Origin: Pomacea canaliculata
Taxonomy: Eukaryota; Mollusca; Gastropoda; Architaenioglossa; Ampullariidae
Length of the DNA: 64,000 bases
Direction: 5' to 3'
Assembly: GCF_003073045.1 (NCBI RefSeq)
Contig: NC_037590.1
Location: 43,254,296 to 43,318,295, forward strand
Position 1 is the first letter of the stretch. Each line of letters opens with the position of its first letter. A program made the position numbers and the translations under genes. Positions 1-64,000 of this stretch are shown here, one piece after another. A model generated the notes under the pieces. The model saw only the letters and a program-made list of their open reading frames with translations, was not told the DNA's origin and did no database searches.

Positions 1-783
1 TTCGACCTCGGCAGCTTTGCAAAGGGGACCAAGAAAAACTTACGAGGAAAATCTCACTACGAAGACTGGTTCACAAAATTTGGAGCTCTTCACAATCCTT
101 TGGTCTTCTACACCGACTCGGACACCTTCGCTCAAATCGCCCTCCGTGTGCGGGGAGGAGAGTTAGCAGCATTGACGAGAGTGATCAAAGTGTCACGTGA
201 CCAGCTGTGGAGCTTCCAGCTGCGAGAGAAAGTGGCCAGGATATACGCACAAAGCTCTTACCCGAAACACCTCCCCAACACAGTGATACCCGAGTATTCC
301 TGCGCCATGCACGCGAAGTTTGAAGTGATGAACGACACCATCCGTAATCGCTATTTTCCTAGCTCGCACTATGCCTGGATAGACATTGGATGTTTCCGAG
401 ACCTTTCTGTCACCATTAACGAAGTCTTGTCTCTTGTTCCACCTAAAGATCTTGATCCGAGTCGTATTATGTATTCCGAAGTGTTTTCACCTGCCCTAAC
501 TATGCTTCCCTCAAAAATCTTTCGTGAAAATATTGTGTGGGTGGGAGGTGCGTCATTTGTTGGAAGAGCGGAAGTAGTGTTGGAGTTCACCGAGCAGTAC
601 AGACGCGCCACGGTTCGATTCCTGGAAGAAAAGGGACTGAGCAATAGCGACCAGCAAGTGATCTACTCCATGTTTACCAGGGAAGGCAGAAATCTGGTGA
701 AACCCACAGTCGAGCTGCAAATCATTCACAGAGGCTGGTTCGGGGTCGGCTACCACTGCCTGAACAGAAAGAGAGTGAGATGA
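1..783 (+). CDS. HtrL/YibB-like glycosyltransferase-type protein, copy 1 (5' partial)
   Basis: Open from the first base of the window to a TGA at 781-783, giving 260 residues of a protein whose start lies outside. It matches the plus-strand copy at 23.2-24.1 kb almost residue for residue. I assign both to the HtrL/YibB family, known from a bacterial LPS-core locus and from some animals; the biochemical role of the family is not settled. Recognisable landmarks are FDLGSF, YEDWF, the DxD-type FYTDSD and YAWIDIGCFRD. It differs from copy 2 mainly in two short stretches (KGTKKNL near the start, and LSVTINEVLS after the WIDIGCFRD motif) and ends in NRKRVR instead of KKKNDNFL. The frame is unbroken and looks functional. 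A membrane-anchor exon is expected upstream, outside the window. Family assignment is from motif memory, not a search. Confidence 0.85.
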   Translation, partial: FDLGSFAKGTKKNLRGKSHYEDWFTKFGALHNPLVFYTDSDTFAQIALRVRGGELAALTRVIKVSRDQLWSFQLREKVARIYAQSSYPKHLPNTVIPEYSCAMHAKFEVMNDTIRNRYFPSSHYAWIDIGCFRDLSVTINEVLSLVPPKDLDPSRIMYSEVFSPALTMLPSKIFRENIVWVGGASFVGRAEVVLEFTEQYRRATVRFLEEKGLSNSDQQVIYSMFTREGRNLVKPTVELQIIHRGWFGVGYHCLNRKRVR

Positions 784-2876
784 CATTGTGTCAGTGTTGT
801 CGTAGTTGCCTGTATGTGTAAATGTGTACTAGTGTGTATATATGGAGAAAAACTTAAAGTCCCTTGTGGACGAGTAAAAGCTCAGGGGAACTCCCCTCCC
901 AGCAAGTGTAATAATAAGATTATTTATGAGTAGACATCCGGGGATAGAGGCCGGTCCTTAAAGCAGTGCCTAAGAAGCAGCTGTAGTGAGGTTTGTTTTG
1001 TTGCCTAGCCAAGGTAATATGTAGATTGTAGAATGTTTATATTTTTTATTTATGAGGGATAAAGCTGTATTTTGTGCATTTTGAATTTCAAACGAAAATT
1101 TATATTATAATTCCCGTTGCAGGTTCATTATTTTATCGAAAACGATCCAGCCATGACGTGGTTTTGGACTTTTCGGTAATTAAGATTTCGGCTTTTAAAT
1201 TAGTAGCTGACGATTTTAAAAAGACTGCTCCTGCTCCTAAATGGCAAGTTGCTGAATTTACCGACACTTGTCAGTATGTGAATGCTTGCAGACACATTGA
1301 TGCGAGTCTCACAAAATAAGAAAAGTGTCAGCTAGGACCACTCTCCTTCGTTCAACACAAGTAATGTTTTCTTCTCTTTCAACAAAAGACCACCTGGCAT
1401 TTTTTTTCTGGTCTCTCTTGACAACCACATTCCACATTGTAGGATCCACCCAACCCCGGTTATGATCACGATCGTACTAGAGTTTAAAACGCCCATTATT
1501 TTGTGTTAATTGACTAGTCCTGAGAACATTTTTAATTTTTAAAAGTTTTTTCGGTAAATGTAGATGAACATCACCATTCTCTTCTCACACCTACAGACTT
1601 GACTTTGCGCTAAAAAAAAAAGTAAACCACGTGACGAGACATTTGTACACAGAAACGTTTAACTAACATGAAGTCCCATCTCCCCCGCTGGCTGAGGAGC
1701 GAAACTAGGATCGACATTGATCGCTGAACCTTCTGAACTCAGCTGGCCCGGGAATTATGAAGATGCGGATAAAGGGCTGTAACCACGGTTTGCTGTTTAT
1801 CCTCTCAGTCTCGCTTACGCCCCTTTGCCAGTGTTCACAGGTCACATGGATCCGAGGCCGCAGGCGACTTCTCGCTTTGTGATGCACAGTAACGATCATG
1901 TATCGAGTTTTAGCATTAAATCAAAAGTTTTCTTCCAGCATAAGTGTACAGAAACTTATTCAGGCAGAATGAAAGTATTGTATTTTTAGCTAGATTTTTA
2001 TCAAAGTTTGGAAGATAAGTGCGTGCGTTAATGAAAACGGAAATAGTTATTTTGGTTATATTGGTCGTACTGATGTGAGTCACGTGATATGTGTAACTAG
2101 CCAATTAGAAAAGTCGATTACATTATCAACCTTACCAGATGCTGCTAGTCAGAATTCAGTGTTGTTTGTGTACACCTGTTCAACCTGTCACGTCCAAACT
2201 ATGTCGCCTGTCACTTGTTGTCTCTTTTCACATGTCATCAAGTCGTCTAGAGTGCAGCTCGAGATATCATATATTTCAAGCTAGAAATGGTTACCATGAT
2301 AGTGAGATCTCTCTGTCTCCCCCTGGATGTGATACCCGTGTACAAAGCTGAGCAACGGTACTATTCTCCGGGTACTCCGGAGTCTTCACCCTGTTCGAGT
2401 GAGAGAGAAAGAGACAGAAAGTTATGATTGAAATAATTGCCAGAGGAGTCAGGGTTAGAGAATGCATCATTCTAACACATGAAGGGGGACAGAGGAGTGA
2501 ATTATACTCACGCCCTGGTCGTCTTGAATGCCGTGCAAATGATGATGGTACTCTCATTTTCATTGGTCTTTGTTTTGCTGACTTCCAAGTTTCTCATTAT
2601 CTAAACTTCTTTAGCTCACAGCGCAGAAACTTCTTCTTCCGCGATTTCTTTCTGATAGTGAAATTATTATGAGTGGCCAAGGAGCATTTGTAGCACGTTG
2701 TTTAGAAACGCTCCTGTACTCCCGGAGAGTCATTTGGCCAGTGTTGTTTACTATCCATAATTTGTCACTTTAAGAGTTAACATATAGTCAGGGCAAATCT
2801 GTCGTATAAGTTTTCTCTTGTATTAGACGACGATGTTACAGATAAACATTACATAGTTTTATGTTCAGCGCTAGTG
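784..2876. other. 3' flank of HtrL-like copy 1, no gene seen
   Basis: AT-rich sequence after the stop codon, probably including the 3' untranslated region. I find no canonical AATAAA close to the stop. Around 2311-2405 there is a stretch related to the 'ctccgggtactccgg' module of mollusc SINE-like repeats, which recurs near 18970. No open frame here looks protein-like. Confidence 0.4.
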
Positions 2877-3033
2877 TGAGACACGTGGACAGGCTGCTAT
2901 ACTGCGAGGTCTAGTCACCTAGAGACACGTGGACAGGCTGCTATACTGCGAGGTCTAGTTACCTAGAGACACGTGACAGGCTGCTATACTGCGAGGTCTA
3001 GTCACCTAGAGACACGTGACAGGCTGCTATACT
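2877..3033. repeat. 44-bp tandem repeat, left part
   Basis: A unit of about 44 bp beginning gagacacgtggacaggctgc and ending ggtctagtcaccta is repeated about 3.5 times. Two of the copies lack two bases (acacgtgacagg instead of acacgtggacagg). The array is cut at 3033 by the hAT-like element and resumes at 4915. Confidence 0.9.
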
Positions 3034-4914
3034 CAGTGGCGTAGGAAGATGTTCGGCGTTGGGGGGGCAAACTCCCTGCTGACAGTGAATGGCGTTCGCA
3101 CTCGCACATTACGTAAAAAAGGATGGGGGGGGGGGTACTGCACGCACGCACGTACACAGTGGTAGCATCACAACACGCTGCTTTATTGTTAAAAGGCAAA
3201 GCAGCATTAAATAAGAAAAAACAAATTAAAGAATGACTCCCCGGCTAACGCATTCACAAGAAATGTGAAAAACGTTATAATCATATATGATATAAATCAT
3301 ATTAATCAAGGTTGGCAAGTCAGTGTGCCAAAAAAACTGCGTCTTCGGTGATTTCTATTAATTAACTCCATTGCAATCTCGTCCAGATTAAGCAGATCAA
3401 CCCTCTCTTTAAATACATGCATAATGAGACAGTTATTCAAGCGCGTTTGTGTCATGGAACTTCTCAGGTATGTTTTTGTTTGTTTTAAGGCAGAAAAACT
3501 GCGTGGAAAAACAAAAGTAAAGATTAATTAAGCCTACTCACCCAACGGCTCGTGACATGCTTTGTTCTATCTCACAACAAACGCGGGGAAAATACGCTGG
3601 TTGCTGGAACCCTCTTCTAGACACCACGTACGCCAGTTCCAGCGACAGTCCACACAGCACGTGGCAAACCCCCGACTACTCCCAGAGACGGGCACAGGTC
3701 TCTCCACCACCGCAAAAACTCCTCTTCCGCCCCGCCGTCCTCCCAGTCCTGTGTGGCAGGTTTCTATAGGCTTCGAGAAACCTCCAGAACCTTTCCCTAC
3801 CCACAGGGACCAGCGTCCGCGAGATAATCCACGTTACAAAGAGGCACAGCCCTATACCTGAACTCGGTGTCCACACACCCTGGGAAAATAGCCCCATCCA
3901 CCCCAAAGAGAATCAAAGAGACCAGAGAGGAAGGGACGCAAGGCTACCCTATAATTAAGGGCCATAAACTGGCCAGGGGACGAAACTAGGGTGGGAATGG
4001 CCGCAGGGCCATCCCCTTCCTTGCTCCGCTACTCGACGGTGCTGAGCCAGCGATGCGACACGTTCTATGGCCATCTACCAAAACACGGACACATATATAC
4101 AAACCAAACAGTATAACACAGATAACTTATGTTGAGTACCAGCCACAGTCGTTGATGATAAAAGAGTGCCCTTGTGTAGTTTTAGAAATGTTACTTATGC
4201 AGTTCCCCCTGAGTCGTAGATAGCAATGATACCAGTCTCTCTGTCTCTACAGAAAACTACCAATATAGGGACTCGGAGTCTTTGCCTTACTTAGGTGAAG
4301 TCAAAGCCGACAATTCGCACTAAACCGTTGGTGTCTAGTAAGATGGAAGTCCTCGTGCTTCGCTAGCTTTTCACAAAGTGTAAGGGTTCCTGTCTGATTG
4401 GCAATACTGAGGTATTGGTATGCAACTAATTCGTTACTGGCTTTCTGTGTTCCCGATGGCCAGTGCGGCCCCTTTGGTTGTAAGCGATAGCAGATAATTT
4501 TAGGGTGACAGCGAGTGGTGGGGGATGTTTTTATGTTGGTCAAACGAAAACCGACAAAGAAAAGGCGTCGCATTATGGGGGAGGGGGAGGGAGACCACAC
4601 TCGATGTACCGATGTACTGTCCGGCTGCTTTCTTCGCTCAGGCTTCAACACAGCCTGCAATTAGCATGGCAAACAATAACGGAGTGTCCCAGATCTGATC
4701 GTCAGAGGTGCTAGAGCCTCCACTTGCCTCAGGGCCCGCTTTTGTGACGGTGATGACCGTCTCCTCTCTACGTTCCCCTACCTTTCTTCAGTTCCTTGCT
4801 CTTTGTGAGAATTACGTCTCAAATATTGGGGGGGCAAAAGGATATTCCTGCCCCCCCTGTATTTTCCTTGGGGGGTCGGCTGCCCCCGCTGCCCCCCTGG
4901 TTCCTACGCCACTG
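3034..4914. mobile_element. hAT-like non-autonomous DNA transposon, 1,881 bp
   Basis: The element starts CAGTGGCGTAGGAA and ends TTCCTACGCCACTG, a perfect 14-bp terminal inverted repeat. It is flanked by an exact 8-bp duplication, gctatact, at 3026-3033 and 4915-4922. The target is a known tandem repeat, so the empty site can be read directly. An 8-bp duplication with CAGTGGCGTA-type ends is typical of hAT elements. Runs of G and C sit just inside both ends. I find no transposase in either strand, so the copy was probably moved in trans. The clean ends and exact duplication suggest a fairly recent insertion. A diverged relative lies at about 42943-43600. Confidence 0.88.
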
Positions 4915-5026
4915 GCTATACTGCGAGGTCTAGTCACCTAGAGACACGTGGACAGGCTGCTATACTGCGAGGTCTAGTCACCTAGAGACACGTGGACAGG
5001 CTGCTATACTGCGAGGTCTAGTCACG
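4915..5026. repeat. 44-bp tandem repeat, right part
   Basis: Continuation of the 44-bp array after the hAT-like insertion: about 2.5 units, starting with the target duplication gctatact and ending near ggtctagtcac at 5024. Together with the left part the array has about six units. Confidence 0.9.
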
Positions 5027-8000
5027 AAAGACTTTGATTTTTCTGACTGAGATTCACATTAGCCTTCGTTGTCATAATAAAGCATTGGATATTTTTGGTT
5101 AAATACCAACACAAAAAAAAAATATTAATCATTTACAAAATTTAAATAAAATTATAAAAATGATATTAACCAACCTAAAATTTAGAGATATGTATCTGCC
5201 TATTCTTTGTTTATTTAGTTTACTTATTTTATACTTCATTTAAAATTTTAATTTTAATTTAACCATTTTATTTCTAACTTTATTTTTTAAATGAGTGTTA
5301 ATGTTTAATCTTTTGAAGTTTTCAACTAAAATAAGGTCTTTATATTGTATTTATATTTTTTATGTCTTGTTTCTTTGGTTGCATATTTTGTTACACTTAT
5401 TGAATTTTTTTATTAGATGTATTTACTATTTTCATTATATTTTCACTTTTTTAAGTTTATACAGTGTTTGGGTTTGGTAGACGTGCCTGTGCATTAAACA
5501 GTAAAAAGTAAATACAGAATGTCATGTTGATATTATTTAGGATAAAATAGTCACTACCTAAAACAACGCTTTAGCATGATTGTAGTCACATAATTTTTTT
5601 TAAGTTCAGTGCCTTTTATAGTCTGCAATATGGATGTTACACTTTTATGAGCGTGGTTGCTAGCTTCATCGGTAATATCATCATCATGATCATCATCATT
5701 ATTATTAAACGAGCGTTTTCGTCATTTGTCATAACATTCCCTCCGACTGGTGCAGTCACTCCCTGTGTTTACTCGTTGCCGCTGATGTTGATCACTCGGT
5801 CACACGCAGCCACACACGTCCTTCACCTAAACCTTGTTATTGGTGGGAGGACAACTCATTGTGTGCTTGACTGTCTTGATAATTGCGATGTTCAGTGGTG
5901 TCGTGCGTAATTTTTGATATCATGACTATTTTAGTTTGTTTGTAATACGTATTTTACCCTTGACACCAGGAAGAGCAATATTAAATAAAGTACTTTATAT
6001 GTACCTTCGTTCAGACGTGATATGTGTGAGACTCCGGTCTGGACGGGTTGCATGAAGGTATATGCCTCAATTCCATACAAATACGTGCCGACCTCAGCGT
6101 TTCCGAATTCAGTGTGGACACCCTACCTAACCGCAAGCCCTTGAACCAGAAGACTTTGAAGAGCTTCAGACTGTTGCCCGCCAGAGCTGCCCAGGCCCAG
6201 GACAGCAAACAACCATCTGAACCTGGCACTGAGGCGCAGTTCGAATCTTTCCCTGGGACGTCCTCTCAGTCGTCCTGACAAACCTTGAGCCAGTCGTCCG
6301 CCATCCCCAAGACTGGTTTGTTCTTAATGAGGCAGACTTTAACGCGCTACTTTCAGAAAAAAAGATTCGTGCAAATTACAGAAAATACACATGGTGAGAT
6401 AACAAACAACCTATGTCAAATATAACGCAGGTATGTCTTTATGTTCAGTTTCTTTCTTCTTCCGTCTAATGTCTGCTCTTTGTGGTGTATCCTGGACGAC
6501 TGAGGATTTACAGCTTCCTTTTATTTACAACCTTCAAAGACGCCGACTTTTTTTCAATCCGTTAAACGGATATAAATATTTTCTAGCAAGTGGGGTTGGG
6601 TGGTTTTTTAACACCTAGTAGATGCAGAGAACAAACAGCGTGTCAGAAATAATATGTGGGAAACGAGGAAGTTTAAATTTAAGCCAACCTGGTTATCAGC
6701 TACCATGAAAAAAAAAAAAAAAAAAGAAAGAAAGAAAAGTAAACAGCGGGACAAACCCAGCATGGAACAGGAATCAGTCATGGCTTCGTGCCTTATCTGC
6801 ACCTTGTTGACTTGATCTGCAGTCCACCTGTTTGAGGATTATGGTTTTCTGCTCCACCTACCCACCCCACTCCAACCCACTAGCCGCAGTTACAAGGGAA
6901 AGAATAAGACATGAAGAGAGAAAATGACTGTAGTGTTGCTGAATGCAGATGGACAAAGTTTTAATTATTTTCATAATTCGAATATTTCGTTCGCTGCTTA
7001 GAAAGCAGTAGTTGTAGCTCATGTACCCGAACTCTGCCATTTACGACTGGCGTCTTCCAGCGGAGTGTTGTGTTTATGCATAAAATATGTACTTACAAGG
7101 AGATAATTGCAGGAAAATATATACTTAGAGAGAGAGAGATAATTTAATGGTTTATACTTAGAGACATTTAAATGAAAATATACTTAGAGATACTTTAATG
7201 AAAATATATGCGGCTTGGTGAACAATTCCTGAAGTCTCTTTGATGAAGAACTATATGGATTGAAATATGAGTTAAACACTTGCAAATAATAAACTCAAGC
7301 TACATCTGAATATTTCAATACATTGTAGTTGTAAGAAAATTAAAAAAGCAAAGAGTAAAACATGAACGGAAATAAATAAAAGAACGAAGACTTGATACTG
7401 GTTTACAGACATACATTACTGGTATGTAAAATTCTTGTACAGAAGATTGTTTAAAATAAATCACTGGAAACGGCAATTTTTAAATACAAAAACTGGTTAT
7501 TTACATAAATACAAAAACTGAATATTAACGTACACACAGAAACTGAATATTGACGTAAATAAAGAAACTCATTGTTGCAATGTTCCTGCGGGTCCCAGGA
7601 TCTTGTGCCCAAGGGGCAAGTGGGTGAGAATGAACGTTACCACCCGCGTGAACAATCGCTCGACTTTTAGAAGGCGAGTAATGGGCGGGTGCAGCATTTA
7701 CCTTTCACCCAGGGTGGAAGAGTTTAGCAACGGCAGAGGACGTATGACGCAACAAGTAAGAATTTAGGTCAATCCCAGAGAACAAAAAACAAGGTGTACT
7801 TAGTAATGATAATAAAATTACTAATTATAAAGCGAAAATGTGGAAGAGGTCTGAGGTGAAGTGTTTTACCTTAAAATCACTCTGGGAGAATAATATACCC
7901 TGAATATTTAACTAAGCCCTCACTTCCTCAATCGCATCTGTTTCTTCTCCTCTCTCTGCTTCTTCGGGTAAAATGACTAAGGTAGCCGCAGCAGTTACCA

Positions 8001-8581
8001 AGGTATGTTTTTGACAGTCTTGTCTGCTATATTGCTGTATTACTTCCCATACTCCTCTTACAGATATGGTCGCTTTGCAAGCCATTTGGGAAAGCCTTGA
8101 GAGGAGAAGGGTGTTGCAAAGCTTCATTGCAAACAAATCTTGCACGTAAACCTTGAAAACATTGCAACTCGAGAACAGCCCTTAAAAACCTTCGTAAATG
8201 GCATATTACCTGAACTAACTTCTGCATCATATCGATAAAACTTCTTTTTTCCAATCCTACAAAGTATGTATAGGCTGTGCCTCTAAGAAACGACTTGAAA
8301 AATGAATAAGAGATACATGTATTCCGGAAGTACATGGCTGCTCAACAGTTCCTTTGTGAAAGGACGAAGAAAGCAGTGAAAACACGCGAAGAATAAATTG
8401 AAAGGTAACTAGAAAAGATTTTCATCAAGAGTAACTAACTCATGAAAGTGAGTCAAACAAAACAATCAGAGCCATACTGAGGTTTTCTATTCTAGAGGAA
8501 GGGCGAATCACCTAGCACTAACAAATATGAACCAATGACACACTACCTGTTTTCTAGTAACAAAAGTCGTGTAACAGCAAA
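5027..8581. other. AT-rich intergenic region, no gene seen
   Basis: Mostly low-complexity AT-rich sequence. A more GC-rich island at about 6030-6290 holds open frames on both strands, but neither resembles a known family. Short internal repeats of a 'acttagagaga' type occur near 7120-7210. A minus-strand open stretch at 8027-8335 (102 residues) has mixed composition but no motif I recognise and no clear splice partner. Confidence 0.4.
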
Positions 8582-8680
8582 ACTGGGTGGTGGTCTATTT
8601 ACTTACATGACAGTAACAATAGACTGGGTGGTGGTCTATTTACTTACATGACAGTAACGACAGACTGGGTGGTGCTCTAA
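8582..8680. repeat. 41-bp tandem repeat
   Basis: A 41-bp unit beginning actgggtggtggtctattta is present twice almost identically (8582-8622, 8623-8663) and a third time in part. It lies about 320 bp before the candidate anchor exon at 9001, so it may sit in a promoter region; that is only positional. Confidence 0.8.
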
Positions 8681-9000
8681 ACTTGACATCACACCATTAT
8701 TCCACGGCACCACCCACCACTGGGCGCTGTGTATTCCTGCGCGCGGTCTGTGCACTGCGTCAAACTGCAGGCGCCCCCAGTCTGTCCCCGTGCGCACTAC
8801 AGGCGGCAGCAACCTTCCAGTTCCCTGTTTATTATGCTAAAAAGGAACTTCAATTCTCCGATATTGAGAACGACGAAAAGGGGACTTACAATACGTGTCT
8901 TGGATTTAAATAAAAGGGTTACAGGGTCGAAACCCCTCTTGCTGCTCCAGAACAGTTGAAAGAAAAACTTGTCACCAAAGCGTGGAAAGGATCCCTTGTC

Positions 9001-9078
9001 ATGATGCGGCGGCTTTTCGTGTGCGTCTGCTGCACTGTACCTGTTGTGCTGTGTGCACTGGCTTGGCACAGACAATGG
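9001..9078 (+). CDS. Candidate first exon of HtrL-like copy 2 (membrane anchor)
   Basis: ATG ATG CGG CGG opens a 26-codon exon that ends directly at a good donor, GTGAGT, at 9079. It encodes MMRRLF followed by a strongly hydrophobic stretch (VCVCCTVPVVLCALAW) and HRQW: two arginines before a hydrophobic segment, the layout of a type II signal anchor. It ends in phase 0. The acceptor of the HtrL-like exon at 23164 is also phase 0, and joining the two gives a 332-residue protein. Most secretory-pathway glycosyltransferases have this architecture. The 14 kb distance is long and other small stem exons could lie between. An alternative is that the exon belongs to an unrelated short secreted peptide. 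Confidence 0.5.
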
Positions 9079-10784
9079 GTGAGTAGCAACTAAATGCTTT
9101 GTGCTTTCTTCTCCTCACTTGTCTGCTTCGGCGATGATGATCGTGACGAAAATGGGCTGTCAATGTGTGTGAGTGTGTTTGAGAGAAAAGAAAGGAAAAA
9201 GAAAATTAATAATAATAATTTTCTTTAGCGCTATTCCCATGTAGGCTCAACTCGCTTTACAATAGTGATACCAGTCCTAAACGCAAGTAGTCCACACAAA
9301 CATAACCAAATGAAAAAAAAAGTGTTGGTAGGTGGGACTGTGTCGCCACATGAGGCAACTGGCTACATCGGTTGTCTGACCACTTGAGTCTGTGTCATGG
9401 ACTGGACTACCATGGAAACACCAATGTCCGGCGTGCGCGCGCACACATACACATTGCTCGCCATGACAACAGTTCACAAGACATCAGAAGGTTTCAGTCC
9501 TCGCTGCTGATACACGCTTGTTTCCTTTTAAGAGCACCAAATCAACAATACACAATAGTCGCAAAAGGTAAATGGAGTCCAGTTCACAAAGCCGCAGACA
9601 AACAGATTAATTAAACAGAAAAATGAAGGAGCATGTAACAAATAACAGGGACGAAGCTCATCCAGTCATCGCGGAGAACAGCTGATGTTTTATGGCCTTA
9701 GAAAAACTGTAAGATCACTGACTAGGGTTTTTTTTTAATTTGACAAGCGTACGTGTGTCTAAGTTAATAGTTGACATATTGCCCTCAATTTCCTTTTGAA
9801 AGAAATAAAGATTTCATGTTACAAAGTACCACTAGCAGTATACTTGAACAATATAAATAAAATTTGTGAAAGCTTTATGAAATTTATCTTCAGAAAGAGC
9901 CTATAGGTTGGAGCAAGACTTTTAACAATTATAAGGAAATCGATTCCATCCTTGTCACAAATTGTATTTTTTCTGCTAAATACATGTTTATTTAACTGCA
10001 GTGTATCACACACTATCTTTCTCTCTCACACACACAAGCACACACACACACCGATCTCCGGTAATGCATGCACACCACGCACAGGCGGACACAGAGATGA
10101 AGATAACATTTCAAGAGCCATTCTACACTAGAGAACGGATACAAAAATACATAAATAAGATAATATGGAATTTTTAATACTCAATGATTATCAGATGGTA
10201 TTTTTTAAAAGGAGAATTGAAAGGGTTGTGCTGACCTAAAAATAACAGACATTCGCAAGCAAGAAATAAAATAGCAAATGTTAACATAGTAGTACTGAAA
10301 GTTCTATTTTTTGTGAAAACATTTAATTTTGAAAAAAAGAGCTGTAGATAACAAGACACACAAAGAGTGCTCGGATTTTGACAAAATGTACTTTTGGTCT
10401 CAAACCTTCAAAGAACAGGAACAAATCGCCAAGTAGACAAATTAATATGATTTTCTAGCAAAATATCATCTCTCTCGGTCTCTCGCCTTCACTCTCAACT
10501 CGCTCGTGATCTCAAGGTGCAAGCTGAGGAGTACTAACTCTTGTATGCTGTTTAATCAACGCCATCTACAAGATATTGTCATCCTCATCTTCATCATCAT
10601 AAAGGCTAATGAAAGCTATGCTTCACACAGACAACATCAAACAGGAACGGACAACAAGGATCAGTGTTAGCATGACTTCTCAACAAAAAAAAACCCCAAA
10701 AAACCAAAACAAAATATTTTCTTATGATTTCAGCAAACTGCTGTCTTGTGATATGTGATAATAAAATCTTTTTAGGCCAGAAAT

Positions 10785-13700
10785 TGTAAACGGCCAGCGA
10801 GACTTGCTTATCTTCACTTTCCTAAACAGCTTCGCCATGTTCTTGACATATTTCAATCCTCTGGACATGATTGAGACACGTGAGCACTTCTTCAGTCACA
10901 GCAAAGTTCCTCGAACAAAAGTATACAATGCATTGCATGATCGTCTACACTTGGAAGAGAGATGTTTGCCTTTGAGCCCCTAAGCCGATCTTCACCCATT
11001 TTATTCATTTTATTGAGGCTTGTAAGCTGCTCAAGTGTTTGAGAACAAAACTGGGGCTGCACTTTATTGTGTTTATTGTGGTTTTTTATTACATCTTGGC
11101 ACGGAGCTCTGTCAGACGACTGATGTTGTAAACTATTGCTTATCTCACCATCGTGTTCAGAATGATGGAGTTGACAGGACTGTACAAAGACAGTGAAACA
11201 GATTGACTGAGGAAAGGGCAATGACTTGTTTTATTTACCTTCAGTAGCGGAAATTAACTCTCAAAATTTGACTTACTATTAATATTATCATAGTAACTAA
11301 GTCAATTTGTTTCTTTAGCGTGTTCAAATCATTTATTATTTAGCATTTTAGAAATTTGTCAATGATCTGCATTGTATATAGGCATAAATATTGAATATAA
11401 TCACTGCATAACAAATTGTGAGTTCTACCAATGCCAAGAATGTTTTCTTTTTCGGTAATTTTTTTAGAACATAACCCCCTTATCTTATAAGCACCACAAC
11501 ACAAGGAAAGGGTACAATGACAATGACAATGACAATGACAATGACAATGACAATGACCAAGTTTTTTTGTCCCGGTGGGCAATATGAACATGCAAAGGTG
11601 CTCTAGTCACAAAAGTACAACTAAGAAATCAAACTAAGAAATAAAGTTCGTTGCAAGGTGCAGCGTCTAAAGATTTCAACATAAAAATATCAGCAAATGA
11701 AAAATAGCAAGTGACAATATATATAGAAAACAAACTTACATCAAGAATATTCATGTGCGCACCTACAACATCACATACACACCACTGACACCTGATCTGA
11801 GGTGGAGCAGCTGGACCACAGATGGCACAAATGATTTCAGGTGTCTATTAGTTTTACATATTGACATGAAATAGCGTTGACATCAGCTTAGTAATACAAA
11901 GTCTGTCGGTAGTACATGTTCAGGTATTGACAACATGCCTGAAACTTTCCTTCCTGTTTGTTGGTCACAGAAAGAAGCCAAATCTCTCTGTTTGATACTA
12001 ATTATTTATTAGAAATAGTATTAAAGAAGCCAATTTAGTAAATTACTAAGCAGAAACATCAAGTATTTATTCTTTATAGTCAGGAGCGAACTACCAACTA
12101 CCAAAGAAAGCGAGAACTGGCTTTGTATGTTGTGCTGACTGATGTTATTTTCAGATTTTGTTGGTTGGTAACTCAGGGAAGGATTTTGTGAAATTAAAAA
12201 CTTGCTATTCCTCTGCTATATTTAATACTTCATCTAATTGAATTAATGTATGTTGTGATTTAGAAGACATAGCTTTAGTGAGATTGTTTTATGCTGTTTG
12301 TAATCTGATGATTAAATCAGTTCAAATTCTGAACAAGTTCTACCTGAATTTTCACAGCAGTAGTAGACTGGTGATTATTTATCTTTTGAATCAGTCCACC
12401 GTGAATGTTAAGCCGGAACAGTATCAAAATATTAAAAGTGCACTAAAGATAATGTTTTAATGAAGCTGTAATGCTGGAGCTGGTTAAAGACACAGCCAGG
12501 GACAATACAGAGCCAATACACACCCTCCACCTGTCTCCTGCTCTGCACTCGGGACTAAGAAAACTGCAAATTCTGATTGAATATTGCCACAGGACACCCA
12601 CTTAAACCAAAGCACTTTTCGGTCCCCTCCACTCTGCCTCCCACAAACTCGCTGACACCCCCACCACCACACCTTTGTGTCTGAGCTCCGGATGTGGTAT
12701 GGCGAGGGCATGTGCCTGGGTCACGTGAGTTTGAAAAATCCTATTGACACCAAGCTGAACAGAACTCCTCTGTGATGAATGCTGGACTTCAGTCCTTTAC
12801 TGTTTTGTACTTCAAAGAGCCAGCGACATTAATATAATGTTGTATCCAGCGTCTAGGCAACCCTATTGTCCACATTAGCAAGATTTGTTATTAAGGGTAC
12901 CTCGCTCCCTCCACCTGCACCTTCCCCTTGGCGGTGGCTGAGTCAAGACCTTTCTCTATTCGCGGCAGAACCACCCGGTCTCGGTCTGTCAATAAGGGTG
13001 TGGTGTTAATATTCAGCACATGCGCAGTACACGTTAGTCGGAAGCGATAATCAGTTTGTTAGCCAGTCAGTGTACCGAGACACAAACGTAAAGATAAACA
13101 GATCCTGAAGAGGACTTTGTCTGTATGTCATTTAAGTAGTAAAATATGTCGTACCAACAGATGGAAATAACTAATTTTTCTTGCTTTAAAATAGTTAATT
13201 TTTAACAACCGTTACAGTTACTAAGTTGTGCTTATGGTTGTGCTGATGAGTAAAATGTTTACACGTTAGTTACTGTGCATCTACTCTTCAAATGAGTAAA
13301 AATCGAGTTTATTTTTTAAAAACCGCTACACCCCTCCGTCCAATGCCCCTCACCGGGAAGAAAGGTGATGACAGGAATGACAGTGTGTTGTGTAATGTTC
13401 TCTCCTCCATTGCTGTACACAGTGGAAGAGCCAGACACAGGCAGACCGTGCCGCACTCTTCCATGCAGTCAGCAGGCTGTCACGCTTGGCTTCCACTGTT
13501 TTGCTGTATTTCAGTTGCCCGCCACCTGAAATTATTACTTCAGCAAGATCAGGTCATTGTGACCGGGACTTTGCTACACTTGAAACTTCTCTATCATTCA
13601 TATTACTCTTAATATTAACGCAGAAGTCGTGAAGCTGGTAACAAACGCGGACAATGACAGAATGGCAGCCAGCCAACGCACAGACATCAACCTCCGCCTC

Positions 13701-15075
13701 CTCCTCCTGTTTCCACACAGCACTAAGAAAACTGCTAAATGCTGATTGGACGCTGCCATAGGACACTGATTTCAACAGAAGACTTGTGGATAGGAAGGGT
13801 CATAGACTATGGAAGGGTGTAGGATGTCCAACCGCCAGTGTTTACTGTTGCTGGCGCCTCTGTTCCTGTTGTTGTCTCTTGCTCTTGGTGTCCAGTCGGC
13901 TGTGGTGGTGAACTGGACTGGTTGCCATGTCCCTCATGTTGCCATAGAAGTGTAGAATATAGGAATATGACAACAATTTGATTTTAGATACTGTATTTCT
14001 CTCTATTGTGCTGTACCTTCATATTTTTTATTTTGTCTGTTTTAATATATTTCGGTTTTTGTCTTTATAAATCGGACAAAGTATGGTTTGCCACCATCTT
14101 TACAGTGTGTGTACAGCTTTTATTTTTATAAAGGTGTTTAGATTTTTACTTTATTAGCTTTATTAAGCTACTCTATCTTATATAGTTCTTATACATTTAT
14201 ACATTATGTGGTTATAGTTCTGGTTATGGAGGAGGAAGGTACCCCTATTTCATATGCTTTAATTTAGTTTACAAATATTTTAAATATAATCACAAGGCAA
14301 GAAGTCTTATTAATTTATTTATTGTAAAGTTTATGTTTTGGGTTTGGTTTTTTTATTAGTATTCAGGACAATGTTATCCAGTTTGTACTCGTTGCTGTTT
14401 ATCTGACTCCAGAATTTGGATGCCTTGCCACCATTGCTACCACTAAAGGCAGTATAGTATATCATAGTTCTGTGGGTGGTTCAATGCCACTCTATATTTA
14501 CCTAAGCTTGATTCTTTTTGCACTCGCTGAAACAACAGAAGCATTTTTTATCCGTCCACGTCAACCAAACCTACACACTTTTATAACAAACCAATAACAG
14601 TATTATGTTTAACTTACCTGACAGAAAATTTTACCTTACTTTCACCTTTGAGATTTAATTTAAGGTTTAGAAGCGACCGATCTGTGTTTCTTTCTGCTTC
14701 TACGTGTATTTGAATGACAATGGGGCGAAAAGAAATTGAGAGTTGATTCAGGTGCGCTAGTCGGTGAATTGTGCGAGTCTTCAATATCACAGTCAGCATT
14801 TCACTTTGACTCGGTGAAAGGAAAGAAAGGCACCCAGCTTTGTCCCTCTAACCCTGGAATTTAATAAGCGAGTTTTCAATGGCAACCAGCAATATCTGCG
14901 GGTGTTACCGCCAACTGCCCTCATGAGGGTAGGTCCACCCGACATTCGAAGTGGTGTGGACCTCGTGTATGGCATTTGTGCATGTGCCACCCTCTACCCG
15001 TCTTGCCGAGACAAAGTTAGAAAAGATGTCGAACCGCTCAACACACCTTTACAAGACCAACCACCTTTTCGCGTT
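10785..15075. repeat. Segmental duplication, copy A
   Basis: Several blocks here recur in the same order and orientation in copy B: 10785-11205 with 16800-17235, 12712-12856 with 17240-17390, 12895-12985 with 18275-18345, and 14800-15070 with 19440-19680. Shared landmarks include ctacacttggaag, gtcagacgactgatg, cttatctcaccatcgtgtt and ttcaaagagccag. Copy A has extra sequence between the blocks, and 12490-12620 resembles 13660-13790 within it. The blocks are clearly related but well diverged, so the event is old. I see no conserved reading frame across the two copies. It could be two copies of one large decayed mobile element. Confidence 0.65.
11513..11558. repeat. (ACAATG)n microsatellite
   Basis: Seven or so perfect tandem copies of the hexamer acaatg. 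Confidence 0.95.
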
Positions 15076-16799
15076 TAGAAATTGAACGGTTAACCAGTAA
15101 TAATTTAAATTAAATGTAACCTTACAGTTAATTAATTAACAAAACAGAGCACTATCACTAGTCAGTTAGAAAAATGTGTAAAAAATTTTTCCTTATCATT
15201 ATTTTTATTATTAGTAGTACTATATGGTGATATGCCTGCATTCTGACTGTTTTGAGAATTGTGAACAGTTACTACTGAATGGTGTCCAGTGACACTCAGC
15301 AGAGCGACTGGAAACTTGAGGAAGCTTTATTTTGTTAGTTTGCACCTGGACTTGTTTACTTGCACCTCGTCAGTCTGTCTGCTGCTGGCCACACCTTGGT
15401 ACTTCTACTGTCTCTCATGTTGATGGACTCAAACTGTATTCATTTCTTGTAAGCTGACAGGGACACCCTGACTTGCGTGTCATGGAAAAAGGGTTGTTTG
15501 TTTAAATTAATACCTGCTACAGTTAATGACATTTAGAAGTGATACTTCACTTACCCTTTAGGATTTTTGTTGAGTAGTAATATAGGAGCAGGGACAATCT
15601 TTGTTAACCAAGTCTTATTTTTCAGAACTAACAGTCGGTAAGGGAGGGTGGGTAAAGGCTTGCACCTGCCATTCAGATGGTCTCATGTATTCCTGGTAAA
15701 ATAAGGGCATTGGGCAACATCTGGAACTGTGGTACTTGTAACAACATGATGAAAATACTGTCTTTAGTAGAGGGCACTAAGGCAACCTTGTATAACATCT
15801 ATAGTGGCTTTTGATCTTCATGCTCAGACATTAAGATGTTGATACTAATTTTTGTCCAGACTCGGACGGACGCCATAATTCTGGCAAAAATGCTTTTAGC
15901 TGAACATTACATGTAACAAAACTGTGTTTTAGTTTTCCAGAACAATTATCTTGCACCACAAACAAACGATCTCACTGTAAAGTTGATCGCTGACTTATTT
16001 ACTTGTTGATGATGAACGCAGAAGGCATGGCCATTTGTTGACATCTGCCTGAATGCTAACAGCATCTGCTTTCTATAGGAGTGTATACTATCAGTCATTA
16101 TGAGCCGAAACTTACCTGTTTATCAAGGATTCTTCTGAATTTGATTTCTTGAGATTTGTTTTCTCAGTATGCAGCGAATGCTGACTGAAATGATGATAAG
16201 CTCAAGGATGATTAGAATTTTGTCTGATTTAAAAAAAAAACATTTACACTTTTGACAGTAAAATGTCTTCAGTTTGTGAATGAGAAATGAGTCTGTACTA
16301 GTCGTTGACATTTTGCCCCATTACCATATCGGTCCTTTGTTAACACATTGTCTACATGTCTACTCACTCGTTTTATATTACCACGGGATGATACTAGGTT
16401 GTATGGCAAACAGAACTGTGTACAGACAAATGACAGTCACTCTTCACAGACAACATTCAACAGGACAGGAGGTAGGAGACAATAGAGAAGTGTGGCTGCT
16501 GACTGGTGGCTGAGGACATGTGATATCTCAAGGGCTTGATATGAGTGAGAAGAACAAAACAGTTTTGCGTCTACTGCGTCTGTTGGTTTGTTATTTGAGA
16601 TGCTGTCAGTCGACACATTTTACTGGCATTTTAAAGTCAACAAACTACTCCAGGATTTTCATGACCGATATTCTAAGGTTGGGAAATGTTACAATGACAA
16701 ATGATCTCCACGATAGAGGAGCTAAGCATTAATTAAGAGCACTCTGGAAACAGGCATTGAAAAATGTATTCAGAGTAACCTGTACAAACCATGATATTC

Positions 16800-19685
16800 T
16801 GTCAGAGATAGCAAACGGTCATCGACATTTGTTTTTATAGCATGTCCACCTTCTGGACATGATTTAGAGACCTGAGTATTCCTTCAGTCACCACAATAAA
16901 TTCACGTTTCTCGAAACCAGCAAACAATGCATTGAAGGTACTTGTTAAAGTCATAAGGTCTACACTTGGAAGGGAGATTTTTGCCTTTGAGCCCCTGTGT
17001 CGACCTCAACACCATTTTATGGGGGCTAAGAAGCTGCTCAAGTGTTTGGTTGCACACAATGGAAACTACATTTTATTGCAGAAAGGTGGAAATTTTATAG
17101 TTGTTTTTTTATTTCTTTATTGCTCTTGGCCCGACGATGAATATCACGAGCTGTGTCAGACGACTGATGGGTTGTAAAGTATCGCTTATCTCACCATCGT
17201 GTTTAAATGACGGAATTACCTGGACTGTACAAAGGATGAGTTCCAGAAGACGTATGGCTAAGGCATGGATTACGTGAGTTAAAAAATGTTATTGGCACAA
17301 ATCTGAGCAGCACTCATGTGTGATGAAGGCTTAGGTCGTTTATTTTTGTGATTCAAAGAGCCAGTGACAGTGACATAATGTTGTAGCCATTAAAGGACAA
17401 CACGAGCGCTCAGCAAAAATCGCTGAAAATACAGCATGAAGTGTCCCATACACATATTCCGGTGGTGTTTTAAGACGAAGAGGTACCAAAATTATTGAAT
17501 TAACTTTTGTTTTCTTTAGCACAACTAATTTGTCGAGATGACAGTAAGTGACGAAAGGGAAATGTTTCTAAAAATAGCGTCGCGTTCATGAGCTGAATTC
17601 GAAGAGATAAGATGCCATCCTCTGCAAAAGAAAACAGATCAGGGCACAAGGTGCTATTGCTGAAGGTTCTCTTCGACACTCAGATGGACTTAGTTTGCCC
17701 TCATTAGGAAATCCTAATGTGCGAGCTCGAAAAAAATAAATTAGAATTAATGAGGACAAACGTATGAGAAGCTTAAACAGGAACTCGTGCAAGTATCAGT
17801 AAGTAAATAGTAATTTTTGCATGCAGTTAAATGAGGAATAATAAATGTTTAAATCGATAAATATGCATCAAATTACTGCTATATTTTTAGTGGTAAAAAG
17901 TCAATATCAGCAATCGGTTGTAAATATAAAATAAAAATGCAATGGCAGAGGTCTGTATTCCAAAATCAGCGGCTTCATTTTCTGGGGAAAAAATCGCTTT
18001 TCGAACACGACAACCTGAGCGATGTTTCTTTATCTGACTCAAGACAAACAGATTTTTGCACTGTTACATGTTCTACTGGCGAGTATGAGAACTCTCCAGT
18101 ATACGAGAGTAATTTTCTCCTGCTTTCCTAGAGGCAGGGGGAAATGCCTATATTTGAAGTCTTATATCTTGATGAATTGAGCATAACTATGTACTCAAAG
18201 TTTGAGAATTATTCTTTTCAAATGAAATTAACCCCATCATAAAGAAAGCATGTTGCGCTCGGCTTGTCCTTTAAGGGGTCCTGTCGCTCCTCACACTTTC
18301 TCTTTCCCTTGGCGGCCGCTGACCTCCATCTTTTCGCTCGTGGACCAACCAGCTTCAGTTCATATACTCCTGTGATGTCTAGACTGAACATTTCCCACAG
18401 CTCGGGGGCAAAAGGTCGGGGACCTTACACTCCAGGCAAAATGAGCTTGGAGCGTGCTGTGTGTTTTATAACTAATACCTCGTGGGACATCCTTGTCGTC
18501 TGTGGATCACTTGAACACACCTGCAAGTTACATTTGAACGGTTTTTTAAAATATATTATAAAAAAATAAACCTTTAGAAATGGAGTTATTCTGATAATTA
18601 ATCGAAAGCGTGAACTAATTTGCTCAGATCATTTCAAACTTGAAAATTCCTATCCTCCCTTAATGGCACACCTAAGCTGCTAAAGTCGTCTGCAGTGCCA
18701 TCAACTTTGTTCGTGGAGGATGCCGCTAAAGCAGATGCCACTGACTGACTGTATTTAAAGATGAAAGTACGGTGGGTTTATTTTTAGGTTGCAGCAATAT
18801 TGTGAAGACTTTTGCATGGCCAACTTTATGCAGTTATGTGGTTTTATTTCCCGACAAGTTAGTGGTTAAAATACTCATTTTTAACCCCTGCAGTGAGAAA
18901 CTCAGGGTTCGCTTCTCGGGACACGCTGTGTGACAACTGTTTGCAGGGCTGGGTAGTGAGGGTTTACTCCGGGTACTCCGGTTTTTTCCTCACTTTGTTT
19001 TTTTCTACCGTAGTGCGAGATCATCTCAAGGTAGAAACATTTTTTCGACTAAATAAACCAAGCAAACATTTTATCACAGCCCAGAAACATTCATAAACCT
19101 ATACTTGGCAACATTTGGTATACAGGATCATGACCTGGTACAGTTCATAGCTGTGGCCAACTCAGTTTGTTGTCCTTCACTCGAACCGCTGTTTCTGTTA
19201 GGCTCAGGTATTTGTGTGAACACTGACATGCACACTGACACACTAGAACAAAGGCAAAGTTAGTTTAAAAAAAAATGTGCTCAATTCCTTAAATATAAAT
19301 TTCCCACCTCTAGGGGACATACCTGTTTCGTTCACCCGATACAAGACATTGCACACCGCAGCTTCACGTGAACAGAGTTCATGACCTCCTTCGGTGACGG
19401 CTTTGATGTCTGCTGTGTCGCTTCAGGTGCATTATTCGTGTTCAGTGAATGGTGCAGATCGTAATAACACCCTGAAATGTATCAAGAAAGTATTCAACAG
19501 CAACTTGAATATCTGCTGACACGACGGCTGATATTGCAGTAAACAGCTGTCATGGGTTAGACCACCCAGTGTATGAAGTGGTGTGCACCCTGTACCCCTG
19601 TGAATAAATATTGTCAGACCGTTAGAAATGATGTCGCACCACTTAACGCACCTCAAAGTACAAACCAAAGTCTGTTTTGCAATTA
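16800..19685. repeat. Segmental duplication, copy B
   Basis: Second copy of the blocks described at 10785-15075, in the same orientation about 6 kb downstream. It is shorter (about 2.9 kb against 4.3 kb), lacking most of the sequence between 11240 and 12700 of copy A. It also contains the SINE-like insertion near 18850, not seen at the equivalent place in copy A. Confidence 0.65.
18845..19085 (+). mobile_element. tRNA-derived SINE-like repeat
   Basis: A Pol III B-box-like gggttcgcttctc at about 18906 follows an A-box-like 'agttagtggttaaaat' segment. It is followed by the 'actccgggtactccggttt' module and ends near aaataaaccaagcaaac. This head, body and tail order is typical of mollusc tRNA-derived SINEs. 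The copy is diverged. Confidence 0.5.
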
Positions 19686-19694
19686 GAAATGTAA

Positions 19695-19762
19695 ATGACC
19701 ACGACCACGACCACGGCCACGATAGGCAACGACCATGACCACGACCACGACCACGACCACAA
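19695..19762. repeat. (GACCAC)n imperfect microsatellite
   Basis: Imperfect tandem copies of gaccac/gaccat interrupted by ggccacgataggcaac, just beyond the end of segmental copy B. Confidence 0.9.
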
Positions 19763-20523
19763 CCTGCTCACGGAGCACCTAAAACTGAACCTAAAGACGA
19801 AACGCAACAATTAAGCATCCCACTAATTGGCTTTGCTCTGAAGAAGCTCAGAGAAGTAGCCTGCGATATCCACATTATTTGAGAGTTTTGTGTTTACTAG
19901 TCCACATATTGGTGGCGCTGCGGTTAGTGGGTCTTGACTGTTTTAAGGTTCAGATGTCGACTCGGACACATTCTCTGTTTTCAGGGTTGGATGCACTGCT
20001 GCTATCGAGCCTTACTTGCTGGCTCGGCTTTCTACATGTGTATTTAATGTACTTTTGTACTTGAAGGTTTTAGTTTTGGTTTGACAAGTCGGTAATCATC
20101 AGCTGGTACACATGCCAAAGTTAATAATCAACATATCAAAGTAAAGTTTTGGAAAAAATTAAAAGCAGCAAATTCATACGTAAGAGTAGAGGAGGACATT
20201 TTGATAAAAGAGTTTTAGAGTATTTGCAGTTTCATTTATTCCAGAAAAGCTTTTGAAAGTTACTTGTACGAACTCGTGTGCCCCCCACACACATCCTGCA
20301 CGCACACAACTACCAAGAAAAGAGTGAGATATAAAACATGACGATGCCATTATGTCCCTACAGACATTTAGCGAACATACCAGTGTCCTCCCCTCTCGAC
20401 TGCACCTTGTAATTTGTTGAGTAACCACAAGCAGTTAGTGGGCGAGAGATGTCCTCCCCTTACATTCACAGCGAGTACACAAGTGAGTCGCTTGCAAAAG
20501 CTGCCAGGACACGTTACATAAGA

Positions 20524-20580
20524 CAGAGAGACAGACAGACAGACAGACAGACCAACGGACGGACAAACGGACCGACAGAC
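20524..20580. repeat. (ACAG)n / (ACGG)n microsatellite
   Basis: Tandem acag units pass into cggacgga-type units. The reverse-strand reading gives Ser/Val/Cys/Leu-rich open frames that are not genes. Confidence 0.9.
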
Positions 20581-20719
20581 ATAGTAAATCAGAAAGTAAC
20601 CGAGCATCACCAGGACCAAGGGCCATCCCACCCGAGTGTATTTTGACAGAGGCTCCTGGTAGTCGAGAACAACTATGGCGATGGCGAGCGTGGCGAAGAA
20701 GATGCGCGTTTATTTTTCT

Positions 20720-20783
20720 TTAGCATCCTACAACTAACCTTAGTTAGCTCCTTAGCATCCTACAGCTAACCTTAGTTAGCTCC
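20720..20783. repeat. 32-bp direct repeat pair with internal palindrome
   Basis: ttagcatcctacaactaacc with its continuation ttagttagctcc is present twice head to tail (20720-20751, 20752-20783), differing at one base. Each unit contains the inverted repeat ctaaccttagttag. Confidence 0.85.
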
Positions 20784-21349
20784 CTAGCAAGAGAGAATAG
20801 CACACTCCTGTCATCTGGGGTTTTCTTTTCATGTATGTTCCCACCAACACACTCCATCTTTCACATTTATTTGCATGTTCTATATCACTCATACAGTTAT
20901 AAACATAAAAATTCATCCTCTAAGTATGATTGGTTAAATTGCATATTAAAAATAATTGTGTATTTCAAATTAAATAATGGTAATATTAATTGATATCTTT
21001 CAACATTGCTTCAGTAGTAATATATGAATACTAGATGCTCCTGATCTACACTTGCATATGGTAAATTTTGTCATAACTATTAGTAGTAGTCAAAGGAAAT
21101 GATGTTTTAACTAAATCAATATCTCTGTTTTAGCTTTTGATATTAGTTTTCCAAATCTCTTACAATGGGTGGAGTTTCTGGAATGACACATGTATCCCAG
21201 CGATTTTTCTTTTACTAGTGTGTTCTATTTAAATGTCTGAAGAAAGCACAGTCACAACTACTTACATATAATACAAATGTTCCAATTTAAGGTTTGAGGA
21301 AAAATTATATTTAAGAGCATTTAAACCTATGAGCATAAGAAACATGAAT

Positions 21350-21560
21350 GTACTATAAATATGAATGTAATATATTCACACGAGGAGCAGAAAATTATAC
21401 AGGTTGGTGATATAAATGCCGGAGTTATGTACACGTAATAGTTACATACTACACAAAGCTAATTATACAGGTTACAGATAAATGTAAAAGATATGTACAC
21501 CACATGAATATGGGACAAATTATACAGGCTGGGGACACAGAGATGTATGACTTATATACA
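21350..21560. repeat. Degenerate tandem repeat around 'aaattatacagg'
   Basis: The phrase (a)aattatacagg(t/c)t recurs at roughly 60-bp spacing, together with atgtacac and gaatatg elements. The array is diverged and AT-rich. Confidence 0.5.
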
Positions 21561-23163
21561 GGCGTGAAGCAAATTATCAACAAACAAATTTAAGAGATGT
21601 GCACACAATGTGATAACAAGTAACATGAGATACAACAAACATAATAGAAGTAATTTTAATATGAATGTACCTACTGAATAATAAATACACAAGTGTTCAG
21701 AGCGAGGTACATGATTTATGTCAGTGACAGAATATCAGTTCCATGTCCTACAAGTGAATGACAAACATGACAACTACACTAACACATGTTCTCATTGCTA
21801 AGAAAAGCTTGATTAGTATTACATTACAAACACTGCGCCATCGCCATCATGCTACCAATTACCTGTCTAGTAATTTCTTTTCAAGTATTCACTGTTTGCC
21901 AATTGTAAATGTGAGAGTAGGGAGTGGATTCCCAATCTACCACCAAGGACCACGTGACCACGTGGATTACTTACGGTAGCCACTACACCAGCCCATGAAG
22001 CCTCATTCTGGTTGGGATCACCTTCAATTGCCAGAAACCATTGTTTGGTGGATTATTTTTCCAGCAGTGCTGATTTATTTTTAACTTGCAGTCTTCATAT
22101 TTCATGTTTCAAGATGTTATCACCACCTACACCATCTGTAATTGTATCGCTGTAGTTGAGATTCATTCAACATGAGTTTGTGCCATTTTATTTGGACATT
22201 TTCTCTAGTGGTAATCGTGATATTCATTACTCGAACTTTTTTCATGTAGGAGAAAAGTACAACGAAAGATTCGTGTTGCAGCTTTAGACATTCATTTCAA
22301 AATAATAGTTGGAGAAGATTCAGAAGAGAGTCTTATGTGTAAAAAGAGCTATACACTAATGAATATTTACAAATAAATGTTATTACAGAACCGAATATGT
22401 ATAGAAACATAACAACATAAATGTTGATGTTTTGCTTACAACTCTGAAATTTCATTGTGACATTCTTGCAAAATGATCAACATATAGATGTAAAGCAATA
22501 GAGAAATAGTACTTTAATTACAGTATTCATGACCACTAAAACACACATTTAGCATCTTTTACTCAGTCCACAACTAGCCAGTGCCGACAAGACGAAGACC
22601 ACACCCTTGACCCCTTGACCCCATACCCCATGTACAGGAGGCAAGTGTAGACAACAAGTCTCTGCCTGTGTCCTGATGGGGTGGCCGTCTACCCCACATT
22701 GTACTTGTCTAAAAGCCAGTACTAAGACATCATTGTGGACGTGTTGACGATTCCAGTCTCCACCTTGTGGGAGATGGTATGTCCCACTCAAAGTTACCAT
22801 GGTATAATTAATGGGGGTTTCAAACCCTGAGTACCCTCAACGTTTAGGATTACAATTCACAGTTCTCTGTTCTTTCTTCAATACTTCGCTTTATTCGATG
22901 TTTTAATTTAAATTCAAAGTTCCACAGAACTGCACCTGGCTCTCCATGATTTTTGGACGAAATGACACTAAGCCTTCTTTTTACCAGTTCGGATTAGGCG
23001 TATATAAAACAAAACACATTCAGTCGCCGTATTGGTTGTATATTTTAAAACTTGCACCAAATCCAACTACAGAGATTTTAATATTTCTATAATATTTCAT
23101 GGTGTGATGTCAGTCTAGTCAGACTAGCAGTTCATGATGTTGCGTGTGTTTGACTATTTGCAG

Positions 23164-24084
23164 ATCCACAATACCTTGTATGAGACTTCAACCCAAAAAG
23201 TGATAATAAACTGGGAGCCTTCTACTGAAAACACACTGGTTACCAAAAGAGCAGACGACCAAGCCATTTACAACCTTACCATGGTGTCCGCATACTTCGA
23301 CCTCGGCAGCTTTGCAAAGGGGTCTCACAGCAACGTGCGAGGAAAATCTCACTACGAAGACTGGTTCACAAAATTTGGAGCTCTTCACAATCCTTTGGTC
23401 TTCTACACCGACTCGGACACCTTCGCTCAACTCGCCCTCCGTGTGCGGGGAGGAGAGTTAGCATCATTGACGAGAGTGATCAAAGTGTCACGTGACCAGC
23501 TGTGGAGCTTCCAGCTGCGAGAGAAAGTGGCCAGGATATACGCACAAAGCTCTTACCCGAAACACCTCCCCAACACAGTGATACCCGAGTATTCCTGCGC
23601 CATGCACGCGAAGTTTGAAGTGATGAACGACACCATCTGTAATCGCTATTTTCCTAGCTCGCACTATGCCTGGATAGACATCGGATGCTTCCGAGACCTT
23701 GACATCAAAGGCAACCAAACATATTCTCTTGTTCCACCTCAAGATCTTAATCCGCGGCTTGTGATGTATTCCGAAGTGTTTTCACCTGCCCTAACTATGC
23801 TTCCCTCAAAAATCTTTCGTGAAAATATTGTGTGGGTGGGAGGTGCGTCATTTGTTGGAAGAGCGGAAGCAGTGTTGGAGTTCACCGAGCAGTACAGACG
23901 CGCCACGGTTCGATTCCTGGAGGAGTGTGAACTGAGCAACAGCGACCAGCAAGTGATCTACTCCATGTTTACCAACGAAGGCAGAAATCTGGTGAAACCC
24001 ACAGTCGAGCTGCAGGTCATTCACAGAGGCTGGTTCGGGGTCGGCTATCAATGCCTCAAAAAGAAAAACGATAACTTTTTGTAA
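23164..24084 (+). CDS. HtrL/YibB-like glycosyltransferase-type protein, copy 2 (main exon)
   Basis: The exon follows a pyrimidine-rich acceptor ending tttgcag at 23163 and runs to TAA at 24082-24084, encoding 306 residues. An ATG at 23134 lies inside the acceptor tract, so I do not use it. Joined to the phase-0 anchor exon at 9001-9078 the product is 332 residues. It has an N-terminal stem (IHNTLYETST), then TMVSAYFDLGSF, YEDWF, the DxD-type FYTDSD (D109-D111 of the joined protein) and YAWIDIGCFRD (W196-D198). The C-terminal half, from YSEVFSPALTMLPSKIF to HRGWFGVGY, is conserved with copy 1. I infer a Golgi or ER type II enzyme acting on a glycan; substrate unknown. The two copies are tandem duplicates in the same orientation. 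Confidence 0.85.
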   Translation: MHNTLYETSTQKVIINWEPSTENTLVTKRADDQAIYNLTMVSAYFDLGSFAKGSHSNVRGKSHYEDWFTKFGALHNPLVFYTDSDTFAQLALRVRGGELASLTRVIKVSRDQLWSFQLREKVARIYAQSSYPKHLPNTVIPEYSCAMHAKFEVMNDTICNRYFPSSHYAWIDIGCFRDLDIKGNQTYSLVPPQDLNPRLVMYSEVFSPALTMLPSKIFRENIVWVGGASFVGRAEAVLEFTEQYRRATVRFLEECELSNSDQQVIYSMFTNEGRNLVKPTVELQVIHRGWFGVGYQCLKKKNDNFL

Positions 24085-25712
24085 AATCATGTATTTTGTT
24101 GATCATTTCTGTCCAAACATCTTGATGTTATACGATAAATGATTATTAACCACAAAATGATTTTGTTTTCATCGGTGATTGCAGTTTTGGTTTTAAATTC
24201 TGCACAAACTATTTTTTGTCTCAAAAATTATACGTGGGCGATGAAGCTAACCTCACAAGTAGTGCAATAACCCAACTTACTGTTGCAACTACTAACTGTA
24301 CTACTAGCTCTTTCTCGGCACTGACTTTCTTCTGTTTCTTGTTCCTATTCGTCCCCAGTAGAGAAGGGCCTCAATATACCTGCGGTTTCTGTAGCATTTT
24401 AGTTTTTACAGGGTGGAGTTGCTAGCCTCACACCCAACCCTCCTCATTCATCCGGGCTTGGGACGACAGGTTACCCGAGTGGTTTCCAGGCGGAGTTCTG
24501 ACTTTCTTAGCTGTTTAGAATACTACTTCCCTTCATTGTCTATTTGTCAACCTTGTATAATATGCGGACATTGCACATACCGATGGAAGTTCTTTATCTA
24601 GCTTGACTGCAGCACGATTATTGTTGATTCTGTCCTTGACTGATACAACATGATGTTGTAAATTGTTCAGCCAGTGTTGTTTATCTACTTGTACACTTGG
24701 TAGTGCCCATCTTTTCTCCAAGCAAGACCACGAGCAATACCCTTCGACCGATCGTAAGTCTGGGTAGGTGGACACTGTGCCTAGTCTGTACTAAGGGGTT
24801 GACTCCCTTTACCTTTATCTTTCCCGATATTGCACATGACAGTTGGACCACTTACCCTTGGTTGTGTGTGTGTAGGGGGGAGAAGGGGGTAAGGGGCTTT
24901 CGCCCCGGATGAATAACACGGGGCACTAGTGCTTCTCTGTTGGGGTGGTAGTAGGAATGGAATGGACCTGGTCGCCGTAGTCTCCTACCTCTCTAAAAAG
25001 GTACAACATACATCTATACTTGCATACAAAAACATACATACAAACAAACAAACTACGTATGTTCTCCAGTATTTTAAGACAGTGAAAATATCTTCCATAC
25101 CACATTCTCTAATCAGATTCAAAAGCGGTATTTAAACACTCACATATCTATTTCAAAATGTGATTAAAATATTTTTTATCACAATTTACTTTTTTATTTC
25201 TTTGTTTTTATTTGTATTTAACTTTTACTGACTTAATGACAGTCATGTTACCAGTGTATTTTGTCAGCTGTGGCTCAGTGACTGGCAGCATGGTATTGTT
25301 TTCAGTGTCATTTCATTATCTCGTGTGAGCACAGAGAGGCGACCTGCTTTGGTTGTAATAGTGCAAGATATTATTATTATTATATTAAAGTGGTCACTGT
25401 TAGCAGGGTTAGCCTATTTTTAAGTGGTAAAGGAGCATGATAACATTGTTAGAATGTTCATAAGTTTGTCGTAAAGAAGTTTATATCCAGCAGTACATAC
25501 TGTTACTATTCTCCTAATAATTTATCCATCAAAAATTAACATATACTTAATAACTGTGTAACAAGAAATGCTGAATTAAAGAATGAGTCAGTCCATGCTT
25601 TACTGTATAAATATTCGGGATACATTAGATCAAGGGCTTTCACGCTAGATAAAATATACTTTTGTAAATTTTTTTATCAGTTTATTTTCCCAGCTTTTAA
25701 CATGCACAAATT

Positions 25713-25814
25713 ATGAATGTTCACGTGGGACGCAATAAAGTATTTATATTCGTATTCATGCTCTGGTTTGTGTGGATGTTTGTGTGGATGAGAGACGACT
25801 TCTTCATGCAACCA
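25713..25814 (+). CDS. Speculative orphan exon encoding a membrane anchor
   Basis: ATG AAT GTT opens a 34-codon stretch that reads MNVHVGRNKVF, then a strongly hydrophobic segment (IFVFMLWFVWMFVW), then MRDDFFMQPH. It stops at a plausible donor, GTAAGC, after the CAT codon, in phase 0. Layout and phase resemble the candidate anchor exon at 9001. I see no partner exon downstream before the C1q gene on the same strand, so the pairing is unknown. It could be chance in AT-rich DNA. Confidence 0.22.
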
Positions 25815-26989
25815 CATGTAAGCTCAGATGCCAGCACAACATGGACAACAATCCCTGATTCGACCTGGTTGTCGCCGACTGACAGACATTCTATGGTTTG
25901 CTGGTGCAGAGTTAATTATTCATTTAGGATGTTTATGGAGAAAGCAGGTGGCTGATGTCTGTCTGTGCAGCGATGGGATACCTGGGAGCCAACATGCGTT
26001 TCGCTTGTAAAGTTGTGTGAGTTGCTAAAGGACATTTTTTTTCACTAAGGTTCCCACAATAGAGATGTTATATATTTCACACATTAATTTTATTCATTTA
26101 CCCTTGAATGGGACAATTTCCTCTCAAAGAGCTTAAATAAATGTACATAGAGCTTGACTAAAAGTAAATGTTAAGTGCTTTCTGATAAAATAAATCAGAT
26201 TCAGAACATATCACAGTGTTATCAACACAGAAGTAGAAACATCTGAAACAGGCTTTGTACATCATCATTAACTGTTTAGATAGAAGTAGCTTTGCACAAT
26301 ACAGCTTCATACCATGGATGTTTTAAATAAGACATTGGATCATTTAAAAACAAAGAAAAGAGAAACGGTAAAGATTTTCCCTTGTTATCTATTGTAAAGT
26401 ACCCTGAACTACATTTGCTTACTCTGGCACAAGACTTTGCATATTTTTCACTGGTTAAAAAAATATCCATTAACATCTACTTGAAACATTATTTCCCAAA
26501 TAAAAGATCTTTCAATTTTATCAAAGGCTGTTTCGTATTCACTAAATTGACATTTTTGTGCTCCTGACAAAGTTTATTGTAGCTGTCTAGACACAATGAT
26601 AACTCTATATTTAGACAAGATGTAAGCAGTTTACCAAAGCAACTAAGAATAGTTTTTTGTTATTTAGTTAGCTGAGTCACTGGTAGAGCTTAAGTTTAGG
26701 AAGTGTTTCACTACTGCACCATTCTGGAACCTCTCTAGTTCGTCTACTCGTCCTTTCAGCGCTATAAACTCTGTGTTTTGATTGAAAGGATTAAATCTTC
26801 TCTGTGTGTGTGTTATTATTTAGTTGAATTCCTGTGTGTGTATCACTCAGTGGTGTCGAGACAGTGCCAAGCATGCAGTATGTGAGGAATGTCTTGTCAC
26901 TCTGCCCAGTGCGTGATGTTCTCGGTCTGTTCGTCTGTTGACACCTCAAAGACCTGTTGACACATGCACGGCAAGCACTAGGTCCTCTT

Positions 26990-27036
26990 GTGCTTGGTGT
27001 GTTTGTGTATGTGTGTGTTTGTGTGTGTGTGTGCTT

Positions 27037-27087
<51 letters not shown>

Positions 27088-27150
27088 CTTGTGTATGTGT
27101 GTGTGTGTGTGCTTGTGTATGTGTGTTTGTGTATGTGTGTGTGTGCGTGG
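26990..27150. repeat. (GT)n microsatellite
   Basis: Long imperfect gt tract with tgtttgtg and tgtatgtg interruptions. It creates open frames in several frames and both strands (Val/Cys or Thr/His repeats) that are not genes. Confidence 0.95.
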
Positions 27151-28074
27151 AAAGTGTGTGTCTACAATACATTGAAGCCGTTATTTCATCACTCTTCCCA
27201 TTGCCAGATGTGAAGTCTACTAAGTAGTTTCAAATATCTTCTTTCCACGGCTGCTTTGGGCTGAATATCTTGTAACAGAGTTGTTTCAAAGACCAAGGTT
27301 TGGCTATTGTTCTCTCTGTGTGTTTGATGCAAAGGTGAGTTCTTGCATGGGACATTCGTATGCTCTATACTGGATGAAGGGGGTATTCAATGTTGTTTGT
27401 GAATGTGATGGCCGCTTACAGTGCTTTATACTTAATTTCTATTCAGAATGTTTTAGTATTACAGGACTTCTCCTGTTTACATTGATTTAGTACATGGTAA
27501 AGCGACTTGGCAGGTCGTCTGTTATCTAAAAGAATAGAAATAGCAATTAAGAGAATTCGGCAAGATGAGTTATCTACACCTAAGACAACGCAGCACACCT
27601 TACCTGAACCCTTTCCATCCTAGATCCTTTTATCTCCCTCTGTAAATTCCCAAGTCCCCATCCCCTCACTAGGTAAAATCATAATTAAGTGAAAGAATTT
27701 TTTTCTTTTTAAACACAACAACAAAAACGACAACAATAACAACAACAAAAAAGATGCAAGTGCATTGCTTGTAACACAGAAAAGTATGTGGATGTGCATA
27801 AAATACCAATCACTTCAGAAAGTTCATTGTGATTTGTTAATAGTGAAGACTGTTTCTTTGTCGACTAGTTTATTGAGAGTGAAGCTGGTACTATAGCCCA
27901 ATTCTGTGTGATACAACCTTAACTGACTCAGACACGAGGGGGAGACAACATGTCGCCATGTTTGATGAAGAGTGAGACGACTAATGTCCTTGTCCTGAAA
28001 TCGCTCACATACATTACTAGCTTATATTAAGAAGGGCTACCAAACCAAAATTATACCATCATGATTTCCTGTTT

Positions 28075-28545
28075 CTAGGCGTCCTACCACTACCAACCAG
28101 ATTAAAATTTAACAAAAGTATATTTATCTTTAAAATACTAACAAGTAAAATGCTTTTTACTATATTTTCTATCAACAAAAGAAGAGGGTCTCTTAAGCTC
28201 AATATTCCCTTACCGAGAATTGAGATGTTCAAGACAAGCCTGAAATATTCTGGCAGTGTTCTTTGGAACAACCTTCCCACAGATCTCCAAAAAAATGGCA
28301 TCCAGTCTCTACAGTTTCACAGGGGGACTCCTACAATACCTACAATACCTACAACACTTATAATACCTACAAACGCCTACAACACTTACAATACCTACAA
28401 TACTAACATCACTTACAATACCTACAACACCTACAACACCTTTTTAAAACCCTTTGATTCCCTACAGAGGCTTTCTACCCAGCTGAATGTCTGTTACTCT
28501 CACAGACAAAGCTGACATTTACCCCATGTGGCAAGTTCTCTAGCC
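28075..28545 (+). mobile_element. LINE 3' end (CR1/L2/Jockey-like RT C-terminus)
   Basis: Reading from about 28078, the frame gives GVLPLPTRLKFNKS, then KRRGSLKLNIPLPR, then YSGSVLWNNLPTDLQ and a terminal LNVCYSHRQS. The order LPLPTRLKF, then a short basic/RIEMFKTS stretch, then LWNNLP is the usual C-terminus of reverse transcriptases of CR1/L2/Jockey-type LINEs. Only the last 145 or so codons are present, as expected of a 5'-truncated copy. A 9-bp minisatellite interrupts the coding end at 28330-28440 without closing the frame. An A-run follows at about 28546. Clade is uncertain. Confidence 0.7.
28330..28440. repeat. 9-bp minisatellite (ACCTACAAY)n inside the LINE end
   Basis: About twelve imperfect units of acctacaat/acctacaac/acttacaat. 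Being 9 bp long it keeps the LINE frame open as Tyr-Asn-Thr repeats, so it probably expanded after insertion. Confidence 0.9.
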
Positions 28546-28718
28546 AAAAAAAAAAAAGTAACCCTATCAACCACCATGTTTGTACACACAATAATTTCTG
28601 TTTTTATTGCTTGTCTACGGGAGGTCAATAGGTCATTGATACAGCTCACTCAGTTCAATATCAGAATAAAAATGTGGTAATTTCTGATGCCTGTCAATGT
28701 TATGTTCCAGGCTCCACA

Positions 28719-30975
28719 ATGGATATCACAGAGCTGATCGTGTTGGTGACATTGACTTTAGCTTCACCAGCTGATAGTAAACACCATTCAGGTCGGCAAA
28801 CAAACAACAACAACGAAAACAAAATCAAATTTAATGAGACCAGAATGAAGATAATGTTATTAGCCGCTCAACAGAACCTTTTTCACATGAATGTCGATAC
28901 AAAATGTGTAATTTAGGAACTAGACATTCTAGAAAATCAAAAGACAGCTACATATTTGATTTGATTGAAAGACCTTTGCCATGGCCTGACCATGGTATTG
29001 TCTACGTGTCTTGCTTCTAAGTGTTTGACATGTGCATTTGTCCAAATTAAGGAACATTTTATTTTCTTGCATAGCCTTTCTTAGCAAAGCCATCTGTGTG
29101 TGTGTTTGAGAAAGAGAAACCTATGTATGTAAGTAGTAAGTATTCTAAACAAGATTATGTAGCATTTATCTTACAGGCTCAAGAGAACCGCTTCCTACCC
29201 TGTCGACTTTACAAGATGCTTTACATGCCCTCAAGATGAAGACTGAGGCCTTGGAAGAAAAGCTTGGTAAGAGGAGTGAAACAAGATGTGTTTACACTTC
29301 ACTTCATGTCCGCTCTTGCTTGATATTCTTCACTTAATGCACCACAAAGATGAGAGACTTTTGTAAGGCTGGTCAAAGTGCACCTTGTATTGAAGAGCAT
29401 AGAAAAAAGCGTCCGCACAGCTCGTGAACACACTTCATCCCCTCCTTCCCTTGACAACATTAGAAACATTCTGTAAGGTAGCAAAACTCATTCAGTCAAA
29501 GAGAAATACAAATAGATAAATTTTGTAAATTAGAAGAATTATATGTATATTTCAGGTGACATAGAATCGGTTGTTCGTACACTTCAGGCATTCATCAAGA
29601 CCATGGAATCAAATACTGGTAAGAAAAGGGAAACATGCTTATTTTACGACTGATTGGTTGTATGCAAGTAAATAAAGTCTTTAAATATACATGTATCTAC
29701 TCAAGTATGGCTGCTACTTTTATTTACCTTCAATGTAAGCAATATTAAAAATATTGCTTTCTTATTAGTGTTTGTTTTTAGCGACAACAAAATAAGATGA
29801 CAAGTATAGACCTTTGAGGTAAACGTGCTTGGGAGAAATATTCTTTATGGACACGTTTGTATATTTGAAATATTGTGTGTGTGTGTGTCCATGAAAGTCT
29901 CTCACACATAGTAAGACACTTTTGTGTAAACATAGACGACTACTAATGACCTTCATCTATTTCAGGTGACATGGTTCCCCACGAGACTTTTGATGCTCTA
30001 GAGATGATTATTCAGTATTACAAGGAAAATTTGAAGGGTAAGTCAAATAAAACTGTTTGTTGGAAGGTTCTGTGTCTGTATGTATTTTAATATTTTTACG
30101 TGTTCATCTTCAGATATATGTGCATGTGTGCTATATAAATATAAGTGTGTGTGTGTGTGCGTGTTGATGTGTTTCACTTGCTGTACAGTGTCTGTATAAA
30201 AGTTTGATAAGTAATAACTATGAGACGAATAAGTATTCACAACACGTAGAGGAAATCTTGCATAGAATGTTCTTTCTGACTAGTAAACTGTAAAGAAATG
30301 CTAATGCATGCGAGCGCGCGCGCACACACACACACACAGTCGCTTGTTTAAAATTCCCGAAACCTTGAAAATTTCCATGGTTTGATTTTGTGAAGTGCAT
30401 ATTGCAAATGCATGTGTATAATTGTTATCGTATATACATGGTGTACAACTGTTTTCGTTTAGACATAATGTACAATAAAGATTGGTGTCGAGTGTTGTCA
30501 TGTATACAGTAATGATTAACGCGATTATGGAAAAAATATTCAGTTTTTAACCAGCTTTTTTCCTTTTGCAGGTAAAGACGTTTCTTTTCGTGCTACATTT
30601 AAAAAAGAAGTAACTTTGATCGAAGAAGGGATAATAAAGTTTGACCATGTAGTAACAAACGAAGGCGATGCCTACAATGCTTCCTCCGGTATCTTCACGG
30701 CGCCTGTCGCGGCCGACTACATCTTCGGGGCTCAGATCATCACGCCCTTTCCGTCATCCCCACTACACTTAGAATTGAATGTTCTGGGTAAAAATTGGCA
30801 TAGAATATTTAAACCAGGAACAGACCATGAAGTTAAATTTTTATTTTTCCAAAACATACCTCTAGCGGCCGGAGACACGTCGTTTGTTATGAACAAAGGC
30901 CCACAGAACATTTCTGCAACGCCAGAAAGCTTTTTCATCGGCGGGATTGCAACACAAATTCAACATTCCAAATGA
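28719..30975 (+). CDS. Secreted C1q-domain protein, five exons
   Basis: Exons: 28719-28791, 29177-29266, 29556-29618, 29966-30037, 30572-30975. All four introns are phase 1 and the total, 702 nt, divides evenly to give 233 residues. Exon 1 encodes a signal peptide (MDITELIVLVTLTLASPADS). Exons 2-4 encode short helical stem pieces of 30, 21 and 24 codons. Exon 5 encodes a C1q/TNF-like domain: VSFRATF, KFDHVVTNEGDAYNASSGIF, TAPVAADYIFGAQI, AGDTSFVM and the closing ESFFIGG. There is no collagen region, so this is a C1q-like, not a classical C1q, protein. Such proteins are numerous in molluscs and serve as secreted pattern-recognition lectins; ligand unknown. Acceptors are good (ttcag, ttgcag). 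The donor of exon 1, GTCGGC, is weak. A tatgttccag acceptor just before the ATG hints at an untranslated first exon upstream. Confidence 0.85.
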
Positions 30976-32750
30976 AAAAAAAGATGCTAGATATTTCTAT
31001 GTTCTCGCCCTAAACATTTGACTTTTTTCTTCTTTCTTTCTTTCTAAAACTAAGGGGCCTGAGATTGTATAGCTCTAGTGAAACTCAAGGGGGTTGTCTC
31101 TTCTTGTTGGCTCGAAGGGAGCGCACTCTGTCTTCTTCTCGCCCAGTGATGTTCGTCCTCCTTCGTGTGTCCCATGGCTGTGTGTTTGTTGTTGGGCCGC
31201 AGCCAACCTTCTGACCTGGTCTTTGCTTACCTGCGCCATGTCGTGTCCACTGACACACCATCTTGCCCTCTAACGGTCTCTGGAAGCTTGGTCACCGTGC
31301 CTCCACCTCTCCAGACTATTTCTCCGGAACATGCACTTCCTTCATATCGAGCTGTTTCACACTGATATGCAAATGAAGGTCGTATCTCTCCTGGCGAACA
31401 AACAAAACTCGTCTTATGATGGTCACTGTTTACAGCAAAGGTACATAACCGACAATTTAAAAACATTAATTAACTTGAAGGAGTTGTCGTTTTGCAAAGG
31501 CAGTGCAAAATTTAACTTAAAGTTTACAGATTACACTTTCCCTTACTTTTACATGTAAAAACTAATAAGACATGTAGGAATGAAAAGACGATGTTGAGAT
31601 ATAGTAAGATGGCATAGCAATCAACTAAAAATTAGTCCTGAGTAGATTTATAAATATTTTAAGACCTATCATCAATGTGAAGGTGACGAATACTCGTTTT
31701 TTTAAAAAAAAATACTTATTGAGTGCCAGAACATTCATTGATCTTAGCCCTTGTAGTACGATTTTAACCTTTGCTGCAACTGATTGAATGGCTGGTTGGT
31801 TGTATTTCCCTCTGGAGCAGTGGAGTAAGCTTCGGTTTTCCACCACAAGAATCCAACAAGAGTAATTATTATAATGATGCCGGTAGCACCCAAGTGCTCT
31901 TTCAGTAACAGGGACTAAGCATCGGAGGCGAGCTGTCCCATATGATTTTGTGTTGTCACATGACACAGCTCAATAGTGTTTGTCGAGTGTATTTCGGATC
32001 TTTAGCGAGTGCACAAGTGATTTGTTGTCCTAGTCTGCCATGTTTTAAGATGGCTAAGACCAGAATGTGTTTCAAATAATGTCCAAGCACCGTATCCTGT
32101 GTTCAGCTATAATGTGTAAACAAATACTACGACAGTTCTTCTTTCCTCCCTTTTTGAAATTTAAAAAGTATATTTTGACAGCTCTTATTTTTTTATTGAG
32201 ATGTAAACAATCTTTGTCCTGTTTGTCAATTCCTTCTCTGTAATGAATGTATACTTATTTTATTTTCTTTAAAAATAAAGGCGAACAGGTAATATCTTTT
32301 GGACTTGTTTTACCTATATTATTGTGAAGATGATATTCTATCAACTGTTATTTATTACTGCACCGTAAAATTGAAACTATTTAAATATTTTTAAAATACA
32401 AAACGTTATAAAGTTGCCCTACTTCTTAAATTGTCAACAGTTTTAATGTCTTTGGCCAGCAAACTAGAATCTTTAATTTCGTATTCAATAGACTACATAC
32501 AGGCTCACAATACACATACTGCTGGTCTCAATTTTAACATTTCTGTCAGACATCATTGCTCGCGAGGATATCACTTTCCAATCCTCCTTCTCCATGTTGA
32601 CACAGCCTTCCGACACTGGCGACACCAACCGTTACTATGGTGACTACAGACACCGACAGCAGCCTCCAACACTGACAGCAACACAGTCTACTTGCACCGA
32701 CTGACCTCATATCTCACAATAACACACAGGCATCTGTACATGTCGGTCCT
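30976..32750. other. 3' flank of the five-exon C1q gene
   Basis: AT-rich region after the stop, with no supported gene. An AATAAA occurs near 32275, far from the stop, so the real 3' end is unclear. Confidence 0.35.
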
Positions 32751-32789
32751 TAATTCAAATACCTGGCCGCATTCATAGCAACATTCTAA

Positions 32790-33075
32790 CAGGGCGTCAC
32801 TGCTTGGCCGATTAGGTAGTCACTCGTTCAGGCGCCATTTGGAGGCCGTGGGTTCAAACAAGTACAGTATGCCTGGCAACTTTCCGCAGGATGTTGAATG
32901 AAAGACACGTGTGTGTGTGTGGACCCGGTCAATATAAATCGCAGTTCCTTGACCGATAAGTCCAGTTATATTTTACATGGCCGGCCTGCTGACACACCGA
33001 TACATGTCAAGCTCGGCGATATTTCGGAGGGACATTCTGTCAGCTATAGTTTCCACTCATTGGTTGCTTTTGTGA
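32790..33075 (+). mobile_element. tRNA-derived SINE-like repeat
   Basis: 'tggccgattaggtagtcact' resembles a degraded A-box region, and 'ccgtgggttcaaacaag' at about 32858 a B box, in the usual spacing for a tRNA-derived head. The body has no coding potential. Ends cannot be fixed from one copy. Confidence 0.4.
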
Positions 33076-33095
33076 AGACGATAGTTTATGAAGAC

Positions 33096-33320
33096 TAAGG
33101 TGACCAGACGTTTCGGGGGCGAAAGCGGGACACGTGCCGATGATGGTGTCGTCACCGTCAAAGATCGCCGAAAAAAGTGATTTTTAAAGACAACCGGGCC
33201 ATTTGATGGACTTGCCAGAAAGCCAGAAAGCGGGACATTGGGCTTCCCGCCCGATGAGCAGGCGGGACACGAGGTCAAAAGCGGGACTGTCCCGCCTAAA
33301 GCGGAAGTCTGGTCACCTTA
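33096..33320. mobile_element. 225-bp hAT-like MITE
   Basis: Begins TAAGGTGACCAGAC and ends GTCTGGTCACCTTA, perfect 14-bp inverted repeats. Flanks are atgaagac (33088-33095) and gtgaagac (33321-33328), an 8-bp duplication with one mismatch, as for hAT elements. The inside is rich in 'gcgggac' and 'gtcccgc' motifs near both ends. Too short to code for a transposase. Confidence 0.85.
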
Positions 33321-33812
33321 GTGAAGACAATAGTTTGTCGAACGGCTGGACTGCGCCCTGGAAGTAAAAACAAATGACTACCACGGTGTTAAACAAAATG
33401 AAATGGTGCTGTAGACTAAAGAATATAAATATAACATATATATAAAACCCTGTGGTCACCATTTTCCCACCGAACCAAAGAGAAATGTGTCCTTGGGCAC
33501 AAAACGTTAATCAAATTAAAAGAAGGCCAAGAGAAATACACAACCACGGGACTGCAAAGCTGCTTAATTAAACTGCACGCATTTTTAAATATTTGAGTCT
33601 ATTCTCCAGGAACCCCTTGTATTGAAATTATTCATGTAAATAAATAAAGGACGATAAGCAGGACTCCGCTGACAAGGGAGACCACTCAAGGGAGATCACT
33701 CGCGCCCTTGTCTCGAAGCTGAGAAGAAATGGAAATGCGGAAGCAGTGACAGGAACTTTTCGGAACATCTGTTGTTTCAAGTGACAAAAGAAGAGAGTAT
33801 CACGGCATCATC

Positions 33813-36800
33813 ATGGTCCACCGATGGGATCTGCGACATCGAATTTTTAAGTTAGGATGCAAAGGAATATTGGTGTCTGCTGTGGTTTTTATCGCTGGCT
33901 TCGCAGCCCCAGCGTGGCGAAATGACAGGGGCTTATGGATGATATGCGAAAGCAAGTGCATATCTTTGTCTGAAGCAGGGATAGGATACATAGGTGAGTT
34001 TGCAGAGATTGTCATTGCAGCATCTTGGTCATACCTGTGCGTTACCTATTTATTTTCTTCACTACACCATTTTATTTTCACTTTTGCGATATTGGCAGTA
34101 ATGGCCAGATTTCAATAAAGAGTTAGAGTTTATTTTCACTTTAACATTGTTTGGTTTTGATTTTATATGTAGTATTCACGCCATCTCTTCATAAAACGTG
34201 TGTACAATATTTGGGTCATCTTCAGATTGTTGGTACACAAATTATACAGTTAGTGATGTCTGTGAAAAGACACAGAATGCATTGATAAAACAATAACATG
34301 TCAAATGCTTGAGTAAATCACCATGAAAAACATAGGATAGCCAAATAAAATAAAGATAAAGCAAACTCATTTCATTATTGCATTTCCTGGCATTTGATCA
34401 GCGTTAATGGCTTACATAACTTCTAGTTGGACATTTGTTTTGTAATGTTTCCTTTGGCTAGTTTTAATTACACAAGTTTGAATTATAAATATTTCATGTG
34501 TTGTCTTGTAAATAACTTAAAGATAAAGGAATTCCAGCAGATTTTCTATGCTTTTCAAAATTTTGTTTGTTTACTACAGCAAAATCTTAAATGTAACACC
34601 ATTTGAGTAACAGATTCCTCAAATCTTGAGATACATTTTATTACTGTTTACAGATAATTTTCAGAATAAAATGATCATTTACTGGTGAACATCTGCTAAA
34701 GTTGAACATGAACTGACATTTTTGAGATAAAATTTTGTGTTCTTTGGATTACTTTTGCAATGATTTCATGCATTTGTACTCTTTTTGTTCAATATATGAA
34801 TATACATAGTCGAAAAACAATATGTAATTGGTGTTTGAGCAAGAATCTCTGAACTGCAAATAATTAAATATTGAAATATTAGATTATGTCATTTTGTTTC
34901 ACAAAGTCACAAACATTTGTTTGTAGCAATTTTCTTCTTCCACAAGTTAAAAAAAAGTGTTTATGATGACATTTCAGGAAGGGGGAAAATATTAACTCTT
35001 GGAAAGTTTAAGTTATTAAATCTAAATAATGATATAGGGTGGTCATTGCACTATGTAGCAATGAATTGTTTAAAATAGGCATATTTTCTGTAGATCAGAG
35101 GCCTTAGGTTTGTGTTTTCTTTTTTCTCTTTCTCCCCCTTTTTCATATGTTGAAACTATACCTTTTGTTATTTAAGTAATGTGGGAAATTGGACATTTGT
35201 GATGTAGGGGCAGTTAAACACACAAAAGGTGCCCTGTATTACATGCCTCATTTTACTAATAAGGAATGTTGCCTATAAGAGCATTAATTAGGATAATGTC
35301 TCTGTTTTAGGTGCGCACTATCATTCCAGTACTATTAAAAGTTGTGATTAAAATTAAGATATGTGAATGAATATAGTGTGAAAATGCTTAAATGTGTAAA
35401 AACACTTTCCACTTCAACCTACTCTTAAAGCAGACTTTATGTGTAAGATATATTGTGTACACAAAAATGTAGGATCTGGTTATAACAAAATTGTTATAAT
35501 AACTCAAAGAGTGAACAAGGAAGTGGAAGGTGTGAGGGAAGTGTGTATGCATATGCAGACAAAAGAGAGATAGTGAGAGATGAGTATGACTCATTGAAAA
35601 CTTGTCCTTTTGTTGTTCCAGCTTGGTTCGATGCTATGCGGGCCTTGGAATGTTTAGCACTGTGTGCCTACATTTTCTGCATAGCTTTTGAGGTGTATGA
35701 AGACTTCATCTCAAAGAATGCTCGTATTGAAAGTAGGAAAGTTGAGCTTCTTGCTGCCAGTGCTGGTAATGTTAAAGATTTCCTTTTGTTTGAACAATCA
35801 TTATATCACTTTTGCATTGACAGTTTTCTTCTTGTCTGAGCTACCTTTGTGCTTTTGAATTTCTGTATGTAAACTAATTGACACTTATTAGTTAATTTAG
35901 TTTAGTCCTTGTTACTCCTCAAGGACCATCGGGCCGCAACAGCACCTTGCCAGCGGACCCGGTTTTGGGCAGCCCCCTTTATTTGTTGCCATGACGTCCT
36001 TTGCGTTGCTTTTTACTATTCTTTTCCAAGTCGCTTTGGTCACCAACTCTCCTCTTCCCCTGAAGATTCCAGTCAAGTGCCTGCTTAGAGATGGGGTTAG
36101 CTGGTTTGTGCAGGGTGTGTCCTATCCAGCCCCATTTGCGCTTTTTGGTGTCTTGGCTACTGGGCTAGTGGCATTCTGGTTGGTTCCACAGCCTTCTGTT
36201 GGAGATCTTTTCAGGCCATCATACTACCAGAATAGGTGTAGGCATGGGTTGGTATAGGTCTGCAGCCTGTTGTTGATGGTATTTGTCACTCTCCAGGTTT
36301 CAGAACCATTCAGTAGAACAGCTTTCACATTGGTGTTGAAGATGCGGATCTTACTGCAGAAGGATAATGCTTGGGAGTTCCAGATGGTGCCTTGAATTTG
36401 TTAATTAGTTGCTGGGAATGTTAGGTGTGTGAGAGGGAAATTGTTTCAACATGTAAATGTATATTCATTATCTAGTACAAGCACTATCTTGAATTGCCCT
36501 TGTGGACAAATAAAGCTGCATTGTGTAATTAACATTAATTATACCATGAAAATGCTTTTTTATCCTGCATTATGATATTTAGCTTATATTTCTTTAATAG
36601 GAAACCTGAAGGATAACTTAGTGCATTGTATCTGTTTTTGTAATGCAGAGATTTCCAGTCATGATCATTTATTTTGTCAAGCATAAATGACTGTTTTGGT
36701 GGCTCTGTAGCTTGGTGGTTAGTAAACTTGACTGAAAAAGAAGGCTGGTGGTTCAAGATCCATTTGGATCAGTGACTTCAGAATACCCCCTCGTGTCCCC

Positions 36801-37750
36801 CAATCCAGTTCTGCCCACACATCAGTAGCCTGGCTTAAACGGATATCTTATTATCAGGGGAAGTAAATTAGCACTTTTTCCTTTAAATTAACCATCGACC
36901 AGTTAAAGATGTGGGTTAATATTTTGTCTTGTGCGCCTTGTTTACAGTTACAGCATGCAATGATATATTTTTGACAGGTATTCTTGGACTCGTGGGAATC
37001 ATTGTCTATTCAGCATTTACTCCTGTAACTTCTGGATCAAGTAGCAACTTGCTATTTCCCCCAGTGTACCTCAACTGGGGCTTTGGATTGGTCACTGCTG
37101 CCTCAGTGCTGGCCATCTTGTTTTCGATGGCGATTGCATATGGACGTACCAAAGCACTCCAGGATTTGGCCTCTGCAGCCGCTGCTGTCAATGTTTCTGC
37201 AGCTGCTCTCGATCCGGATATTATTGCTGTGATGTGCAGTGGAATGGCTGGGAGACCTACAGGTGAAGGCCTTCCTCCAACAATGCACTTCACAACCATG
37301 CTGCAGCCTCCACCATACAGTCTGTGCACTCAAGGACCTGGCAGCATTGAACAGCCACCTGCTTACTCTGAGCTGGAGCAGGCATTCAAAGGTCAAAGTT
37401 CAACTCCTGTAGATGTCAAGCCTCCCCCCTACGTACCCCCACAGCCTGCCCTTTCCTTACCACCATTACAGGAGGGTACTGTAGTGCCAGTAACAGAAGC
37501 CCCAGGACTGGCACCCAGACCCAGTCCACCTCCATATCACAGTTCAGAAAATCGGCCAGCCGAGACCAGCTGTTCCATGCAGATGCGTCCTGCAGGATTT
37601 GCCTCGGACTCCACCAGGTCAGCCTCCTCTGAAGGTCAGAGGTCAACAACACAACGTGGGCCAGTGTATTACATCATGAAACAGGGTCAGTTGATCCCAG
37701 TATTCATGGACAGTGAGTCAGCTGATCCTGGGAACCAGGCACCCCATTAG
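33813..37750 (+). CDS. Claudin-like four-pass membrane protein with PPxY tail
   Basis: Three exons: 33813-33993, 35622-35765, 36978-37750, both introns phase 1, giving 365 residues. Exon 1 has the first membrane segment (GILVSAVVFIAGFAAPAW) and the claudin-type signature W-GLW-C-C (RGLWMICESKC). Exon 2 carries TM2 and the start of TM3; exon 3 completes TM3, has TM4 (NWGFGLVTAASVLAILF) and a long proline-rich cytoplasmic tail. The tail holds four PPxY motifs (tyrosines near residues 222, 238, 260 and 295), which bind WW domains such as those of Nedd4-type ubiquitin ligases. This suggests regulated turnover or adaptor recruitment at a junction or epithelial membrane. Donors are gtgagt and gtaatg; acceptors ttccag and gacag. 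It shares its exon plan with the three minus-strand genes at 51.7-60.7 kb. Full claudin function is inference. Confidence 0.82.
35900..36420 (-). mobile_element. LINE 3' end in intron, antisense
   Basis: On the minus strand the sequence reads WNSQALSFC, then KIRIFNTNVKAVLLNGSETW, RVTNTINNRLQTYTN, further on RKWGWIGHTLHKPAN and ALDWNLQGKRRVGDQ. This is the well-known C-terminal end of one LINE type common in invertebrates (RIFN-NVK-VLL-G-ETW ... GHTLRKP ... W-PQGKR). The copy is 5'-truncated and carries several stops and frame changes, so it is old. It lies in the second intron of the PPxY claudin-like gene, opposite in direction. The plus-strand open frame here (35991-36257) is a shadow of it. 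Confidence 0.8.
36698..36870 (+). mobile_element. tRNA-derived SINE in intron
   Basis: Starts ggtggctctgtagcttggtg (A-box region), with the B box ggttcaagatcc about 45 bp further on. A non-tRNA body follows to about 36870. Lies in the second intron of the PPxY claudin-like gene, about 110 bp before its last exon. Confidence 0.65.
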
Positions 37751-40700
37751 GACATTTGACTTGCTGAAATCAAAAGGCAAACATAATTTTTGAAAAATCA
37801 AGAAATATATTCAGACCTTTAATCTTGACCTTTGTAATTTTCTATAAAATGTGTGCTAATTATCTTTGAAGAGTAGAATTTTATTTTAGGTGGCTAATTT
37901 TATAACACTGTGTGTGTGAGAGAGAGAGAGAAAGAGCATGATGACTTGGCAGCCATGAGGGGGCGTGGGCAATCGGTGGCACGGTGGCTAATTTTACTAA
38001 TTCAGGGGTCATGGTTTCTATCTCAGTTCAACACACATCTCTCTCGATGTGAGTTTTATTTACAGGCTTACTGTTGGAGCTTTTCTTCTTCTCTGTGTGT
38101 GTGTGTGCATACATGCATGTGAGAGACTGGAGTGAAAGAGTTATTTGAATGAATTTGTACAATTTGTACGTACTGATGCGTTACTTATGCAACATCATGT
38201 GTGTGAGCACCTAGAGCCTGCCTTTGCAGGTGAGGAAGACACTTTATAAATCAACATCATCATTTTGATTTGTAAATCTCAATGTTGTAAAGAGTCTATA
38301 GCAGTGATGATACAAAACAAAACTTAGTTCTGATTTGACTGTGCATTCTTAGTGATACGTTCTTTGATTTCTTAATCATTGATTATTAATCTAAATTTGT
38401 TCTCTGTGTCCTTTTGATCATAATGCATATCTTAAATTTCAAGTGAATATTTTCAGTTTACTTGTGACTCTGACATTTCAGTTATGGCCATTTAAAACAC
38501 TGCTTGTTATTTTTTTTGAAAATTATGGCCACTGCTTGCCATGGCAAGGAACATTAATGACAGCTCATTGTAATTCAATGGCACGATGGAAGAAGTTGTG
38601 TCTTAGCTTAATTGCACCTGCTTATATAGCATCATTGATTTGTTTTTAGCAACTTTTGTGGGCTTTTTCCTTTACATTCCTTACTAGATAATTATACATT
38701 TTGAGAGTATGTGTGGCCCGCCTCCACAAAATGAGTCTAAAGTCGCACAAAATAATCTTGTAGTAGAGGCCCAGAAAGGTGATTAGGGTCTACTTTGTGC
38801 GATCAGATTTACACGCTTCAAACCTTTATAACTCGCTCAATTTTATGACTAGAAGAACAACTTTAGTAATAAAAGATAGATTAAAACCTATACTATATGT
38901 ATATATACATTTTTAAAATATACAATTTGCAAAATCTCATATTATTGACTTAGGAATAATTGTGTGGTGGCGGGTCACATTGTTACCTATAAAATTAATA
39001 ATCTTTCTAGCCTAATGGATATTCTAATAATGTGTAATACCGGTATCGTATGTACATTAAATAGGATATCCTGTACAGTAGATGATGAAGCCAATTTTAG
39101 TCCTGTAATGAAACCTAAAAAACAGGAAAATTTCATGGTCATAAAATATGTAGTGATAGGTGATAGCATACTGACTCTCGCTGGTCATTGCGGATGAGTG
39201 AGGTCCAAATTATGCAGTAAATAGCCTGGATGCTGTGCGAGTAACCTTCAATTAGTTAAAATGTAATTAATGAATCCTGTTGATTATAGTGTAGCGTATA
39301 CTACATGCAGTCCCATATGGTTTAGGTAAGCAAGCTATATTTCAGTGTATGTTCTTGGAGCTAAAGTGTGCTATGACAAATAAAAAAATATGCATTCACT
39401 TCTTATTTATTGTCGTCTGTAATCTATAAACAGAACAACAGTTCTCATAGTAGTTACGGCAATGTATTTGAGTTGGTGCTTACTTACATAGATGTGAGGA
39501 AATGTGAGTGGGGTTCACATAATGCAGTCATGTAAACAGCAATGCAGGCTTGTAATGCATCTTTAGTGTTCTGTTCTGTGTCTCTCACAGTGCTATGATC
39601 AATTGATTCAGCCTCATGACTGCCATGTGAACTGTATGTCCTGTGGAAATCATATTTAATTTTACATCCTTTGTTATTGTTTTTATAATTTTTGAAGTTT
39701 TTAAATATTTCATGTCTGGTAATTGGGAAACTATTTTTTTCTTTCTTATACCATTTGAGGCTGAAGTTACACTTCCAGTTGCATGAGTACATATCACTAT
39801 ATCATATTAAGTGATCTTGTTTACATGATGTGCTACCACATATCACATAGCATACGAACAAATGGCATAGGGTACCAGACTGTTTTGCTCTCGATTGTTG
39901 AACTGTGATTATATATTAGTTGTGACTTGGGAAAACAATAAAGAAGAATTTGTAGGAGTTTTTTTTTTTTTGACAGCTGTATAAAAAAAGCCATGTTTTT
40001 AGAGACACAGCTTTTTCACAATTCTTATAACTTCACACTCTCCCAGTTTTATGGGACAGGAAGTTTTTAAATGCAGTTGTCTTCTATGCTTTGAAAAGTA
40101 TAGTTATTTTTTTTTTGATGATATTCAGTGGTTGTGATCTTTCATGTGAACGCATGTATGCGTGTTTGTGTGTGTATAAGAGAAAGGAAATTCTGTGGAA
40201 AATGTTACTGTGCATATTTTTAACTGTTATCTTCTTGAGCAACTTGGTGTTATTGTTATATGGCTGAGTGTGAGGGTTCTTAATTTTAACGTGGCAGTTT
40301 GATTTCTTAATTAAAGAGAAAACCACTTAAAAAAAAGTAGTTAATTGCCAATCTGTTACAGGGTTTTCTGGAAAATAATAGCTTTTATTTTCAATGTTCT
40401 TTTAAGAATGAATGTATTCCTAGACATCCCAGAATGAAGGAAATCGTAGTGCTTGAAATATATATTTTGATGTCTCCAGATATTATTTTCTCTCTTTTGT
40501 TTTTGTACCGCAATGTTTGTTAGCAGCTCAAAACAGTGGTCTTTTGCAGTGCACACAGGTTAAACATCTCAGTTTTTCTTATAAATGACCTGTCCTCACA
40601 AAAATGATTGTAACAGGCGATTAGTCTCTCTTCACAAGTGACTTAGGTATGGACCCTTTCAACTGATTATACCCTCAATTGTTTCTAAGATAAGCCATTC

Positions 40701-41678
40701 GGCAGGAATCTTTTGTCTGAAGAAAGAATTCAGACCTAGGGCCTAAGGCATGCATTAAGAGAGTCTATATCGATTTAATTCGAGAGATAAGAGATGATAT
40801 TGTGACAGTTGGGAAAGAGGAATATGTCTTGTATATAGTTTCTTTGCGTTGCTGCTTGTATAACTCAACATTGTTATGCTGATGTTGATACTGTGGAGAA
40901 GCTGTGCATGAAGGTGCAGCCAGACTCAGCACAAAAACATTTAGGACCTGGTGAACTACAGCCAGTGATCGGGTAAGATTTGTGCATTTTTGTTTTTTAG
41001 TTTCATTTTGAACTGTATTCATGCTTGCAACTAAATAAAAAATACATATCATTAATAATTCGTTTTTGTATTTTTTTTTTCTCTGTCTCTTTTTCCTGTC
41101 TTCTCCCCATGCACACCTTAATTTTTCAAATGCTTAGTATTTTATCATCCACCTTTCATGCATACACAGAATGAAGGAGAAAGGAATATCCAGACCAAGT
41201 ATACTTTTCATCTGATTTATTTAGGAATGTACTTTATACACACAAGCAACAGCGAAACAGGCTGCGGACTGTGGTTCATAAATGGCAAAAACTAGGAAAT
41301 ATACCTCGCTATATTTTAATTCTGTGCTGTTCTATATATGACGGTATGTGTGCATAAGATGCAATGCTCAGTGTTTTATCCTAGTTACATATGGTGCATA
41401 CAAATCTTTTTTCCTCCTCCTCTTTAATACTTAATGAATAATGGAAAATACTGAGAGAAAAGAAGTTAAGATGTTTGGAAAAAATTCCAAGATTGATGAA
41501 ACATTCAAAATACAATCTTTTTATCTCGAAGCAAAAATGTAATCATATTTTGGATCACAAGCTAAATATGGTGTACATGAAATAAACACACGCTGATACT
41601 ATTTTTAAGAAAATAAGGATGTCCCTTGTCCTGCCAGAAGATGCTCCGATCGGTCGCTGTCCTTCCAGTCTGCCGTAG
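37751..41678. other. Between the PPxY claudin-like gene and C1q gene 2
   Basis: Strongly AT-rich and free of supported genes. The first part may be a long 3' untranslated region; AATAAA signals appear near 39378 and 39938, the latter followed by a T-run. On the other strand an AATAAA (read at about 41212-41217) could end the minus-strand C1q gene. Confidence 0.35.
37975..38270 (+). mobile_element. SINE-like repeat
   Basis: Begins ggtggcacggtggctaattt with a degraded promoter-like region and ends with the tail 'gcctttgcaggtgaggaagacactttataaat' split by AT-rich sequence, then atcatcatt. This tail type is common in mollusc short repeats. Contains a short (tg)n tract at 38091-38110. Confidence 0.4.
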
Positions 41679-44000
41679 TTAGGTGTCAGCATTGATGAGA
41701 AAGCCCGAGAACACCGCCCACACGGTACCCCGCATCTGAGTGTCTGCAGTGCCTTGGCGCACCCATACTCTCTTCCCCGTTAACAGGTGCACTGTAACCG
41801 TTGTGCTGCCCAGCTCCGAAGTTGTGGAGCTTGTGGACCAGCAGGTGGCTACGGCATTGTTGTCGACGATGATGTCGAGGGAGACTGGTGCCGACGACCG
41901 CCATGCAGGTGATGGTGAAGCTGTAAGTGCCAGCGACGGGGGCCGTAAACATGCCGGTGCGGTCATCGTACGCGTTGCCGATGTTGGTGAGGACGGTGTT
42001 GTAGATGATCGTGGCAGTGGGAAGGATGCTGATGGTGTCGTCCCTTAGATGAGTGTGGAAGGCCACATTCCAAACAGCAGTTCCTAGTTTAAAGGAGATA
42101 ACAACTTGCGATTCAGCAGTGAACGTTTCAGGTCAAAAGAACATAAACTCGTGTTTAATAAGTAATAAGAACAGCGAATCTTTGTACCCTCGCTCACCTA
42201 TATCCTCCCGACCTCCCCGCAGGGGGCTATAGGCTGGTGGCGGCCCTGGGCAGAGAAAAGATCGGCGGCCCTTTCGCCCGCCATTGTCAATAAAACCAAG
42301 TGGCGGCCCGTGATATTCTCGTTACGGCAGACTGTTATAATACTACACAGAGCTCATTGCTTACTCTAGCAATATTAGTAAACACAGTGAACTAATTAAC
42401 AACAAACACAATGCCAGCCAGGTTGTTATCAGCTGTGTCGTTAGTTTCTTTCTGTTTTATAATCAGTATATATATATATTCGAGTGGCGGCCCCTGGGGT
42501 TTGGCGGCCCTGTGCAGGTGCACGGTTTGCACATGCCTAAGGCCGCCCCTGCTCCCTGAGAGTTTGAATGTCACGCCTGAATTCCTATTTGAGAAAATAG
42601 AATCTCACTTGTTGCGTAAAGGGAGAGAATATCACTTTTTCACTTTGGTAGCATTACGCGGTATAGTCCCTTGTCCTTTGTTCACAGCCCGGCAATGAGG
42701 CAAAAAAAAAAAAAATGCTAGTTTCGGATGAAAGCCGGCCATGTTGGAATTAATCAACACCTTTTGTTTAGTATACAATAACCACAGTTTATGTGTCACA
42801 TAATAACTAGCTTTTGCTTGGTGTGCAAAACGTTCGTGTTTCAGTGAGTGGCTAAAATGGTTGATATGTCTGGAGATATGTTATGTCTGACACGTTCTCA
42901 CATATTCACTAACGCACACGGGTATAATAGCACACACTTTTGCATAGGAAATGTTCGGCCTCTGGGGACAAACTCCACTGTGACAGCAAAAGTCGTTGGC
43001 TCTCGCACGTTACGAAAAGATAGGAGAGGGAGGTGCAGGAGTGGAGACACACACACACGTGATACAGGGGGGCACCATCACTACACGTGTTGGTGTCGGT
43101 GTTAAACGACAAAGCAACACTTAACGAGAAATAAAAACTCACTGAAAAAGGAATCATCCGGTTATGTCAATCTCAAGAATTATATGATATTCAGAATAAG
43201 ATAAAAGTTATAGTCATAATAATAACATTCAAGGTTTGCAAGTCAGTGTGCTTCCCAAAAACAAACAAACAAGCAAACAAACAAGCAAACGAACGAACAA
43301 ACCTGTCTTCTTTGAATAATGCCTTTATTTTGTAATAAAGTAGTGTTTCTTTTTCCTTTCGAAGAGTTAGATGTAAAAAAAAAAAAACCCATAACTTTTG
43401 CTTATTGTGTTACCATCGTAAATAAAGATTTGTCAATAGTCTCAAACTCTCTCTCTCTCTCTGTTTCTTCACCTTTTCTGTACTTTGTGAAGAATCACAT
43501 CACTGGCTCAGGCTGGATGAGGAGGGCAATGTTCTTGCCCCCTCAGAAGTTTTTTATTAAGTAGGCGGATGAACCCCCCTCCCCTCTGGTTTCTACGAGA
43601 GAGTTATTTCAATGTAAGTCTGTCACACATTTTCACAAACCTGTGGGTTACAACAACCTAGTTCAAAGATTGCTCAGGCTTTTGGCTGGAAAGGGTACTA
43701 ATGAAAACATAAACATGCACACGCACGCATACATACGCACCCACACTTACACTCACACACACACACACACGCATTTATACACGCAGCTAAGAGAGGAATG
43801 AAGGTCAAAGGTAAAGACGACTTACTGCATGTTCTCTCTACAGCCGTCAGACGCGCCTGATGGTCGGACACCTGGCGGGACAGATCCTCCACCACAGACT
43901 GCAGTGGCGAAGGGTCGTCTGATCGCCGAGCCCGAACCTCATCGCGGGTGTCAACTACCACCACAAGAACTGCGGCCGCCAGCAACCACAACCACGACAT
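41679..44000 (-). CDS. Secreted C1q-domain protein 2, two exons
   Basis: Exon 1 is 44000-43826, exon 2 is 42083-41679, joined in phase 1 (donor GTAAGT, acceptor aactag). Exon 1 encodes a signal peptide (MSWLWLLAAAVLVVVV) and a helical stem (SVVEDLSRQVSDHQARLTAV) ending in a Cys, which could make an inter-chain disulfide. Exon 2 encodes one C1q domain: TAVWNVAFHTHLRDD, YNTVLTNIGNAYDDRTGMF, TAPVAGTYSFTITC, then VSLDIIVDNNAVATCW, TTVTVHLLTGKRVWVR and the end FSGFLINADT. Between FTITCMAVV and APVSLDII the frame steps by one base, near 41891. Counting one surplus base the gene encodes 192 residues. Because both halves are intact I suspect an assembly error before a pseudogene. The intron holds two transposon remnants. 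A TATA box sits 64 bp before the ATG. Confidence 0.8.
42220..42551. mobile_element. 332-bp hAT-like MITE
   Basis: Begins cagggggctat with ggtggcggccc just inside, and ends ggcggccctgtgcagg ... taaggccgcccctg. The inverted ends are imperfect (CAGGGG...CCCCTG). Flanks ctccccg and ctccctg look like a target duplication with one change. The centre is AT-rich without a gene. It lies in the intron of C1q gene 2. Confidence 0.6.
42943..43600. mobile_element. Diverged relative of the 3.0-4.9 kb hAT-like element
   Basis: Its left part tracks the first 320 bp of the element at 3034 (gaaatgttcggcc, acaaactcc, ctcgcacgttacg, gtttgcaagtcagtgtgc). Its right part tracks the last 130 bp (ctttgtgaagaatcac, gcccc runs, ggtttctacga). 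The middle is shorter and the terminal repeats are eroded, so it is an older, deleted copy, in the same orientation, in the intron of C1q gene 2. Confidence 0.7.
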
Positions 44001-44063
44001 TCTTTTAAGGTTTACCTCCTTGTGAGAGAATTCAAACCTGCCTGTATTCGCCGCCCTAACCGC

Positions 44064-44071
44064 CTTTTATA
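44064..44071 (-). promoter_or_regulatory. TATA box of C1q gene 2
   Basis: On the minus strand the sequence reads TATAAAAG followed by GCGG, a consensus TATA box, 64 bp upstream of the ATG at 44000. With transcription starting about 30 bp downstream of the box, the leader would be only about 35 nt. This is the one convincing core promoter in the window. Confidence 0.75.
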
Positions 44072-44089
44072 TCCCTGTGAACTCCTCTG

Positions 44090-45477
44090 ACATTAATATT
44101 ATAAATGTATGACAATATTACACTCTGACATTAATATTACAAACGTATGACAATATTACACTCTGACATTAATATTACCAATGTCTGATACACCAGCAGG
44201 GGGCAGGGGGCAGGGGCCAGGGGACGTGGCACAACTCGTGAGCACAGATCAATTTTGTCAGCCCGAGCTTCTTTGTCGAAATTATTTGCTGGACTTTTGT
44301 CCAGATGTCTCAGACATGTCCCTATAGTTTCTTCCATGATAAAAATTCCCCTTTATTAAATCCTCGTCAGACTCTCGGAAAGTTTAATTCCACTTTATGT
44401 CACTAAGGTCATCGCAAAAGGTGACACGGGGGAAGATATTGCTATCAGGCTATATTTGACATTCCTCTCTCTCTCTCTTGTCTGGCTGCCTCTCAGTGGC
44501 TACTGTTTCTATACTGGACTTGTCAAGAAATTAATGTTTGAGCGATGTTCAGTAATCCTGTGGCGATTTGTCACTGCAGACGCTTGTCTCCTAATCTTCC
44601 CAGTGAAGGTGTCGAAATTGGGTGAGAATATTAAAATAACGGGAAAAAAATCTTTAATACAAAGGGAAATCTCACAAATTAAGAGTAAAAAAAAAAAAGT
44701 AAGAACCTTGCACTTAAACTGATCCGTGCTCGAAACTTTGGTCCTCGACTAACATTTTTGAAAGAATTCATTTCGAGCTCGTTCTGTGCGTGGTAATATT
44801 TGTGGGCGAGTATCCCAAGAACAACAGGCATAATCACCTTGATTTCGGAAAACACCTCCCAGATTTACGCAGTGATTAGAAAAAATCCATCCCTCATCCC
44901 ATCCATCACAAAACGTTTGAGAAACAAAACTACAAGAACTGAATTATATATATACATATGATATCGGGCCATGGTCAGTCACCGTCATTGACAGGCTGAA
45001 ATAAAAGATTCATGCACTGTCGAGACACTTTCACTCTGTATCTCAGTTTGTTTTTAGCCTTACTATTCACTATTACAGTCTGAGAGAATGTATCTCAGGC
45101 GTTTAGTTTAGTTTTGTTTATTTAAAAAATAGAAGTCACAAGTTTACTCCAATCTTCTTGTCAAGTGCCTTTAGAGGACTTTTTGACCACGCGCGTACAC
45201 ACAGGACTAATAATTAAGATTTCAAAACCCTCGATGGCATCATCGTAGGATGAAATTACATCTGAACATCTATGTGTGACTACAAACAAAGCAAAAGTCT
45301 GTCTAATCAAAGCATTGTCAAAATATTTTATAGCCGGAGCAGTGTATTTGCTTGATACTAAGACACGTGATTGAATCCACACTTCTTCAATCAAATGACA
45401 TTTTTTACACAACAATCACGTTTCTCGTCACTAATCACTTCATCAAATATTAGCATATGACCTTTGACATGTGTATG
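44090..45477. other. Upstream of C1q gene 2 and downstream of the glycosyltransferase
   Basis: Just upstream of the TATA box the phrase 'ctgacattaatattac(a)aatgt' recurs three times with 'gtatgacaatattacac' (44087-44190), a short tandem array that may matter for the promoter. The rest is AT-rich with no supported gene. Confidence 0.45.
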
Positions 45478-45483
45478 TTTATT
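45478..45483 (-). terminator. Polyadenylation signal of the tandem-domain glycosyltransferase gene
   Basis: AATAAA on the minus strand, about 110 bp after the stop codon at 45592, the expected place for a short 3' untranslated region. Confidence 0.5.
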
Positions 45484-45591
45484 TGATACAAATCGTTGGT
45501 GGTGACAGGAGTTACACACCAGGTATTGACCTTTGAACTACATGGTCGGTATGTTTGTGATGAAGGAAGGTGACCACCAAGTTTTGACTGT

Positions 45592-48500
45592 TCACGTTTG
45601 TTGAAGATGACTTCTGCCACTTGTCTCCAGGACGTAGCGGCCAATCTCAGCAAAGACATCTTGTCCTGTGAAGACGGCCCGGGGCGTGGCCCAGGATGTC
45701 GGGGGCTTGGGTTGAGTCACGTGGATGGCGTGGACGTCTCGCCATTGGAAAGGCAGAGTGGGTCGTTTGTCTTGAATGGCTCGGCGGAAATCCTGCTGCC
45801 ACGTAGGATGACAGATGTCTCGGAAACAAATCACCTGAAAATCCCATCATGTTTGTTAGAAAAAGGGCCTAATAGCAACAAGTGCATGGTATTTTCTTAT
45901 TAAGCATCGTTATACTCTTCTTCTTCTAAACACGATCATGGCTGCCAATGGCTGCTGCTAACCATCAGGTATCTTATATCTGGATCGTGACTACGGCTAC
46001 TGGTGGTTAATACATTTGGCATCGGACGAGCTGCCAGCTGGAGGCTTGCTGATGCCTGTGACTGAGAGTTTCCCAGCACAGGGAAATGTGTTCTATTAGG
46101 AGAGAAAATGTCAGCAAATGAAGAGGGTTAGGCTTGACATTCTACCTAGACCCGTAACCCTATGACCTTATAACCCCATGCCTTTGATAGTCTTTATATT
46201 TGTAGCCTACTCTCCTGCTCCTTCTCTTGAAGGCTTGTAATCAACATCATCATCGCCACTTACAACTTTCAGCTCCACGTCTACAACACAGTTTGACTTG
46301 AACTGGTCCTGACTGGTCAGGTCTGGTTATTTCTGGTCATGTCTAGCACCATCAGCTCCACAGCTCTACAAATGGCAGGCAGAGCTAGTCTAAATTAACC
46401 GAAATCCGAAAGGTTACTAAACCTGTAGCTATCTTTGTTTACCCACTTTCCCTCTCACTCTAACTTCTCCAAATGTAAAAGGTGTGAAATGAATTCCCTC
46501 GATCACCTGCAGGCGGTCGTAGACAAGGAGTTCGCGGGGATGGTGCTCGAGGATTTTGTACGGCATGTACGTGGCCGTGAAGGAGGACCACTCTCTCTTG
46601 TAGAAGCGAAGGGCGTCCTGCCAGTGACGTAGCCACGGCGCCTGCGCACGGGCCATGAGGACGCCAAGGTTGAAGCAGTCGGGCCACGTGCCCCACGTTG
46701 GCCAATCAAAACTCGCCACGGCAGGGTAGTGAAATAACCAGTCAGGAATCCTGCTAGTCCACACTACGTCACGGTCCATGTAGACTCCACCGAACTGAGT
46801 CAGAATGTTGGCCCTGAAAGCATTGATTGATTGATTGATTGATTGATTGGCGGTCTACGCCTCTGGTAGACGATTGACTACTCCTAAACCATCACCTTTA
46901 ATTTTTACAAACAACGAACGTATATTTCTGGACTGCTTGCAAACAAATTTTCTGCTTTAACTTCTAGAAAGATGCTAAAGGACTAATTCGCTTCCGGTTG
47001 AACTTATCACGAAAAAGAGCAGACGATGCAAGCTCTCGTGTTGACGGAAGTTCAACAGCTCGAGCTTTACGGTTTGCTGTGTTTTAATTTATTGGCTCTA
47101 AGTAGAGAGCAGTGGAGGCCGAGGACTTTTGACCGAACAAGAAAGAAATAATAAGTAACAAAGTAACAAATTACAAGTCTGTCTTTGAATTTAAGAATTT
47201 TATCACGGTCCAGACACGAAACTGTTAAATGGTTCGTCGAGACCTGACAGCTGCATCTTCGCGAGAAACTGTTAGTCCCGGCACACAGCAAGCAACCCAG
47301 AGACTATACTCCCGTGGTACAAGCATTAGATAATCGAAAACATTTGCTGTTATTTCGCTGCCCTCCGAATGTTTGACATTGCGGTTAAGTCAGAATCGCT
47401 TTTAGAGGCCGCATTGTCCTGAAAGTCCGGTTCCTGCATTAAATCATCGGCAAACAATGTCTCTAGCTCCTGGTTTACCTGAGAAAGTCGCTGCTAGCTT
47501 GGAGGTTAGACATGTCTTGTTGGAACATCGTCTGCGGTCTGTCGATCTTGACAAAAGTGACATTCTCACCCCCCAGCGCGCGCCACCACTCGCCCTCGGG
47601 CTGCACGTTCCCGTGCACGTAGACTTGTTTCAGGCCCCCACGTGCAGGGCGCTGAGGATGCTCAGAAAGTGCTGGAAGCTGAGCTGCGGGACGTCAGACA
47701 GGTTGAGGGTCAGCCAGATGACATGAGCCACACGCGGGATGGGGCTTCCCATGTGAGGGATGGGAGTCAGCGACTCTCTCTGCCCGTAGTAGACCCAGCG
47801 AGCGAGCTCCACAAAAGACGAGTTGTCGCGCCATAGGTCACGTGGGTAGATGTCCCCACTGAGGACTATGCAGTGATGGAAACCGTGTACGGATTCGTTG
47901 TATCTGTTTACCGTCACGCAACCTGCCTGGTTGGCTGGCTGTCCGGCTTCCAGGTCCTGGAGCAACCGCTCGGCTTCAGACGATCCTAAAGCTCGTGGTG
48001 CGGCTATCATGCCGCGTGAAAGGTCAGAGGTAATCTCGGAGAATGCAAACCAGAAAGGCTCACTTTTGAGTTCTTTTGGATATCCCGCTAAAACAACGTC
48101 TTGTCCCATGACAAACCCGCCATTACCCACCAACAGCTTCAACGCCGACGTCAGCAGCTGTCCGGTGCCGCAAGAATCCGTCACGTGTGAGCGAAGCAGC
48201 TGTAGATGCGGCAAAGAGTTTTTCATCTCTTGAAACCAGATGTTGTACAAAGTCAGGTCGACTTCCGGCAGGTGCGAGTAGTGGAAGAAGATCGTGGTGG
48301 GACTGAGCATGCGCACTGCACTAAGCAGCGCCAGGTAGTGCCGGAAGAGGAACTGTTTCCGCCCGCACCACAAGTAGTGCACACTACGCGGCAGCGTTCG
48401 CAGGATCGTGCTGTCGCCGACCTCGAGGTCAGGCCACTCCTCGTGGGTGTACACATCATGGTACAGCGGCATCCGCACTTCCTGGGCCGCGGGCAGCTCG

Positions 48501-48827
48501 CGATCTACTTTGAGCAGGTCCACGACTCCTTCCTCATCTTCCGGTTGAAAATTTTCATTGAGTTCTGGAGGAGACTGTCCTCCCGTTGTACTGAGGAGGA
48601 CGGAGTGGTGCTCTCAGCCTCCTCCCGCCTCATTGGCGGAACTCTTGCCCTGTTGAATTCTCTCTCTTCCTCCGAGCGTGCTTTGCTAATCTTAAAAACT
48701 GGGATTCAGTTTTCCACAGCAGGAAGATGACAACACCAGCTATCACCAGTGTTGCAGGTGTTCTTTTCTTAATTGTCATCGCGAGAAAACGTTTAAGGTT
48801 CCTCGTCGATCTTCTTGAACTTGGCAT
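45592..48827 (-). CDS. DXD glycosyltransferase with two tandem domains
   Basis: Three coding exons: 48613 (or further upstream) to 47479, 46813-46507 and 45834-45592. Splice sites are good (ctcag|gtaaac, tttcag, ctgcag|gtgatc, ttttcag). The C-terminal part is a Gly_transf_sug (DXD) domain: IPRVAHVIW, VYVHGN, EWWRAL, NVTFVKIDRPQTMFQQ, FLRANILTQFGGVYMDRDVVW, with D-R-D as metal ligand. The N-terminal part repeats the pattern: LPRSVHYLWCG, HYLALLSAVRML, GNGGFVMGQDVVL, with G-Q-D in place of DXD. A hydrophobic anchor (TPATLVIAGVVIFLLW) follows an ATG at 48827, as in type II Golgi enzymes. The anchor lies in a different frame from the rest, with stops in between, and a second one-base step is needed at the C5 run 47635-47639. 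I infer a secretory-pathway glycosyltransferase; donor and acceptor unknown. Confidence 0.78.
46824..46850. repeat. (TGAT)n microsatellite
   Basis: Tandem ttga/tgat units in intron 2 of the glycosyltransferase gene, 10 bp before the acceptor of the exon at 46813. Confidence 0.9.
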
Positions 48828-51006
48828 CGACGACTTCCTGCAACGAGAGGCGCTTGATTTTGATGATCATAAAAAAGGATAAAATCGTCTATTAGAGAAA
48901 AAAAAACTTACGAATATTACTTTTTCATGATGTAGACTTCCTTAGGAAGCCATTATATGAAAAGATATAGGATTTACTACATTTACTACTTTTATTGTAA
49001 AAGTTTACTCTTAAAGGTTACATTTAAAAATAGTTTTGATCATTACCTGAACAATTGTATGGTTACCTTTCACGATTAATAGTAAAAGATAGTCATCATA
49101 AACTATGTAATGTGAATTATAAAGAAATATTCAATATGAGCCTGTCCAGCTAACATTTGTCTGACATGAATATAAGGCTATAGTATTGCTCGGTTAATGC
49201 GCCTTTTCACACTCACATCTGCCGATTCCTTTCGTTGTTCTGTCTGTACAATGGTGACGCAGGCAGTTGACTGTCTTCAATATATATCTTACACGTTGAG
49301 ATGAATGTTTACCACTCACATCTCAGAATGAAGTGAAAATTGTGAAACATCATACAATCTACATGTTTACCATTAGTAAAAGTTGATTACTTGCCTGGTA
49401 CGAAGCAGCTCGGACGTGAAAAGACAGATCCTGACAGACGTGTTGACCGCAAGATATGGGGTAGATGGAGGTTTGGTCTTATGAAGATTTCCTATTTCAC
49501 CGATACACCCAGCAATAGAAAATCAGTTCACAGACCTCGCTACACTCGCCTCAACTTTGTTCACTTTCCTGACGGCCCCACAACACCCCAGTGATCCTCA
49601 CCGCTCCCCACCTTTACTCATCTAATATCACGCAACCGCCCCATGATCCTCCACCTTGCCCTTTGACTCCAGTGTACCCAGATATACACACTTCCCCTAA
49701 CCATCGGAGAAGGAGGACTAAAGCACAAAGTAAATCGGGATTAGAAATGGAAATTTATTTGACAGGTTCAGTGGAATACCTCACTACACGATGCTGTAGA
49801 AACTAGTTTTCTGGCGTGTCCGGCAGTTAGTTCGACACCCTAGGCCTTGTGTACACGTGCACAACTCAAGAGACTGAAACACATAGGTATCGGCTAAACC
49901 AAGTACGAGCTTTGCTTCCACACACGTCATAATCTTATGAAGTTCTCAAACAAAGTGTATAGTTTATACTATATCCCATATATCTTCAATGCTTTGTGCT
50001 CTGCTTTTCGCCGGTTTTTCTATATGTTGCGTGTTTTATGACCAATCGTTGCAAGGCAGGTATCGCAGGGGATGGGGGTATGCGGAGGGTGGGGAAGTGG
50101 ACAGGTAATGTAGGTCACCGGATCGATCTCGTCAACCTCCCCTCCCCGCACCCCTCCCCACCCTCTCGACACCGAGGTCAGGAACGGATACTTGACTGCC
50201 CTGAGGGTTTGGTAAACTAGGGAGGGGCGAGGACATAGCCATCGTCCTCAGAAAAAAGCTGGACTGTGTGTGTATCGATGTATTCTCAAAACACACACAA
50301 CACACACATTTTTCTCTCACAGACATAAAACAATGGCTAGGACTAACCTCTACTTCGTGAAGAGAATTAAAATGTCTCATACATGAACTGCCAGTGATTA
50401 GGGAGGTCATCAAGAAATATTACGAGGTCTTAAAGACGCGCCTACACCCGAGGTCAGCTGTTCCGAGGGTAGGCACTCATCCCTTCTCCATCACTGCGTT
50501 GCCTCCCCAAGTCTGATGCCATTACACAGGGTCAACTAGGGTTGAATACGCTACCTCACGGGTATGCAACAGCCCAGTGTGTGTGCCTCCGAGGTTGGAC
50601 AATTCTACTATCCACTGTTTTCTGTATTGCATCTTATGTTGTATTGTCTTGGTTGCCGAGTATTTTATAGAGAAGATAAGTTTATGATGGTTGACAGCGT
50701 TTTGGGGGTAAGTAATCCTTTTCCTTCTGTACTCCAGTGAGTTTGAACTATGAATGGGTCTCCGAATAATGTGTGTGGCAAAGTGACTAGACTATAAATG
50801 GGTGTGAAATGGTGGAGCCCCCATGAAAAGCCGTGCCAGTGTAACCGCCATCAAACTTCTGATTCTTCCTCATCCATACAAAAGTTTCGATCTTAGTTTA
50901 GCTCAAACTGTCTCGCAAACCATTCAGTGGGACCAAATCAGGTATGTCTCAAGTTGTCTTTTGTTAAAAAACAGTTGGGTGTGACAAAGTTAGCATCGAA
51001 AAACAT
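48828..51006. other. Between the glycosyltransferase and the first minus-strand claudin-like gene
   Basis: No supported gene. Short open frames at 49391-49806 and 50132-50413 have mixed or proline-rich composition without motifs. Just upstream of the glycosyltransferase ATG a ctcgttgcag stretch could be an acceptor for an untranslated exon. Confidence 0.35.
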
Positions 51007-51012
51007 TTTATT
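51007..51012 (-). terminator. Candidate polyadenylation signal of claudin-like gene at 51.7 kb
   Basis: AATAAA on the minus strand, about 660 bp after the assigned stop of the claudin-like gene. The GC-rich stretch between (51.1-51.66 kb) may be 3' untranslated region or more of the cytoplasmic tail, because the frame there cannot be fixed. Confidence 0.35.
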
Positions 51013-51672
51013 AGTCTTGCTAAGTGCACAAGTCTACAGGGTTTTTTCCTTACAAGCTGACACTGAGTAAACATGAAGGTAAATAAAAGTAAAAAAGAAA
51101 CAACCTGGAGTGCGAAATCATCTGTTGTGAGTTTGTTTACACTTGTTGGAGGTTTGAACGAAAACAGACTTTGTAGGGGAGAGAAGTAGGATTGTGGGCG
51201 ATAGGTGGTGCTGTGAGTTTCTCCAGCCAGTGACGTCCCCTGATTTCTTTGCATCGCCGTGTGACGTAGTTGATGACCATGGCGAAGCTTTGGTGACAAC
51301 GTTGACTCTTGGGCCTTTGGTTGCCAGGCGTCGTGGTGTAGGTGACGTGTGTGGGAGAAGGACAGCTGAAGTTCGGTTGAGTCTGGCTGAGATCTGTGGA
51401 GGAGGCCATCACTGAATGCGTCACAGCAGTGGCGTCATCAACACGCGCAAAACGTCACACGCTCGTCTGCTGAGCATTTTGGAGGGTTGAGGTCCTGTAC
51501 GTTCCGATCTGAGGAGTGACGTCACATCTTTGCCAGGATTGTAACGCCGCACCTGAGTATCATTTGCCCTAGCTAATAGGGCCTGTCGCCGAGGGGTCTG
51601 GTCCCGATGCGACAGGGAGGAAGCTGGCCTGTAGACTGTCTTCGGGAAAAGCCTGGACACCTGGATCCTCCA

Positions 51673-52983
51673 TCAATGCTGGTGACGCACTTGACGGTGA
51701 GGATGTACCAGGAGGGAAAGAGAGGGAACATGCACTTGAGTGTCTTTGATGGCGACCAGGGAAACGCTGCGGCCTACTGTGACTTTGTGGGTGGCCAAGC
51801 TTGCCGTGAGTTTTGAACTCCGCAGGCTCCACAGGACAACGACAGCAGCCAACAGTGTCAGGAGACTACCCCGATGTCCAAGGCCAGACCCCAGGAGTAG
51901 GAGCGCATGCCGTGCACGACGACAAACAGGATCACACAACTCAGGCCGAAGGCTCCTGGGACAGAAAACACAGGTAAAGCGCTGCGGCAACCTTCCGTCG
52001 TTCTGTTCATAAATGAATATAAAAGGGAGACAACTACTAGATCCTTTAGGAGCTGTTCCACTATAGATTGCTTCCCCTTCCCCGCTGATATACTATATAT
52101 TTATTTAAAACTAATCGGATAGTTCGTTATGTTTGAAACTAGGCGAAGGTTTAGTTGATCACGCGCCATGTTAAAGTCAGTTACTGATAACTCAATTCAT
52201 CTTTTATACTAACATTGAGTCCAATAGACGGATCGTTGAGACTACGGTAGAGTGATGAATACCAGCTCACCACCAGAGATGGCGCCCACGACAGTGACGA
52301 TTTCGCGGCTGCGTCTGGGTCTCCTCAAGCAGGTCAGCAGCGTCCACACGCACACCGACACCTGCAGCACGGAACCCACACAGCCCAGCATCACCACCAC
52401 GCTGTCTGCAACCACACGATGTCGACACATCAGCTCTCTCTCGGCTGTTCCCTCGCATTGTGAAGTGGTGTGTGTAGATAGTGGTGTGTGTGTGTAGATC
52501 GAAAGCATTATCGAAAAATGAGCATTTTCATCAGGTGTCATTTCACCCATGCCAGTGTCATGTAACATTAACAGAAATATGTCCCTATCGACGGCTACAA
52601 ATTTTCTCTCGGAAACCCAAAATTTTGTACATTTTTTCCTTTAAGATAGGAACACTCAGCCACAACTCACCGATATTCCTTTTGAAAATACTACATGACC
52701 TTTGCCCTGTGTGGACCGTGCACTCTTCCCAGACGCCAGTGTGGACAAAGTCCGGAATGGTCATCATGTTGCTGCTTGCGTTATCATGAGACTGACGACC
52801 ATCCTCCTCAATCCAGTAAGGACTGACAAAACCGACGATGTAGGCGGTGGAGGAAATGACGAACATCCCGACAGCAGCCTTGAGACCCCAACTCGCCCGG
52901 CTGACGTTTTGCTTGGCCAGCCATCCGACCCGCCGCACTGTCTCTAAGAACTCAGAACATCTATTGCCTTCGTCTTCACCCAT
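51673..52983 (-). CDS. Claudin-like four-pass membrane protein A
   Basis: Exons 52983-52671, 52405-52271 and 51955-51673, phase-1 introns (donors gtgagt, gtgagc; acceptors ttgcag, tcccag). I start at the ATG at 52983 (MGEDEGNRCSEF), not at the TTG further up. The N-terminus is long (about 40 residues) before TM1 (AAVGMFVISSTAYIVGFVSP). The extracellular loop has the W-G(V/L)W-C-C signature: SPYW, then HTGVWEECTVHTGQRSC. TM2 is VVVMLGCVGSVLQVSVCVW; TM3 spans the exon 2/3 junction at a glycine; TM4 is SWGLALDI then LLTLLAAVVVLWSL. Between these two parts of TM4 the frame steps by one base at a four-C run, 51869-51872. The tail end is uncertain. Likely a claudin/PMP22-type junction or epithelial protein. 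Confidence 0.75.
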
Positions 52984-54207
52984 GCCGACGACTGACAAGC
53001 TGTAGCTGGGTTGACGGGTCAGTGGATGGTGCAGACAACATTCTAACAGTTTTCATACCTTTTCTATGTACTCTTTTCACGTTCACACAACTCCATTCCG
53101 TGCGCATGCGCTATACGAGCGCCACCTACCGTCTACTGGTGGGCATGTGAGCACGGCTCAGTGACTGTTAACCGTAAAACACACGTGAGTCGTGCGACAG
53201 TCACAATTGCATCAAGTGTGTGAAATGTCAATGATGAGGTGTAAGTGTGTACTTAGTTGTCATCTTTAATGTCGACAGTTAGCTTCTGCTTACATTTTTT
53301 TTTAATCACGCATCACAGATACTTGTGAAGTAAAATAAATCAAGTAAAGTACAAGCAAACACACACACACGAGCACTCTATGACCTAACCTGTTGCTATG
53401 TACTCGTTTGTATTTTTTCATGTAGGTTGCTTCTTGAACTCAGCAGAAATCACATAAAGAAATCGTTGTGTGATGCGAATGTCATTTCATCAGAATGTTG
53501 TATTCTCATAATGGATATGAAATATTTAGCAGGACACATCACAGGCCTGTCAGTAAAGTATTTGTCACTGTGCAACTGTCAGTTTATAGCCTCCATAGGA
53601 AGACAATGTCACACAGTACCTAAACTTTGTAAACGTAGAAGGTTTTTCTGATTAAGTGTTTCTGTGGAGAATAGCCGAGAGAAAAAAAGGTAGTATGGTT
53701 AGTTGCTTGTGTCGGCCCCCTACAGAGAGAAACTAGAACACACACACAAACCATGAACCACAAGCGACCTGGAGAATGTTTTATATATTTAGCACGCATT
53801 TACATAATCAACAGCACATTGTGTAAGTATACACTGTCGACTTATTCCTTTACAAGAGCAAAGTAACAGATAGTTGTAACATGTAGCACGTGTTGGCTAT
53901 CACTAGGTGAGGCAGGAGGAATGGAGATTCCAACTGAGAAGCTCAAAACGTTTGTTTTGGGCGACAGTGAGGCTGCAGACAAAACAAGAGGAAGAGGACT
54001 TGTGGACAAAGAAATAAAATGTTCTTTAACAGACATGCATTGACAGTAAAAGATTGTAGAGATCGTTGTCCATGATTGACAAGGTAAGTTTGATCGTCCC
54101 ATCCCATCCTTACAACACCAAGTGGCGGTTGGCTGTCCTCGTGGCCGTCCTGTCCAGCCTGCGGTTCTCACGCGGTGTGACACTGCGGGACAGCCTCCTA
54201 CCTGAGC
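52984..54207. other. Between claudin-like genes A and B
   Basis: No supported gene. The part next to 52983 would hold the promoter and leader of gene A; the part below 54208 the 3' untranslated region of gene B. No TATA box or close AATAAA is clear. Confidence 0.35.
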
Positions 54208-56060
54208 TCAGTCGGCTCTGTAGCAACCGGCTTTGATCATTCTCCATCGCACAGGGTCCAGCGACTCTCTCGTCCATGGTGTCTTCACGGAAACGGACGT
54301 AAGGGCCAGAAACGGAAGTTTGCAGAGCAGCATGCTGGTTACTGTCGTTAGGTGACAGCCCCTGACTGTTGTTCTCCCTTTGCCCAGGGACCCTGACCCC
54401 TCGTTTTGCTGATTTCCGTTGGCTGCGAAAATCGTTGGCATCGTTCTGGTTTGTTGGCGAGGCAACGGCTGCTGGACATCCTTCGCCAGGCGCTGCTGAC
54501 GATCTTGAGCTTCCTGAGCAAGGAAAGACAATTGTCTTGGGTCGTGAACTCTAGGATACTGAAGGTTGCAGCCCAAGTAATGTATCGGCTCGCAAGCTAT
54601 GTGCTGGGGCGGAGGATGAGGTGAGTGAACCGAGGGAAGCACGACAGTCGCCGGTGAAGTCTCGGCCTTCTTCGTGATGCAGCCATGTTGTTGGTGACAC
54701 GACCTCGGGTTGGTCTTGACTGGCAGGTGGGACATCACAGGACTGAGGTAAGGTCGAGGGGGCGTGTTTCTGGCCAGGTGATGCAGGTAGGTTCGCAGTA
54801 CTTAGACGCGAGAAGGAGAAGTGCGGCGAAGACAGAGAGGATGTATCCTAGCCAGGTAAGTGCGAAGGACCAGCCATAGGGAAAACTGTTGTCGACGTGT
54901 CTGATGTACAGCTCCGCGAAACCCACGTAAGCACTGTTACCTGCCATCCCCACAACACCTGCACAGGGAACACATCATACATTGCCACAAGCTGTGACAA
55001 AAGCTGTTTGCATGTCGTACATAGTACATGTATACAAATATTAAACCTTCAGTTATCATTTATGTCAAGTAATATATAGCAAATATATATAATGTATAGC
55101 AAATACATAATATCACGATTGCTACTTTATTAGTAAAAGGTTGGGGTGTGAGTGACTCACCTCCAGTGATGCTGGCGACGGCTGTTGAGGTGCGCGCCCC
55201 ATCGTGACGAGTTCGCATCCACACGCAGACCGCCAGCACCGCGCTGACACCGGCAGAAAACAACAAGACGACAGCCGCAACCTGCAAACACTGGATCACC
55301 CTCCACACACCTGCAACTTGATGATCTTATTAGTGATGCGTGTCCCGAAGTGGACCACCTGCTAACTGGTTGAGTGCTTTCCTCGTAAAGGAAGATGATT
55401 TCACAACGCGGAGGAAAAGAGTTTGTGGGTGGGAGTGAGTTCACGGTGATAAACATTCGGAGAAAACATCGTAGAGGGAGGTCCGATCTAAAGACTTTTG
55501 ATAAGGTCCTCATTACAACTAACCTTAAAAGCATTTTTCTAAGAGCAAATACTAGTTTTTTTTAAGTAATTTATTTCATTTTAAATTATCGTCGTAATCA
55601 TCCTCATACACCTTAGTTGATATGAACCGGTGTGAGAATCCATTAGTCGACGATAGAATTGATTCAATACCCCGAAAAAGTCCAAGAAGTACCAGTCAGG
55701 ACTCAATAAGATGTTCTACATTTTAATGTTTTCGATCGATCAGTTCGTCTACAGTCCAGCATTTCTCGATCCTTCCATTCATCCATGTGTTGGAGTGTAC
55801 ATTACCTGTCCCTACCTATCGTCCTGTGCCACCCAGAAGTAAGTCCACTTACCGCCGTTGCCTCCAGTGAAGGAGTCACACTTAGTCTTGGCGTCGGACG
55901 GCGCGCACTGCCACAGCCCCCACCGCAGTCTCACCCGGGGTGTCGGCCACGACTCCCACCACAGGGGACTCGCCACCCCCGCCAGCGCCAGAGCGAAGCT
56001 GGCCATCAGCATCACCATGGCAACGACGTAGGCTGTCGGCACGGAGCTGCAGCGGCCCAT
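54208..56060 (-). CDS. Claudin-like four-pass membrane protein B
   Basis: Exons 56060-55853, 55310-55161 and 54958-54208, phase-1 introns with consensus sites (donors gtaagt, gtgagt; acceptors gttgcag, gtgcag). TM1 is AYVVAMVMLMASFALALAG; the loop carries the signature SPLWWESW, then RWGLWQCAPSDAKTKC. TM2 is LQVAAVVLLFSAGVSAVLAV; TM3 spans the junction; TM4 is FALTWLGYILSVFAALLLLA with the usual YGW before it. After KYCEPTCITWPETRP the frame closes soon, but one base step at the five-G run 54758-54762 opens a 176-codon proline-rich tail (PRPYLSPVMSHLP onwards). With that step the gene gives about 369 residues. I take the tail as probable, not certain. A longer N-terminus in another frame (MPSAIVREF) is possible. 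Confidence 0.75.
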
Positions 56061-58306
56061 CGTCTCCCTGTTCTGTAGCCGAGGGTTTGGTTCTGCTCGC
56101 GAAGCTTGGAGCGGAATGTTGTGGTGTCGCCTGCTGTCCCAATAAACTCTCTCACGATGGCTGATGGCATCAACTTCACAAGTAGCGGGACCACAGGGTA
56201 CTTCTCACTGACTTTGTCCCCGAGCTGTCAACCTTCCGAGACCTCGAGAAGCGCAAAGTCTGCACGTGCCTGTGAGGTGAGTTGTACTTAGGGTCACGTG
56301 CAGGCAGTTTTCTCACCTGTTGAGGTTAGCAAGCCACGTGTCTTAAATTCATGAAACGAAATTGGACAAAATTGAAAGGAACCACACAAACTGTTATGTA
56401 ATTACATGAAGAGTAACTAATTCACGATCCAGATTAAAGTTTTATACTATTTGTTATGTGTGAGCGAAGTAGACGAGATTAAAACAAAGCCATCGTTACC
56501 TGCACACAATCATCAACTTTGTCCTCATGTGTTTTCTCTGCTCGCGAGCACACACACACACTTGTATACAGAGATTGATTGAGGAAGACGGTTACGGACC
56601 ATATTAACCCACCTGTTCCTGTCTTTCTTTCAAGTCTTCTTCGTGTGTCCTATCATTAACTTGCAGACATTTTCTCCCATTCAGACATTATGATCTTCTA
56701 ATGTTTATTGTACTTGTCTTAGGAGACGGACATTGTAGTAATGTTTCCTGGTAAAATAATCTGTGAACTGTACTTTCAAAGACGACCCGCCCTTGTTTGT
56801 CCCGATAACTTTCCATTAACCTTGTGACCCCAAACACAAGGAGGCAGTGAGGTCCCCGGGGCTGACTGTTTACTAACCGCGACTTTCACGGCCCTTGAGT
56901 GTGTAGAATGGAAAAAAAAGTGTTTGTGTGCGCCTCTGTGTCAAAGATGTGAACATGGTCGTGGATTCTGAGAAATTCGCCGATTGCAATGATCTTAACA
57001 GAGGCAGACAAACGGATGGATTGGCGAGCATAATAATATTGTATTATACAGCACGAGAAATGAATAAAAACAAGGAAAAGTGCTATGACTTGTTGTTTAA
57101 TAAACTCAAATTTAGAAAGAGATGCGTTTATCGATTCGTGTGTATGTGTGTGTGCGCGTGCCTATGTGTTTATAAATATAGATATGTGCGTGAATTGTGC
57201 TGAGGGTAGATGTGTGTATTTATATTTGAATATTTATGTGTGTGTGTGCGCACACACACTGTATGTATGAAGGTGTAAATCAGGTGCTAGGGAGTGCACG
57301 TGTCGTTGACTTGTGAGTATGGAGGACACGAACACCAAGTAGTGTAACCCTGGGAATGCGGAGAACAAAGACAAAGCCCCAAACAGTTCAAGCTTTTCGC
57401 ACCTGCAGCGTGAGGTCAGGTAAGCACTTCAATTACCGGTATCGCTGTTCTCGATCTCACAAAGAGATTTCTTCCAGACAAACAACCAATCTTATAAATT
57501 CGTCCCATTAATGGAATGCTGGCTTGGTGAAGACATTTACATACAAGCAAACCCACTCTCTCTTCCCCCTCCCTTCCCTTAGCCAGTGCACACAAAGAAA
57601 ACCATTCAGCTAGCTAATTATAGTAGCAGAGTCGGTGTTCACATGCCAGTAGTCCTCACTTTCTGAAGTAGGTTATTCACAAAGATTTCAGTATCATTGC
57701 AGGGAGGGCTTCTACATCCATTAGGTGCACTCAGTCTGTCCCCCCACCATTGTCACATCATTCCATTCAAGCACAAAAATCAACATCTCCATGTTTATTC
57801 TCATTAACATTACACACGTTTCATCTATGAAATGTTCAGGGGGGGGGAAAATTTGGATTTTGTTAAGTTCTTAAGTTGAAGAAAAAACAAAATTAAATGG
57901 TAATCTAATCTTTAAGGGCAAAACAATGGTAAACTGAAACATACTTGACGATTGAAAATACCACAAAAAAAGAAAAAACAAATGAATGAAAGGAAGGCAG
58001 GAAAGAAGAAGCGAAAGAAAATGTATCTGAGTAAATGTTTCTAAGATCCACGTGTGTGAAATCCGTTACTTTTGTAGTTTGCAGTATGCCACTCACTGCT
58101 GATGTTGAAATGTTCTGCTAGTGTCTAGAATGCATCGAGTTTCGGATTTAGTTTTTCCAGTGGACAATATTTTCATGATATTGTGTCGTCAACAAGTTGT
58201 AAAGCTGATATCATAGTCAGGACTACATAGAGCTCAATATTACTTAGTATGTGGTATAACGCTTTATACTACTCCACATTATACAGCATCATTACACAAC
58301 CCTCGT
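56061..58306. other. Between claudin-like genes B and C
   Basis: No supported gene. Contains (gt)n tracts near 57140-57260 and an AATAAA on the minus strand at 57795-57800 that could end gene C. Confidence 0.35.
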
Positions 58307-60706
58307 TCACAACCCATCGTCCTCTAGATTAGAGTTGCGGTATCCATGGTAACCAGAGCGGAGCACAGCCCTGGGGATGGTGTACGCTGGAGCGTAGGCG
58401 CTGTACGGGGATCCCATGACGTCACCATAGTCCCTAGCAGGTGAGTAAGGCATCGTGTGTCCCAGGTATCCTCTGGACATCGACGGACTGTCCCACGTGG
58501 CGAAGTCGTCGCGGCCAAGGTGGTATCCGTCCTGCAGGAGATGGCTGGGGCTGAGGCGAGCGTAGTTCACATCCTCCCACGTGTCGGGTATCGTGAGGTG
58601 CTGGCTGGAGTCTGCACGCACGTCGTGCAGGGGGTAGCCACCGAAGTGATTACCTCTGGCACCTGGCGAGGGAGAAAACACACCGGAGTTTTGATAATCT
58701 GCTATCGATGGTCTCATCCCCGGCGGCTGGTGACCCGAAAAGTAGGGAAGTCCGCCCACGGGTATACTCTCCGGGTAGGGCTTTGGGACGAGGGCAGCAT
58801 CGTTCCAGGGCAGGTAGCTCTCGTTCGCATGAGCAACGAGGGCTGTTGGTGAGGGCGTTGGTGATGAACATTACGACGGCGGTGACAATGGCCAGGCAAG
58901 CGGCGGCCACGTTGAGGCTGAGGGCCCATCCGTACCTGAAGTCGGAGGACTCCACCCCATGGCGAGTATGTCCGATGTACACCATGGGTCCGCTGAGACT
59001 AACCAGACCTGCACAGAACAGTCATCGCGTCAACGATGTAAATGTGGATGATAATTAAACCTGTGACTTCGACGACGATGATGATCGTGATTATAAACCT
59101 GCATCTGAGGATGAATTTTACGATTAATTTAATGATGATGAGGACAAGAAGGAGAAAGAGATAGAAAAAGAAGGAAAAATCAGGAATGGTAATTAAAAAG
59201 TTATAGAAAAGTGTTTTGCGATATGCGAATTGAAGAAATTGAATGCTTTATAGAAAATGAAAGGCTACTACACAAAACAAAGATGAATAGGAAAATGAAA
59301 ATATAGAGAACAAAGAGAGTTACTGCAAAAACACAAAAATAGACCAAAGAAATAAATATCAAAGCCAAAACCAAAAACAAAACAGAGATCGAGAGGAACT
59401 ACACAAGCACTAACTCCCCAAGTGGGTCTCACACCTGCAAGACATGATTGTTAGTTTTTGTGCCAATCTTCGCTCTTCCATCCACGAATTATTTTTCCCT
59501 CCCTCTCTCCCACTTACCTCCAATGAGAACCACGGATTCCAGGAAATAACTCGGAGGTCTGGGCTTGAACCTGCACTCGGTGAAGACGGCGGTGCAGCAA
59601 GAGAACACGAGGAACAGCATGCCGATGACTTGCAGGATTTTCACCGTCTTCACCCACTCTGCGAATGGAGGTCAGTGAGGTCAGAGAGGTCAGAGACGTC
59701 AGTGAGGTCAGTGAGGTCAGAGAGGGACAGGAGCAGGTCAGGCGACGTGGAGAAAACAGTCGAGTCAGTGATGTGTGTCGTACTATAGTTAAGAAATAAT
59801 CGCCAAGGATAGATGATGCGATGTTGTATACCCAGTTGTATGCCCAGACTTGATTTGTGAAGTCCTCATCACATTGTGTTGACGTAGTTGTGACCAGACT
59901 TAATTAGTAAGGTGACATAAATGCTTGAGGCAAAGTAAATTGACCAATGAAAGAAAGTTTCTTTTGTTTTACTTAAACTGGAGAAATGCCAGACATGTGG
60001 ACGATATTGCTCTAAGTAAGAAAATACAATGCATCTTAATGATCATGCGCTGTTCATACCGTCCATTACTTTGATATATATTTTACAATTGTTATCTCAC
60101 TCATGTACCTAAGACTAAGGAGTATATTATAAATGTTGTTTGTTTAGATTACAATGTCATTCATTTCTATCGTACCAAATGTATTTATGTACACTTATTA
60201 TGTTTTTTTCCAGTTTCTCAACATAAGCATCTATAAAATGATAATAAGTGAGAGTTTTTCTTCATGCACAGAAAATATAGTTTCCCCACGTATAGTTGAA
60301 GTGAAAGAGTATCTACGAAACCTTGACAGCATTTGTAATTTGAATGGTTACATGGTTTGATCAACATTGATTACCACCGGGAAGGACTGATCGCCGGTGC
60401 AAAAGAGAGAATTCTGGGTAAAAAAACCAAACAAACAACAACAGCAACACACCATAAAAGCAGGGTGCTACAGAGAAACACTCCCAACAGGTCTAAAGGT
60501 TGGCAGTACTAACCTTCATCGTTCTTGATGTTGTAGGACCAGATGTGTCCGCTGTCGTTGCGGGCAAACCACAGTCCCACACCAACATCGCCGCTCACGA
60601 TCCACGCAGGCACAATGGAACCGATGAAAAAAAGAATAGTGGCGATGAAGACAGAAAAGACGCCTGCGATGTACACGGGGTGTCTTGTCATGAGGACGAC
60701 GCCCAT
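58307..60706 (-). CDS. Claudin-like four-pass membrane protein C, loop cysteines absent
   Basis: Exons 60706-60514, 59658-59518 and 59008-58307, phase-1 introns (donors gttagt, gtaagt; acceptors ttcgcag, tgtgcag). The ATG follows an acceptor (gcatgcag|cc), so an untranslated exon probably lies upstream. TM1 is YIAGVFSVFIATILFFIGSI; the loop reads VPAWIVSGDVGVGLWFARND, keeping W and GLW but with no cysteine pair. TM2 is VIGMLFLVFSCCTAVF; TM3 spans the junction; TM4 is LSLNVAAACLAIVTAVVMFI. A Tyr/Pro/Ser-rich tail follows (NESYLPWNDAALVPKPYPES, DTWEDVNYARLSPSHL, SPYSAYAPAYTIP), ending LEDDGL. TM4 and the tail differ by one frame step near the GGG at 58840-58842. Allowing it, about 344 residues. 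Without the disulfide it may be a PMP22/EMP-like relative and not a strand-forming claudin. Confidence 0.77.
59669..59735. repeat. Imperfect (GTCAGTGAG/GTCAGAGAG)n repeat at a splice acceptor
   Basis: Seven or so 9-bp units lie in intron 1 of claudin-like gene C, directly before its exon 2. On the transcribed strand they read as pyrimidine-rich CTCACTGAC/CTCTCTGAC, so they form the polypyrimidine region of the acceptor. Confidence 0.85.
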
Positions 60707-60708
60707 GG

Positions 60709-63639
60709 CTGCATGCAAGATTTCACAATAAAACCACAACACAACACACTTTTGTTGACGAGCCTATTGTTTTTCTCACCGGTCACCTCTCCTGATGTCG
60801 ATAAGACAACGTGGAAAGATGATGTGTTGGGGAGGCAGAGAAACTATGCGACACTGTAGCCTGGTAGCACCGTGGTGATGGCTTCAATCGGTTGATCCAT
60901 CATCTAAGTATCCTCGGCAGAATGTCGGCCTGACTAGTGGCGGGCAGACAAACAAGCGATCAAGTCTGACGAGAACAGTTTGTCAAAGTCGAGTTGGTCT
61001 GTGGACAGTCGTTTGCACACTGAACACGCGAGCACTAAACATCGACAATGGAGTGAGCTCTGCCAATGTCGAGGGCGTTACCACGTCAATTAAATCAGAA
61101 ACTCCAATTCTGGGTCGAGGAATTCGTGAAAGCATCAAACAGTTGGGAGGTGGGCGCGCATCCCTTCCACTGCAAAGCATCTGCAGTCAGCACACGTGCT
61201 CGTGCAGCGTGACACGATCGCAGCAACCATCGCAGCATCAGTCACTTTCCCTCCCAGCTCAGTCGAGCGTAGAGCGATTATGGATGCGAGAGACGAGCGA
61301 CCTGACTCACCCGCCGGCGACACGCTTGACCGAGTGTTCGCAGCGCCACCTATTGTCTTACGAGCGGTGACCACGCCCAGCATCCCATCGTCCACTGAGT
61401 CGCCCCTTGTCTCTCTATCCTTTCCCTACTGCAGCACCATGGGGTGTGACGATAGGTCACGATATTCACTCGGACATACCTTTGAATGTCACAGTGTGTA
61501 GATATATCTCTGTTCCTTTTGTGCCATGCTTTTACTCACCAATTAAGTATGTGGATTAAATTTAAAGATAAGTGTCATCTAGTTTTTGTCATGAAATGTG
61601 TACATGTTTCCCTCAGTCTCTTCTGCCAGGTCCTACAGGCTATCCACTCTACTCTATATGCAGCAATGATCCAGTAGGTTTCATGCAAATCGTGTAGGAC
61701 AGACATACTGTCAATCACTTCTCTGACCTTTGAGCTATGCCAACCATTTCCCTGCCATGCGTGCGCAAACAGGAAGTGACCGGAGAACAGAGATCTTGCA
61801 AGGTGTGTAATTTATTGATGCACCGATAAAGCATTGTGAACTAGTGCGCTAGTCGTCAGTGCAGATGAATGTTTAAATGTTCAATGAACATAAGTATGCT
61901 GTGACGCACACACAGCCCCCGCCGGCTGCTGGAGTTCATTTTATAGCTGTGGGGGAGAGGGGGGGGGAGTCTGGGTGTGCCACGTCGACATGACCTACAG
62001 GGGTTATAGGGGCCCACGACACTGTTGATTCCATAGAACCGTAGTGAAAATAAAAATCGCTGCCCCGGGCTCATCCGATTTCCAGGTCACTTTGCGGTTT
62101 TGTACGCGATGGACAAAAGGGAGGACTGCTGCTCGAATGTACAGAAGCGATAAATAAACAAACGAGGGTATAGGTCAAGGAGGAACAATGATCTGGTGGC
62201 GTTCTGTTGCCACTCGTCGTGTGAACCATTCATTTAGCAATAATTCTTCAATAAGTATGAATAGATAATGAATAGCTTAACGCCGGATAGAACAAGAAGT
62301 TAATTCTAAGAGAAAGCGACGACTGAAGAGACACAAATCTGAAAGTTTATAACTGACATTCATCATCATCACAGTGCACAGAAAAAGAAAGGAAAACTAA
62401 TAAAACAATCAAAGGATGGCATCTCCATCGGCCATTCAGCGAAGCCGCCATCTTGATAAGAAAATCCTTTGGCTGCTCACCAACGGCGCTGTGGTTACGG
62501 TTCAGTGATAACGGATCTGTCAGCCGGACAGAAGGGTGTGTACACTCCTACTGTCTTTTCAAAAGGGAGCTGTGTCAATGACAATGCAGGGTAATGGAAG
62601 AGATGTTGGGGTAATGATATGTGTCATGTTAGTGACATTATAGGGTAATGCAAGGGATGTAGGGATGTTGGGGGCTGTGTCATGTCAATAGGGTTGTAGT
62701 GGAGACTGTGACTGTCAAGAGGATGTAGGGATGACACAGTGTCCTGTGAAGGATATTGAGAAGACGGTGGATGTATGTTAGTGAGGATTTAGGGGCAATA
62801 CTGTTCAGTTCTGTTAACAAGCATGTAAGACTGATGTATGTAGACAAATGTCTGACCATTATCACCTCGTATTTTCTGCCCAAGATATTCTCAAAGTTGT
62901 ATTCAGGATTATCATTTAACCTGAACTACTAGGTCATGTGTTTTATTTAAGGTCAGATGTGTTCAGCTCCTTTATTCGAGGTCTCAAACAGCTGGCATTA
63001 GGGTTTCTTTCTTTTTACATTCTCTCTCTCTCACACACACAGGCAGTAAGGCGATAAGGTAGACAGGCAGTGGGTTTAGACACGTGGACATACAGACAGC
63101 CACTAAACCATCTCAACTTAATAATCCTTTATGCAATCAGAGATTAGACTTTGGCACAGCTTAGTAAACATCAGCTCTTATATACATGTATATAAACTGC
63201 AGCATATCTAGAGTCAACGGTAAAGACTGGTAAACAGTGTTGACAGTGGCATGCTTGCCTTCTCCGTGCATACATAACAACCATGGAAAGTTGTCCATGG
63301 CCGACTGCCGGACTACCCACTCATTGCCGACCTCTCAGCCAGCGAGTTGTCTGCCCACAGCTACCCTCTTCTCACTTTAAACAGAGAATTAGCAACATTC
63401 CACCCCGCCCTCCAGCTTGAATACAAGCCTCCAATCGTAGACTGACGTGTTTGTCTCTTGTCAACAGACACCCTCGCGGGGCAAAGTCGGGGTGAATAGC
63501 GATGAGACTGCCAGCCCTGGCCACTGATGACCGAATGCAAGCTCGAGCTCGTCCACAGTCTGAGCTTTGTGAAGTCCTCTTAACACTGGAAGTGGGCGTG
63601 ATTAACAGTATCGAGAGGCGCACCGTTTGGTGGTTAGTG
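60709..63639. other. Upstream of claudin-like gene C, no gene seen
   Basis: 60.9-61.45 kb is relatively GC-rich and open in several frames on both strands, fitting a promoter or leader region more than a coding exon; no protein motif is seen. The rest is AT-rich with 'agggatgttggggtaatg' style repeats around 62580-62720. Confidence 0.35.
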
Positions 63640-63850
63640 TCTTCCACTTTTGAATGAATGGTTGGCGGTTCGAAGCCTCACCGGTCCGCTCAAGGAGACT
63701 CCCACACTTGTATCGGTTTGATTCCCGCATGTGCAAATTATTCTTTCAGTTGACCCAGATTTTGATTGGGTACCTGACCCGTGGCGGGTGAGGAAGGCAA
63801 TTTCAAGGGAGTCTCCAGCCTCTCCTCGACAGGCCAAAGCTACGGGACTA
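63640..63850 (+). mobile_element. tRNA-derived SINE
   Basis: A clear Pol III B box, ggttcgaagcc, at about 63667 follows an A-box-like 'tggtggttagtgtc' region. The body contains gattgggtacctgacccgtg and gcgggtgaggaaggcaa, wording common to mollusc SINEs. Confidence 0.6.
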
Positions 63851-64000
63851 ACTGTAGTTCTATCCGTTTGCTGATATTCCTAACATGAGATTTGTAGCTG
63901 TAAATACTTATATTTTCCTAAACATGATTTAACTAGTTTTGCGCTTTTTTCTCACCTCGCTCACGGTTGGTTTATTAGATAGGAAAGTGCTTACACCTCC

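Follow-up and report, generated by a model that had tools for sequence, protein, structure and literature searches.

A GT32-type glycosyltransferase domain and a probable degenerate copy ahead of it in a Pomacea canaliculata gene

A gene on the minus strand of a 64,000-nucleotide stretch of the Pomacea canaliculata genome (the window) carries two tandem segments, called D1 and D2 here, which repeat the same motifs in the same order. The reading we favour, with somewhat better than even confidence and on the strength of the sequence, is that the gene encodes a type II membrane enzyme of the GT32 kind, in which an active C-terminal D2 follows a non-catalytic N-terminal D1, that the two domains come from an old duplication, and that the frameshifts found in the gene are indels of the assembly.

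Results

The tandem repeat and the gene that carries it

The repeat can be read directly from the translated sequence. LPRSVHYLW (48394-48368) and IPRVAHVIW (47740-47714) lie in the same frame, 654 nt or 218 codons apart, which is the distance that the original prediction gave. Each of these PR motifs is followed by a helix, FRHYLALLSAVRM (48346-48308) in D1 and FQHFLSILSALHV (47677-47639) in D2, and then by a GG motif: GGFVMGQDVV (48121-48092) in the first copy and GGVYMDRDVVW (46791-46759) in the second. The spacing from the PR motif to the GG motif is 91 residues in D1 and 95 in D2, and the order of the motifs is identical.

Exons were assigned from splice signals and reading frame only. 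By this assignment the motif-bearing gene, at coordinates 45592..48613, spans three exons and two introns. Past its last stop, the D1 frame opens with a stem and pre-domain region (48395..48613) whose upstream reading is uncertain. D1 itself (47744..48394, from LPRSVHYLW to HMGS) follows in exon 1, where it was delimited by its open frame and its similarity to D2. Exon 1 ends with the first part of D2 (47479..47743), which has a frameshift inside it and closes on the donor CTCAG/GTAAAC. Exon 2 of D2 (46507..46813) contains the second GG motif and opens with the acceptor TTTCAG/GG; consensus favours CTGCAG/GTGATC as its donor, and other ends that keep the frame lie at 46525, 46465, 46459 and 46447. 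Exon 3 (45592..45834) holds the C-terminus, which ends in FAEIGRYVLETSGRSHLQQT and then a stop.

Both PR motifs fall within one open stretch of 327 codons, counted from stop to stop. D1 and the first 34 residues of D2 form one open frame of a single exon, so the fusion of the two is no artefact of the exon joins. Frame analysis places the change of frame in exon 1 at a run of five G (47635..47639), where the D1 frame runs into a TGA just past the IPR...HVGA segment; beyond the run, another frame carries on D2.

Upstream of D1, in the third frame and out of frame with D1, is a candidate start with a type II signal anchor, MTIKKRTPATLVIAGVVIFLLWKTESQF (48696..48779, minus strand), whose best 15-residue Kyte-Doolittle mean is 2.4. 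No single frame change links this segment to D1. The codon score of the anchor frame is negative (-4.27), yet it is the best of the three frames. At 48640-48560 the D1 frame (6.71) is outscored by another frame, which has the highest codon score there (8.54), and across the N-terminal region codon scores do not decide between the frames. The anchor would nevertheless belong to the D1-D2 gene in the reading proposed here. The layout first described for this gene was therefore right as to the repeat and its motifs, and missed the two introns, the frameshift in D2 and the out-of-frame anchor.

D2 is a GT32-type domain by profile

Spliced and read through the frameshift, D2 matches PF04488, the GT32 profile, with an E-value of 3.6e-8; the match covers residues 65-121 of 274 and scores 34.4 bits, where the cut-off is 23. 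This agrees with the earlier assignment of the second copy as a glycosyltransferase. The match requires the joined exons, since the exon 2 frame alone has no match to PF04488. PF05704 and PF12919 match D2 more weakly and under their cut-offs. The presence of SD-x-x-R followed by GGxYxDxD is a mark of the GT32 family, in which the SD-x-x-R positions bind the nucleotide sugar. D2 retains both, in SDFLRANILTQFGGVYMDRD, which spans the junction of exons 1 and 2. By its profile, D2 is classed as a GT32-type domain.

Searched against PDB sequences, D2 gave 45 matches at E up to 1, the best of which was the bacterial effector SetA (E 0.0021); glycogenin, a glucanase and clostridial glucosyltransferases were also found. 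The glycosyltransferases among these match over the DXD region, and we take them to point to a shared fold only.

Among viral contigs, D1 had no pattern match and the D2 exon 2 frame had two, neither of them confirmed; among genome contigs, spliced D2 had 63 pattern matches, of which 0 were confirmed. These collections cover viruses, bacteria and archaea, and are silent on animal orthologues.

D1 resembles D2 mostly over its first 50 residues

The likeness of D1 to D2 was measured in several ways. BLASTP without composition correction aligned the two with an E-value of 9e-05 over 49 columns. Their Smith-Waterman score is 64 against a mean of 33 for shuffled sequence, and it was matched by 0 of 1,000 shuffles of D1 in one run and by 1 of 10,000 in another; under three other scorings the observed score was reached by 2, 34 and 3 of 3,000 shuffles. 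Aligned as single sequences with hhalign, the two gave an E-value of 0.00077 over 47 columns with a probability of 25, whereas its global mode yielded no useful alignment. In a comparison across the window, D1 and D2 are each other's best match other than self (E 0.23 and 0.031), and the remaining matches listed for them have E-values of 1 or more.

Most of this signal comes from the first 50 residues. The portion of D1 past the first helix, compared alone with D2, scores at chance level (2,800 of 10,000 shuffles did as well), as does the portion past the DXD motif (1,567 of 10,000). A match over the DXD region, with 6 of 11 residues identical near the expected place, was equalled in 3 of 20,000 shuffles, in a post hoc test devised with the motif already known. 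Shared ancestry of D1 and D2 is likely, though not proven, and D1 is probably a diverged relative of D2.

What D1 has lost can be seen in its residues. The first copy has G-Q-D where D2 has D-R-D, as originally noted: in GGFVMGQDVV (48092..48121) the first aspartate of the DXD motif is replaced by G, and a full DXD is absent. In both of two alignments with D2, the SD-x-x-R segment is absent from D1 as well. One alignment sets SSDFLRA--NILTQFGGVYMDRDVV of D2 opposite TGQLLTSALKLLVGNGGFVMGQDVV of D1, and the other sets the SD-x-x-R residues of D2 opposite a gap. The original prediction called the first domain probably inactive, which is reasonable, as several positions expected for catalysis are missing.

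The original prediction also proposed a PF04488 search of each half separately. The D2 half gives the match described above, and the D1 half gives none at E up to 10. Across Pfam at the same threshold D1 matched no family, in a search whose filters remove most matches above about 0.1. Searches of D1 against NCBIfam and PHROGs at E up to 1 found nothing and are uninformative, because D2 in NCBIfam, and exon 2 in both, were blank too. Against PDB sequences at E up to 5, D1 had no credible match; three were found, two to biphenyl synthase and one to the glucocorticoid receptor. A structure predicted for D1 from the single sequence, without an alignment, had a pLDDT of 32.7 and a pTM of 0.23, values too low to be informative about the fold. 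A GT-A-like fold for D1 is suggested by its motif likeness to D2.

Other features of the window

An open frame at 23128-24084 on the plus strand matches PF09612 (HtrL_YibB, E 3.2e-12), a family with a bacterial name in what appears to be an animal genome. A C1q-domain frame at 30520-30975, also on the plus strand, is uninterrupted (E 2e-8). Two minus-strand regions, 52585-53052 and 58650-59021, have claudin/PMP22 matches under the cut-offs (PF13903, E 0.00013; PF00822, E 0.002). At 2878-3033 and 4915-5025, separated by about 2 kb, lie two tandem arrays that share an identical 44-base consensus unit in different registers.

Discussion

The favoured reading suggests a mechanism for the protein. 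It would be a type II membrane glycosyltransferase, presumably of the Golgi, with two tandem GT-A-like domains. In D2, SD-x-x-R and D-R-D are predicted to bind a UDP-sugar together with a metal ion, and the domain would transfer the sugar. D1, with neither the first DXD aspartate nor SD-x-x-R, may serve as a non-catalytic module: a folding scaffold, a dimerisation surface or a site for binding the acceptor.

The state of the reading frames bears on whether there is a working gene at all. D2 contains a frameshift, and at least two more frame changes (or an intron) are required to reach the upstream anchor; this could mean that the gene is a decaying pseudogene, in which the loss from the DXD motif of D1 and the frameshifts are both products of decay. 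The HtrL_YibB frame and the second C1q frame of the same window are intact, which means that indel errors do not affect every frame, and this too fits decay. A further C1q gene (41679-42132, minus strand) argues for the assembly as the source instead. It is unrelated to the D1-D2 gene and is also frame-changed inside its domain, being split over two frames from adjoining DNA that match PF00386 at 15-64 and 61-127. That two unrelated genes in the same window both change frame suggests that the assembly contains indel errors. Moreover, open frames as long as the 327-codon stretch persist, and D2 keeps SD-x-x-R and D-R-D together with a PF04488 match above the cut-off. Assembly indels are the likeliest source of the frameshifts, ahead of decay, and a pseudogene seems to us unlikely.

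With the gene taken as functional, the nature of D1 can be weighed. D1 retains the second DXD aspartate and the GG..DVV stretch, and GT-A enzymes without a full DXD exist, so a metal-free or single-aspartate variant site built on G-Q-D might make D1 active and the protein bifunctional. The SD-x-x-R segment is absent from D1 in both alignments and D1 has no PF04488 match, and we regard an active D1 as very improbable. It is also conceivable that D1 is not a GT-A domain, and that its motifs resemble those of D2 by chance or through a short common piece, given that Pfam returned no family and that past the first helix the score does not exceed chance. This would leave unexplained two segments which align in order and with almost the same spacing, and either of which shuffled sequence seldom equals (for the second, by the post hoc test), and we give it little credence. 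A non-catalytic, GT-A-like D1 remains the reading we prefer. The original prediction also suggested a regulatory or glycan-binding role for D1, and G-Q-D may be conserved in orthologues. We offer only tentatively the stronger form of this idea, that there is a lineage-specific tandem GT32 family whose N-terminal copy became a conserved pseudo-glycosyltransferase, acting either by binding the acceptor glycan or by allosteric control of the C-terminal enzyme.

Should D1 prove to be a conserved pseudo-enzyme, the gene would give GT32 an example of a tandem protein, akin to the accessory domain of LH3, and a system for studying what an inactive glycosyltransferase domain contributes to the active one beside it. 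Coming from one genome, and with frameshifts, the tandem GT32 layout is only a lead.

Relation to known glycosyltransferases

Double GT-A chains occur elsewhere. Proteins of the chondroitin synthase/polymerising factor type have two GT-A domains per chain, some of them inactive; they resemble the layout proposed for the Pomacea gene in this, and differ in belonging to other GT families. Among GT32 enzymes, human A4GALT (Gb3 synthase) and A4GNT are like D2 in having PF04488 with a DXD, a likeness that is drawn through the profile. The DxD of Gb3 synthase is indispensable according to PMC11546571, which describes an enzyme of 353 residues, predicted to be type II and GT-A, in which a tail, a membrane span and a stem accompany a single catalytic domain. 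Compared with that description, the Pomacea gene has an extra, degenerate copy ahead of the catalytic domain (PMC11546571).

A comparable arrangement is that of the collagen-modifying enzyme LH3 (PLOD3), in which, according to PMC6082870, only the first of two GT-A-like domains is active and the accessory one "may have lost its function". The likeness to the Pomacea gene, in the reading proposed here, is one of architecture: two GT-A-like domains in tandem, of which one has no detected function (PMC6082870). In LH3, however, it is the leading glycosyltransferase domain that is active, and there is a lysyl hydroxylase domain further along the chain (PMC6082870). By this analogy, a tandem of an active and a degenerate GT-A domain, as proposed here for D2 and D1, is a variant on a known arrangement, with LH3 as its precedent.
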